This document shows positions 1 to 64,000 of a stretch of DNA of 64,000 nt, piece after piece. A program made the position numbers and the translations under genes. The DNA is from Branchiostoma floridae (taxonomy: Eukaryota; Chordata; Leptocardii; Amphioxiformes; Branchiostomatidae): NCBI RefSeq assembly GCF_000003815.2, contig NC_049990.1, forward strand, positions 8,940,290-9,004,289, written 5' to 3'. The notes under the pieces are model-generated. The model was not told where the DNA came from, did no database searches, and saw nothing but the letters and a program-made list of their open reading frames with translations. The number at the start of each line of letters is the position of its first letter. The stretch's first letter is position 1.

Positions 1-121
1 CCCTTCCCAATCATCATTGACTGAGTGCGAGAGTAGATAAATAAGTCTGTGCTGTCCATGGGTGGGTAATGTTCACTAAATCCCTGCAGCTGAACATAAG
101 TTACTGAGGGTGGGAAGATAT

Positions 122-244
122 ACCTGAACAAGGTCTCGTATGAGGTATAATTCAGATTATACTGTAGATGGTAAGTACATCTTAGCATAACCCCCAATTA
201 TACCTCACTGACTCGACCTTGTTCAGGGAGAGTACAATATGCAG
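122..244. repeat. Foldback repeat with a distant inverted copy
   Basis: Arms around 122-151 and 197-230 are imperfect reverse complements sharing a CCTGAACAAGGT..GAGGTATAATT core. The segment 197-244 (48 bp) also recurs as an exact reverse complement at 6041-6088. This looks like a dispersed small foldback family. The second copy lies outside the 1-5960 inverted repeat, so the two repeat pairs are not nested. Confidence 0.7.
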
Positions 245-1350
245 ACTCCAAAGCTGTATCTGGACAGCACAGGTATCAACTGAAGTATCAGTTATAGTCT
301 AAGAAGGTCAGTTCTCGTGACCTAATGTCCTACCAGTATAACTGTTAGATAACACTGAGTGCCTGATGAACAAACACTGAAAAAGCATTAATCCTTAGGA
401 CTTGGTACACATTGTCCAGTCCCATCAACTTGCCCCCCCCTTTTCCCAAGGGGAAGGAGCCATCCTCAAGTCACCTTTGAGGAGAAAAACACAAACCTCT
501 TGTTTCCCTTCATAGAGGGGAGAAACCCATTAGATGAAGTGGCTGATCCTCGTGAAAGAACAGCCTATAACAATAAAATAAATCAATGTTTATTGCACAA
601 CAATTGTAACGGGTACAATGTACATGTAAGGTAAGGCAATGTATAGCATGAATGTGTTGAACGACTGGGCTAATATAAGAGCGCCCAAGCCATCTATCGA
701 CCACAGGAAACAATAGCTGAAATTCAAGCTAACTGTGGCTCTAAATAAACCAAAGAGTACCAACATACCAATAATACATTTGAATTGGTGTGGTTCATGC
801 AAAACATGAAGTCAACTGTGTTAGATTCCTCCGGAATCCCCATAACGTGTGTAACAAACATACTGAACTTGTAACAAGTAGAAGCCTCATCTGTGGCAAA
901 GGCAATCTTTACAAATACAATCGAAGTGAGTACCAATTTTGGTAACTCAACATCACATTTTAATGTTTCCAGTCAAGTGGATTGCAGGCTGCCAGAAGCC
1001 AGCCTTGTGAGCCTAAATTGCATGGCTCACTTGTCACCCATCACCTACCGGAAGCTCGGGATAGTGACGTTCAGAAAGGTGTCTGGTAACTTGCATTGTT
1101 CCCCAACACCTAATTTAACAGTGAACATTTTACACTCACACATGAGTACAGTTCCACCCTTAACGTGTGAACTTGTATATTTCACTAAGAAACATTAATA
1201 GCAAGAAGTACTTGCAATATGTCAATATCAACTGACATCAAGAGTAGCACTGAAGGACAAGGTACATTGTGGGCCTTCGTCATGTTGCGGACACCAGCAA
1301 AACTATAAGGGTTGACATAATACGAAAAACATCACAAGTTTTATCGTATT
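245..1350. other. Intergenic, no supported gene
   Basis: Only short open frames occur, without splice-site support or family resemblance. A run of C is present near 432. Nothing functional is supported. Confidence 0.6.
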
Positions 1351-1352
1351 AA

Positions 1353-1577
1353 TCCCATCACATGTCCCATCATATTGATCACATCACATATCTCATCATA
1401 TTGATCACATCACATATCTCATCATATTGATCACATCACATGTCTCATCATATTGATCACATCACATGTCTCATCATATTGATCACATCATATGTCTCAT
1501 CATATTGATCACATCATATGCCTCATCATATTGTTCACATCACATGTCTCATCATATTGATCACATCACATATGCTT
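1353..1577. repeat. 26-bp minisatellite (about 8 copies)
   Basis: A 26-bp unit, CATCATATTGATCACATCAC followed by ATGTCT or ATATCT, is repeated about eight times in tandem with a few substitutions. The copies at the right end are the most diverged. Confidence 0.9.
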
Positions 1578-4500
1578 CAGCATACTGACCAGCTGGATAG
1601 TATGATAAAAAACCCAGATGGTAACAATGCAACAACGTCTATTAACGTTAGTCTGTGTGCAAAGACTGCACAAGATAATTAAATTGATCTTCTCTGCAAT
1701 GTCTGCCATGATCAGTTTTGATCATGGCTATGTGTAACATGTTCTACAACTCTGTTGTAAGTTACCTGTGAACTTAAAAGGAACACATATTGCGCTACTT
1801 CAACACCATGTGAAGAAGAGGGGCGACGGACGTTTCCGTCCGTAGAAGCGCCAGCAGTAGCTTAACGCTAATAACAAGCCACAAAACATGTACAAAACAT
1901 AATGTAATTGAAGCAAAAATAGTCTGCACAATTTCTCCGCACAACTCAACCATATTAGCGATAGTTGTGGAGACGTATCAAGCTCGGGCAGCGGCGCCAA
2001 TTCAGAACAAGAGTTCCGAAACTTGAAGTTCACGTTCATATTGGTACATGTAGCCAAGGCGTTTTGCCCCTTGACTTCAGATTACCGCTGTACACGTAAC
2101 CAAGTAACTACTGGTGTAAAATTAGCAGCCAGAAAGGTAGCTAAGTTAATGTAAGGCGGCAGAATTGCGTGCTCGAGGCCCCTCCTCAAAAACAGGGCCA
2201 CCGATTTCCCGAAAAATATGAATGGAACATCGGGGGGCGTTCATGCCGACAAGATAAAAAGCGGGTTGCTTTTAAGGTCTTTTAATACCCATGACACCAC
2301 TGAACGTTACGCTGATAGTGGACTTTCAGTCGGATTCAACCAATGTGATGTTCCCGATAACGTATAACGTGTAAAAAACAGGTCTATAGCTGAGCCTGGA
2401 ACGTAAATTATGGCGGCCAAAATGTTACCAGCACGTTCCAATGACCTTTTGACCCTTTAATGGGGTCCTCTAGCGATTTAAACAAGAATCGCACTTCTGA
2501 TACAACATTAGCCAACGGTATTTATAAACATCCGACTAAGTGCTTGTAGATTCGGTAAGTCTACTGGCAAGAATAGCAGGTTTCACACCTGCATACGAGG
2601 TATTGAACGTCTACAATATTCGAACGGTAGTGTCCTTGATTGGATCAAGGATAAGTTACCTGATTGGCTACCTCAATAGCCCCTGCTCTGGTGACTGGGA
2701 ATCCCCGCCAGTCCAGGACGAGCACGTGGCGAGCAACTGTATACAATGCTCAGATGGTCGGCATATAATAGTTAATCAACCAGTTAAAGAACGTGGTTAA
2801 TATTTTCTTCATCCTAAAACAACAGGAAGAAGACAACGTTCCGGTGTCAAACACCAACATGCTAAGAATGATGAGGATACTTCCAAGCCGAGCGATGTGG
2901 ACGCAAGGCTAAACAGTGTATAACTGACAAGTGTCTGCCATGTTCAGACTATATTGTCTGTTTGCACTATAATGAACACAACAAAACTCCATTGTCGGCT
3001 CTTGTGATAAGGCCGCGCCGAACAGCAAAAAGTGTGGCAATTAAAATTATTGCCATAGCGACGGTTTTAATGTTTATAAGTTTTACAGATTGTTGTTGTT
3101 AATGGGTTTTAATAGTCGTATTCCATTCGTTTGGCGATCGATGTTCATAGAGCATTGCTGTCAAAGGGGGTCCCTTGTGAGTGAAGGGTGAACTAATGTA
3201 AATGCTCCTCATCGATTTTACAAATCAGGGCCTCATTTTACATGAATGATATCAGTTGATCATCCTCTCTAGCTAAATAACAATATGCTAAAAAAAGGGT
3301 TTTTGCCAGTATCGATATAGATATATATATAGATATATAGATAGATAAAAATATTTTTCTACTGAATTAATTGTGTTTGTCATGAATTATGCAAATAAGG
3401 CTCTCATTTGCATAAACTATATAACTTGATCATCTCCAACGAATTGACATGCGCAATATATGTTAAGAAAGGAGACTTTTGTCGCCTTTTCTGCTAATTT
3501 ATGCAAATTAGGACCTAATTTGCATAGTTAATGTTAAACGATGTTCACTTGTACATAACTTCCAAATGCTACAAGTAAGAAGTTCCCGTCATTTATCAAA
3601 ATGACATTATAGCATTTTCTCATTAATTATGCAAATTATGCATTTATTTATCAATATTCTCCTCTTTCTCAGTTACAAAGGTCACATGTTGTAATGGTCC
3701 TTTAATTGAGCTGAGCATGTTTCCCAATTTATTATGCAAATTAGCTTCCACTCTGCATAATTCTTCATAACTAATATGTAATTATATTAAGCATCACGTA
3801 ACCTATCCACATACCAAAAACCATAACAATCCGTCAACCCCTTCTTTAGTTATTCCCTTTAGAAGTCTGACACCTAAGTCTAAACCTGTCCTGCAGTTCC
3901 AAAATAAGCCGCTAGGGGGCCCAAACCTATACCACTTACTTACAGCATCAAGAGCTGTCTACCACTTAAGATTCATAGCCGCAGCATGTCCAGAACTCGA
4001 GATATCAAACCAAGAAGTTCCGCTGCAGTACCGTAACAGGCCACTAGAAGGCCAAAAATCTTATCGCTTCCAGGTCTCAACAAGAACTACCCACGTACCG
4101 AATATCAATACAATTCATCCAGGCGTTCTTGAGCTATGGTGGTCTTCTACAACCGGCACACACATACAAACGCTACCCAAAATATAACTTTCTTGGCGAA
4201 GGTAACCATCACATCGCTATCTCACAACCCCCACATGTTTTAAGCTCAAACAATGCTTGTTTCACACATCAGTTTGTACTTTTGAAAACAGAAAGATATT
4301 AAGGGTGAAGAAGGCCACCAAACTTTCCAAACTCCTGGACACATAAACCACGAACGAACCCGGAAGTGATTTCCACGACTCACAGGTCATTTTCCGAGAA
4401 ACATATCTCCACAATCTTTTACCCCCTGTTTCAAATGTTTACATTTCCATGACCACCATACTACATACTACAATTCGGGTACGTTTGAAGTCCTAGGCTT

Positions 4501-5160
4501 TTCTCAATTTTGCCCGGCTATCAATCAAAAATTGCCTTGCGCGAATACGGAAAACACTGATGAGCACGTACGTGCCCTGGGCGACTGGAAAGCTTACCCG
4601 TGGAGGTAATGGTACAGTCCGGCATGATGCAACTACGCATGCGCGGACTTTTGACATTCCTGACATTCCTATACAGTTTTTAGAATACTTTGGAAACGGT
4701 TCCACACTATACTATTAAGCTCGCCCATCAGGCGTCGCTAAAAAGGTAAACAATCGTTCTAACCGTAGTAAGTAGGTAAACACAACAATGTTACCTGAAG
4801 TTCCGTGAAGCACACAGAGCTCCTTCTTCCCATCTTCTGGAACATACTTACCAGGAAGAAGTAGAATCATAAGAATGCTCCGCAACCACGCCCGGGACGG
4901 TCAATCCTGAGTGAGCGGAGTTCGGAGGAATACCGCCGACCATTTGCCGACAACATTCGCAATGTTTGCATTGTTTGCATAACAATGGTTTATTAGAAAG
5001 GACACGTGTTCCTCGTATAGAACAATATTCTATCAAGACTACCAAAAACATGTTAGACTCGTCAACATGAACATGTTAAATCTTGTTGTCTAAGTAACAA
5101 CAAAGAGCCAGACGTTTTTCCTAAGTCAACCGCTCATAAAACGACTTTAAATTATGGGTT
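1578..5160. other. Intergenic, AT-rich, no supported gene
   Basis: The stretch contains an AT dinucleotide-like tract near 3312-3350 (GATATAGATATATA type). It also contains a block at about 3380-3790 with repeated ATGCAAATTA-like phrases, including octamer-like ATGCAAAT in several places. No coding frame with splice or family support was found. Confidence 0.5.
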
Positions 5161-5880
5161 AAACTGCTGGACGCTCCTCCTAGACGAGCGTAGAATGCAA
5201 CGGCAACATGCCTAACAGCGTGTTCAACATGGAAGCTTATCCGAGCAACCATAACGGAGCGACCGGAGCCCGTAATCTACTTACAGTTCCATTGAGATGT
5301 CGATTACCCCGACCGGCCCACGTGGCACGGCGGCTGCCGCTCCTTCTGAATATGGATGGGGCCACGAGAACAGTCTTCCACCGTTCTCGAATCTTTAGCG
5401 TCACCTGGCGCAAAGAACGTGGGGTATTACCTCAATTCTCCGAAAGGGCCAGTGCCTCAACCTCGGGCACCATGGCCATAGCGGCCGTCTGTGGCTGCGC
5501 TATCCTCCAGGTTTTTCGGCCTGGTGCGCCGATAATGCCAGCTCCGTGTAAGGCACAAGGTATGACGGCCGTCTGTATACGTAGCCTCGCCGATAACCTC
5601 CAGGTTCTACGGCATGCTTGGCCCGAATTCTTCCCGTGCATGTTGCGCCGAAAGGGCCTTTTGGTCCTTCCCAGCGCCTGGCAAGCCTTGAGCGCTAAGC
5701 TCGACCGCCAGTACCGATAGTAGCCCGCCGATAGGGGCTTTTCACCCTTCCCGGTCTTACGGCCTGCTGCGACGATAGTAGCCGACCGATAGGGGCTTAC
5801 CCTATCGGCGGCATGGTGCGCCGAAAGTGGTTCTTCTCGTAGCTCCACCACTTGATAATTTTCCAACAACGAAAAACTGA
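5160..5880. repeat. GC-rich block with diverged sub-repeats
   Basis: This block is much richer in GC than its surroundings. It carries diverged repeats of a phrase like CCTCCAGGTTYTWCGGCMTG near 5500, 5590 and 5745, and repeated GCGCCGAAAG and CCGATAGGGGCTT motifs. A 170-codon open frame on the plus strand (5208-5720) and a 145-codon one on the minus strand overlap it. Open frames on both strands of GC-rich repeated DNA argue against coding. I recognise no protein family. Confidence 0.5.
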
Positions 5881-6040
5881 GTCACTACCGGATCATACCG
5901 GAGCAAACTCGATGCGTGCACCTTGCGCGAAGCACAAAAGGAAATGATGATTGGGAAGGGGCGTCATCACGTGAGGTCCCATCATGCTTTTCTTTTCTTT
6001 TCTTTGTATGTTGTGCACCATCTAGCGATTCCCAGGAATA

Positions 6041-6088
6041 CTGCATATTGTACTCTCCCTGAACAAGGTCGAGTCAGTGAGGTATAAT
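6041..6088. repeat. Inverted copy of the 197-244 repeat
   Basis: This is an exact 48-bp reverse complement of 197-244. The foldback partner arm seen at 122-151 is absent here. Confidence 0.85.
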
Positions 6089-7583
6089 AGGCTCTTTCAT
6101 TGACACTATGTGACCTGTCAGTTGATAGACTACTATAAATGTGGCAACTTTAGACTCCACTTCCTCTCGCTCTGGCAGCTCCCAAAATTCCGGTCAGTCT
6201 GTAGTGACATCATTTGCTGTCACTGTGGTGAGATGAGTATGGAAAAATACCACAAAAACAAACGAACCCCCCAAACAATACCTCTATAACGTTACCTAGA
6301 AATAATGCCACACAACACAGGTTTGTACTGTCAGTTTGTATGCTCGAATAACACACCGTTTACATGAGCTTTTACAGTGGAATACAAAAGCTACATACAT
6401 AACAATATAAGGCGATTTCACTGGGCTGTTCTATTTGAAAAGTTGGCATGACAGTCAAGAAGAAAATGACATGACATATGAGAGGATTTAAGAAAAATAA
6501 AATAAACGTGGGTGCTGAAGAACAAATTAATTCAAGATATGTCAATTAGAAATAGAACTAAAAAAGGGAGGAGCCAGGTGACATTTGCCTTTCTAACCCT
6601 TAACGTTTCAAATAGAATAGCCCAGGATTTTATGAGAGTACGACAATTTCGAACTCAATCTGTAAACAATGGTAGATGGTACAGAAATCATTTCAAGTAC
6701 AAGACTGCGGTGCAATGTGTAAATTAAAAGTTAATAAAAAATAAAAATTAAAAAATCCTTTGCCATTTGCAGAAGGTTCAGCAATTACTGCAAACTTAAA
6801 TGCATTTGCAGTCTCTCTGTTGACATGTACTCAGATCAAGATCTCTACTGGTTGAATGGGTGATTCTGCCAGATCCCAATCTGCATCCTGACATAAACAT
6901 AACATTTTCAACTGCTATGATGACATGAAAGCACTGTGTAATACCAGTGACAGATCTACATCTACATGTTGGGTATCACATTAAATGTTACTCTGCACTA
7001 TGTACATGACTGTTAGTAACATTCGGATGTTAAGCACTGGGTAAATGTTTAAACATCACAGTCACTTTCTATATCATACCGGCAATAATATCTGCATAGT
7101 CGAATTGTCACAAAAATATCTCATTTCTTAATTTTCTACAGACAGTACAAGAGTCTCTAGCAACATACCATTTTGGAAGTCTGCTTATTAGTATTTAATG
7201 TATTGTGACAAGAATGTTTGCTACTGACACTACACATTTTCCTGTCCTACATATTTAATATTATTCTTATGGATCCAGTTATATATAATTTCACTAAAAG
7301 TACAAATGAAAGAAGGCTTTTATAATTATAATCTGATTGTAGGTCACCAGAATATACAAAACTGATCACAAAAACAAAACAACAAAAAAGTATGATATAA
7401 AAATGATCTCAGGTAAACTAAACTGTTGTTATAAAGCATATATTTCATTCATTGGAAAGACTGCAGATGCCCTAACAACCACTTTTGGACATCGTACAAT
7501 TTATGATTCTGTTTCAAGCAGGCTGTAACAGAACAATCTCTACCACTGGATAAAATTTGGAGATCTAATTTTGCATGTTTGAG

Positions 7584-7634
7584 TGACATCCATCACTCTT
7601 CTTCAGCAACACTGAAGAAGAGTGATGGATGTCA
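7584..7634. repeat. Perfect 23-bp hairpin, 5-nt loop
   Basis: Arms TGACATCCATCACTCTTCTT-CAG and their exact complement are separated by CAACA. A decayed relative of the arm (GAGTGACTTCCATCACTATT) is near 47020, so this is probably a dispersed foldback repeat. Confidence 0.85.
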
Positions 7635-8475
7635 ATAAAACATCCAGAGCAAAATTTTCGATTTTTTCTCCAGTTGTAGAGGTTGAATTGCATTGAATAT
7701 CACAACTCAAGACTCAGTAATTCTGTCAACTTATTGACTTTCACATCTTTCAGACTTATCTAAGAATATGATATAAATTACTGTTAAACAGCTTTATACA
7801 TAGTTTCAAGAAAGTATCATAATTATGGCATCGTATATAATACTGTAGCCCACACCTTGCCTAATCAAATCTAGAACAGTAGACAGCAACTATAGCATGG
7901 CATAACTAAGTTCCCTTAGGAAAAAATACAAGCTTTATCATTGTACAAAGCAACAAATACTGAATTTCAACACAACACCAACTCCCTGAATTAGCTAAGA
8001 ATGTAAACATATACTATAAAGCATAATTTTGTAGTTATTCTAGGATCACTAATATTACATGGTATTCCTAATTTCTACACTGACAAACGTTCAAAAAATA
8101 TTCTAGCTATAACTGTACATCATTTGCTCCTAGAGGGTCTCTGGTATTACTTAAATTTTCATTATTTGTACACCAGCTAGCTTTGTTATATGTTAGTACC
8201 ACAACATGACATACATGTACAGCATGTACCCTTTCAGAAGAAAACACGTCACCCATGTTTTTTTTCTTTTGTTCCATGTCCAATAACTAAATTTCCTGTA
8301 ATTCCATAACTTTTGCAGTTTAGTTGTCAACATTCACGTAGTTGCACATTGGGTGGTTATAACACCCCATTTCCACTAGAGGCCGAAAACACACTTTGAC
8401 CGTTGAGTGACCAGAGATTTGACAGCTCATTCAACAAATTTCAAAGATAAAGAACAAATCTTTTAGCCTAATAGA

Positions 8476-8556
8476 CATCCTACGTAGTGACCGCTGGCTC
8501 AATACTTTCACTTGCTAACCATGTATTGAGCCAGTGGTCACTACGTACGGAGGATG
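8476..8556. repeat. Foldback repeat, arms about 30 bp
   Basis: The left arm at 8476-8504 (CATCCTACGTAGTGACCGCT..) and right arm at 8524-8556 are near-perfect complements around a 19-nt loop. It resembles a small palindromic MITE. Confidence 0.8.
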
Positions 8557-9021
8557 GTACAAATCTTGTGTGTTTTGTTGTGTTTAAAATCATACTTTTT
8601 TTATATAGCATCATATTTCAACTATGAAATCAAAGTTCACAGAAATTCACTTTTGGTCACTGTACAGTCACTCAACAATCACCATCTAGTGAAAAGTGGA
8701 TATCCGGACCTATGCTTTTTTCAAGCAGGTGAGCTTGCACCCAGCTACATGTATTTATAAAGAAGTGCTACATACATTTTGTAATGACTTGTTAACTATG
8801 AATTACATACACCTTTTTATGCATCGTCAACAATGTCTAGCCAGTGAAATATTTCATGTCTGAAGTAACAAAACTCTTTGAGATAAGGACAATTTAGATT
8901 CATCATTTGCTAAAAGAACACGTTTTGCCGCCATTCAAATAAACATATTGCAGCATGGAGTATCGTTGTGGTTGTCCCATACTCTACATCGTACAAATAT
9001 AAAAAGGATGTGAATTCTTCC

Positions 9022-11684
9022 TCAGAGTAGTGACTGCTCAAACATGATTCCCTCGAAGCCCTCTGGCGCTGTGTGGTAGAACTGAGAGAACTGTGTGTCT
9101 AGGATGGCACTCTCATCAACTGGGGTTGGACATGGAAAAGAAAAGAAAAGTAACGGTAACCATAAATTCCATTATTTTTGCAGGAATTTCTTTGACTTTG
9201 GAATTGGCTATGGTATTCTACGTATCCTTTTTCCAATACCATTTTTTAAACATACAACATTATTTGCGCATTTTGCTGCTTATTTGAAAAACTTATGGTA
9301 TGGTCACTCACCATAGAAGACTGGGAAGACTGTTCCTCTGATTCCTGTGACAGTGCAGGGTAACTGTGCCCCATTCCTGTAGAAGTTCATTTCTATATGG
9401 TCGTACGTGACACCCTAAAAAGATACAATGACATTTACAATGTTATGACCAGCATTTAACTACATGACTTTATCTGTATTATTGAAAATACAGAAGTGTA
9501 CTTCATACCTGATATCATTCTGCTCTAAGATTAGAAAAGAAATGAAAAGACGGACAGACAAAACACTGGGTGCATGTGCACTTTGTGCACCAAAATTTAG
9601 AGTTGTGTCCTAATATTCTACTGTGGGTGCACCAGTGCACCTTTATATGTGTAGGGTTATGGACATACTGGGTAGAAACTAATAATTGCTCAGTTCAAGA
9701 AAGTCAAAGAAAGGGTATACAAGATAGTATAATGTTGGAGACTCACAATGACGTCTCCCTCCTCCACATAGTTGGTGAGTTTGTGGATCATTTCTCCGTC
9801 GTGGAACACGGTTCCATCTGACCTCAGTACCCAGCTGTCCTTATCCATCCCCAGGGGGACTGAGTTCAGGTTACTCTTCCTGGTGGCCAAACCAACACCC
9901 CAGATACCTGCAACATGCACAAATGTGTCAAATTCATATTTCAGCAAGTCTCAGGCCAGTCTTGTGATCTCGTGAGACAAGGTCATTCCGTGATCAGGAT
10001 GTACTTTTTTGAAGGGACGTGTCTTACATGTCTTACACTGATTGAAGAATACTTGAAAGTTGAAGTATTCTGTTGACAAATTTGTTGTTACAGCATCACA
10101 TTACGACCATCTTGTTGTTGAGTCTGTTATCTTAAGCATATGAAAATACATTTTTATCAATTTCACATTGCAAAGTTCAGATTTCTTTCCATCCCAACAA
10201 ACAAATTTCTGTCCTGGGATGGAGTGTCCTGGAGACAGCACTGATTACAACTTATATAAGTTATAGCAGGTTTCTTTACACCTACTTGAACTTACCTGTT
10301 GACTGCACCTTGATCTCAAAGTAGGCTTTGTTCTGGACTATAGGTGCATTAGCTAGGGCCGCACCTGTACCACAGATTCTCCTGCAACTCTTCACAATCA
10401 CAACATCGGTTCCTGTGCAAAAAAAAATATACCAAACTTAATGACAATGTGTTTAACCTCATGATGAAATGACATATATGTGCCTGACACACAAAGAAGA
10501 CTACAACTACATACTGAACCATTCAAATGTGGTCATGTGGCTATTGTTCCTGTCAAAAATGTAAAAAATTGACAGGGAGCACAGTATAATAGGCTTAGAT
10601 AAGTGGAGGCCAAATAGAAGAATCTGTACAATATCTTAACAGGTAGTGCATTCAACTTACATGTGGAAGGCCATGACTTTGATCCCTAGTAATAAAGAAA
10701 TAATTTTTTTTCTACCATGACACCCTTTTTTTTACTACTCTAGATAGTTAAGGAATCTTGCTCAGGGGTGTCAGAAGTATTATTTCCCACCATGTTACCC
10801 AAGGCCAGGGCAAGGATTGACAGGTGTTTTCACAAGCCCTATTAAAGGAGCATGCTGTCAATAGTTTCAACATAGAATCTTACTGACAGGACATCCTATC
10901 AATAGGTCAGAAATATTCTTATTGACAGGAACATAGTGTTAATAGCCCCAGCCTTAAAATCTTAATCTTATGTAAATGAACTGTAAAATCTAGTATTTGT
11001 TTTTTTCCTACGAGAAGTTAACAAATTTGATTGTAAAGCTACACCAGCTGAATTTAAAAAACATTGTCACCTTGCCAAGACTGTGGCGTTACTGCATAAT
11101 ATGTTTACTATTCAGACTCAGACAGAAGCGACTACAATACTTTGGGTCTACAATCTTCAGGTAGATTCATCTGTGGCATAAGATATCTAAGCTGGCCAAG
11201 AGTGGAGTCAGCCGTCCACCGTCAAATTCTGCCTGGAGATTATCAATGCTGCATGCTGTTCCGAAACACACCATAATTTTTACACAGACAACAACCGGTA
11301 TCTCAATCTAAAAAAAAAATCCAACAGGGTATGCTACAAAGGACATAATGCTAAAGAATTAAATCATGCAATTTGACACAAAGTCTGAAGCAAAATTCAA
11401 CAATCCGTGGCAAAGGAATAGCCAACAAAATCATGACCATGATGTCATCATCAAAATTGCCCTACTTCGGACCAGGAAAAGGGGGAGGGTCCCAAAACTT
11501 TGAACTTTCAGAGAGTACCTAATCTCAGAACTACGAACAACCGGACGCAGATAAAACGCCAGGGTGTTTCCTTACCCATGTGTGAAGTGTCCAGTTGGAC
11601 TGTGGGCAGTTCTTTGAGCGGAACGTGGTTAAATCCGCCCGCAGACGCCCAACAGCAGCGGAAACAGCAGAAACACGCCGCCAT
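9022..11684 (-). CDS. SPRYD7: SPRY domain-containing protein 7
   Basis: Five minus-strand exons (11576-11684, 10296-10412, 9747-9907, 9312-9414, 9022-9119) join with consistent phases and GT..AG borders. They give 588 nt, 195 aa plus TGA, about the length I recall for the vertebrate protein (196 aa). The first exon encodes MAACFCCFRCCW, a Cys-rich start, then HVPLKELPTVQLDT. A single SPRY (B30.2-like) fold follows: RRICGTGAALANAP, YFEIKVQSTGIWGVGLATRK, VEEGDVIGVTYDHIEMNFY, GIRGTVFPVFYVDESAILD and the ending GFEGIMFEQSLL. SPRY domains are protein-interaction modules, and no enzymatic role is known to me for this member. The ATG is in strong context (AAGATGG). The gene lies head to head with the selenoprotein gene. 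Confidence 0.96.
9552..9652. repeat. Fragment of GTGCAC-rich dispersed repeat
   Basis: GGTGCATGTGCACTTTGTGC and GGGTGCACCAGTGCACC phrases match the interior of the MITE family seen intact at 37518-37880. This copy, in SPRYD7 intron sequence, lacks recognisable ends. Confidence 0.5.
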
Positions 11685-12496
11685 CTTTTCTTTGGAGGTA
11701 CTGATGGGAGTATCCGCGCAAAAGCATATGCCCTTCTGACGATTTTTATTGCAACAAATTAGCACTCAATATATGTGAGCTTACTATGTATTTTATGTAT
11801 AAATAATCTTGATAGGTTTCACCGAATTACATGACAGTTTTACACAAATAAGTGTAATAGACGCTACTTTGATATCTACAAATTACACATTCAGAACCTT
11901 AGTGAAAGCACGGTAATTTAAGACCGCCACAAAACGGATATAAGTTGATATATCCTCCGCAATCTCATTATCTGTGTTGTTTGAACAATTTTTTCTCTTT
12001 GTTGACTACAAAAATATATTTTGTCGATAAAATTGGTTTAAAATTATAAATATTGCTGCAATTATGTCGTCAACATAAATAAAAGGCGATAAACTTTATT
12101 TGCGCATCGTTGCGGTGATGCACCTGTCAGCTATCCCGCCCGGTGGTTGATGGGCAATTTGGGTTATTCTATCTTTTAAGGGTGTATAAATAATACCTTT
12201 GAACAATATAAACAAAGATTTTGACGTTTTTAAAAGGAATATTTCGATACTAGTGTCCAAATTATCATTAAATTTGATTTGTAATTTGATTATATGACAT
12301 TTTTTTAAAATTTAAATGACTTTTTTGTTCGTTGTGTAGTATCTGGACATCTGAATATCTCAGTGGAAGAGTCTAACATCTAGGGTCAACGTACGTGAGG
12401 TCAGTGTTGCAAAAAGTTGCAAGTCTTGCATACATAGGAACGTCTTGCACCATTTGGGCTCGAGTTTTGCAGCTGCCGCGGAGGTTTTGCGGCACG
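11685..12496. promoter_or_regulatory. Shared divergent promoter region
   Basis: These 812 bp separate the start codons of SPRYD7 (minus strand) and the selenoprotein gene (plus strand). Both 5' UTRs and probably both promoters must lie here. The part nearest each ATG is GC-richer, while the middle is AT-rich. I see no obvious TATA box placed for either gene. A bidirectional promoter is inference from spacing alone. Confidence 0.5.
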
Positions 12497-14983
12497 ATGG
12501 CGACCGGTGGGGGAGAGAAGCCCCTCATCAACATAGACGTGGTGTCAGATGTGATGTGACCCTGGTGTTGGGTCGGGAAGAGGAAGCTAGAGGTACTAAG
12601 GAACTTTCTATTCTACGTTTAAACTTTGACAAACTTTTAGGGGGCGTTTCTCAATATCTAGAAGTTACTCGAACCTTCATGTTTTTGACATTTAATCATA
12701 CTTGATCTAATTAATTTACTAAGCAAGGACGTTATGTTAGAGCAATGCTGGTCTTCCTAAATTTACCATGAAGTGTTGTCAAGATCCCCATATGCAGGCC
12801 CTCAGAAAGCATCTCCATATCTTACTGTTAGTCATGCATATTGTATATTGCACATACAGGAGGCCATGCGGATGTGTAAGGAGAAATACACCTTTAACGT
12901 CAGCTGGCAGCCCTACCTCTTACGACCCAACATGCCTTCAGATGGGATGGAGAAACCTCCTCAGTACAAGGGGTAATGGAGTAGCTACTGTAGTAGTAGT
13001 AGTAATACTAGTAGTTGTAGTTACTACAATTCCCCCCAGGTAGTAATAGCCTGGTATCCAGCCGTAATATAGCTCCCGAGTCTCTTCTCTCCTCTTTGCA
13101 ATTACGTAATTGCAAAGAGTAGAGAAGAGACTCAGGAGCTATATTACGGCTGGATGCCGGGCTAAGGTAGTAATACTAGTAGTAGGAGTAGAATCTAAGT
13201 GTCAAGGAAGGGCAACAACGGCCACAATGCTTTGATATCCGCCGGTTGCCATAGCAGGACCACTCTAGCCATTTCTTCATGTCAGCTAGGGTTCATAATG
13301 GCTAATGTTTAAAGGGCTTTTGAATCAACAAATGCACAAAAACGGTGTTATTGACCTCTTGTTATTTGTGCCCCAGGGTGAGCGACCATCTGAAGGCAGC
13401 CGGCCAGTCTGTGGGGATTGACTTCACGGGGAAGTGTCCTCGCTTTCCCAAAACCATCCAGGCGCACTGTCTCCTGGAGCATGCTGGGAAGGTACCGGAT
13501 GGAGGGAAGACTCAGGACAAGATGGCAGAAGTTCTCTTCAGGGTTTGTTTCTTTTTTTATAATTTGTTTTGCATAACCGGTAAACAACCTTTTGGCATAA
13601 CACACCAATTTTCGTGCAAGGTTCGTAAAACCCATCTGAAAGGCTTGAACCACTCACACTGGAATGGACCCCTACTCTTTTAGATAAGTGTGGTGGGTTC
13701 TTTAAAGTGCTTGAGGTATGGCTCTTCCCCAACATACTCACGTCACAGGACCTCCAATTGACGACCTGAGGAACGGCCCTAGCCAAAGCGANNNNNNNNN
13801 NNNNNNNNNNNNNNNNNNNNNNNNNNNNNNNNNNNNNNNNNNNNNNNNNNNNNNNNNNNNNNNNNNNNNNNNNNNNNNNNNNNNNNNNNNNNNNNNNNNN
13901 NNNNNNNNNNNNNNNNNNNNNNNNNNNNNNNNNNNNNNNNNNNNNNNNNNNNNNNNNNNNNNNNNNNNNNNNNNNNNNNNNNNNNNNNNNNNNNNNNNNN
14001 NNNNNNNNNNNNNNNNNNNNNNNNNNNNNNNNNNNNNNNNNNNNNNNNNNNNNNNNNNNNNNNNNNNNNNNNNNTAGGCCAATTCCTCAGGTCGTCAATT
14101 GGAGGTCTTAAGTGCCTTTCCCAAGGGCTCAAGATTGGTGACATGGCAGGTTTTGGACCCAGGTTCTCTTGGGCCTGAGCCCAAAGCGCTGCCGATTACA
14201 CCACACAATCTCACTGACTCTGTCCTTGCCAGGCGTACTTCACAGATGGCATGTTACCATCTGGTTACAACCTGGTGGAGCTGGCTAAAGAGGTGGGGAT
14301 GAGCCAGGAGGAGGTGGAACCAGTCATCTCCAGCCAGGACAACCAGACAGCTGTCTTCAACAAGGCAGGGCAGTACATGAAGGATGGAGTCACAGGTCAT
14401 TCATTATATGTGTCTCATTCTTAAAACAGCACAATTTAACCTTCTCCCTGTTAGATGACTTAGAATGGTTTAGGTCCCCCACTAATGGAACAGTTGATGC
14501 ATGCGGACTGAGCCCTCTGTGGTGGGGGCGCAGTGAAGTCTGGTTCAAAGGACTCAAGTGTGAATACATTGTGGTTCTGTTACATGTGTTTGTGCTTGAT
14601 TATTCCCTGACAGAAGAGGGATAGAGGCCAGTTAACACTTCATGCAAATGATTCCAAACCATAGCCCGGCAGAGTAGCTTTCAACGACAACAAAACATGC
14701 AGAACATTAAAAAAGATAATCATTAGCATAATTTGTATATACTCCTTGATAAACACTTATTTAGATTGCAAACCCTCTTGAAAATTTGCTATGGTTGATT
14801 CTCATTGGGATAATGTTTATAAATAATTGTTTTCTTTTTTTTTTAGGCGTGCCGTTTTTCTACATGAACGGCCGCCCGGCCTTCTCCGGTGCCCAGGACC
14901 CCGGCAACTTTGTCTACTGTTTCCAGAAGGCTGCGGAGAAGTTTCCTGCAGGAAAGGGTGGGGCTGGTCAGAGCTCCATGTGA
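12497..14983 (+). CDS. FrnE/DsbA-like oxidoreductase, selenoprotein (UPWC)
   Basis: Five exons (12497-12592, 12860-12972, 13377-13542, 14233-14395, 14847-14983) give 675 nt, 224 aa, with GT..AG borders and matching phases. The product is a thioredoxin-fold DsbA/FrnE family protein. Its N-terminal strand IDVVSDVM leads to the redox motif, where family members have C-P-W-C followed by V/I-G-K; here codon 21 is TGA (12557-12559), then PWCWVGKRKLE. The helical insertion includes GIDFTGKCPRFPKT, LEHAGK and LFRAYFTDGMLPSGYNLVELAKEVGM. The cis-Pro strand GVPFFYMNGRPAFSGAQ is near the C terminus. The frame stays open for 203 codons after the TGA through four exons, and a SECIS is in the 3' UTR, so TGA is read as selenocysteine. 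The likely role is thiol/disulfide redox chemistry; the substrate is unknown. No signal peptide is seen, so it is probably cytosolic. The N gap lies inside intron 3 and removes no coding sequence. Confidence 0.95.
13048..13163. repeat. Long near-perfect palindrome (arms about 58 bp)
   Basis: The sequence folds on itself around ATTACGTAAT at 13101-13110 with almost no loop. The arms carry AGCCTGGTATCCAGCCGTAA at the outer end and complementary AGTCTCTTCTCT and CTCTTTGCAATTAC inside. It sits in intron 2 of the selenoprotein gene and looks like a foldback MITE. Confidence 0.9.
13609..13791. repeat. Dispersed repeat, intron 3, left of the gap
   Basis: Phrases such as TAAGTGTGGTGGGTTCT, GCTTGAGGTATGGCTCTTCC and GCATAACACACCA recur, diverged, near 44030-44160 and 55045-55210. 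They mark a three-copy dispersed family. The right end (13749-13782) is one arm of the inverted repeat that brackets the N gap. Confidence 0.6.
13792..14074. other. Assembly gap (283 N)
   Basis: Unresolved bases in intron 3 of the selenoprotein gene. The gap is bracketed by inverted copies of GACCTCCAATTGACGACCTG (left 13749-13782, right 14075-14107). The missing part is therefore probably the middle of a foldback structure. Confidence 0.95.
14109..14212 (-). repeat. tRNA-derived SINE head (minus strand)
   Basis: On the minus strand the sequence reads GTGTAATCGGCAGCGCTTTG (A-box-like), then GAACCTGGGTCCAAAACC (B-box-like). CCCTTGGGAAAGGCACTT follows, a 3' phrase I associate with deuterostome tRNA-derived SINEs. 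It lies directly upstream of exon 4 of the selenoprotein gene. Confidence 0.6.
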
Positions 14984-15496
14984 ACTGAAAAATCTACATG
15001 ACTACCATAACCTGAGAAGTCTAATTTTGAGTTTGCTCTTTCAATGCTATAGCAATAGTAATCTTTAACATACCAGAGCACTGTAGATGAACACCCTCTA
15101 GCAAGTAAATTGTGAATTGCAGTTAGCTCACAGTTCCATTATGTCAGCAACTACTTCTCAACATAAGGTTATCAGACAATGCCCTACCAAAATTGATACC
15201 ACAATCTATTGTGGTCTTGAGGATATGTTGAGCTTTTTCTGACAATCGTTATTCTTTCCTTGAAGTCAAAGGTTTTCTTTTAATTCTATGCAAGTTAATT
15301 AAAATTGCAGTATAATGGTCATTGCAAAGTCTTTATTTGCAGATAGACTGAACATTCAAATCGTATCTGTGTTATGATTCAACCAATTAATGACTTTTAA
15401 TGTGTAAATAAGAATACATCTGATTGGTCGGATATATGGTGCCTTTGGTAAAATGACTAATGATTGTTCTTGAGACATGAACTCTTGGCTGCCCCT

Positions 15497-15567
15497 GCTA
15501 ATGCTCCATGATGGCACTGGGCCCAACTGAATGCTCAGTGCCTGATAAACTTCAGCATTGCATGGAG
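15497..15567 (+). ncRNA. SECIS element
   Basis: This is a textbook eukaryotic SECIS stem-loop. The 5' half of the quartet is ATGA at 15508-15511 and the 3' half is TGAT at 15543-15546. Between them a 10-bp helix (GGCACTGGGC paired with GCTCAGTGCC, one G-T pair) closes an apical loop CCAACTGAAT with the conserved AA at 15525-15526, 13 nt after the ATGA. Below the quartet, AATGCT pairs with AGCATT. It lies 525 nt downstream of the stop codon in the sense strand. Its role is to recruit SBP2 and the Sec elongation factor so that UGA at codon 21 is decoded as selenocysteine. Confidence 0.93.
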
Positions 15568-15579
15568 GCTTTCTGTAAG

Positions 15580-15585
15580 AATAAA
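15580..15585 (+). terminator. Poly(A) signal AATAAA
   Basis: A canonical hexamer just downstream of the SECIS, in the position expected for a 3' UTR of about 0.6 kb. Confidence 0.75.
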
Positions 15586-15600
15586 ATGTCTCAAAACCAC

Positions 15601-17528
15601 TGCTGCCATGTCATTTTTACATTATTTAGAGTTGTGTTAAAGATTGTATAACACCATGGTACCAAAGTACAGCATTATGTTAAACAACAATGATAGCATT
15701 ATTCCATTCATATGCACGTATGCATTTGCAGCTCCTATGTTACACCAAACCCTCTTCAAACCTTGAATCACGACAGATGATTTATAACAAAGAAAGGTTT
15801 GACTTCAGCTAAAGATACTTGTATCTATCATGGGAGTTAGAACATGCTAAAAATAAAGAAACATGCGGTGCCAAATTACATATGAAATAGTGATGCATGA
15901 CTCTTCCATGTAACTTTTGTTTTGTCTTCAGGAGTTTTAACTCTATTGTTTCACTCGATGAAATCCATTTCATTGTTTTTGCAAGGAGAGCTATGCCTAA
16001 GGATCATACTTATGTTGCTCTTTACTAGCTTTATATATACACCCGGACATGTTGACATGGTGCACTTTAATTGGTAGCGGACGATAATTGGTAGCGCTAC
16101 GCTACACGAAAGGTCAAGGGTAGGACTTGAATGACTTTAAAGATCCCGATTGGACGAAAACGAAAAGACGGCGTCTGAAACTAGTGTCCGATTTTCGGCC
16201 ACTAGACGATTAAAACATTCCATGACGCAAACCCTTACGTACCAGGTATGGATCAGCTTACCTGTTTATTTTATCTGAAACACCGTTTTGTGTGTAATCG
16301 CCCCATGTCGGATTTTCTTTCGGTCGTGTTCTGACACCATGTTTGTATGTAAGTACCGGTGTCTCCGCGCATGGCCAACTCCGCTTGAATGGAAACCTCC
16401 GAAAGCGTCAATAGATGACGTCTAGCCGGTCTAGGGCATTAGCGGGCTCTTCACAATACGTTCAATGGACGGGGAGTTTCCTAAACAGCTCCTCAAGGCT
16501 AAGATAAGTTGTTGTTTTTGTCGTTCTCTTTTTATTACAGGGTAGAGCTGCATTCCAATGTAGCCTTTGAACTCGGACAAATGTGTTTTGAATGTCACAT
16601 TTACGCACTTTGCTTTTTATGTGATTTGATATAATTGTTCTCACAAGTCGCATAGTATAATTACAACATTATTTCAAGACCGTTTGTAAAAGCCAACATA
16701 CGCAAGGCCTGCAATGTCTCATCGGAATTAGAGCGTTAACGTTTGTAATATGAAGCTGGTGCTTAATTCTGTGTGGTCTTGTGCAAGTTTGAGGCGACGT
16801 CATTATAGTATAAAGTAACAAAATACAGGGTCAGAATGTAACGTTAGTTGGGATAAAGTTTGCATATAAACATTACGATTGGAATAACACAAAGGCAAAG
16901 TTTTCATACTTGGCGATATGTAGCTTAAGTAACAATCTACGTATGTTTAAGTACATACAAATTTTTGGTTTTCACATATCTAGCAAAGTCATCTTTTTAA
17001 TACGAACTTTTGGAGGGAGGGGCTTCGAACTTGCTATCTGAGGCCGCGCCAAATATAGCAGATGTTTTCGTCTCGTGAGTACCAAAATGGGGTACATGTA
17101 AACGCGAGCCTGTTTCACCAACGCAAAAATAGATGGCCCTTCTCTATTTATCCAACACTCTCTTTCTACTCGCCTAGCTACTAGTACGTCAGCACTGGGC
17201 TAACTTTTGTATGACATCAAACACAACTTCCGACCAGTCACTGACCCGTACCTCTCTGTTAGGGCTCTATTTACTAACCCGTATTTCCTATGCCACAGTC
17301 AGCTGTTGGTGCTTGTGGGTTGAGATGTTCAAACTGTCCCTACGACGTGTTTTCTGTCTTTATTACCGACTTGTGCAAACGTTTCATGTCACGGTTTAAC
17401 CATTGACGTGGGTGTAGAGGTCATCAGATAACTGAGGTGTCCATTTCCGAGTTTCCCGCCATCGCCACAGACGTCTGCGAGTAATCCTACTTCATACCAA
17501 GGTATTTACAAACTACAAATGACGGCAA
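15601..17528. other. Intergenic, with probable promoter DNA at the right
   Basis: No coding exon was recognised. The part from about 16050 to 17520 is less AT-rich with several CpGs, and probably includes the promoter and 5' UTR for the exon at 17529. TGATAG-like and TATATATA strings occur but are not diagnostic. Confidence 0.4.
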
Positions 17529-17768
17529 ATGGACTTTGAAACGCTTAATAGTGGCCCGGCAAGTTCGCACACTTGCCATCACAAAATGGATACCATCAAA
17601 GAAGAGGTTTTGGAGGAGGATTTGAGCCTTTGTTGGGAAGACGTTACGAGAAGAATCTCGTCAGATAATCTGCTCCAGCCACCGAGACCGAGATTCGAAC
17701 GAAGCGGATCGCTAGAACTAGAGAGATTCCTCGTCTTTCCAGATCAAGAAAGTGAAGAACTAGACGAG
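17529..17768 (+). CDS. Candidate first exon, short RhoGEF isoform (or separate gene)
   Basis: Eighty codons run from ATG to GAG, followed by a GTATGA donor, ending in phase 0. An in-frame TGA stands just upstream (17520-17522), so this ATG is the first in frame. The peptide is acidic at both ends, with an MDTIKEEVLEEDLSLCWEDV stretch, RRISSDNLLQPPRPRFERSG, and a C-terminal LERFLVFPDQESEELDE. I recognise no domain. Phase 0 cannot join the giant exon at 24236, which needs one base. It can join the phase-0 exons at 44897 or later, giving a short RhoGEF isoform, as vertebrate ARHGEF4 and SPATA13 also have short isoforms with their own first exons. The link to the RhoGEF is inference. Confidence 0.55.
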
Positions 17769-20700
17769 GTATGAATTTTCGTGTTATTTAGTATTAATCT
17801 GACTATAATTGATGACAAATCAAACATAGACCACTCAGATGAACTAGTTTTTGGTCAGTATTATTTGCTAACAGGTGGTATAGATGTCCCAATATTCCGT
17901 TCAAAGCATTGTTTTTCACTTAGTCCTGTCTTTAAGAAATTATGAATAGTGTTTTTAAATTCGTTGAAATCAGTTAATTCAGCTGATCTCTGTAGCCTAG
18001 TTAACACGTACGGTATGCTTTTTTAGGTGTCACCCACGTTCTTGCGTTGTCTGGTCTCTTGTTTGCGCTCTCCCCTCAATTTATCAAGTCAAACCTTTGT
18101 TTTCAAATTTCAGCTACTGTAAAACAGCGGCTTGTTGTGGAAACACCTAGAACATTTCCGACGACGCCCTTATGCTCAAAATTGCACTTGAATTCAGCCG
18201 TTTTCTTGTCCTGTCAGCTGTCTGGCTGTTTTTGACTATTTACGCATGGTTAAAGCAGTGCCAAAGAGTCTTTGTCACGTTTAGGCCATTCATTCGGTGA
18301 CACCTGTACAAAGATCATTCATACCGCTACTAAGTCATTTCAGGTTGCTTATGTGTATTTAAAGCGTTCGTTCTTCTCTTTTTGAATCAGAGCTATGGTC
18401 CCAATCATAGAATCTTTATTTGGAAGGTCATGCATGAAGCTCGAAGTCTAATTACAAGGAAACATACAAATAAGAAAAAAAATGTAAGCAATTCTATAGC
18501 ATGTTCTATAGATCTATCCAAGGAGGTCTTTTTTCAACCTCTTTTCTTCAACCTGGTCTATCTGATATTTCCACGTACTTAAAAGGAAGAGTTTGATTTC
18601 TCTCTTCTTTGCGCAGGCAATGGCTAAGGCTTTTGTGATTTTAGTAGATAGGTGTCTTTTTTTAGTCTTCTAGTGAAAACTGAGGGAGGTTATTTCAATT
18701 GTTCCCCAAAGCTTGCTTTTGTCATAATTAGGACATCTACAAAAGCCATGTATTTCATTGTATTTCACTACTACTACTACTACTTTTGTCTATTGCATTG
18801 CTCACGCATTGTATACGTCGTTAACATTTTTTACTTCTCTTTTACGTATTTGACGCTACAGCTACAGAATTGTTTTGGTAACCGTATCTGGTCAGGGAAA
18901 AATATAGAGTAATGGTTAATTGATTTCGTAACAGATAATCCCCTTGTAAAAGCCTGACTGTAGAAACGTGTTTGCGTGAGGATTTGTTCGTAAAACGCTT
19001 GGTCAGAATTGATAGCTTCTTTTCCCTGACGCAAGACGGTGACGTCACTCCATTCAATAGCGAAATGTACCCAGACATGTTCCATATAATAAGGACTAAG
19101 CTAAAGCCTTTGTACACTTCCGGCGACAGGAAAAATAAATAGAAACGTATATAGTTAGACTCAAGCAAAACATTTGTCACTAGTTGAGGTCTCAGGCGGC
19201 GCAATTACTCAGTAGTTTGTTCCAGTCAATCCATGGTAAAATGCGCACCTTAGCTTTATGGCTGCATATACAATTAACAAACAGCTGCAGTTGTTTTGCT
19301 TTCTATTGCAAGACATTTGTTCTTAGGCACTTTGTGCTACACTACCCTACCTATACCCAACAACAATCATCTTCGGTAGTTAAGAATATCAAGACTTAGC
19401 ACCGGTACGTTTTGTTACAGACATTAACAAGGTCACATACCAAGGAGGCCAAACTTGACCTTCACCTTCGTCTTCCCAACACCTACCTACATGCCAAATA
19501 TTATCGTAACACATCCAGATGTTCTTGAGTTATGCTACAAAAATCCGGAAACACAGATAGGCAGATAAACAGACTCACGCAAAACTATACCTCCATTTTT
19601 CATGGAGATAATAATCTGTCAGGTACTTCTTTATTACATTTGCTTCTAGGAAGATCATCTTTCTGTCCAGGGCAAACGATTCTCATTGATTAAGTCTTGA
19701 TTAAAGTCCAAACATGTTTGACAGATTAATGACAACTAATTTCTCAACATCTCCTGAGCTTGCTCTGTATTTATGTATTGCTCTTTGTTTTCTTGGTACA
19801 TTTCAAGTCAATAATGACTTGATCAAATGTGTTGCGACCAGGTGTATATATATATATATGTACGGAATCTAAGTGTCTCGACTCTTTATTGCCGTGGTCT
19901 TTAGATCTTTGTTTTGTTTTCTCTCTTCTGTATACATTGGTTCCATGCACCCATATATAACGTCACTTACGTAGTTTGCAGTATGACAAATCCTGCTAGG
20001 TGCGCAAGTTTACCTGTGCACCATCTGTGCCCACTCCACTACATGTATTTGACTAAAATCATATGTTATGAAAATATAGTATATGTCGATGTCTGTTCTC
20101 TCTGTATTGTAAGATTACTACTTCATATTCTATACATTTAGTGGCGTATATTTGCTCCCTTTGAGTGCTTTCCTCGTTGTTTGCGTTTGTTTTCCGACCT
20201 TATAGAGGCTAATAGCTTTGTTATGATCCTCTTTGATATAGATTAGAAAGATGGTAGAATACGATGCTAAGATTCTTAGGGAAAAAGTCATGAATCTATT
20301 CATTTCATGTATATTTTCCAAGTCTTGAAGCAGATAATCAATTATACATGTAAAAATCACTACATTAGTGGAAGTGGATTCACGTCCACAGCAACAGTGG
20401 CGCAAAGTACTATCTTAAGTAACACATACCTCGTGTAATTCATGACAGTATACGTTTATGTTTTGCGTCTCTCTAGGGGTTGTAATGGCTAATTAATCAC
20501 AATATTCTGTGACTCCATGATGATAGTGCACTTGAGAACCCCTTATCAGACTACCGTTGCTCGGTTCCAAGCCTCCATTCCGCAAGCCTCTATAACAAAG
20601 ATGTACATTGGTTGACAGATGTATGACGCAGTTCCGGTGAAGAACAAAAAGGCGGGAAAGATAGCCAAGCGTTCCTCTCTCAGAGAAAACCTAGATACTA

Positions 20701-23700
20701 ATGTAGTGTTCACATTTTACTTAATTTTCCTCAAACAACGTTTGCCGACAGTGAATTTAGCTGGGACCTTTACAATCGTTTACCCAAGCAACAGTACAAG
20801 TGTTAAGCAAATAGTGTGAAAGGCGACAGACCACTTCAAGGTTCGACAAGCTAACATGAGAGAGTAACTGAGGTTATTACATTACTTATTCATCGAGGAA
20901 TGTAACATCATGATGTTTCATAGGGGTCTACCTTTTTTATTCTGAAAATCAAAGGTGCTGAATAGCCTTTCATTACTTGATTCGACCTTAATGCCCCCTT
21001 TTTGGCAAAATCTAAAAGTTCTGATCATTTTAAACGTATTTGATCGTGTACATAGCTATATACACCCCTACTTTTATTGGACTGAGCTCCAAAATCCAAA
21101 TAGAGTTGTTACAATACAAGACCAGGAAGAAAAATATCCCGTCGTATTTGAAATGAGGCTAAAATTTAGTTTGCTCGTCGTCATACTTTAAATCCGGAGT
21201 ATCTATACATAAACCCTTTTCATGACAAAACTGTGAAGAAAGATAAGTTTGTACTACTTGTGCCCCTCAAGAACGCGCGCGAAAACATTGCAGACGACAA
21301 TTTGGACACGCACGCGCGCTGTGTCACAGGCAGCGCTTGGTGCGAGTCAGTTTTGGCGGGTGTCCAGACCAGCAAGTTCCGACTTCCACAGGTGAGTAGC
21401 AACACTGTTTTAATGTCTCCGGTTTCCAAAATAGTCACGGCATATCATGGGTATAAATTGACCTTCCTGTATTTGAGATTGCTGTTCGTTCGGTGATGCA
21501 ACTGTGTTTTTATCTATTAATGTCTTGTGTAACAACACTTAAGACCAATTACTTCAATGAAACTTTGACATGTTCATTTTATTCATATATACATACGCTG
21601 TTCTCGGGGTCTGTTGGTATATTGTAATTCCTAACTAGCAGAGAAGAAAGCATAAGTTTAAAATAAAATGGCGCACGTCTAAAAACGTAGTACATGATCC
21701 TTGTAGAACATTGAGGCTAAACCAGACCATACCAAACGAAATCAGGCATATTCCCGATCGATACCTACGACACACGCAAGACAACCTACGTGCACGACAG
21801 TGCGTCGTCAATATGTCGAAGTTCTAATACCAATGTGACACGAATATGTTTCGAAATACCTGTATATGTACATGTAACGTTACCCCTTTATTTACAACAG
21901 CGTAAACTTTATTTTTTTCCGTTTGCTTTCATTGTCATCGCTATAAAATGGCGCACCCTGTTCCCTTAATCCATCACTCCATATCTAAATGAGCTCAAAT
22001 TAATGTCATTGGTGTTTGGCAACGGTGAACGAGAGATATCCAAAATGATACATTTCTGTACTTAGTGTAGCAGCCCATTAATTGCAAGTTGGACTTATCC
22101 TACAAGAAAATGGTGTAATTTAAAAAAAAACGTAATAAACATGGATAGAGTGAAAATTCAAATGTGATCAATGCTACTGATTATGTTTTTTTTAACAATC
22201 AGTACAGGATACTCTTTATAGCTATTTAGTAAATGAAACGTAACGTGTAAATACTGAAAAGTCGAGGTGTAGTCTGAACTATTAAGGTTGCAAATAAACT
22301 GCTTGTCTGAAAATTCGTCACGAACATGAAACATTGCCACGTGGATTGGGCTTCCTCACATCTAGTTTTATAAGTCACAATGAGAGTTCAAAATATTCCT
22401 AGTAAGAAATTGTGTAGAACATAAATCGAGACCACCACATCATCGTGACACTATAACGTGTGTTGGGCGGAGTTTCTGACCTCATACCCTCTTACTCCAT
22501 TCAAAAAACTCGCTCAGAACACTTAAGAACAGCGGGGCGTCGTTCAGGGCAACACAAAAAGCTCAAAAGCAGAATTCGCCATCGCCTCGGTCGTTCCTGT
22601 TTTACTCTGGGGTCATAGTTTATATTTAGACAGTTTTCTAAAGTTCGCCTGGACGCCATTGATTACGTTCTTTGCTTTGCAAACACTCGCCGCATTACGG
22701 TTGTCTAGGAGACCACAACGGCTGGGCATTCAGTTCCAATCCTTAAAGTATTTGTCCTTCATCTTCTTTAAGGCCTCAGTTCATATTCAGACCATTCCTT
22801 GGCTTCGTAAACTAAGGGATGGTCCCTTTTGAGTCAGTTTGTTTGTTTACCGCACCTGTATATAGCGCCTGTAAAATTCGCCTAGCCCCGAGAACGTGCC
22901 GGGTCACAACGCTCAGGCCTCCCCCGGAGATAAATGGCGGGCGGTTGTCATAAAATCGAAGTTTGTCTTTATATAATTACTGAACGAATGAGTTTACCGC
23001 GTAACCAGAAAGGGTGCGGCCTAGTAGAGTGTCTGTGTGATTTTACTGATAAAAGGTTGATGTGGCCGGCACCCAAAATGTTACAAAATAAAATAGATAT
23101 TCACAGTAGCTTTGTAACCATCTGGCTTTGTCCTTGTTTGGTAATTTCCTTTGTACCTCTAAAATACTCAGAAAAAATAAAAGTAATCAATATAAAAAAG
23201 AAAGGATTAACGTTATATAAACTGGAAGTTCGTCACCATTTAATACACTCAAGTGTATAACCTTTTTTTACTTATATTTTCCATAAATAAAAAAAGGAGG
23301 TTTTATAAAAATCTGTACCCCAAAAATTCTCTGTACCTGTACCTGATGTTACGGTCAGGTACAAATCCCTGCAGTGATAACCCAAAATTGAATTGGAGGG
23401 AACTATCATTTATTCTGGCAGAGCTAGTGAGTCATTGTGTAGCTACGCCTACGCGTGACACCGGATACAGGTCTTGATCGTGATTTTACGGTCAACAACG
23501 ACAACCGTTCTATTAATGGCTAGTTTGCCAAAAATAGATAACATTTGATAAAATTCGTGGTTCGTTCGAAAACAGGAGAATATTGTTAGAATCTATTTCT
23601 AAGTTTAGTTGCCCAAATCGCCAAGCAATACACATGTCATGTGTATTGCTAGTAACATGTCATGTGTATTGCTTGGCGATTTGGGCAACTAAACTTAGGT

Positions 23701-23991
23701 GATGTGTGTCTCTTCCTCGGCTTTTGTCAGTCGCTGGCTATACGCTAGTTCTCCCAACTCGACAAATCATGCAAAATAAGTTAAACCGTTCGCTTGAAAC
23801 TTTTGACTGCGTGACGCGTGCATGTTTTTGAAGATGAAAAACGCAATACAAACATGTTCAAATTTGAAATAATCGCTCAATCTGACAGGTAGCCACATCA
23901 AAGGGCGGCCGCCAGACAGCCACGCCCACTTACCTTTACCGGTAGCTTATGAATATTCATGAGGCAAGTTGGTCGTTTGTAGAAAATAAAT
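17769..23991. other. Intergenic/intronic, no supported exon
   Basis: AT-rich DNA with small repeats: a CTACTA tract near 18768 and TATATA near 19848. A strong donor-like CAG|GTGAGT at 21390 follows a frame without an upstream ATG. The nested palindrome at 23600-23697 is listed separately. If 17529 belongs to the RhoGEF gene, this is part of its first intron. Confidence 0.5.
23600..23697. repeat. Nested palindrome upstream of the long RhoGEF start
   Basis: The outer arms (TAAGTTTAGTTGCCCAAATC.. and complement) are about 37-40 bp and nearly perfect. Inside the left half, CAATACACATG and CATGTGTATTG form a smaller hairpin. The structure ends about 300 bp before the start codon at 23992. Confidence 0.85.
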
Positions 23992-26900
23992 ATGGCGGCG
24001 GCCGCATCAGCTGGTTCGTATTGTTTAGTTATTTTTGCCGTTTTCTCGTTATGTCTCCTCATCTGTTGTTGAAAAACTTGAAATCCCTTTGCATATTGAC
24101 CTTAACGTTAGAATTTTGATCATGTTGATGGTAATTTAAGAAAGAAAATGGGATATTTTCTAACGGACTAGTTGGCATTATGGAAATGATGAGGTAATGG
24201 CGTCGAATTTGAAAACGTTATAACTGTCTCTACAGGCAAGCGGGCCAGCCATCCCCCGTCGCCGGGTCCTACCGCCACGAAAGCCCGAGTAGTCGCTGCC
24301 AGTCCACGGCTGGAGAAAATTCTGACCGAAAACGGAGAGAAAAACAAGACTAGAAGACAAAATCTGACCAAAAAACCGAGCGTAAACGACCTCGACCACC
24401 AACGACATGCGGACGTGACCAACTCGCAACCGTTTTCGAAGAAGTTGTTGCTACTCACGGAGGAGCATAAAACCCGCTCAGAAAAGAAAACCCGCTTACA
24501 GAAACTGGTCTTTGGTCGTAAAGGTAAGCTTGATATTCTTGCTAAAAAGCCTATCGGCGTAGAAAGCAAGAAAGTCGGCCCAGGATCAGAAAAATTCGAT
24601 GAAGAGGGTGGGGGACCCTCTTCCGGTACACACGATCCTGATGTAAACAAGATCGATAAAATCAGTGATGAGAAGGGAAGGGTTCCTGCAGTTGTACCCA
24701 GCGTTTCCTCTGATTGTGCCAGAGAGGATGCCATCTGTGTACTTCCATCAAAACACAAAGTCTCATTGTACAATGTAGAGAAAGGAGACGAAGGGAAATG
24801 TGAGAGAGTGAACAATATTGGGCAAGATACAGACTGTTCTAAGAATAGAGACCATGTCAGTGAGTCTACTGTTTTGAGTGAGCCTCAGACTATCGAACTA
24901 GACTCGAATCAGGACCCAAAGCCATCTGGAAAAGCTAGGAAAGTCCTAGGCTATGTGTCACCTTTACCTAAACCATCTTTAAGTAGGGCTGACCAATCAG
25001 AGAGATCGGTAGACGTGACTTTGGACGAATCAACTTGGAGTCTGTCGCTCGATGACAGTACGTTTAACAGTAGCAGTGTGTTTAGCAAGAGTTTTCGAGA
25101 GAAATTCAGCACGCCTACATCTGTGCGAAAGTTTGCGAGGAGTCACCTGGCCAACATTTTTACACCTCGTAGTCATACCAAGGGCTCAGATCGCAAGAAA
25201 CCTTCCATCGTACACCTGCATATTCCTTCGGATGTTGACGTTGAAGGGAATGACAAAAATTCTGGCGACACACGTAAGGGGACTTCTTTTGTAATCGCAG
25301 AAGCTTTGGAGAATGTCGTGCCGAAGGATATCACGAATGCTCCGCCAAAGTCAAAGAAAGGGTTAAAGTTCAATGGCAAGTCAAACAGAGAGATGGAGAG
25401 CTCTGAGTCTGACCAAAGCAGGAAAAGTGCAGGTGTTGTTCCTTTGAAGGTGAGCACTTTAAAATCATCAAAAGAAGTAACGTCTGTTGAACAAGTGCCT
25501 GTCACTCCGGCAAACAGGGTGGTCAGGTCACGACATGTAAGTACACCCACTACACCACGTTCAGCAAGGCCGACAGGTATTCCAACGCCTGTGAAGAAGA
25601 GATCGCAATCAGCAACCCCACAAAAATCAAACACTCCAAGTACACCTGCTAAAAGGGATGCCAATCTGGTACATTCAGGTGTTAGCGACAATGCAACTAC
25701 TGGTGTGACCAAAGATAAGGATGTAACAAGGGGAAGGACCCCCAGCAATGCACCTACAAGCAAGCAAGGTGCACCCAAGAAAGTCAGCAATGCATCATCC
25801 CTAAAACCTTTGCATACCAATGGAAAGCAAAGCACCGCATCAACAAATAAGGGTCCTAAAAATGGCCAAAGCCTCAAGCCAGGGCAGCCTGTGAAAAAAG
25901 TAAGCCAGGAGTCAAGAGTTCGAAAGGAAAGTGGGAAAACAAAGACTCCACAGAGCCCGAAACAACCACCCGCAAAACCGCAGACAGAGAAACCAGCAAC
26001 ACATGCCAAGCGGAGGCCGAGGGCAGCAAGACCCAAAACAATGGTCATAAAGAGTACAGATATAGTGGATATACCTTTGACTAAATCCAACTCACAGCCA
26101 GACCTAACAAATCTAGAGGCTACCAATGGAACAGATGCTGTCATGCCAACAAAAGAAGAGGAATCATCATCTAATAACACAAAGGAAAACTCAGTGTCAG
26201 AGCATCAAAAAGCCCCAAAGGTAGCCAAAAAGGATTTGCTGAAAGTCCCAGATAAAACAACTACAAGGAGGAGCCTTGGGAGGCCGGAAAAGGGTTTAAC
26301 ATCTGCGACAAAGAAAACGTCATCTGAAGAGGTTGACCCAGCTGCGGGTAGGAAAGCTAGCCAGAGAGCTGCGAGAAGTCTGGTCACTAATGCTAAACGA
26401 CAGAGCCTTGGGGTAGGGAAACGGAGAAGCATAACTCCTGCAAGAGGACCACGTCAATCTCAGACTGATAGTGGCTCCAAAGCTACCGGTACCACCAGGA
26501 GGACTGCACCTTCAAATGGAGGAAGAAGATCTCTTTTGCCTGAACCACAACGGAAGACACTCTCCAACTCTGTATCAAACACTCCACCAACAAGAGTCAA
26601 GAAAAGCTCGACCGATTCTTCCTCGTCAGACGGAAATGTAAAAAGGGATGATGGAACGCCACATGAAGAAAAGCCAAAGGTCAAGAAGCCTGCTGCACCT
26701 GCGGGAAGTGGTTTATCAAAAGGTTCCAAACAGGTGTTAGCGAGTAATGGAAAAAGTAAACAAGAGATCATATCCTCTACTCGTAAACCTAGAAACATGG
26801 TACCGGCTAGTACGAAGCAAGTACTGAAAACTGCAGCAGACGAGAAAGCAAGGAGAAGATCAGCACCTCCAACCACAGGAGCAAGGCCCAAGGGACAGTC

Positions 26901-29900
26901 TACTACACTTGAGACAAGAGGTATTGTTCAAAGACAGACTAGAGTAGCTCAAAAGCAAACAAGAGTCACAAAACCAGACAAGGAGATCAAGCAGGGAACA
27001 AGTGACCCACTTTCTAGGAATAGAAAGAAAAACACTGTAAAAGAAAAACAAGCTGTTGAGAAAGCAGGGATCGTTTCATCGCGAAGTTCATCAAATGAAT
27101 CTGTAAGTGACTCTAGTGCTGTAAAAGGTAATGATGCAGTCACAGTGTTGAAGGGCACAGAAGGAATGCAAACAAATGTTGAGCTCCAATGTACAGAAAG
27201 TGGGGCTAACCCCCAGGGCTTCACTGTGGGTAATTTGATTACGCCTAATACAGACAATGGAGAAAGCAATGGTCAATTAAGCCCAATTAGTGATGACCCC
27301 CTGGCAAGTAATATTGTAAGCATGGACAACTCAATAAAAGGCAGTTCGCACGAGCCATTGAGGGAACACAATGGAGCAGAATCGACTGACAAAAGTCAGG
27401 ATGTTAGCTCTACCTTTGGCGAAAGCAGGACTTTAGATGCTGCATCATCTGTGACGAAAAATGTTGTCGGATCAAAAGAGTTGTCAGTGGTTGATGTGAT
27501 TATAACGGAAACACCTCCACAGACCTCGGACAATGCTAATCGAATCGAAGTTCAGCAGGCGAGTTCAATAGAGAAAAGTTCAACTGAGAACACGCGTGCT
27601 GACATGGATCATGGTGAAGATGTGGAATTTCCCATGCAGCTTCACGTCTCTGTAGACGACGCGCAGGGTGAGAAAACAACGGACTCAAGTTCCCAAGTAA
27701 GTGGAATAAACACGGCTAAGGAGGCTGTTACCAAGCAGGAACAACAGTCGAGTGGGATCAGTACGGGCGCAGCTGAAGGATCTGACAAAGAAGAAACAAG
27801 GTTTGTCCAGCTGAAGATCCAAGACCATAGTGATGCAGTCATTTATGAAATGCTTGATGTGAGTCAAGGAGGACAGAAAGTCGGACAAGTCGAGAGTGAA
27901 CAGAAAGAGGAAGACGTGTCTTGCATTCAAGCAGAAAACAACAGAGGTAACTACGGCAAAACTCGGCCTCCGGCAATCCAACCTCCGGAATGTTTTACCT
28001 CAACTCTACAGGTTAAGCTGAAAAGTCAAAGGAATGAAAATATGCAAGTTGACACCCAGGAACGGAGTGCTGATAGTACCCAGGATTTGACTTGTAAGCA
28101 TAACAGTTCAAATATCATTCCATGCATGGAGGGGAAAACTGATAATGAACTTCCAGAAGACGTCAGTCAAAGTTCCGCCACTGACCAGAGCAAATATTTG
28201 CGTACAGCCAAGCAGAGTGGAAAAGACCAAGTCACGTGCAATGTCGTGGAACCAAGCATGAGTGTCAAACCAGATGACGCCGATACCACGGGCCCAAAGG
28301 AAGTTGGTAAACAGTTGTCAGAGGATACGATAAGTGGCGTAGATGATTTACCAAGGTCAACACGACCTTGTGACAGTGACGACGTGCTTGATGGATCCCT
28401 TGTATCACGTGGCATGAGGCGTGCACATGGTACTTTGTCCCTTGACAAGTCCAAAGGACAAGTTGCCTGCATATTTGACAGCCCAAACAACATTACAACA
28501 GCTACAGGCATGGTGTGTTTAGACAACATGCACTCTGATTTATCCTCAAAGGATGGGCATTTCATGCTACAAGAGCTTAAAAATTATGCAAACGATAAAA
28601 TGACAGATGCCGACAATGCCCCAGAGGCACTGAATGTTGACCTAACAAACACTCAAAAGTGCGAAACAAACCCTAAGACTAAAGATATACCAGAATCGTC
28701 AAAACCACTTGCAGACCATGACAAAGAGCAGGAGGCTGAACAAATACAAGAGGAAGACAACGTCAAGGCTAATTGCAAGGCGTTTCTATTTTCGGAGCTT
28801 GGAAGTCCACCGTACAGTCTAATAAAAGACCAACCCCTTCATTCCAGTTTACCCAACATAAATGGTGGTGAGGCTGTTGAGAAAGTGGCAAGCAAAATGC
28901 CCTCCCACATGCCAATGGGCTCCCCGCCCCCAGTACGAAGACGCAAGTCAGTCTGCTTTGCAAGCTGCCCGGCTAGTCCTACCGCACCGAGGTTGCGGCG
29001 ACGCCACAGCAGTTACATCCACCCATCCCTGATGGGCCACCTTCATCATCATCAGTCGCTATCAGCTGTAGATCGTCTCTATCCAGGCGGACATCTGCGA
29101 CGGACACTGTCTCTCTCCGGCGGTCACACGCCGTCAGAACTGTCGTCGGGACAGACCACTCCCAGCGCGAGGGGAAGCCATTCTGAACTGCACCTCAGTC
29201 CGCTAGTAAAAAGGCTGCAGGAACTTTGCGAGGAGGCCGAGATGGAAGAAGGAAGGAAGCTTCGGGAACTTTGTGAAGAAGTCCAGTGGGAAGAAGGACA
29301 AAGGCTTCAGAAACTGTCCGAGGAGGTTGAACGGGAAGAGGGAATCGTGTCTCAAGATGAAGCATTGAATGAGGTGAGAAATTTTGGAGTTGACAAAATA
29401 AACTCTATTGATAAAAGCTATATGATGATATGTATAGTAAATGGTTTCACAGATCATTACTGCAAATGGCAATACAGCTTCATTTTTCACTTTTGCTTTT
29501 CAAAGACAGTTGAAAATAAGCTAAGTACACATTGTCTTTGATCAGTAAAATGTTTGAGTCTTATCACTCATACTCATACTATAGTTTATTACAGCTTTTG
29601 ATATACTCAGACAGTTATGAATTCATATTTTCAAAAAGCAGTGCTTGGTGAAAATGAGATTGTGTGCCTACAGTTATGGGTCAGTCTGTATTCTCCAAGC
29701 AGATATTACGGTGGGTAGGGTCGGCTAGTACTAGTAGTAGCCTGAAAGTCATTCTAGTTAGTTTACCTGGGCTCCTGTATGCTCCCCCCTCACCGAGCAT
29801 ATGGGAGCCCCAGTAAACCAAACAGGCCAGTTGCAGGGGGGTTGGTAGCGGCCACAATTTTTCCTCTGCCACCCTCCACAGATGGAGGAAAGAAATTGTG

Positions 29901-32900
29901 GTCACTAGTACTAGCCTCCTGGCAGACCTCTTCTTGGAGAATAGGGAGACGCATAGTCTTCATGTGTCTCTCTTAGTCTGTTCTCCAAGCAGAGGTAGAC
30001 ACGTAGTCTTTATGTGTTAAGATAATATGAGTACATGGTAAGTTTGGAATGTTAACGGTTAATAAGTTTGGTGTGGGCGTGTGCCTACATGTCCTACATA
30101 GGTGTGCCAGAGGAAGGTTCAACTGTTACAACAACCCAGATTCAAATCCTGGGAGGGCCAAGGTACAGAAGGGCATGTGTTGGTATCCATGGGTGCCAAG
30201 GCACTTTGTGTGTACTAATGCTATATAAATATATAGTAATAGTGACCTAGAGAACACCTAGGCTTATCTATCAGAAGTTGACTTTCTGTCAGGGTTGGAC
30301 AAGTTTTGTAAAATTCACTTGTCCTATCGGGCATTAGTACATAGAAAAAATCACTTGCCCAAAATTTAAACTACACTTTTCTGTGTATTTTCCTTTCCAT
30401 CAATGGAATTCTTTTATTGTTAGCTCTATTTTTTCTGTGTCAACCAATGCTTGATGCCGTGACTGTGAAAAGTAACAAGTATATCAAAATCTCACTCATT
30501 TCAGTCATGGAAAAATCTTGCCTGATCGGGTAAGTGGGGTAGGACATGCGCAGTGTCAGATTGGCACTTTCACTAATGCCCGGGACAATTAGACAAGAGG
30601 ACTTGTCCAACCCTGCTTCTGTTATAGTTATCCAAATTGGTCTGCTCCTCTAAATGCATTGCATCCCTGATGAAACTGAAAGATCAGAGGACAGAACTAA
30701 GAATTGGTTGAGGTTTTGTGTATGTGAAAATTTGTGCATGAACTTCGAATTCAGAAGAATCTGTTTTGAACTTCAGAGGAATCTGTTTTGAACTTCAGAA
30801 GAATCTGTTTAAAACTTCAGAGTTTTTTTTTAATGACATGGATTGGAATCAACACAAATGTTCTTTCAATTTTTATTTATTCAGTTATTTCTTGCATGAA
30901 AGCTTTCCTGTACAAAAGTCTTGGAAAAGATCTGCACTTTAGAAACTGCGAAATTACACTATTAGCCTTATACTTAATAAAAATTATATAGAATGGAAAA
31001 GAACTTCAACAACATGTTATATATATTACAATATAAAACATTGTCTTTGATATTTGTAGTAATAGTTTATTAATTTTTTCCGTGTACACAATAACTATTT
31101 GTATTACCCCCTTCTTGTTACAATGACTACTTGCACCTCAAGACCTGTCCGACAACCACACAGGCTTGTGCTTGTTACAAGTAACCCCCTATTTATCAGC
31201 TGTTGAACTTGAATGGGGACACTGTTATCTTAGTATTTACCGATGATGATACAAGCTCCTTCCAACTATCAAAGTTACATTTGATATTTGCTGAAGGTTT
31301 GCCCCTTCCGTTGATTTGAATCTGATAATTATCAACATTGAAGTTTCAAGGTCATCTTTATTGTAGAGAACTGTTAGAAAAATGTTAATTCAGAAATCTA
31401 GATTACCTCTGTCTGTCTATAGATTTTAAGATTTCTTGTTTCATAAGTCTTAGCGTAGTACTGTACTCTTATGAAACAAGAAATCTTAAAATTTTCAGAT
31501 AGCATTCCATAATGGTGTTCACTGGATCAGCTGCATGTATATCTCGGCAGTTTTGGAGTTGATTGAGGGCTTGCAAATTTGGGGTGGGGGGAAGGGTCAA
31601 GGCTATGCTAGCAACTCTTTGCTTTACGCTAAATTCAGGTTCCCATTTATGCTGTATTGAAAATGCACTTATGCTCCACGTTAAATTTGAGCAGTCCGAC
31701 TGTGAATAATGTATCATTAAAGTGGCTAAATACATAATTAAGGACATGCGGGCCCTCTTTGATGCATATATTTTGAATATTCTGCATATCTCATGGAGTC
31801 CATTTGAACTTAGTATGACTATAGTATGACATAGCATAAGCACACAATTAATTACAAAGGTTACTTACAGTACCACCGTAAACTTGCTGAACACAGTAAA
31901 TATAGAACAGATTATGCTGTGTATGTGCATATAGGAACAGTCCCTGTTAAATATAGAATGTATTATTGCATACGTGCATTGACGCACGTAGGGGAGAAGT
32001 ATGGCCTGACCCAAGCTAACCTGTGCAAACTCCAGATACGTGATAAAGCATTGTATAGTAGACTCTTCAGGCACACAGCAAATAACATGAGACAGCAAGT
32101 GTCAGCTAGAACAATCAACATTAGCGGCAACACCAACAGTACTTTGAATTTTACATAATCATACCTTTTGAAGCAGGAGTTTAGGCAAAACTTTTTAACT
32201 CTTTGAAAGAATAAGTAATGAAGGCAGTGACAGGTTGTTTGGCTGAATGGTCATTTTCATTCTTAGACCTTTTAGCTGCAAAGCATTAAGGACAGGCTTG
32301 TCGACTTAATCGTGTTTTAAGCATTCATTGGTGCCATTTGTCAAATTTGGCTGGTGGCTTTAAGTCTTGCACAATTGTTAAGGCCTGCTGATACTTGTGA
32401 TTTCATCAGCCAGTCTCTACCAAAAATAGACTTGCATTTGTGCAGATGTTTTTTGAGCATTGGCCACAATTGAGAAATGAGATTAAATACCGTAAAGAAT
32501 ATAAGAACAATGGCTCAGCTTGTGATACTGATCTTGAGAAGTTCTAGCCTGACTCATTTTAGCGTACAGGTAATGATAGTAATATAATGAAAGGAAGCTT
32601 TGGGACCTTCTATAGTTAAGTTCATGACAAACTACGGCCTGAACTTATCCCTTATTTCCAACAACAATCCAGCTATCTACCAATCAAATACATGTATTAT
32701 GAACATAGCTTTTGCAGAACAGGACCAAACATCTGTATCAAGTGTGTACCTCTAGGTTTCTTGCTTTGTACATTGGTATGTATTGGGTCAAACAAAACAT
32801 AAAGATGTATAGAACTTATTGCTGCCATGAACGAGATTTGTTACCTTTTGAGTGTTGTTTTCTTTCCAGTTACATTTGCATGTATTTGTAACTGTTACAA

Positions 32901-35900
32901 TGCATTGCATTGGATACATCTACATTTGGTGTTGAATGTTGACCGATGTGACCATTCAGAAATTTGTTCCCTCTACAGTACCAGTAGTTTCTTAATGTTG
33001 GAACATTGTTATTTTAAGTTCATGTTTGCGTGTTTGTCACAAGTTCCAATACAATCGCATGGTTTCTGTGTACTGAACTATGAGCCCACACAATATGACT
33101 ATATTGCCCCTGCAGTCTTGAGCACTGCTTAGCTTCTATTTGTACCTGTATCTCTACATCTGTATTTCCTTTATAGCAGCTCTTTGATGTAACACACCAG
33201 CTTTGCACTAATTACAGTCATGTTGCATGGTAGCAGCTGGTTATATTACACTCTTAACCTTTGCACATTTAGCATTTAGCTATATAGTATATAAATTAGT
33301 ATGTTCCTACTTTATTTGCTGGCCATGAGTTCTACAGTACAATAGCTCTAGGAAAGAATAATTTTGTTCAAAGCACGATGCCCTGGTTGATAACGCTTGT
33401 ACTATATCAGTTATAGGTATGACGTAAAAATGTCTTGTTCTTTCCTGAGCTGGTACGAAGTACTAGTATTAGATATTATACTTAAGTTGGTACCTACACC
33501 AGTTTTTTGTCACTTTATATATTATGCATAGACTGGACATTTCCTTCTGTCTTTGGTTGCACAGAAAGTACTGTGTGTTGAAGCAACTGAAGAAAACACC
33601 GAGGTTGATTCCAAGGTTGACTACAAGTAATCATTTAATGCTAATTGTTTTATATCCGGACTAGATCGATTCTTATGCTCACACTGTCACTTGGTAAATC
33701 AAACTTTTTGAGGAATTTCTTTGATCTGCATGGCAGTTATTTTGATGAATGATGAGGAAGAATGCTACTTTTGATTGATGCAATTTTCTGAGCTTATGAG
33801 ATTACCCAAACTCGCTGGAATTTATTATGAAAAGGTGAACTAAATCTTCTATGTGATACTAATTCAGCTAGTACAGGTCATATAATATAACATTGCTTTG
33901 CACAATGATTTGCAAAATGACACAGAATAATTGAATGTGTTTGAAAAAGTAACCATATTTCAAAGAAATGATCTCAAAATGCAATATTTTTTACGTCCTT
34001 GGAAGCATCACAATTTGATGTTTGAGCAATATTACTCTAAAAATACAGTTCAAACAGTCCTAAGGGCATTGGGAGGAAAGTCCACATCCATGCACTAGTG
34101 AAAATTACTTTATTACTTATAGTTATATCAATACCTTAGATTTTGACTGGCATGCATTGATTAGTTTTGTGAGAAGGACATCTGGTAGAAGTTTTTAGTG
34201 GATTTTAATGATTTTTATGCCTAGCTATGGGCCTTGGTGGAGAAAAAGAAGTGCTTATACCTTTAAATTATCTGTATCCAGATTCAGGTCCGGGAGCTAT
34301 TTATATAGGATTCCGAATTATGAGAATTTTTTTGTAAGCCATAGCTTCTTAACTATTGGTACATCATTATTAGTAATGTGGGAGATAATCTCCATGTAAA
34401 TTTCTGTCAAACAAATTTATGGAAATTCCAAACAAAATTGGAAATTCTAATTGAATCAAAGTTGCTTCTGGAAATGCATTTCAGAGCCCCTGACAATCTT
34501 GCACTTGAGAAGCAAGAAAACTTCTATACTAGTAGATCTTTGCAATCTCTTTAGATATATGATATGGACCATTCACCACGAAAAAACGATTCAACATTGA
34601 ATAGTTGACCAAACTTGTTAAGGTTCAGATGAGAACGTATACCAGAACTGCTGCAATTGTACCTTTTCCCATAGAATAATTGTTTAGGTACACAGCCCTT
34701 TGCATCTGATTCTTTAGAACAGGGTACAGATCCCCATGGCTTCACAGATAGGCTTAGAAATTCTGAGGTTAACAGTGGATTAATGGTTTAATTAAGGTTG
34801 TGATTAGTTGTAATGCCTATTGATATGTACAAGTTCCTATAACTAGATTCAAATTATTTTGCATTTTACAACACAGAGACAGAATGTTTCGGTCATTAGT
34901 ATATATCTGTCAACGTCTACCCAAACATGGTACAATAGGAGCTCTTGTGTTTGATTGCTTGAACTTTTCAAGGTGGTTTGTTCTTCTACAAGTCATTTAG
35001 ATTGATGTTACAATGGAATGTGGTTGTTCTTGGCTGCTTTAGAGTTGGTATGTGGATACAGTTGTGATGAAGTGAGTTTCATTGTTGTGTTTATGACTTG
35101 TGGGAAGATAAAAGAGGGTAAATCGGATGCAAGGAGAATACAGCATTTCTGTGTAAAGCCACGATCACAATTGTGTGTTTCATGATACCTCATTTGTCAT
35201 GAAAGGTACAGTTTGATGGGCAGGGATTTTTTTTAGAAAATTATTCCTCAACACAGCAGGGCAATGATGTGGACCCCCCCCCCCCCCATTCCACAGTGTG
35301 GAGCTTTTTTTCTTAAAGATTTTCAATAAAAACTGAGGCGTTCTAAGACTTCCTGAGGGGTAATATCACAGTTAGACAAGTCCCTGTTGAAGACTCAGAT
35401 ACACAATGTAACCTAGTAGCATTCCTGGTCAATTGGAATTTCATGCTTGTCAGAATCTGCTCCTTTGGGTGAAGGGAGGTATGGTAATGGTTAGAACCTG
35501 AACTACGGGTTTGGCACCCTTCTTCCTACCTTTAGAAAAATCAATCCATGATGAATGTATTCTAATTTAATGCTGGTTTGCTGCTTGACTGGTATTGTGT
35601 AGCAAGAGAATGATAGCTGCAAAACTTATTTATTGCCCTGGTAAAGTGAAGAGACCCCTAGCAGTACATTGAATAACTGCACTTCGGCCCATTGAACCAA
35701 ACTTGAGTGTATACAGTCTACAGATATGAAAAAGTTGTAAGTATGTAACTCTTATGTAAACTGCACTGAAACATCCTAATATCTAAGCAAAGGATTTAGT
35801 ACCCTAGAAATGTTGATCTTGCCAATTCTGTGCAATACAGTTGTTGTTACCTATGATGATTGTTTTTTTAACATTGTCATTCCTACATTTTCCTCTGGAC

Positions 35901-38900
35901 CCCCTTCTATTCTGGAAGTAATTGACCAAATCCTTTTATTCTGCCTCACAAAAGATTTTGATCCCTCTAGGATTACAACAACAACAACAGAGGATTAACA
36001 CAAGCCTGTTTACTAATTGGTATTAAATGAGGCTTGTCCCCTCCCAGTGGGGGTTCTTTTACTGAAGCCACATTTGGCACAAGGCACATTTATTTGACCC
36101 ATATGCTTGCATAACCCATGTAACAGTCAATGATACTTACAATACAGCAATTTGGCAAAGAAGTGTTTATTACATTGACACATATACCTCTGAAAATATT
36201 GAACAATGATATCTATTATCAATTACTTGTATATCCTATGTACACGGAACTTCTTGGAAGTATTCAATATTGGAGGTCAAATCTATTGGTGAAATAGCTT
36301 CTGTTGTATGAGAAACATTAAGATTAACAGGGTCATTTCCAAAACCAACCTAGAGATTTTATACGTTTAGGGGACAAAGAGCACATTTGAGGCTTTGAGA
36401 ATACCTTAACTATGAGTATGACGTCTCACCCTTGTTCAATGCCTTTGGCAAGGGTCAAGTGTGATGAATGCGTGTTTTCCAGTCTTGTCTTACAGGCTTT
36501 CAAGGTACTTAGTTTTGGGTGACTTTCAATATGGCTAATTTGCAAAAAAGAAAAGACATTCTAACCTCTCTGAGGTAACCCTACAATACCCAAGGCCGTC
36601 TACCTAATGTTGGAGCAATACCTCAAGTGGAGATCAACTTTGTTATCCTTGTGGGTCCTATACAGGTTTGAGTTGTCTGTGGACAATATCCCTTTGGTCT
36701 TAGGTCGCACTTCTATCAGTGACACTGCATTAGTGGTATAAGCTTCTGTCGGCATTGCGTCAAGCAGAAACTATAGCACAGGGCATGGACTTGACTGTAT
36801 TCATACATTCAAGTATGTATTCATACATGTACGTCATACATGTATGTCACATGTAGTACTTAATGCAGAGCCATCAACTTGATCAAGGAGTCTTTCACAG
36901 TCAGAAGTTAGCTTCCACCAGTGTGCTTGTTGGTAAGTTTTGACTTTGTGCTTCCACTATATTTTCTGAGAAGGCTTACTTTTGTTATTTTACTACTTAA
37001 ACTTTACTTACAGCATTGTCATTGAGTTATTTTTTTTTATAAAAGAGGAAATTTCAAGATAGTTTTCTTTTCATCAACACCAAATTGATATATCATATTT
37101 ATCACCTAGTTTAGTCTCTTTAGAGCAGTACTTTTTATCTGGTAATCCTTATGGTAATTTTTACTCCATTCTAAATTCAGAGTTGGAAATATTTGAAATT
37201 GCAATGAAAATTCCTATCAAGCTCTTATGTGCTCCTGTTTTGTGAGTAACTGTGACTATATATAGTGTTGTGTTGACAGTCACTGAGTGCAGTCACCTTG
37301 GATTTTGTGAAGATCTTTACAAACTCCAAGCAGGAGACGTTTATAACTCAAAACACCTGTTACAACTTACAGGCGTGAATTACTGCCCTTCTTTAAGCAC
37401 TCAACTTAATCATTAATGTTTGATAGAGGGCATGAATTGGAAATACCTGTTAAGTTTTGACTGTAGCCAAATCTTGTATATTTCACCATACAAAAGAGAG
37501 GTCATGAGTTTAATTAGCAGGGCTCGAAATTCATTTTTGGGATTAGGTGCACAAGTGCACCCAGCTTAAAAAATTGGGTGCACCAAAACATTTTTGGGTG
37601 CACCACTTAAATTTGAATAGAATGTAAAAAAAAACCTAATAACAGAACTTAGTTACAAGCTATCAAATTCTTAAACAGGTAACATGACAGACATTTTTAT
37701 CATCTTTCTAACACTTAGATGTCAAGAATATGATGTATACTGGTATACTTGATATCTTTCTATACATAAACCTAAGAAAATATTTGGGTGCACCCTGTGC
37801 ACCCACTGAAAAAAAATTGGGTGCACAGTTCCAATTTTGGGTGCACCTGGGTGCACATGCACCCAGTAGTTCGAGCCCTGATTAGTGACATTCTTTTGTG
37901 AAGACACTGTATATGATTTTCCTCACTCCACCCAGGTGTAAAAATCGGTACCGTAGGCTGATTTTGTTGGGGTTGGCAAAGAGCAATTCTTTAGAAAGAG
38001 AGGGTTGGGCTCTGCCTTCCAATATCGTGCCCTACACACAGTGGAATACAACCCACTGCCCTTGTGGCCTTAAAAAGGCTATGGGATCATCACCATTAGT
38101 TAGCTTTTACCTTGAAATGAAGAGACAACTCTTCAAATTATTAAGAGTAAACATTATCTCATTGGCACTGGTTGTAGCTGCAATGCTTCTCAAAGATATA
38201 TACACGGCCTGAGCCTCACACATGTTTTTTCTGTACTTTTTCTTCATTGGTCATTACGTTTGAGGGCCCTCAAAGACCCAATTTCACCACTTCAGTCCTA
38301 ATGAATTTTTTTGTACAGAGCAGTGAGTGGTACTTTACCACGTACTTCTTTTTACAATAATCAGCAATCGTGGGTTTAAATCTACAATGATGTTAAAGGG
38401 TACTGTTACAATGTTTTCTTCCCTATTTTGTCACGTACCTAAACAGTTATGGTATGCCCTTTCTTTCTGTAGTTATAAATCTCAGGTGTATAGAACGTTT
38501 ACTCACAGCTTTTACTACTGTTGTGTCCTAAGTATACAAGGCTGCACCTCGCTGAACTACATTGTAAAGCCTTAAATTTGCTGCGTGCTATTTGACCTGT
38601 CATGGATTTACATGGTTAAGGGCCCCAAAGCAATAAACTTAGGCACTTCAAAATTTGTAGTTGAGTACACAAATATTTGAGTATGTTTGACTTCAAAATA
38701 TGTGAAAATGAACAAAAAGTTGCCAGCTGATGCCCATGTAAATCCTCTCTTACAATGTATATGACACTCACTGGAGATCAAAAGAACTGCAGTCAATTCA
38801 TAGCAGTTGGCAGTAACAGTTCATGCTCATGAGAACTAAAAAAAAAATCATAACTCAACTCATACAGTCTCAAAACTGACATATTCCTCTACCGTTCAGC

Positions 38901-41900
38901 ACAGTTTTTGCCTCAGAAGAATTCCTAGGGCCGCTTCAAGTACTGTGACTAACTACTTTATTGTATCCACTGACTACTAACTTAGGCCCAATCAAGACAC
39001 ATGAGTTTTTACTGATATCTGTGGAGATGTTGGGAGGGATCTGGAATGTTGGCCGTGGGACACCTGTGGCGCTTGCAGTCATAAACAATTATATAGCCTA
39101 ATGAGCCCGTGTTATATGCTAATAAGCCCTCCCGAAGTCGGGACACATCTACACGCACGCGGAAGCTGTCGAGGACCCCTGCTAAGCTATCGGGGACCCC
39201 TTCTTAGGACCTTTCAGGAGAAATTCTGCCGACATCTTTATGGCGATATTGCAGTTCCATCTAGACACTGAAAAACTGTCGGCAAAACTGTGTCTAGATC
39301 GTGCCTTAGTGGGGCTAGTGGGCAAATACTGTGACCTTAAACCCTGCAAAGGCCTATCATTATTAACCCCCCACCCACCCTTATAATCTCGGTTTACAAG
39401 GGTGATACTGATATTACTGGTTGTTAGCCTGCCTCTTTGAAGTTTTTTTTCCTTTCATTACTGCGCACCTAGGAGGTAGATACAATTCAAAGTGACCGAG
39501 ATTGGTTCCCAAACGAAATTAGTACGTGCTCCAAAACAACAAACCAAGAGAAAACATGCAGGCTGATTGCTAAAGGGTTATTCATATTCATTTTTAGTTA
39601 CCATTGATGTAATATATTTATACTGCTCTAGCACAACAAAATGCAACAGTTGTTGGAGGCACCTGAAGTTCTCTGAACATTGAATGCAGGCAACATTAGA
39701 TTCAAATTCAATAAAGTTTTTTTGTGATTTTTCTCTAGAAAAAAACTCATGGCCTGTAATATGGTACATATCATCGCCTGATTACACTGCATTGGTATCT
39801 AAAGTTTGAATTGAAATCGTGGGCAAAAGTCTGGAATTGAGTTTCTTCAGGGTAATCACATCACTGCTTGTTACACATCTTTCCCAGCAACCCTAGCAAC
39901 TGTGATTACCATCTCTCCCGGCTAACACAAGAAAGGGTTTGGTCCGAGCTGTGTTTAGGACTGTTAAGGACAGATTCCTTCGGCCCTAAGGCAGGCAGGG
40001 TCAAGCATTGTCGCACAGATTTACTGCTTCAAACGAGGATACTGTTTGAGAGGATGTGGTCTTTTGAAAGAAACCATTGCCAAGACCTTCCTGGGGTATG
40101 AAATGAAAAGTCGCAATTTCTAAGGAGCGATTATGTAAACTGGTGTCACTACAAAGTGGCAAACAATCCTCTCTAGACACTAATGATAAAGAAAATTAGA
40201 ATATAAGATGGGATAGTTTTGTAAATCTGTGACTAGAGTGAGTTGTAGAAAAGCTTTACTTTGAGTTTCCCCTAGAAGTATGTAGCATGTTCCATCGCGA
40301 TAAGGGGGCTACTTTTGAAGACCTTAAACTGTTTACACAGCGGATAAGGGACCAGAATTAGACACTAAGTCAATTACGAAAATTGAAAACAAGTAAGAGC
40401 AGCCAGATGCCGACAGATGGCGTAGACACGTCTGCGATGATGCGTTCCTTAAGCGTTGAGCACTGCCTGTACGGACACTCGATAATGCGCCAAGAAGCAA
40501 AGGTATTTGTGCTTTGCAACCTTTCGTTTGTCGGGTCAAGTATTTCTAACTATGATTTACAGATAGAACAGTGTTACAGTGTTTCAGTCACTTTCAGTCA
40601 TATTGCCGTACTCTTACTAAGTGTTAGCCTACAAGTGATACGTGTACTTGGATCTATTGAACTAGAATGGAGCTCGAGGTCTGTCTTTGCAACCACAGCT
40701 TTTGGCAGCTTATGCCAGACATTCAGGTAGATTCTTCTTCATATTATTATCAATTTTTTATCTTCAGTTTTTTTTAATAGATGTTGGTAAAGATCCAGCT
40801 GGTAAGATTTTGTTAACTTAAAGATGCTTTGTATTTCCATAGCATAGACAAACAAAAAAGTTTTATTCAGTACTTCACATGCAAAGAGATGTTACATTTA
40901 AGTTTACGGTATCATTGTCACAGTGTAAAGTGGGTTGTTTACTGTATTAACCATCAAGAACAGCCATGCCTACATATGTCCATTGTTATTATAGGTTGAA
41001 GAGAACTGTGCTCAGCAATAAAAGCGTTTTTGCTCTCTGGAGGGTTTTGCCAGCACAGTTTCATTAAATGAAAGAATCAAATGATTTGTGTTATCAGAAA
41101 GATCAGTAGACGTTGAAAAACATCCAGTGACATTCCGACCTGGCCTTGCCGTAACAGCAATTAAGTCTGACACTTTGATTTAAGAATGCTGGAATATGGA
41201 ACCTTATCGCTTTTCGCTTAATCTTACTGCTGTTTGCCAATGTCACGATGAAGGGTACAGAGGTAAGCCGTACAAATCAACAATGGTGGACTATATACAG
41301 GTTGTTTCCCAGTGATTAGACAAGTGCTTCATACTTTTTATGATGTTTTTACATATTCAAGTTGTAACAGCAATGCAGCATGCAAATGCGAGAAACAAGG
41401 CATAACGTTGGATTGGCCTTAAGAAATGATATTTACAGTTTTAACCTATATAAACAAAAAGAGAGACTTGAAACATTGTCTTTATTTATATTATGTCCAG
41501 TATAAGTAGTGTTGTCTTAGAAACACAGTGTTGAAGTTTGACCTGTGACCTTTAAAGGACTGTCATAAATGAAGTGTTGTAACAATATGGTCAGCAGGAG
41601 CTCCCAGAGACTGTATGCACATAAGATTTGTCCTAACGATTAGCTGATTAATAGGTTACCTCGAAGGTTTGCCATGTTGAAGCTGCTGCAGCGCTTCTTG
41701 TGGGTTTGCCTGTTGCTGTGCGTGTTGAGTGTGCTGGTAGTTTGCTGGGTACTTGACAGCATAGTCAGAGAATTCAGCAGGATTGTACAAGTAAGTAAAA
41801 ATACATAGTGATTTACAGGTGGTAGAACCACCTTTGCATTAGCACACACTTGTAAGGTTTAGAGACAGAAAGTAGCTGGTTGAGATAATTAGGACAACTT

Positions 41901-44900
41901 GCCTTAGGTCTTGATATCCAACTGTAGGTATTGTTTTTAAAGTAGATACATGTACCAAATAAGGTACATTTTGTATTTCACTACATTGTATAGTACTCAG
42001 CCTATAATGATTTCCTTGGACCTTGGTGTATTGGAACCATTGAGCTGCTTTCTGTTCTTTGCAACTGAGCTTGCTCAGGTCTACAAACTTGTTTGTAAAT
42101 GGTGTATCAGTTTGGACATTTTCATCCTGTTCCTTAGCTCTTAGTTATAAGTTGCATCCATTTATAATGTAGTTGTGAGAAGAAAAACAGGTGCTATACC
42201 CACATGTATCTAAAGATTTTGATGTACCAGAGAAATTCTCTGAGAACTGCCACGCATCAACTAATGATACAAGTGAACGATTGATTGATTGTCTTGTACA
42301 ATGGACTCATAGGGGCATTGCTTGCACGTAGGATTCCTGTCCTAAGAATAACATAGGCCAACATGAGTCACTACATCTTGACCGTTAGGTCGAAATGCAG
42401 ACAGCAGGATCGATGACCAGTGTGTCACCACTTGAACGATACCAAACACCCTTTCCATAGACTAACGTAAGCTTCATGCCCTGTCACCATCAAATCCGCT
42501 TGCTTGCAGATAGCTACTTGTTCTACGTGGTCAAGCTAGCATACCGTATGCAGGGCTTACTATACATTCAGGGTGCATATGTGCACTTTTATGCACCCAA
42601 TACTGGAGCTGTGTGCCTTATTATTCACAAAGGTTGCACATATATAGTTTAGTACAGAATATTCTTGACATTTTAAGTTGGAGAAATTGTATTGTATTAC
42701 TTAAGAAAGTAATTAGTTACAGTTATACTTTTAGTTATATCCTGAGTATTTCTGATTGCATGGGAAGTTAATAACCTGGTGAGGATTTCCTGTATATGAT
42801 TATAACAAACTTCCTGTTCATGACTCATAATTCCTGGTCAATTTTCTTCTTAAGCTTCCTGTCGTAAATTTCATTTTCGTTATCATCCAGCCATGATTGC
42901 AGTTATGCCTGATCTTTATCATTTATATCAGGTCTGTCTCCAGGACCCGTCCCTCTGTCCCGAACAGAAGATGAATCATTCTAAAAAAATTAATCCCCAA
43001 AATCTGAACTTCATGACATAAAATGGATGTTAATAGAATATTCTTACATCAGTGACTCTTGAGAATTTAAAGATGGATACAGCCCTTCACAGTCACTGTA
43101 ACAGTTATAGAAATTAAATACAATGTATAAATGATTTTGTATGTCTTTGAACATAAACCTGTCCATTAAAATCTACATTTTGTGTGCAGTGTAAAGTTTA
43201 ATATTATTGTAATCCTTTCCAGTAGCCACTCAGTTTGGCTTATGTGCTTTAGTTGTAACTTGTACTATTCTCGGCATGTTGTTTGTGGGTGGGAACCTCA
43301 AAGCTTGGCTTATCTGAGGCAGGTTAAGTATTACATGGTCCCCATGGTTTCCTGTGGCCTTCTGGCTAACTGTGTGTGGCCAAACCTACTTAATTCTACC
43401 ATAAAGTTAATCATTACACCCGCTTTACTGGCACAAGTTGGCACTACTGGGCCGTGTAGTCTAGAGTCAAGAAAACAGACTCCTGAGTTTCAACATTTCA
43501 TTTTGTCTGGAGAGCCTTAGGCCATGTAGATGCAATTATTTGGTTGACATCTGCGCACACATCAATTTCCATCCGTTTCCATACTACAACAAAGCAGCTG
43601 CATAATGTCTGAGCAAATATTTGCTGTTAATTGCAAAAATATTATCGGAAAACAGATCTAAGTAGTCGTAGAAGGCCAAAGTCAATTCCAAAGTCAAAGA
43701 AGAAGATGATAATATGAAAGAACAAAAATTAAGAATCTATAATTGTTCATATATACTGCGTGTTAAGTCATTTTTTCAACCTCCCTGACCACTTAGATTT
43801 TACATTGAAAGCAATTCTTTTTTAATTTTCACAATGGCATCTCAGAGGTTGTCATACATGCAATTGAATCAATATGGCCTAACATGTGACACATACATGT
43901 AAAACAAGGTGAAAGTCCATTGCTGGCACTGCAGATGTTTTTCAATCATTAATGTAGGACTGTGTCTTGTGACTCCATCAAGATTTTTGTTACAGACTGT
44001 GTTTTCAAAGTCAAATGGTTGAAAAATCTTCTGTAACAATTCTTCCTGAATATTAGATGGTTTGATCCACTCACAATAGGAAGAACCCCTACTTTTTGCA
44101 ATAAGTGTGGGTTCTAACATGCTCAAGATGTGGTTCTCCTCAAACACAGGACTTCCTTTATAAAGTTTATTTGGACAATGCAACAACAAGGCTTTAAAAC
44201 TTCATATTTGGGAATAGGTACACCGGTGTACCTAACATAAATGTTAAGTTGCACAAAAAATTTTGGGAGCACAAATTACTTGAAGTCAAATAGAATGTCA
44301 CCAAAACCTTACTGCTCCTGCGCATAGCATGAATCTGAAAATTCTATGGCCTAGCTTTAGAAAAGTAAATCAGAAAGGTTCCAATATTTGTACTTAGATA
44401 TCAAGATTATACTATTTACTGGTGAACTACATTACCTTGCATGTAACCCAAAACTAATACATTTGGCATCAGGTACTGCATATTTTGAGCCCTTGATTGT
44501 GGACTTTGCGATTTCTCAGTAAAGGGCTACTTTTAAGCTTGCTTCAAACTCACAGGAAACAGTTAGCAGTTTTATGTTTGCTGAGTCATGCTGATATATT
44601 GCTCTCATTCTTGATAAGGTGAAGTAGGAAGTCCTGTTACTTTCTCCATTTGCTTTAATTCATTTAAGTATACCGGTCCAGATCAATGAGTTTCTATTAC
44701 CCCTTGGCACTCTCACTAGGTTTCCTAGACAATGACTAGTCATCACAGGTAGCGTCACTATTGTCAACAGCACTTGTTTGTTTGTTAATGATTATCCAAA
44801 GCTACGTCAACACCTGCCAGGGTCCTCCATTGCCGATCTGTCACACCTGTACCAATACGTGCTTAAACACTGTTTGCTGTTTTCCCACCCCTGTAGGCTC

Positions 44901-47900
44901 CCACAGGCTTGAATGGTCGGCCGTCTACGGGAGAGGAGGGAAAGAATGGGGCGCCGCACACCGCAAACAGAGCCGGCTCCGAAGACAAACGATCAGGCAG
45001 AGGGGCGTTAACAAGCGAGGGGCAGCTGAGGGTCAGTCACCATGAGACATCAATGCTTTTACCACTTCCGTTGACATCATCGTCACAACAAGAACCCGAA
45101 AGCAGCAACCGACAGAATAACACAAGGAAAAGGGTGTCTACTTCAGATGTACCGAACTGTGTGAACACCAGACCGACGACGTTGACCAAATCTGCTTCGG
45201 AGCCTGCGTTTGTTGTGGACGGCAAACAGCAGAAATATGTCATCGAAATTCACCTGTCTCCTACGCAAGAGGTTGTAGCAGCTGGCGAAGACCAAAAAGT
45301 TGCGAGAGAATCTGTAGAACACGAACACGAGAGTGTCTTTCTTGAAGGAAACGCGCCCTCTGTAGTTGTGACTTCTCCCGAAAAAAGACAACGGAATCCT
45401 TTCACCAGGAGCCAAAGTTTGCCTGTGTCTCCCACAATAAATATTGTCCCTTGTGGGGACATGCATGATAAGCCTGACCTACCTTCCAACATGGCAGAAG
45501 TAGAGGACGCAGATGATGACTGGACGCGTGTGGTTCCCAGGGTCTTGCAGAAGTCTGACAGCATCTCAGTTCCGGAGAGTAGTGGCGGCCCTTTTCGACG
45601 CTGGTCACGTTCACGTACGGATAGCATGAATGAAGCTTTGAATGATGAAGGTCGGATTGAGATGACAGACAAGGAGAAATTGCGAAGTCTTGACATTGAC
45701 AAGGACCGGGAAGTCATCCACGACATAGCACACTTTCTTGAGACCCAAAATGAGAAACCAAATAGCTTGCCACCAGACTCCATGCTTACTGTTGCGCCTG
45801 GTAAGATTCAGAAGTTGGAGGTGGAGTCTCAGAGTCAGAGTCTACCATCCTCGCCGATGCCAAGTCGTAGGGTAGGAAGGCATTCTCTGAGGAGTCTTCC
45901 AGTGTCCCCCCATCCCGAGAATCAACCTGAAAGATCTCGGTCAAGCACCGATTCCTTGGACGAGCACCCAAGAACAAACTTTCTCACTGCCCCTGTGCAA
46001 CCTGAGCGGCCAGTCACCCCAAAACCTTACAAGAAACCAGCTTCGTCTTCGAATTCCCCGAGCTCTTCTTCCCCGAGTTCTTCTTACAGCCATCTTTCTG
46101 TGAATAGCCCCCCTCCCGCACGACCTGTGACCCCTAAGCCGCACATCAGGCCATCAACTTTGTCTGGTTCAAGTTTAAGTCCAAAGTCATCACTACTTGA
46201 CATTCCACAAGAGGACTCGGTCGTGATGAGACCCATAAGTCCGAAGTTTGCTACCATTACAGAAAATACAGACGTTCTAGCGCCACAAGCAAGGCTGTCA
46301 GCAGAGCCCCAGTCTACTGGATCTCCACAGCTTGCGAAAAACAGGAGTAGAAAAACAGCTTTGTCTGCAAAGCAGAACCACGTGCTGATGAGGATTTCAG
46401 CGGCGGGAAGCGAGGATAGCGGGCTGGGGGATAGCCAATCACAGCTCAATTTGGCTGTTCCGTCATCGGAAGACAAGTCCTTGCAAAAGGTGAGTTGTAA
46501 AAAACTGTGATCAGCACTGTGACATAATGTGTTAGTTCGTTGATGAAGGTTAGACATCCAGGTAAGCCAAATAGCAGTTACTCACTGACAGATGTTTCAG
46601 GCAGAATACACCTAGTCTACCTTTCATCAATGACCCCTTCATCAGTGATACCTGACGAAAGGTAGTGCATGCTGCCTGAAACGTCTGACCATTTCCAAGA
46701 TCATATCCCAGGGCTCGAAATACATTTTGTACACTTTTCAGTCAACTTGCACCAGTGCAAGTTAAGCCAAAGGTAACTTGCACCAAAAGAAACTTACTTG
46801 CACAACCCAAAATAGTGAACTGTTAACCCTTTATTCTTCTTCTGAAAATTTGCAAATATATGGTGATACATAAAGACCACATGTTTGGATATTTGTTTTC
46901 CAAAGCGTATTTTATTTTGGATTTCAAATTGTACAACAAATGTGAATTTAGGCTTAATTTAAGACAATTCAATGTCTGTATAACTTGATAAGATCAATAG
47001 ATTTCTTCTGGACTCTTCGAGTGACTTCCATCACTATTCTTAACCATCGCTAGAACAACTCAAGACAAACACATATAACTGGAAAATCCAGTTGATCATA
47101 TCAAAGTCACTAAATTGTATGCAAAATGTATTTACTCATATGCAAATCAAGGTAAGACAACACCATAGGAATTATTAGCATTATAGAGATGGAATTGTCT
47201 TCAAATTTTGTTTACCTGGATGTCTAACCAAGTTTAGAAATAACAAATTTAGGCTATTTTTTTATTCAGTGTTGTTTTCTTTTACCTTTCAATGGCAGAC
47301 AATATTCTTGGTGTGTGTAAGCTTTTTCTAAAGTCAGGTATTAGTGGATAAAAGTAACTTGCACTGGTGCAAGTTTGGTCCAAACTTACTTGCACCACAC
47401 CAATTTTACATGCACAAACTTGCATATGCATGTGGTATTTCGAGCCCTGTATCCAGTTGCTTGAGTAACTTCTACAAAATGTATTTGGCATAATGTGTTA
47501 GTTCATTTGTCATCCTTACTAGATAGCACTTCAGAATCTGCCCTCTAGTATGCATTTGTCAGGTAAATCAGCATGATGTTTGTGCCCAATCTCACACATA
47601 TACGGAAAAAAATTGTTTTGTATCCCCTGTTCATGAATAAACTAATGACAAAGCTGATGGTGTAACATACTTTTCCCAGCAGAGGTAAATATTAATTCTC
47701 TTAACTTTATCATTTAGGTCATCCATTTGCCTGATCAAATAAGGTGAGACAGGACTGTCTCAAGGACATTTCCCTCTGAGACCCTCACAGAAATTTTGGA
47801 TTTGGAATGAAAAATTCCATCCCGTCCATCCAAAAAACACGAAATTGGGAAAAATGTATTTTCAACATTAGATTTAGGATCGTGAGCTTATAAAAAAATA

Positions 47901-50900
47901 ATGACAGATTGTACATGCATTGGGCTCCCAAACAATGAGTGGGGCAGAAAAATAAAAAGCTGCATGGAGACAGCACTTTGTGAGGACACTATCTATAGCC
48001 AATTTTATGTCAAATTGTATTTAAGGGATATATAGCATTGGGGTTGACAGGATCATGAGGTGTATGAAGTGAAGTGAGATATGAATTGAAGATAATCTTG
48101 ATCAGGTACTCAGTACTCATTTACACCTGAGTAGAGTAAAGAATTTGGTATTGATTGCCTCACCCATGCACGGGCACAATATTGGGAGCTGTCAGGGATT
48201 TGAACTCAGTCAGTGCCTCCAAGGTCATAGTCAACAATCTTAACCCTTAAACTGCCAAACCCAGATATATCCGGCACATATAATACATGTCTTGTGTGCT
48301 GCACCCAGATATATCCGGGATGTATTGCAAACCCCGGAAGTTAGGGACTTTGGCCTTGTCCGGGGGGTTTTTGGAGGTCAGCAGCCAACCCTGGCACTGA
48401 TAGCATTTTATAGTGCTGAAACTCTGGCAGTTTAAGGGTTAAGATCACATTTTAGGCCACCCATTCAAAACTGATAAGTTTTCATTGTTGTGCTGCAATG
48501 GTAGTGCTAACAATACACGTCTCTTTTTTAAATCCAGGATGCTCCAAATGTACAAACCAATGAAGAAACCGTCAGATACAGACGGGCGACCAAACAGCGG
48601 CGACGCAGACCAAAGAGCGATCTGGGCTCTTGGGTTCAAAAAGCGCCCGTAAAATCTCGCCGGCCATTGACTATCCACGGAACACCCCACCAGGAAAGCA
48701 TTGAGGAGAACGAACACTCAGATGATGACAGTACAGATGGAAAGAGTTTGGATAAACTAACATCTTTAAGAGATGCTATGAACTTATTTACAGTGGACAG
48801 TCCTAAACTGAACAGAAGGGTAAGTACAAAATGTGTCTATGATCATATTTTAAAGTAAAACCATCGTGAACATATCAAGATTTACAGTACTTGGCTTCAT
48901 TTCGTACAAAATAAAAACTTGTGATTCAAATAAGATTTTCCTGAACATGTATAATGGTTGTAACCAGGGGATACACAAATTTTTGGTCTATGTTTCATTC
49001 TACAACCTTTGTACTGTAACAATGTTATACTTTTGCGTGCACTGCAAACATGGGCGCAAATTAGACTACTAAAACTTAAAAGTAATCAATAACTTTAAAA
49101 TGTTGTTCAAACTTTATTTTATGCTGTAGGTGTTATTGTTTAGTCGCTGGAATTACATGTATTCTTAGCACATTGGTAACATCTGTAATTTCTTTCAATT
49201 GTCCCATTATTGTTTTTTCCAGTTTTTCATTTACTTGACATGTTGGTTTGGCTGTTCATAATGCAGAGCCAGGACTGCCCAACTATATATAGCCTGTAGC
49301 TATGACAGAGATGTATTATGTACATGTATTATCATTAGTCTTAGAGAAGTTTATATTGATGTTTTTAAGGTAATTTTATTCGTAATTGATGTTTATTAAT
49401 TTTCAATCTATCTTCTTTACTTTCAGAATACTGTGCACCACATGCTTGGGTCACCTAACCATCCAGGCATAACACAAGTTAGTACCAAAGTCTTATGTTC
49501 TCTGTTCACGGTCCTTGTAAAATTTACTCAGTGAATTATGTATTTACTAATAATAAATAATATGTAGAAATTCTTAATTGTAATTGCTAAAATCTTTTCC
49601 ATATAATGAAAGAAATTGAAAATGTTAGATGTATCTAATAATGTCAAGACATTTGTTTTGTGTGTTGTGTAGTACTAGGAACTTGTTTTCACAACTTTTA
49701 TTTGTTTGCAGAAAATGTCTGGAGTAAAAGAAGAGTCTACCACTCCAAGAGCTTACATGCGAACTGTCAGTGCATACAGCCCTCCGATGGGGACTCCTGC
49801 ACTCAAGCGCTCTCGTAGCACACCCTGCAGTCTAGATAGGACCGGGAGGAGAAGAATACATTCCATAGGTATCTACTCACAGCCTCCTATTCTAAGTTAC
49901 CGTTTAGACCACTAGAACTGCTCTTTCTGAGGGATCAATGGAATAGATGTTACTTTAATGATATTTAGTACAAGGCTCGCAATACCGAGGACATCCACAC
50001 TTTTGCATACCCATAATTGGAGCTGTGCACCTAATTTTTGACTGTGGCTGCTCCAGTGCACCTAGATATTTATTTAGGGTTATTTACATTGTAATGTAAA
50101 AAGGTGCAATCCATAATAGAATTTGGGTTCATCACAATTGATAATATTTGCCTAACAGTGACTTCCAGATTCAGCCTGCAAGTCTGGACAAAATTTTTTT
50201 CTCTCTACTTGTTTTATTTACATTGTACTGTTTCCTTGTGCACCAAATCCATTTTTCTGTGTACCCAGATTTTCAAGGTTAGCTGCACCAGTGCACCCAC
50301 TCCCCAAAATATCTTTAGATTGAAGCTTCTTTGGACTAACATGTTTTACTGTTTGTTCTTTATTAGCAGATAAGGGGTCAGGCACGCCGCGATCCACAAC
50401 AGTCGCAGTCGAGCTGAGTGGCCCGTCGTCTGACTCGGAGTCTGATGACGACAACGAAGCGACAAGCGTGCCGTCGTCACCAGCTGTCAATCGTCGGTCG
50501 AGTTTCACTGGGATCCCTCCTGGTCAGGACATAGATGAGGTGAGTAAGACAATCGTAACGCGAAAAATGTTCTTGTGGCACCTTAGATAAAGACAACATT
50601 AATATGTAACTGAAATTACACATGTATATACTGTAAATCTTGACATATTTGCTGTGGTTTTATTTTTGCGTGCGTAAATGCAAACTTAAATCACCATGAA
50701 AACCTCCTAAAGTTTCTTATCTTATTTTGAAGCAAAGTCCCACAAAAATTAACAGTACAGCAAGACTTCAGAAATCCTGTATCATGGTGTTGATGCCACT
50801 CTTTGGGCTTATTTGATGTGCTGTAAATTTCCATTGTTGCTGTCTCGTACTGCAGTGCTTTCTAGAAAATGAATTTCAAAGCTTTCTTTAATGTGGCCTT

Positions 50901-53900
50901 TCTAATTTCCTACTGTGTTGCCATAGATACAATTTAGTCAATTTTATATCCTCTCTATGTAATTAGATTCATACATCATATGATGACAATTTCATTTCAA
51001 GGTATATCTTTATTACATTTTTATCCGTGATTTACATAAAAAAACATCAATGGCTTTTAATGTGGCTGTAATTGGAACAGAATTAATGCTTTTGATGGAG
51101 GGGCAAATTTAATCGACTATTTGATGTTTTTCTACTTAGATAAGACCAGACCTGTTGAATAAGACTAAGGTCAACGTCCTAGCATATATTATGTATAATA
51201 ATTTTTTTTCCCTTCTTGACATTGTGTAATGTCTAAGAAAAAAATGCTGTATTCTGGTAACCCAACAGACCCTAGTAAACCTAGAAAGTAAACTAAGATT
51301 GGATGAATTGCCTGGTTGGAATCATCATATTTCTTGGCAGTCATCATATTTCTAACTAAAACATCATTAAATTACCTTTGGCCATTGGTCGTTAAAAGAT
51401 AGAGAAAGTTTTAGCCTGTATTGTCACCAATTTTACCAATTTTGCCCCAAATCCTCTCAATGAGTGTGCAGGGTTGAACAAGTCCAGTAGTCCACTTGCA
51501 AGTGAAAGTGCTGATCGGCAAGCATATGTCCTACCCCACTTGCCCGATCGGAAGAATCTTACTCGTTTGGGCAAGTAAATCTTTTATGTTCTTGCCCGAT
51601 AGGACAGGTGAACTTTAGAAAACTTGTCCAACCCTGGTGTATTGGGTTCTTTTAACATTGGTTCTTCCTTTCACAGATGTTTGAAGAGGAGGATGAGGTG
51701 ACGTATGCGGAAGCCCTGTGGGATCATGTGACGATGGATCCCGATGAGCTGGGCTTCAGGGCCGGGGAGGTGATAGAAGTGACGGACCTGAACCACAAGG
51801 ACTGGTGGTGGGGCTGTATCGAGGATAGAGAGGGATGGTTTCCTGCGGCATTTGTTAGGGTATTTATCCATCATGCATTTATAGACCCATTATGAAAAGT
51901 ATAATACCACATAATGTTGTTTTGCTTCTGAAAATAAGTTCATCGGGTTGCTTGAGAAAGTAGTAGTTCTCTGAGAAAGATGGCTGATCGGCATCAAAAA
52001 GTGAGAAGCTGAAAAATTACTGGTTGTGTAAATGTTCACTTGTCTCGAGCCTGATCCAATGAGATTCATGTGCAAGTCTTGGTTTAAAACAAATTCATTT
52101 GGCAAACTGATGATGATCAACAAATAATCTCAAAGCTCTTTGACTGTTTGCCAAGATCTGGGTTGTATCCTTTTGTTTCGTTTGATGCCCTGTATGAATC
52201 AGAATGTTCTCCAGTTTTTCATGCTGTATGTCCTTGAATGTTTTTTCCAGTTGAGAGTTAACCAGGAGGACACAGTGGAGGACTATGTTGCAAAGATGAG
52301 GCAGGGAACCAGTGTCAATCTGCGCAGATACAGCGTGAGCTTCTGTCAGAACAAGGACCAGATGAGAAGCAATGTGGTCAACGAGATCCTCAGCACAGAG
52401 AGGGACTACATCGGCCACTTGAGAGACATCATTGAGGTAAATATTCGTTTGTTCATGTCTTACTCAAAGTTACTCCATAGACATCCAAAGACTTGGACAG
52501 AATTAGACTTGATCCATTCCCAAAAAATTGCTTTATAATATTCCGTTTCTAGGTAGGCTTTTGAAACAAAGCATTTGAAAGATTTTAATTTGAATCCAGG
52601 GAATCTTGTAAAGGCTACTGTAGTATGACAGACTGTTAGCAATCGACAACTCTTTCCTTCAATCTTTTAGATTATATTAGAAGGCTGCTAATGCCATCAT
52701 TATGAAAGATGTTTTAGAGAGTGTACCATAGTAGCCGTTATGTAGATGCTACAAAGATTGTGATGCTAAAAAATAGTAAGAAATTATTTTGTACTGTACA
52801 GTAAATTTCTACCTCTGTTTCCCAGGGTTATGTAAAGCAGTGCAGGAAGAGGCCAGAGATGTTCTCCTGTGAAACCATAAAGACAGTGTTTGGTAACATC
52901 GAGGAGATTTACGCTTTCCAAACTAGCTTCCTGAAAACCCTGGAGCACAGCAGTAGAAGAGACCTTCCCCATCTAAGCGAAGTGGGCAAATGCTTCCTGC
53001 AGCATGTGAGTGTACTGTTTGTGATCCTTAGTATATTATAGGGATAGTAGTTTGGCAGAAGAGAAGCTCACCCACTGTCGAGTAAAATTTTTTGGGCATT
53101 GCTATGGAGCCAAACAGAACATTTTTTTGTCCATTCTCCTGTTAAAACCAAGAGGCCATTGCAGATACCTAAATTTTATTGGCACTTTAATCAAAGACAC
53201 AGGAATTGATGATGTGAACTTGAAAAAAGTAATGCTTGATAGGGCTTTATGGATTGGAGTATGTACTTGCCTAGTCCCGACTACAGATCGATAGACAGAG
53301 ATTGCCATTGGTCAGAGATCATGATTAGGGTCTCTTTCAGAACACTAAGTGAGTCTAGCTGAAGAATTCTCAACCAGAGTCAAATTGGAGTAAAATTTTG
53401 TTGAAGAGAAAGTCAGAACTTTTCAACTTATATTGACACTGACATGTAACTTAATAATGGATTGACTTGGAACTCAGGCTTTGTAAATGGAAGACCACCC
53501 TTGTTTTATTTTTGCTGTATTTGTGTTGGTTGCTAATGGAATGATGTTCACCTGCTTACTCTATGTCTCACATCTCTTGTTGCTTTATTTCAGAGAGAAG
53601 GATTTGAGATCTACTCAGAGTACTGTAACAACCATCCCAATGCTGTCACTGAGCTGAACCAAATCATGAAGAGCAAGAAGTACAGGCATTTCTTTGAGGT
53701 GAGCATCTTCGCAAGCCATCTTAAAGTTTGTATCCCCATTGAATAGTGAATTATGATACATGTTTGAGCCTTGCTAGGCTAAGTAATAGTAGAAGACAAG
53801 CCCGATGGTATAGTATTGTGGCGAGTAACTTGATAACAAGTTACGCTCACTGGGAAAACATTCTTCATTTTCGCAAAAATAATCTTTCTAGTTAAGAATT

Positions 53901-56900
53901 CTGGCTATAGTGATTTCCTGTCTACTGTCACAGTGACTATTTCATCAAGTCTTGTCTTGAGTGGACAAGTTAAGTGTAAGCATACACATTTGCTATTTGC
54001 AATTCAATATCGGAACAGCCATGCACGTGCAAAATGTATGTTGATCTTGCTCTACATGTTCAATTCTATCCCAACTAAATGAGTGATAAACAAATTGTTT
54101 CCCGTCATCAGGCGTGCAGACTGCTTCAGAACATGATTGACCTGGCCTTGGACGGCTTCCTCCTCACCCCTGTGCAGAAGATCTGTAAATACCCTTTACA
54201 GCTGGCCGAGCTGCTCAAATACACCAAGCCTGAGCACAGGTAAGGCTGCTTCACATCGAAACTCTCGTCTGTAGGACTAGGAGTAGGAGCCTGTGTTACA
54301 GAACAGGAAGGCAACACACTTAAATGTCGGTTGACTAAAATGTAAGGTTGTGTACGAAGTATTTTGTTTTTCAAGATAGAAGATATAATCTAATTTCGGG
54401 GACCACAAAGATCTAAAAGCTGCTGTTGAAGCAACAAAAACAACTCAATTTTCCATGTTTTCTTGATCCTTGGGCAAGTAAGACTTCACAAGAAAACTTT
54501 TCAAATTTCTCTTCAAGGGATCACGAAGATGTAAAGGCAGCGTTGGAGGCCATGAAAGACGTTGCAAACCTAATCAACGAGAGGAAGCGACGCTTGGAAA
54601 ACATTGACAAGATTGCGGGATGGCAACAGGATGTAGAAGGATGGGAGGTAAGATGAAGTCATTTATCTTTCTTCCTTTGTTCTTTAGATATATATGATAT
54701 GAAGTGCCTTGAAGATATTTGTCATCTTCTCTTTGATGTACTTAGTACAAGTCAGGCAGTTTTTTAAAACATTTTTTTTCCATTAAACAATCCATCCATT
54801 GCCAGTCTAACTTCTTCCTTTGGTCTTAAGGTTCTGTAATACCATATGAATGTTGAACGTTATTAAACATCGTCAGAGCACTTAAAACATGTTAGATATC
54901 TTATCTGATGTACATTTTCAATAAGCCTAGTGTACAATTAACATGTCTAAAGTAGGTACTGCTGTACACAGTCTATCCTTAGCACAGATTGAATGAGGAT
55001 GTTTTGAGTGTAAAAAAATTAATGTTTGTTTCTGTTGCATAACTGCCAAAAGTCCTTTAGGCATAACACACCAGTTTCGTACAGTAGGTACATGCTTCAT
55101 AAGACTGGACTGTAATATTTGATTCCCTTACACTGGGAAAGACCTTTTTGATAAAGTGATCGGTACTCTGACATGCTCAAAGTTTGTCTGTCCTCAAACA
55201 TGTGACTTCTGGCTTTACCGGTATGTCCCATCTGAGAGGACTTTCCAAACTGTAGATAGTTGCCGACTTTCACCTCAGTCATGTGGGGAATAGAGCACAA
55301 CTTTGGGGCCTACTAGGTATTCAAATGCAGAACCTTAAGGTTCAAAATTCAAAGTCAGCAACAAGACCACCTTGCAGCAAAGGAGTCACACCTATCAACA
55401 AAGAGTAGCATCTAGTAACAAAGGAGTAATGTTTCTACATCTTACCTGAAATGTGTTACTAAATGCCTTGTTTTGTTGCAGGGTGAGGATGTTCTGGACA
55501 GGAGCTCCCAGCTGATTTACAAAGGAGATGTACGGGTCATCACGGCAGCCAGGGGCAAAGTACAGGACAGGACCCTGTTCCTCTTCGACCACCAGATGGT
55601 CTTCTGCAAAAAGGTGGGTTCAATGTTGTCAAGAGCTGTGCTGTGAGTCTTGAAATATCTGCGGTAGTTTTGTGTTAGTGGTTTTTTTGCATTGATCCCT
55701 CTCCTGCAAATCATTACACAGCAAATATTTGTCCAGTGTCCCCAGCGTAAACCTAAAAACATGGCAAACATGCTCTTTTTCCTCACTTAATGGCTAGATC
55801 AAGTCCCTTTGAACTTAAAATGGATTTACAGAATGTTGATTCATATTGCTTGTGGATGTTTTTTGCAATGTAATTTAGACTGTTACACTCTCAAATTTTG
55901 TACAAGGATTGTTTTTTCCAACTCCTGGGTCTCATTGTCTAATTGTGTTGTTTGTTTGTTTTACAGGATTTGTTGAAGAGGGACAGTGTAGCTTATAAAG
56001 AGAGGATGTTGACTGGCCCATGTCAAGTTAAACCCATCCCAGATGGAAAGGGTATGACATTGTGTACTTTATTTTTACTAAACAATTTATATATTGTAGA
56101 CTTGTAGTACAACTTGTTGTAGCGTAACTACGCTACAAATTTATGCCCATAGATATAAGATAATTGTGAGCAAAGTCGACAGTAAAAGCTAATATTTTTA
56201 CCCTCATGAAAATGGACTACGAGGTACATGTATTGTAGTCAGTTGGTGTGTTTCTTAGTGTGACCAGGTGTCAAGATACATTGTATGGTGTAATACAAAT
56301 ATAGGATACTTGGAGAACCAAAAGTCTGATTTTGCCCATTTTTGTAGATAGATTGGTAGGTAGGAAGTGATGACTCATGTCTGGGCCTTAGGAACACCCA
56401 TCTGAAGATTTTTTCATTCTCTATTTCAGACAAAGAGTTGCAAACCTCTGTGAAGAATGCTCTGAAACTATATGACATGGACAAGGAGAAAACGTACATC
56501 CTCTGTCTGAAGACTCCTGAGCAGAAGATGCGTTGGCAGGATGCCTTTCAGGAGGAGAGGGAGAAAGTAGCAGACGATAAGAAGAAGGGATTTGAGATTC
56601 CCCTCGATGTGAGGAAGAACGCTATGAACAAGTCGTTCCGCAACAAACCATGCAAGCCTAGAGCAGGTAAGCCAAATGTGGAACATTTTTGTATCGGGAC
56701 ACGTTCGAGGAGTCTTTGACAACTCCTATATCCTTAGGGCCTTAGAAAATGTTAAAGAAAACGAATGCATGTTGGGAAATGTCTTGTTGCAAAACAAGCT
56801 AAATGTCTTACCGGTAATGCAGTCTTTAAACCCTCTAAATTTCAGAAGTCAAGTCTGTGTAGCAGCTAAGCCTTCAAAGAAACCCAAGATTTTGACATAT

Positions 56901-57255
56901 TTAGATGCTAGTTTGCTGTGTTTTTATTGTGTTTTAAGATAAAACTGTAAGGATCATTTCCTTTGCCTGGATATCAGTACTTTTATCCAAACATAAATTG
57001 TTCAGTTCTTATCTTTCTCCAAGGTACTACTAGCCTGATTTTTAAAGAAATTTTAATGCCTTCTTTTTTTCAGACTATCGACGTATGTCCAAGAAGTATG
57101 AGGTGTCTGAACCAAGCCTTCAGCACGTCAGCCTCCCAAGAGGCATTTCTTCCAAAGAAGTCTTCGCTGAAGTGAAGCAGAAACGCTCTATCATTCTGCC
57201 ATTCTTCAACTTTGCTTCAAAGAAGTCATCTAGAAAGGCTTCTGCATTGAATTAA
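23992..57255 (+). CDS. ARHGEF4/SPATA13: Asef-type Rho guanine nucleotide exchange factor (SH3-DH-PH), long form
   Basis: Seventeen exons join in phase to 8,961 nt, 2,986 aa plus TAA: 23992-24013, 24236-29373, 44897-46489, 48538-48819, 49427-49477, 49712-49868, 50370-50539, 51677-51859, 52251-52436, 52826-53005, 53594-53698, 54112-54239, 54518-54647, 55482-55613, 55967-56051, 56430-56666, 57074-57255. The ATG has a strong context and an in-frame TAG upstream (23980). Residues 1-2470 are mostly low-complexity Ser/Thr/Pro/Lys. Then come SH3 (about 2481-2535), DH (about 2560-2745) and PH (about 2775-2890), with a short basic tail. The order and sequence fit the single forerunner of vertebrate ARHGEF4 (Asef) and SPATA13 (Asef2), which are APC-binding activators of Rac1/Cdc42 with SH3 autoinhibition. 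The joins are inferred without transcripts; those in the SH3-DH-PH part are the firmest. Confidence 0.88.
24236..29373 (+). CDS. Giant exon 2 of the RhoGEF (1,712 codons)
   Basis: This is a single 5,138-bp exon between CTACAG and GAG|GTGAGA. It encodes residues 8-1720, a basic then acidic, Ser/Thr-rich and probably disordered region without a recognised globular domain. Visible motifs are a basic Pro/Ser stretch with T-G-I-P at about 454 (SxIP-like, possible EB1 binding), K-S-V-C-F at 1578-1582 after RRR (RVxF-type, possible PP1 docking), and a His cluster GHLHHHQ. It ends in three 15-residue repeats at 1668-1712 ([15 protein letters not shown] and two relatives), which look helical and acidic. 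The function of this part is unknown. All motif roles are inference. Confidence 0.88.
29686..29945. repeat. Cluster of nested foldbacks
   Basis: ATTCTCCAAGCAGA near 29691 is matched by an inverted TCTTCTTGGAGAAT near 29930, and CTAGTACTAGT occurs inside both arms. Within lies a second hairpin, 29761-29784 with 29793-29819 (GTTTACCTGGGCTCC..). A third is formed by CCACAATTTTTCCTC and GAGGAAAGAAATTGTGG. It looks like a composite of small MITEs. Confidence 0.6.
30290..30615. mobile_element. MITE with CAGGGTTGGACAAGT ends
   Basis: The left end CAGGGTTGGACAAGT and right end ACTTGTCCAACCCTG are exact inverted repeats 326 bp apart. The interior has CACTTGTCCTATCGGGC and its relatives. A shorter copy with the same ends is at 51469-51636. 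Flanks share a CTTCTGT-like phrase that may be an imperfect target duplication. No coding capacity. Confidence 0.8.
31424..31491. repeat. Perfect 24-bp hairpin
   Basis: TTTTAAGATTTCTTGTTTCA-TAAG at 31424-31447 is the exact complement of 31468-31491, around a 20-nt loop. The ends are unlike the other foldbacks in the window. Confidence 0.85.
33565..33630 (+). CDS. Possible alternative terminal exon of the RhoGEF
   Basis: A good acceptor (TTCCTTCTGTCTTTGGTTGC-ACAG) is followed in phase 0 by 21 codons, [21 protein letters not shown], then TAA at 33628-33630. Giant exon 2 ends in phase 0, so it could splice here and yield a roughly 1,741-residue protein without SH3-DH-PH. No clear AATAAA follows within several hundred bases. 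The only donor nearby (CAA|GTAATC) would end in phase 2 and shift frame into the next exon. A chance acceptor remains possible. Confidence 0.25.
   Translation, partial: KVLCVEATEENTEVDSKVDYK
37518..37880. mobile_element. hAT-like MITE with 5-bp target duplication
   Basis: The ends CAGGGCTCGAA and TTCGAGCCCTG are inverted repeats. The element is flanked by ATTAG on both sides (37513-37517 and 37881-37885). The interior is a foldback rich in GGGTGCACC and GTGCAC. There is no coding capacity. CAGGG ends with a 5-bp duplication are compatible with the hAT5-type group, which is inference. Confidence 0.82.
37900..38060 (+). repeat. SINE body fragment
   Basis: Phrases CCTCACTCCACCCAGGTGTA, GTTGGGCTCTGCCTTCCAAT and CGTGCCCTACACACAGT match, diverged, the body of the SINE at 59981-60255. 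The tRNA-like head is absent. Confidence 0.6.
40407..40502 (+). CDS. Candidate alternative first exon of the RhoGEF (32 codons)
   Basis: ATG starts 32 codons beginning [20 protein letters not shown] and ending RQEAK, followed by a donor AAG|GTATTT in phase 0. It can join the phase-0 acceptor at 44897 in frame. No domain is visible. The donor is moderate and the peptide has no recognised homologue, so this rests on phase and position alone. Confidence 0.35.
41674..41790 (+). CDS. Candidate alternative first exon encoding a membrane segment
   Basis: ATG opens 39 codons that end at a consensus donor CAA|GTAAGT in phase 0, with an in-frame TAG 33 nt upstream (41641-41643). The peptide starts MLKLLQRF, then has about 20 hydrophobic residues ([19 protein letters not shown]) and ends [12 protein letters not shown]. 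Spliced to the phase-0 exon at 44897 it would give a RhoGEF isoform with a signal-anchor or tail of palmitoylatable Cys residues. The charge pattern (K3, R7 before the segment) predicts N-inside, which would place the GEF on the wrong side. It may therefore act as a peripheral anchor, or belong to another transcript. Too short for ordinary ORF filters. Confidence 0.45.
41791..44896. other. RhoGEF intron 2, last part
   Basis: Contains a GTGCAC-type repeat fragment near 42553-42620, a dispersed repeat copy (about 43940-44160) related to 13609-13791, and a decayed MITE (about 44190-44495). No exon is supported. Confidence 0.5.
44190..44495. repeat. Decayed GTGCAC-type MITE copy
   Basis: GGTACACCGGTGTACC near the left and TTTTGAGCCCTTG near the right resemble the intact element at 37518-37880. 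The ends are degraded. Confidence 0.45.
44897..46489 (+). CDS. RhoGEF exon 3 (531 codons, Ser/Pro-rich)
   Basis: The acceptor CCCCTGTAG at 44888-44896 and donor AAG|GTGAGT bound a phase-0 exon encoding residues 1721-2251, so it can be spliced from any phase-0 first exon. It starts [10 protein letters not shown]. Repeated SLPxSP motifs occur ([24 protein letters not shown]); R-S-Q-S-L-P at 1891-1896 fits a mode-1 14-3-3 site. Two RPVTPKPxxxP copies flank a Ser-rich run. The exon ends with an acidic [14 protein letters not shown] segment. A second acceptor CCACAG lies ten bases further in but would shift the frame. Confidence 0.85.
46709..47449. mobile_element. hAT-like MITE inserted in an older repeat
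   Basis: The ends CAGGGCTCGAAAT and ATTTCGAGCCCTG are inverted repeats. TATCC flanks both sides (46704-46708 and 47450-47454). Joining the flanks over one TATCC gives ATATCCAGTTGCTTGAGTAA, which exists uninterrupted at about 60224 in the SINE there. The empty site is thus visible in the same window. The interior carries CTTGCACCAGTGCAAG-type repeats and possibly a further nested copy of GGTTAGACATCCAGGTAA. No coding capacity. Confidence 0.85.
48244..48438. mobile_element. piggyBac-like MITE
   Basis: TTAA at 48240-48243 and 48439-48442 flanks inverted ends CCCTTAAACTGCCA and TGGCAGTTTAAGGG. TTAA duplication plus CCC ends is the piggyBac pattern. The interior contains CCCAGATATATCCGG twice. 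It is 195 bp with no coding capacity. Confidence 0.85.
49969..50335. repeat. Decayed GTGCAC-type repeat in RhoGEF intron 6
   Basis: AAGGCTCGCAATACC at the left and phrases GCTCCAGTGCACCTAG and GCTGCACCAGTGCACCCAC match the GTGCAC MITE interior. It ends close to the acceptor of the next exon. Confidence 0.5.
51469..51636. mobile_element. Short MITE copy, CAGGGTTG ends, upstream of the SH3 exon
   Basis: It shares the ends and interior (CACTTGCCCGATCGG, CTTGCCCGATAGGACAGG) of the element at 30290-30615 but is only 168 bp. It ends 40 bp before the SH3 exon and so may contribute to that exon's intron signals. Confidence 0.75.
51677..57255 (+). CDS. RhoGEF catalytic part: SH3, DH and PH exons
   Basis: Ten exons encode residues 2472-2986. 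The SH3 shows [35 protein letters not shown] and GWFPAAFVR. The DH domain shows [32 protein letters not shown], and [20 protein letters not shown], the conserved helix that contacts the GTPase, then [19 protein letters not shown]. The PH domain shows [54 protein letters not shown]. The tail ends [14 protein letters not shown] plus a few residues, as in Asef proteins, which also end in a short basic/aromatic tail. Residues needed for exchange look intact. A linker [13 protein letters not shown] directly before DH matches the Asef-type SH3-DH linker. Confidence 0.96.
55045..55240. repeat. Dispersed repeat in RhoGEF intron 13
   Basis: GGCATAACACACCAGTTTCG, GACATGCTCAAAGTTTG and CTCAAACATGTGACTTCTGG resemble the copies at about 13609 and 43940. 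The copy is diverged and carries no coding capacity. Confidence 0.55.
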
Positions 57256-58760
57256 ATCTAGAAAGGCTTAAGCCTTAAATTCAATTAAACGTGCTGAGTT
57301 TAGTAAAAGATCAGATTATTCTTAAACATTGTAGTGTATGTTGATAGCTAATTAGCATATGTCACATGTATACTTGTATATAAGAGACTGTACTTCTTTT
57401 AGTTGCATTCATTAACTGAGGCTGGCTAAAAAAAACAAGCAATGAAAACATTTGTTTGAAAAGAAACCCAAAGAACCCTATACAAGTCAAAAGCAATTTT
57501 GACTGTTATCGTTGCCATAGAATATAGCTGTTTTCTTTCCTCTGACAAAATGTATAGAATTGTACTAAAGTTGACCTATTTCCCTAAAAAATAATCAATT
57601 TTGTACACACCATGCTGAGTGTATGATATCTTAGCAATGGTGATATTTTTGCTGTATTAATGTTAAAAAGATGCTGCATAACTTGTAAAATGTAAGATAC
57701 TATTAAAATATTTCCTTGTGTCATCAAATACAGTAAATTTGTAACATGTATTGTTGTAGAGTAAGGTAAATAAGAACATCTTTGTAAAAGGCCTGAGCCA
57801 ACGTATAACAGGCAAATTACTATGTGTTATACCAGTGCCTACTCGGTAAAAATATAATGTAAATATAGAATGTATTGAGTTACTATGTTAGCTTTAGTTT
57901 GGGCATATCAGCTCGGAAAGTGCCATGTAGTTAGATCTAATCCTGAAATAGTGGTATTCTATAAACGGTGAATGATTTTATCAGGTTAGAAAATCAACAT
58001 GATTCTATATTCACAACCAGGCTCTGTATACAATCGACAGTTGACAGTTCTTTACGTTTGGGACCACATTGTTAGCAGCAACACCTTAGCTGCAGTGTGG
58101 GGTAGTACCAGTACAGAATTGCCCTGAAGAATGTTATGGACGGTCATGACACATCGGCTGTCTATTGTATAGATCCTGGCTGTGACTGAAGAATATTGTT
58201 ATCTTGTATTCTAAAACAAGAGTCATTCAAGATACATGTATCTACAGCAAGATAGAATTCTGCCCACCAAAAACTAAATCATGTTAACACAATATTCGTA
58301 TAAAAATTCCGGCTGTAAAGTCTTACCCAGAAATCAGACTATTTTTGTATGAAAATAAGCATATTGTTGAATAAGCAATTTTGCTGGACTCCCAAATTAG
58401 AATGGCAACTTGTTCTACATACTACAAAGGTTAAAGCATCTGCATCATGGTTTCAAAACTCTTGGCTCAAAGTAGATTAATTGAGGTGGCATCCAAAGGT
58501 ATGAAGACTTGTTAGTATAGCTGGCAGATACTGTCCTATAAGTATGAAAATGCTGCACAAACATTCTTGCTGTCAACAAAATAATCTTTAAAAATGCCAA
58601 ATGTACTATTTTGCCATAACATTATACCATAAGTAAGAAATGGAATATGTATAGAAATGTTATTATCTTGGGGCATTTGTTTGTTGATGTACACCTATAC
58701 GTGTAATGTTTTAACATTTCCTCTAAATACCAGTAAAAAATAAAAAAGTTTAACATGTGG
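57256..58760 (+). other. 3' UTR of the RhoGEF gene
   Basis: An AT-rich sequence follows the TAA. AATAAA at 58739-58744, in an A-rich run, is the best poly(A) signal and implies a 3' UTR of about 1.5 kb. The end is inferred. Confidence 0.6.
58739..58744 (+). terminator. Poly(A) signal AATAAA of the RhoGEF gene
   Basis: The first convincing canonical hexamer after the stop codon on the plus strand. Confidence 0.5.
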
Positions 58761-58979
58761 AAATAACGTTTCCTTTTACTGATTCGTGTATTGTGGTTAT
58801 TTTAAATCTTGTATGAAATTCCTAGTAGCTTCCTTCTTGGAGAGGGACGGCGGGGATACCAAATCTACATGTATACTGCTATATGTTGTAACGCTAGTTC
58901 ACCTTTATTCACGGGGTAACCTTTATCCATTACCTAACTATCGAAATTGGAGACAACATTTTCCCAGCGCCTTACGTAT

Positions 58980-59797
58980 AACCACTAATTCAGCACTAAG
59001 GACGGAGTAAGGGCTTGTAATCATTATCTTAGTGTGCACACTCGCGCACTGTTATTTACCGTGTCAAACTAAAACTAACGAGGAGAAAATCATTCCGGCA
59101 AATTTGCATTAAGTGTCGGTTAGGTTTGACTGCATTTTATTTCTGTCAACAATCCGTTTGTGTAACGTTGGTTATTTCATTGCCTAACCACTAATTCAGC
59201 ACTAAGGACGGAGTAAGGCCTTGTAATCATTACCTTAGTGTGCACACTCGCGCTCTGTTATTTACCGTGTATATCTGAAATTAATAAGGAGAAAATCATT
59301 CCGACGACTTTGAATTAAGTGTCGGTTAGGCAAGACTGCATTTTATTTCTGTCAACAATCCGTTTGTGTAACGTTGGTGATTAATTTCATTGCCTAACCA
59401 CAAATTCAGCACTAAGGACGGAGTAAGGACTTGTAATCATTACCATAGTGTGCACACTGGCGCGCTGTTATTTTCTGTGTATATCTGACATTAATAAGGA
59501 GAAAATCATTCCGACGACTTTGAATTAAGTGTCGGTTAGGCAAGACTGCATTTTATTTCTGTCAACAATCCGTTTGTGTAACGTTGGTTATTTCATTGCC
59601 TAACCACTAATTCAGCACTAAGGACGGAGTAAGGCCTTGTAATCATTACCTTAGTGTGCACACTCGCGCACTGTTATTTACCGTGTATTTCTGAAATTAA
59701 TAAGGAGAAAATTATTCCGGCGACTTTGCATTAAGTGTCGGTTAGGGATTATTCCATTTTATTTCTGTCAACAATCCGTTTGTGAAACGTTGGTGAT
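58980..59797. repeat. Tandem array, four copies of a ~206-bp unit
   Basis: Units begin with AACCACTAATTCAGCACTAA at 58980, 59186, 59396 and 59602 (spacing 206, 210 and 206). Each contains GTGTGCACACTCGCGC, GGAGAAAATCATTCCG, AAGTGTCGGTTAGG and CAATCCGTTTGTGTAACGTT. Copies 2-4 are closely similar, while the first and last diverge more, as in arrays homogenised from the middle. No coding frame spans the units. Confidence 0.92.
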
Positions 59798-59980
59798 TCC
59801 ATAGCGCTTGACAGCAAGTAAGAAAAATACAACAGCGCTTAAATGTATAGCATAAGTCAATTCATGTAGCTTTTGTGTTTTACGGTCAGAGATGGGTGAA
59901 ACAACAGGGATGTTCAATATATACAGACAAAATGTCAGAAAAAAGAAAGTATTTTAAACCATGCTTTTGAGCATTTCTTT

Positions 59981-60255
59981 GGGTCTAGTGGCTAGGTTAC
60001 CGGACATGAGACCGAGATGTCACTGGTTTGAAGTTCAAGAAGCACCTCATACAACTTTCCTCACTACACCGAGGTGAAAAATGGTTGCCCTGTTTCTTTG
60101 GTGGAGGTTAAAGGCAGTAAATGGAGAGGGGCGGGTTCTGCCTTTCAAAACCGAGCCCAAACACACGCAGTAGATCAAGGAGGCTATACCTTCCAAATAT
60201 ATATAACCTCCGACCTTCCAAAACCATATCCAGTTGCTTGAGTAACTACTTTTTG
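59981..60255 (+). repeat. tRNA-derived SINE
   Basis: The tRNA-like head has an A-box-like TGGCTAGGTTACCGG near 59989 and a B-box-like GGTTTGAAGTT at 60025-60035. The body contains CCTCACTACACCGAGGTGAA and GGGTTCTGCCTTTCAAAACC. The 3' part reads CATATCCAGTTGCTTGAGTA. Body parts recur at 37900-38060 and 46543-47495. Confidence 0.75.
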
Positions 60256-61229
60256 GCGTACATAGAACCTTCTTTAGTAATGATCAATCAGATCCTACGG
60301 TGCCATAAGATAGTATCAAAGCTGACCAAGGATTGATATCAAAGCTGATCCGGAGTTTAGCCGGCTACGGGAGTCAAACAGGCACGGGAAGTTTGATACT
60401 ATAACTAGACATTACGCACCGTGGATCTGGTTGGAGATTACTTCTTCAGTAGATTAGCAACCGGCTGCCCCTACGGCCTTAGAGAGGCATGGCAAATACA
60501 GTTGTGAAATTAGTGACTAGCGCATTGTTGGTGGTTAATGGCCGTGTATATACTAGTATCTTGCCAATTAGCGCTACAGAGTTCTGGATTTTACATAAAG
60601 TGGTAATAGGCCTTGGGAGAATAACAGCTGCAGTGGGTTACAAAGAATGCTGCAATGTGATCTATAATTTTTTATTAATTTGACAAACGTAAAGACTATT
60701 GGCATTCGTAATTAAAAAAAGGAGAAAATCTCTACCTACTGACAATATCTTTAAAGACCGTTGTACGAAACACAACATTTATTTCCAAGGACGAAGATTA
60801 CAGACTTACCTCGTATGCAACTGAAACCTTGCGTAACTAGCATTAATCAAGGCCATTATATAACGCCCTTGCATTAATTGACCTAAGTCAGTTATGTAGT
60901 GGTTTTCAACGGTGCTCGATCAGCTCATTTCCTTCCAGCATTGACAAGATCGGCTGATGTGTGAAACACCTGGTGATGTTTTGTAAGAGTCAAAATTGGA
61001 TTATGATTTGCGGCAGCACACCAAGCGCGATCGCTGTGAGATGAGTAGTATTGAGTTATATGCTCATAAGTAGTGGAATTGATGACATTTGCGGTTTCAA
61101 AAGGCGTATTTCGTTCCTATGACGATTTTTTCCTTTTGACTTTGAAGCGCTGCTTGCTTCTTTCCCATCAAACAACATCGATGAAAACACGTTGTGTAAA
61201 ACGTGAAAGAAAACATTTCATAACATGCG
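60256..61229. other. Intergenic, possible GPCR promoter region
   Basis: No supported exon. The right part lies just upstream of the GPCR first exon and probably holds its 5' UTR. Confidence 0.4.
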
Positions 61230-61292
61230 ATGGAAAAGTATATAGGTACACATTTGCAACCATCATTGGACCTTTCGCTACTTGACTATACG

Positions 61293-61598
61293 ATGGCTGG
61301 GATCGCCAACGGAACCGGACTCGCCGACGACACTAACGGCACGGCCGAAGACGGCTGGCCTACGATCCTTCCCTCCGAACTTAAGGCGACGTTCGTCAGC
61401 CTCATTGACCTGGGTCTCGTCCTGGGGAACGTCTTCGTGGTGGTGGTGATCCTAAGGGCTCCGTCGCTAAGAAACTACACGGGTTACCTGACTGTTTCCC
61501 TGGCGTGCGCAGACATGTTACCGGGTCTGTTGGTCATCCCCTTCAGCGTGAAGCCGGCCTGGACCGGGCACTGGATGTACGGCGAAACACTCTGTATG
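61293..61598 (+). CDS. Rhodopsin-class GPCR, first coding exon (partial gene)
   Basis: There are 102 codons from ATG (an earlier in-frame ATG at 61230 would add 21) to donor ATG|GTAGGT in phase 0. The extracellular N terminus MAGIANGTGLADDTNGTAED has two N-glycosylation sequons (N-G-T). TM1 contains the class A G-N motif (LVLGNVFVVVVILR). The first intracellular loop is APSLRNYTGY. TM2 contains the conserved L-A-C-A-D (LACADMLPGLLVIPF). Loop 1 has WTGHWMYGETLCM, whose Cys is the usual TM3 disulfide partner. The pattern is close to aminergic-type receptors, but the ligand cannot be named from this much. TM3-TM7 are not in the window and must lie in later exons. Confidence 0.88.
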
Positions 61599-63720
61599 GT
61601 AGGTGTACACAAATAAATAAAATAGTAGATGTCCACAAGCGTAGTAACATGGAGGTCACTTTCGTCGTAGGACGCGTACGCCGTACGCCTTTTATGTCTT
61701 TCGATTTATCATTTGCAAAATGTAACAAGATATCACCTGTAAAGTCATGACGGCATTGCTGATGTTTGAGAGTCAACATATGGCACGGACAGCTAGCATA
61801 CTAGTACATACTAGTACACGAACATACTAGTAACATAGACAGAGATTTAATTTTGAAGTAAGCCGTCACGTAACAAACCGCCGACAAGGCTTTAAGACAG
61901 AATTTTTGGTAACAAGAAAACTGATCTTTGCACCACACGAACACGACTATTTTTAGAATGTTCTCACTTTGAGATCAATCGTATGAAGATCGTACTACGG
62001 ATGTGACCAGACTCACAGGTGTGTATTGTACGACTGGTATGTATGACAGTAGATTTGGAAAATTATTGGGCAGTCATTCATGTATCGTGTACCTACCTTG
62101 TTCAGCCGTCTTTCGAATGGTCGGGTGGGTCATAGCCTCCACAAAAATCGGACGAAAAATATCTCACGACATATGATGTGTAACTGAGGTTTTAGGTTCA
62201 ACAGGTTTTGTTGTGTTATATGTTTTTATTTGCATAAAGGCGTGGGTGGTGATTTGTCTAGTCGAATATTTCAAATCATAGCAAAGGAAAACGTTGAGAT
62301 ATCAGTCTACAATTTTCCAGAGAGCTCCGCAATTGGATCGTACTCAAAGCTGCCAATTGTTTGGCCTCTTTTTTTTCTTACGTTAATGTTCACCAATGGG
62401 CGAGAGAAGTAACATTATCCTTACTGTGTTTTGAACAAACCTACAAGCGCAAGATGAATGCTTAAAATTTCCAAGGTCAGCGCTTTTTTTTTGGATTAGA
62501 GCCCCCAGGGGAAGCAATTGTAAACTTAAGAGATACAACTAAGTATAAACCGTATCTGTTTATTGCGTGTTATGTGAAGTAGAATTGAGTTACTGCAGGC
62601 ACGCAATATCGTGTATTTTAAGATACTTATGGTAGTCTTCAAGTAGATTTATCGGTGGAAAGGCAGTATGTGTTCAAAGGACCAACATGGTATCCAACCG
62701 GCTCCCGCGGCCGGTTGCATAATAGTTGGCCGCTTGGATACTGCCTTGCCACCGATACATCTACTTGGAGATTTATTACGTAAGGTGGAATCCGACCGAT
62801 CAAAACATTAAGACAAAGTCACCGTTTTGAGCCATTTTTTTTTCAATTTGCCGCTTGAATTTTCCGCCATTCTGTCCACACGGAGTTTTGTGGCCGGAAC
62901 TTGTCAGTAGCTAGGTTATACAAAAAAATAAGAGCTTTCGCCCGGCTCGCTTTCGCACTGTTTACCAAAGCAGGAGCAGTGAAAGTCATGAGAATATGTG
63001 AAAATTGATAGCAAAATCAGATTATCAATAATCGAAAACATTTGTAGTGTTGGCACCAAAATTCTACACCTTTAAACGATTTGAACTGATCATTTTACTT
63101 AATCTAAGATAATATGCTCTCTGCTTCACCAAATGTCCCTTTGTTTGATGAATAAATGGGCTAATTGCTGAAGATCCGGGTCAATTGTGGACTCAAAGCA
63201 AGAGATGATTTACGTTGCTAAGACTGCAAATTGAAGAACAGCTATTCACACACACACTACAAACATTGTTATTACGCTTAGCCCCAGATCTCCTCACACC
63301 GACCTATTTTTCTCGGCACTGTTTTTTATTCATAAGAAAAGTTGACAAACATGTATCCAGAAGTTGTTTTTGAGATCAGCACAAGATTTCGCAACATTGC
63401 ATTGGCCAATAGTTATTTGCGATATAAATGAAGAAAAGAAGAGGAACGTTATTTCATGACAATTGTAAAGGATACAATGTGTGGCAACGTACAAACAAAG
63501 CATACAAAATAGTTGAACTATGTGTGTTATAGTATGTATATAGTTGATTTATTTGGACAGCATGCACTCCGGACAGGGGTAACAGAATATTGTTTTTGAT
63601 ATTGGAACTGTTACCTATTTCAAATTCAATGTCAACTGGACAATCTATTTTTTATTCAAAAATATTATCTGCAGAATCAGAACAATTGTTTCTGATGTTG
63701 AGGCCCCGCTCAAGCCGACA
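61599..63720. other. Probable GPCR intron 1
   Basis: No second GPCR exon was recognised. The foldback repeat at 62637-62770 lies here. Short open frames have no family support. Confidence 0.5.
62637..62770. repeat. Foldback repeat with nested hairpin
   Basis: The arms CTTCAAGTAGATTTATCGGT.. (62637-62669) and 62736-62770 are complementary with few mismatches. AACCGG..CCGGTT around CTCCCGCGG forms an inner hairpin. A small MITE is likely. Confidence 0.8.
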
Positions 63721-63732
63721 CCTGTTAGTTTC

Positions 63733-64000
63733 CCTTTTTTATTTATTTTACCAGGAACATACAACTCAGGTCAGACTAGACCTGCTTTTCAGGCAATCCT
63801 GGGCATACATAGAAACAACACAATAACAATAAAGACATATTTCAATAACAACATAGCTGTAAAAATAGCATTACTAAGCAATTAGGTATAAGTCATTTGG
63901 CGCTTAAATGTCCTGAACTTCACCAGACTACGTGATTCGAGAGGCAGCTTGTTCCACAGCTACACGCCGTAGTACTGCAGACTGCCACGAAATGACGTCA
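63733..64000 (-). mobile_element. 3' end of a non-LTR retrotransposon (degenerate)
   Basis: On the minus strand the translation reads SFRGSLQYYGV, a stop, then LWNKLPLESRSLVKFRTFKR, the characteristic C-terminal end of LINE reverse-transcriptase proteins. A short 3' UTR follows, ending in an AAATAAATAAAA tail near 63733. The in-frame TAG means this copy is not intact. The rest lies beyond the window. Confidence 0.7.

Follow-up and report, generated by a model that had tools for sequence, protein, structure and literature searches.

The stretch of Branchiostoma floridae DNA analysed here (64,000 nucleotides, hereafter the window) carries on its plus strand, at positions 12497-14983, a five-exon gene encoding what is almost certainly the selenoprotein of DsbA/FrnE type that has been published for this amphioxus species. 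An earlier note, made from the letters of the sequence alone, had read the same interval as encoding a thioredoxin-fold protein of this family with selenocysteine (Sec) in its active site, and it is very likely that the gene it singled out is a true selenoprotein gene and that its family was rightly named. The gene is thus real and was correctly read, but it is not new, since the Sec-containing DsbA of B. floridae is already in the literature. As a discovery the result therefore adds little; it confirms a published animal selenoprotein family on a chromosome-scale assembly, and it shows that a true Sec codon can be recovered by the reading of raw sequence.

Gene structure and active site

The five exons join as a single 675-base frame in which the sole internal stop is a TGA. 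The coding part of exon 1 (12497..12592, phase 0) begins with an ATG at 12497 and holds the U-P-W-C site; exon 2 (12860..12972, start phase 0), exon 3 (13377..13542, start phase 2) and exon 4 (14233..14395, start phase 0) are each delimited by the joined frame together with a protein match; and exon 5 (14847..14983, start phase 1) includes the cis-Pro strand (GVPFF) and closes the frame with a TGA stop at 14981-14983. GT...AG borders are present at all four introns and the exon phases are compatible, while several stops arise if the acceptor of exon 3 is placed a single base earlier or later. A run of 283 undetermined bases (N, 13792-14074) is contained in intron 3. The internal TGA (12557-12559) is codon 21, occupies the first position of the CXXC motif and is most likely read as selenocysteine; after it, the frame of exon 1 continues as PWCWVGKRKLE up to the GT donor, and the frame is open and conserved on both sides of the TGA. 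The earlier note had placed this TGA at the first Cys of a C-P-W-C motif and had described four further exons of consistent phase leading to a normal C terminus with a cis-Pro strand, and both statements stand, the joined frame holding TGVPFF in its C-terminal part.

With Cys substituted for Sec in protein searches, the 224-residue product matches the Pfam DSBA family (PF01323) over residues 13-203, at an E-value of 9.1e-31 and 107.6 bits against a cut-off of 25.6, so that the domain covers nearly the whole protein. Among solved structures, four distinct sequences were matched at E-values up to 0.001. The closest are those of Deinococcus FrnE (5cp1 and 5cnw; E about 2.5e-23, query residues 10-221), followed by SCO1869 (3gl5; E 5.9e-12) and VP2116 (3kzq; E 3.2e-4). 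The FrnE/DsbA-like affiliation proposed in the earlier note is hence supported by both PF01323 and the FrnE structures. Matches were also obtained in 788 plasmid records, the best place in each having less than 60% identity, and the top matches among those listed are annotated as DsbA family oxidoreductases. A search for bacterial relatives in genome contigs yielded 24 pattern matches, none of which was confirmed.

Six bacterial relatives, picked for taxonomic spread from 40 listed plasmid records and sharing 30-34% identity with the amphioxus protein, were aligned with it. This comparison with Cys homologues, which the earlier note had proposed as a check, places a Cys at position 21 in all six (motif CPWC in four, CPFC in two), and the TGA therefore stands at the catalytic cysteine of the family. 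The amphioxus redox motif, U21-P-W-C24, lies near the N terminus, as one of the CP(W/F)C type, and P22, C24, V181 and P182 are invariant in the seven aligned sequences. V181-P182, within the TGVPFF of the C-terminal part, corresponds to the Val-cis-Pro loop of the family, its cis form being known for the fold. The C-terminal CX4C of Deinococcus radiodurans FrnE is absent from the amphioxus protein, which ends in ...GGAGQSSM. Among the bacterial relatives, the motif is present in two (L018 and L020) and missing from two (L019 and L021), the remaining two (L017 and L022) being cut at the end of the match. Many FrnE proteins have the CX4C, but it is not obligatory for the type, since some are described as lacking it in the available text of PMC8945050.

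After residue 63, the amphioxus protein also lacks 10-11 residues that all six bacterial relatives possess. The gap (residues 63-71) lies near the junction of exons 2 and 3, which falls in codon 70, and it may reflect either a natural deletion or an unrecognised small exon in intron 2 (12973-13376). When this intron was scanned for stop-free segments of 18-63 bases bounded by AG...GT, 20 candidates emerged, but by eye none resembles the family. The same intron contains, at 13045-13166, a long near-perfect inverted repeat. Several microRNA-precursor models match it on either strand without reaching their gathering scores, and its appearance is that of a hairpin repeat, of MITE type or otherwise, and not of a microRNA.

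Elsewhere in the window, and likewise on the plus strand, a stop-free stretch of 1782 codons (24193-29541), rich by eye in Ser, Lys and Thr and with no Pfam match, probably represents a single large exon that encodes part of a disordered protein. Weak RhoGEF and SOS1/NGEF-like PH pieces, under Pfam cut-offs, suggest a RhoGEF gene at 52128-56719, and further on, at 61224-61616, a receptor of the rhodopsin type begins (PF00001, E 1.5e-10).

The SECIS-like element and the selenocysteine tRNA

The earlier note had also reported a SECIS in the same transcript as the gene. Scanning and folding locate a SECIS-like stem-loop on the plus strand of the 3' flank (15488..15573), with a core formed by ATGA at 15508 and TGAT at 15546, ten uninterrupted pairs and a 10-base apical loop, CCAACTGAAT, beginning with CCAA. 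The core (15508-15546) starts 525 bases past the stop codon, outside the 12497-14983 interval, and we infer from this position that the element belongs to the 3' UTR and hence to the same transcript. A candidate polyadenylation signal, AATAAA (15580..15585, plus strand), begins 34 bases beyond the core. The fold of the element, 86 bases long, has an energy of -33.3 kcal/mol (z -3.00), none of 200 shuffles being equally stable, and its single apical loop would make it a form I SECIS.

The scan rule (an [AG]TGA, a helix of no fewer than 9 pairs, AA or CC near the start of the loop, and GA as the 3' core) was made ad hoc after the candidate had been spotted by eye. It gives four hits on the plus strand of the window and two on the minus strand. 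In first-order Markov shuffles (n = 30) the plus strand carries 1.77 hits on average, with a range of 0-4 against the four observed, and a SECIS-like fold on its own is therefore no proof. The hit at 15508 is nevertheless the only one that falls in the 3' flank of the gene and the only one to attain ten pairs, and about 0.02 hits would be expected in the 637 bases of that flank, where one is observed. No SECIS was returned by Rfam, either for the whole window at gathering score or for 12400-16500 at E-values up to 10, which counts against the element. By the ad hoc rule, the ATGA ... AA loop ... TGAT arrangement of a eukaryotic SECIS is present in both motifs and fold.

The genome searched comprises 513 Mb in 431 contigs, the window being on contig 12. 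A search with the selenocysteine tRNA model RF01852 gave 12 matches, four of them above the cut-off; the model also matches all 14 control genomes (five above the cut-off), so that weak matches mean little. Six of the RF01852 loci were submitted to ARAGORN, which called three as tRNA-SeC with anticodon TCA (L009, L010 and L011) and three as tRNA-Ser (L012-L014). The organism has tRNA-Sec. The three TCA loci are separate, on contigs 1, 17 and 5, respectively.

Searching the same genome with the protein gave five matches, every one of them an exon of the gene; the match to exon 1 covers query residues 1-34 and includes one TGA. A search with exon 1 found a single place, the same gene. The PF01323 profile, in turn, found three matches, all on contig 14, and missed the gene itself, because profile matching runs exon by exon. 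Since this search missed even the known gene, a distant, exon-split Cys paralogue may exist elsewhere in the genome.

Rival readings and proposed function

It is very improbable that the gene is a Cys-form FrnE gene whose normal Cys codon (TGC or TGT) shows up as TGA through an error of sequencing or assembly or because of a private allele. A single base separates TGA from either codon, and the exon 1 search, in finding one copy only, leaves no second allele for comparison. Furthermore, PMC7269912 describes the earlier and the later B. floridae assembly as built from shotgun reads of one animal, and the two are hence not independent witnesses of the TGA if the assembly used here is the one described there. 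The available text of PMC2874816 is silent on EST coverage of the TGA. A Cys-form gene, however, would need no SECIS, and yet a SECIS-like element stands in the 3' flank; moreover, Sec forms of the family are reported from Ciona (PMC2874816) and from Nematostella, Lottia and Capitella (PMC3473315). There is an equally slight chance that translation begins past the TGA, in keeping with an earlier database model that, according to PMC2874816, assigned the first exon to the 5' UTR, or that exon 1 holds a genuine stop and the locus is a pseudogene in decay. The residues ahead of the TGA (INIDVVSDVM) are nonetheless matched in the alignment by the N-terminal region of the bacterial relatives, the remaining four exons are open and conserved, and the retention of a SECIS would be unexpected in a pseudogene.

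Several subfamilies fall under PF01323, and a search of NCBIfam with the window protein matched no family model, which could be taken to favour another member of the DSBA clan, such as GST kappa, over a protein of the FrnE type. The three PF01323 matches on contig 14 are themselves presumably GST kappa-like, judging by the appearance of the reading frames at L003. For the gene studied here, such an assignment is nevertheless the least probable of the alternatives, because FrnE and a DsbA oxidoreductase are the closest of its relatives with solved structures, the top listed plasmid matches carry the DsbA annotation, and a CPWC-type motif is retained.

For a DsbA/FrnE-type selenoprotein gene, established eukaryotic selenoprotein biology predicts that Sec-tRNA and SECIS-binding factors would insert Sec at UGA-21 and that the final UGA would terminate translation. 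The U21 selenolate would attack disulfides, C24 would resolve the selenylsulfide and the cis-Pro loop would hold the substrate; by analogy with FrnE, the Sec-Cys pair would reduce or exchange disulfides. In the available text of PMC8945050, FrnE proteins are predicted to be cytoplasmic thiol oxidoreductases, and for Deinococcus FrnE the proposal is one of disulfide reduction in the cytoplasm, with the C-terminal CX4C regenerating the active site. Inspection by eye detects no N-terminal signal peptide in the amphioxus protein; a cytosolic location is hence the likeliest, and with it a role as a cytosolic thiol-disulfide oxidoreductase of the kind predicted for bacterial FrnE. Given that the CX4C of Deinococcus FrnE is missing, the protein is probably recycled by a reductant other than a CX4C of its own. 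The proposal that Sec allows the animal protein, as a reductase of the cytosol, to dispense with the CX4C recycling motif and to be recycled directly by thioredoxin reductase or glutathione must be regarded as doubtful. A literature search at the level of titles found no biochemical study of an animal Sec-DsbA/FrnE, a result that does not prove that none exists.

Comparison with known systems

The earlier note was unsure if the family had been reported in a Sec form from any animal. That uncertainty is removed by two publications, of 2010 (PMC2874816) and 2012 (PMC3473315). The former (Jiang, Liu, Ni, BMC Genomics 11:289) describes a Sec-containing DsbA in B. floridae, whose published record is XP_002210295 / BRAFLDRAFT_120127, with the Sec-TGA in the first exon and Sec in place of the upstream Cys of the CXXC, and it reports that the earlier database model, besides treating the Sec-TGA exon as 5' UTR, lacked the last exon, that the ORF was lengthened using ESTs, and that a genomic SECIS with an AA motif lies downstream (COVE 18.83). 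The gene in the window thus shares with the published one the species, the family, the position of Sec, the first-exon Sec-TGA and, further downstream, a SECIS or SECIS-like element that has an AA motif, and no difference was found between the two when compared by description, as far as the available text of PMC2874816 allows. Copy number also agrees, one Sec DsbA being attributed to B. floridae in the accessible portion of PMC3473315 and one locus being found in our genome searches.

The wider distribution of the family is likewise documented. According to the portions available to us, PMC3473315 attributes two Sec DsbA proteins to Nematostella and a single one to each of B. floridae, Lottia and Capitella, records Cys forms from sponge and Trichoplax, and considers the DsbA selenoprotein family lost or replaced in vertebrates, with replacement described for higher vertebrates. 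SelenoDB 2.0 annotates the animal family as FrnE (DsbA), the main text of the paper making no mention of amphioxus or Branchiostoma (PMC3965025), and cnidarian dsbA genes are described in PMC3640398, which cites the 2010 paper. Outside animals, Sec FrnE/DsbA proteins are on record from algae (PMC6627142; PMC7539508) and UXXC DsbA-like proteins from prokaryotes (PMC1088965; PMC13188914). The Sec DsbA proteins of Ciona intestinalis and C. savignyi are, like that of amphioxus, animal Sec forms of the same family, but the SECIS of both Ciona species is described as form II, with an extra minihelix (PMC2874816), in contrast to the single 10-base apical loop of the amphioxus element.

Among bacterial systems, the FrnE of D. 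radiodurans has Cys rather than Sec and possesses, at residues 239-244 as given in the available text of PMC8945050, the C-terminal CX4C that is missing from the amphioxus protein. The two are homologous, the CPWC of the Deinococcus protein (DR_0659; 5cnw, 5cp1) aligning with the amphioxus UPWC.

Bacterial selenoprotein genes differ from that of amphioxus in carrying a bacterial-type SECIS immediately after the UGA. The nine DsbA-like selenoprotein sequences reported from Sargasso Sea bacteria (COG2761; PMC1088965) have the UXXC motif, in a DsbA-like protein, in common with amphioxus, and the accessible part of that report shows the SECIS downstream of the UGA.
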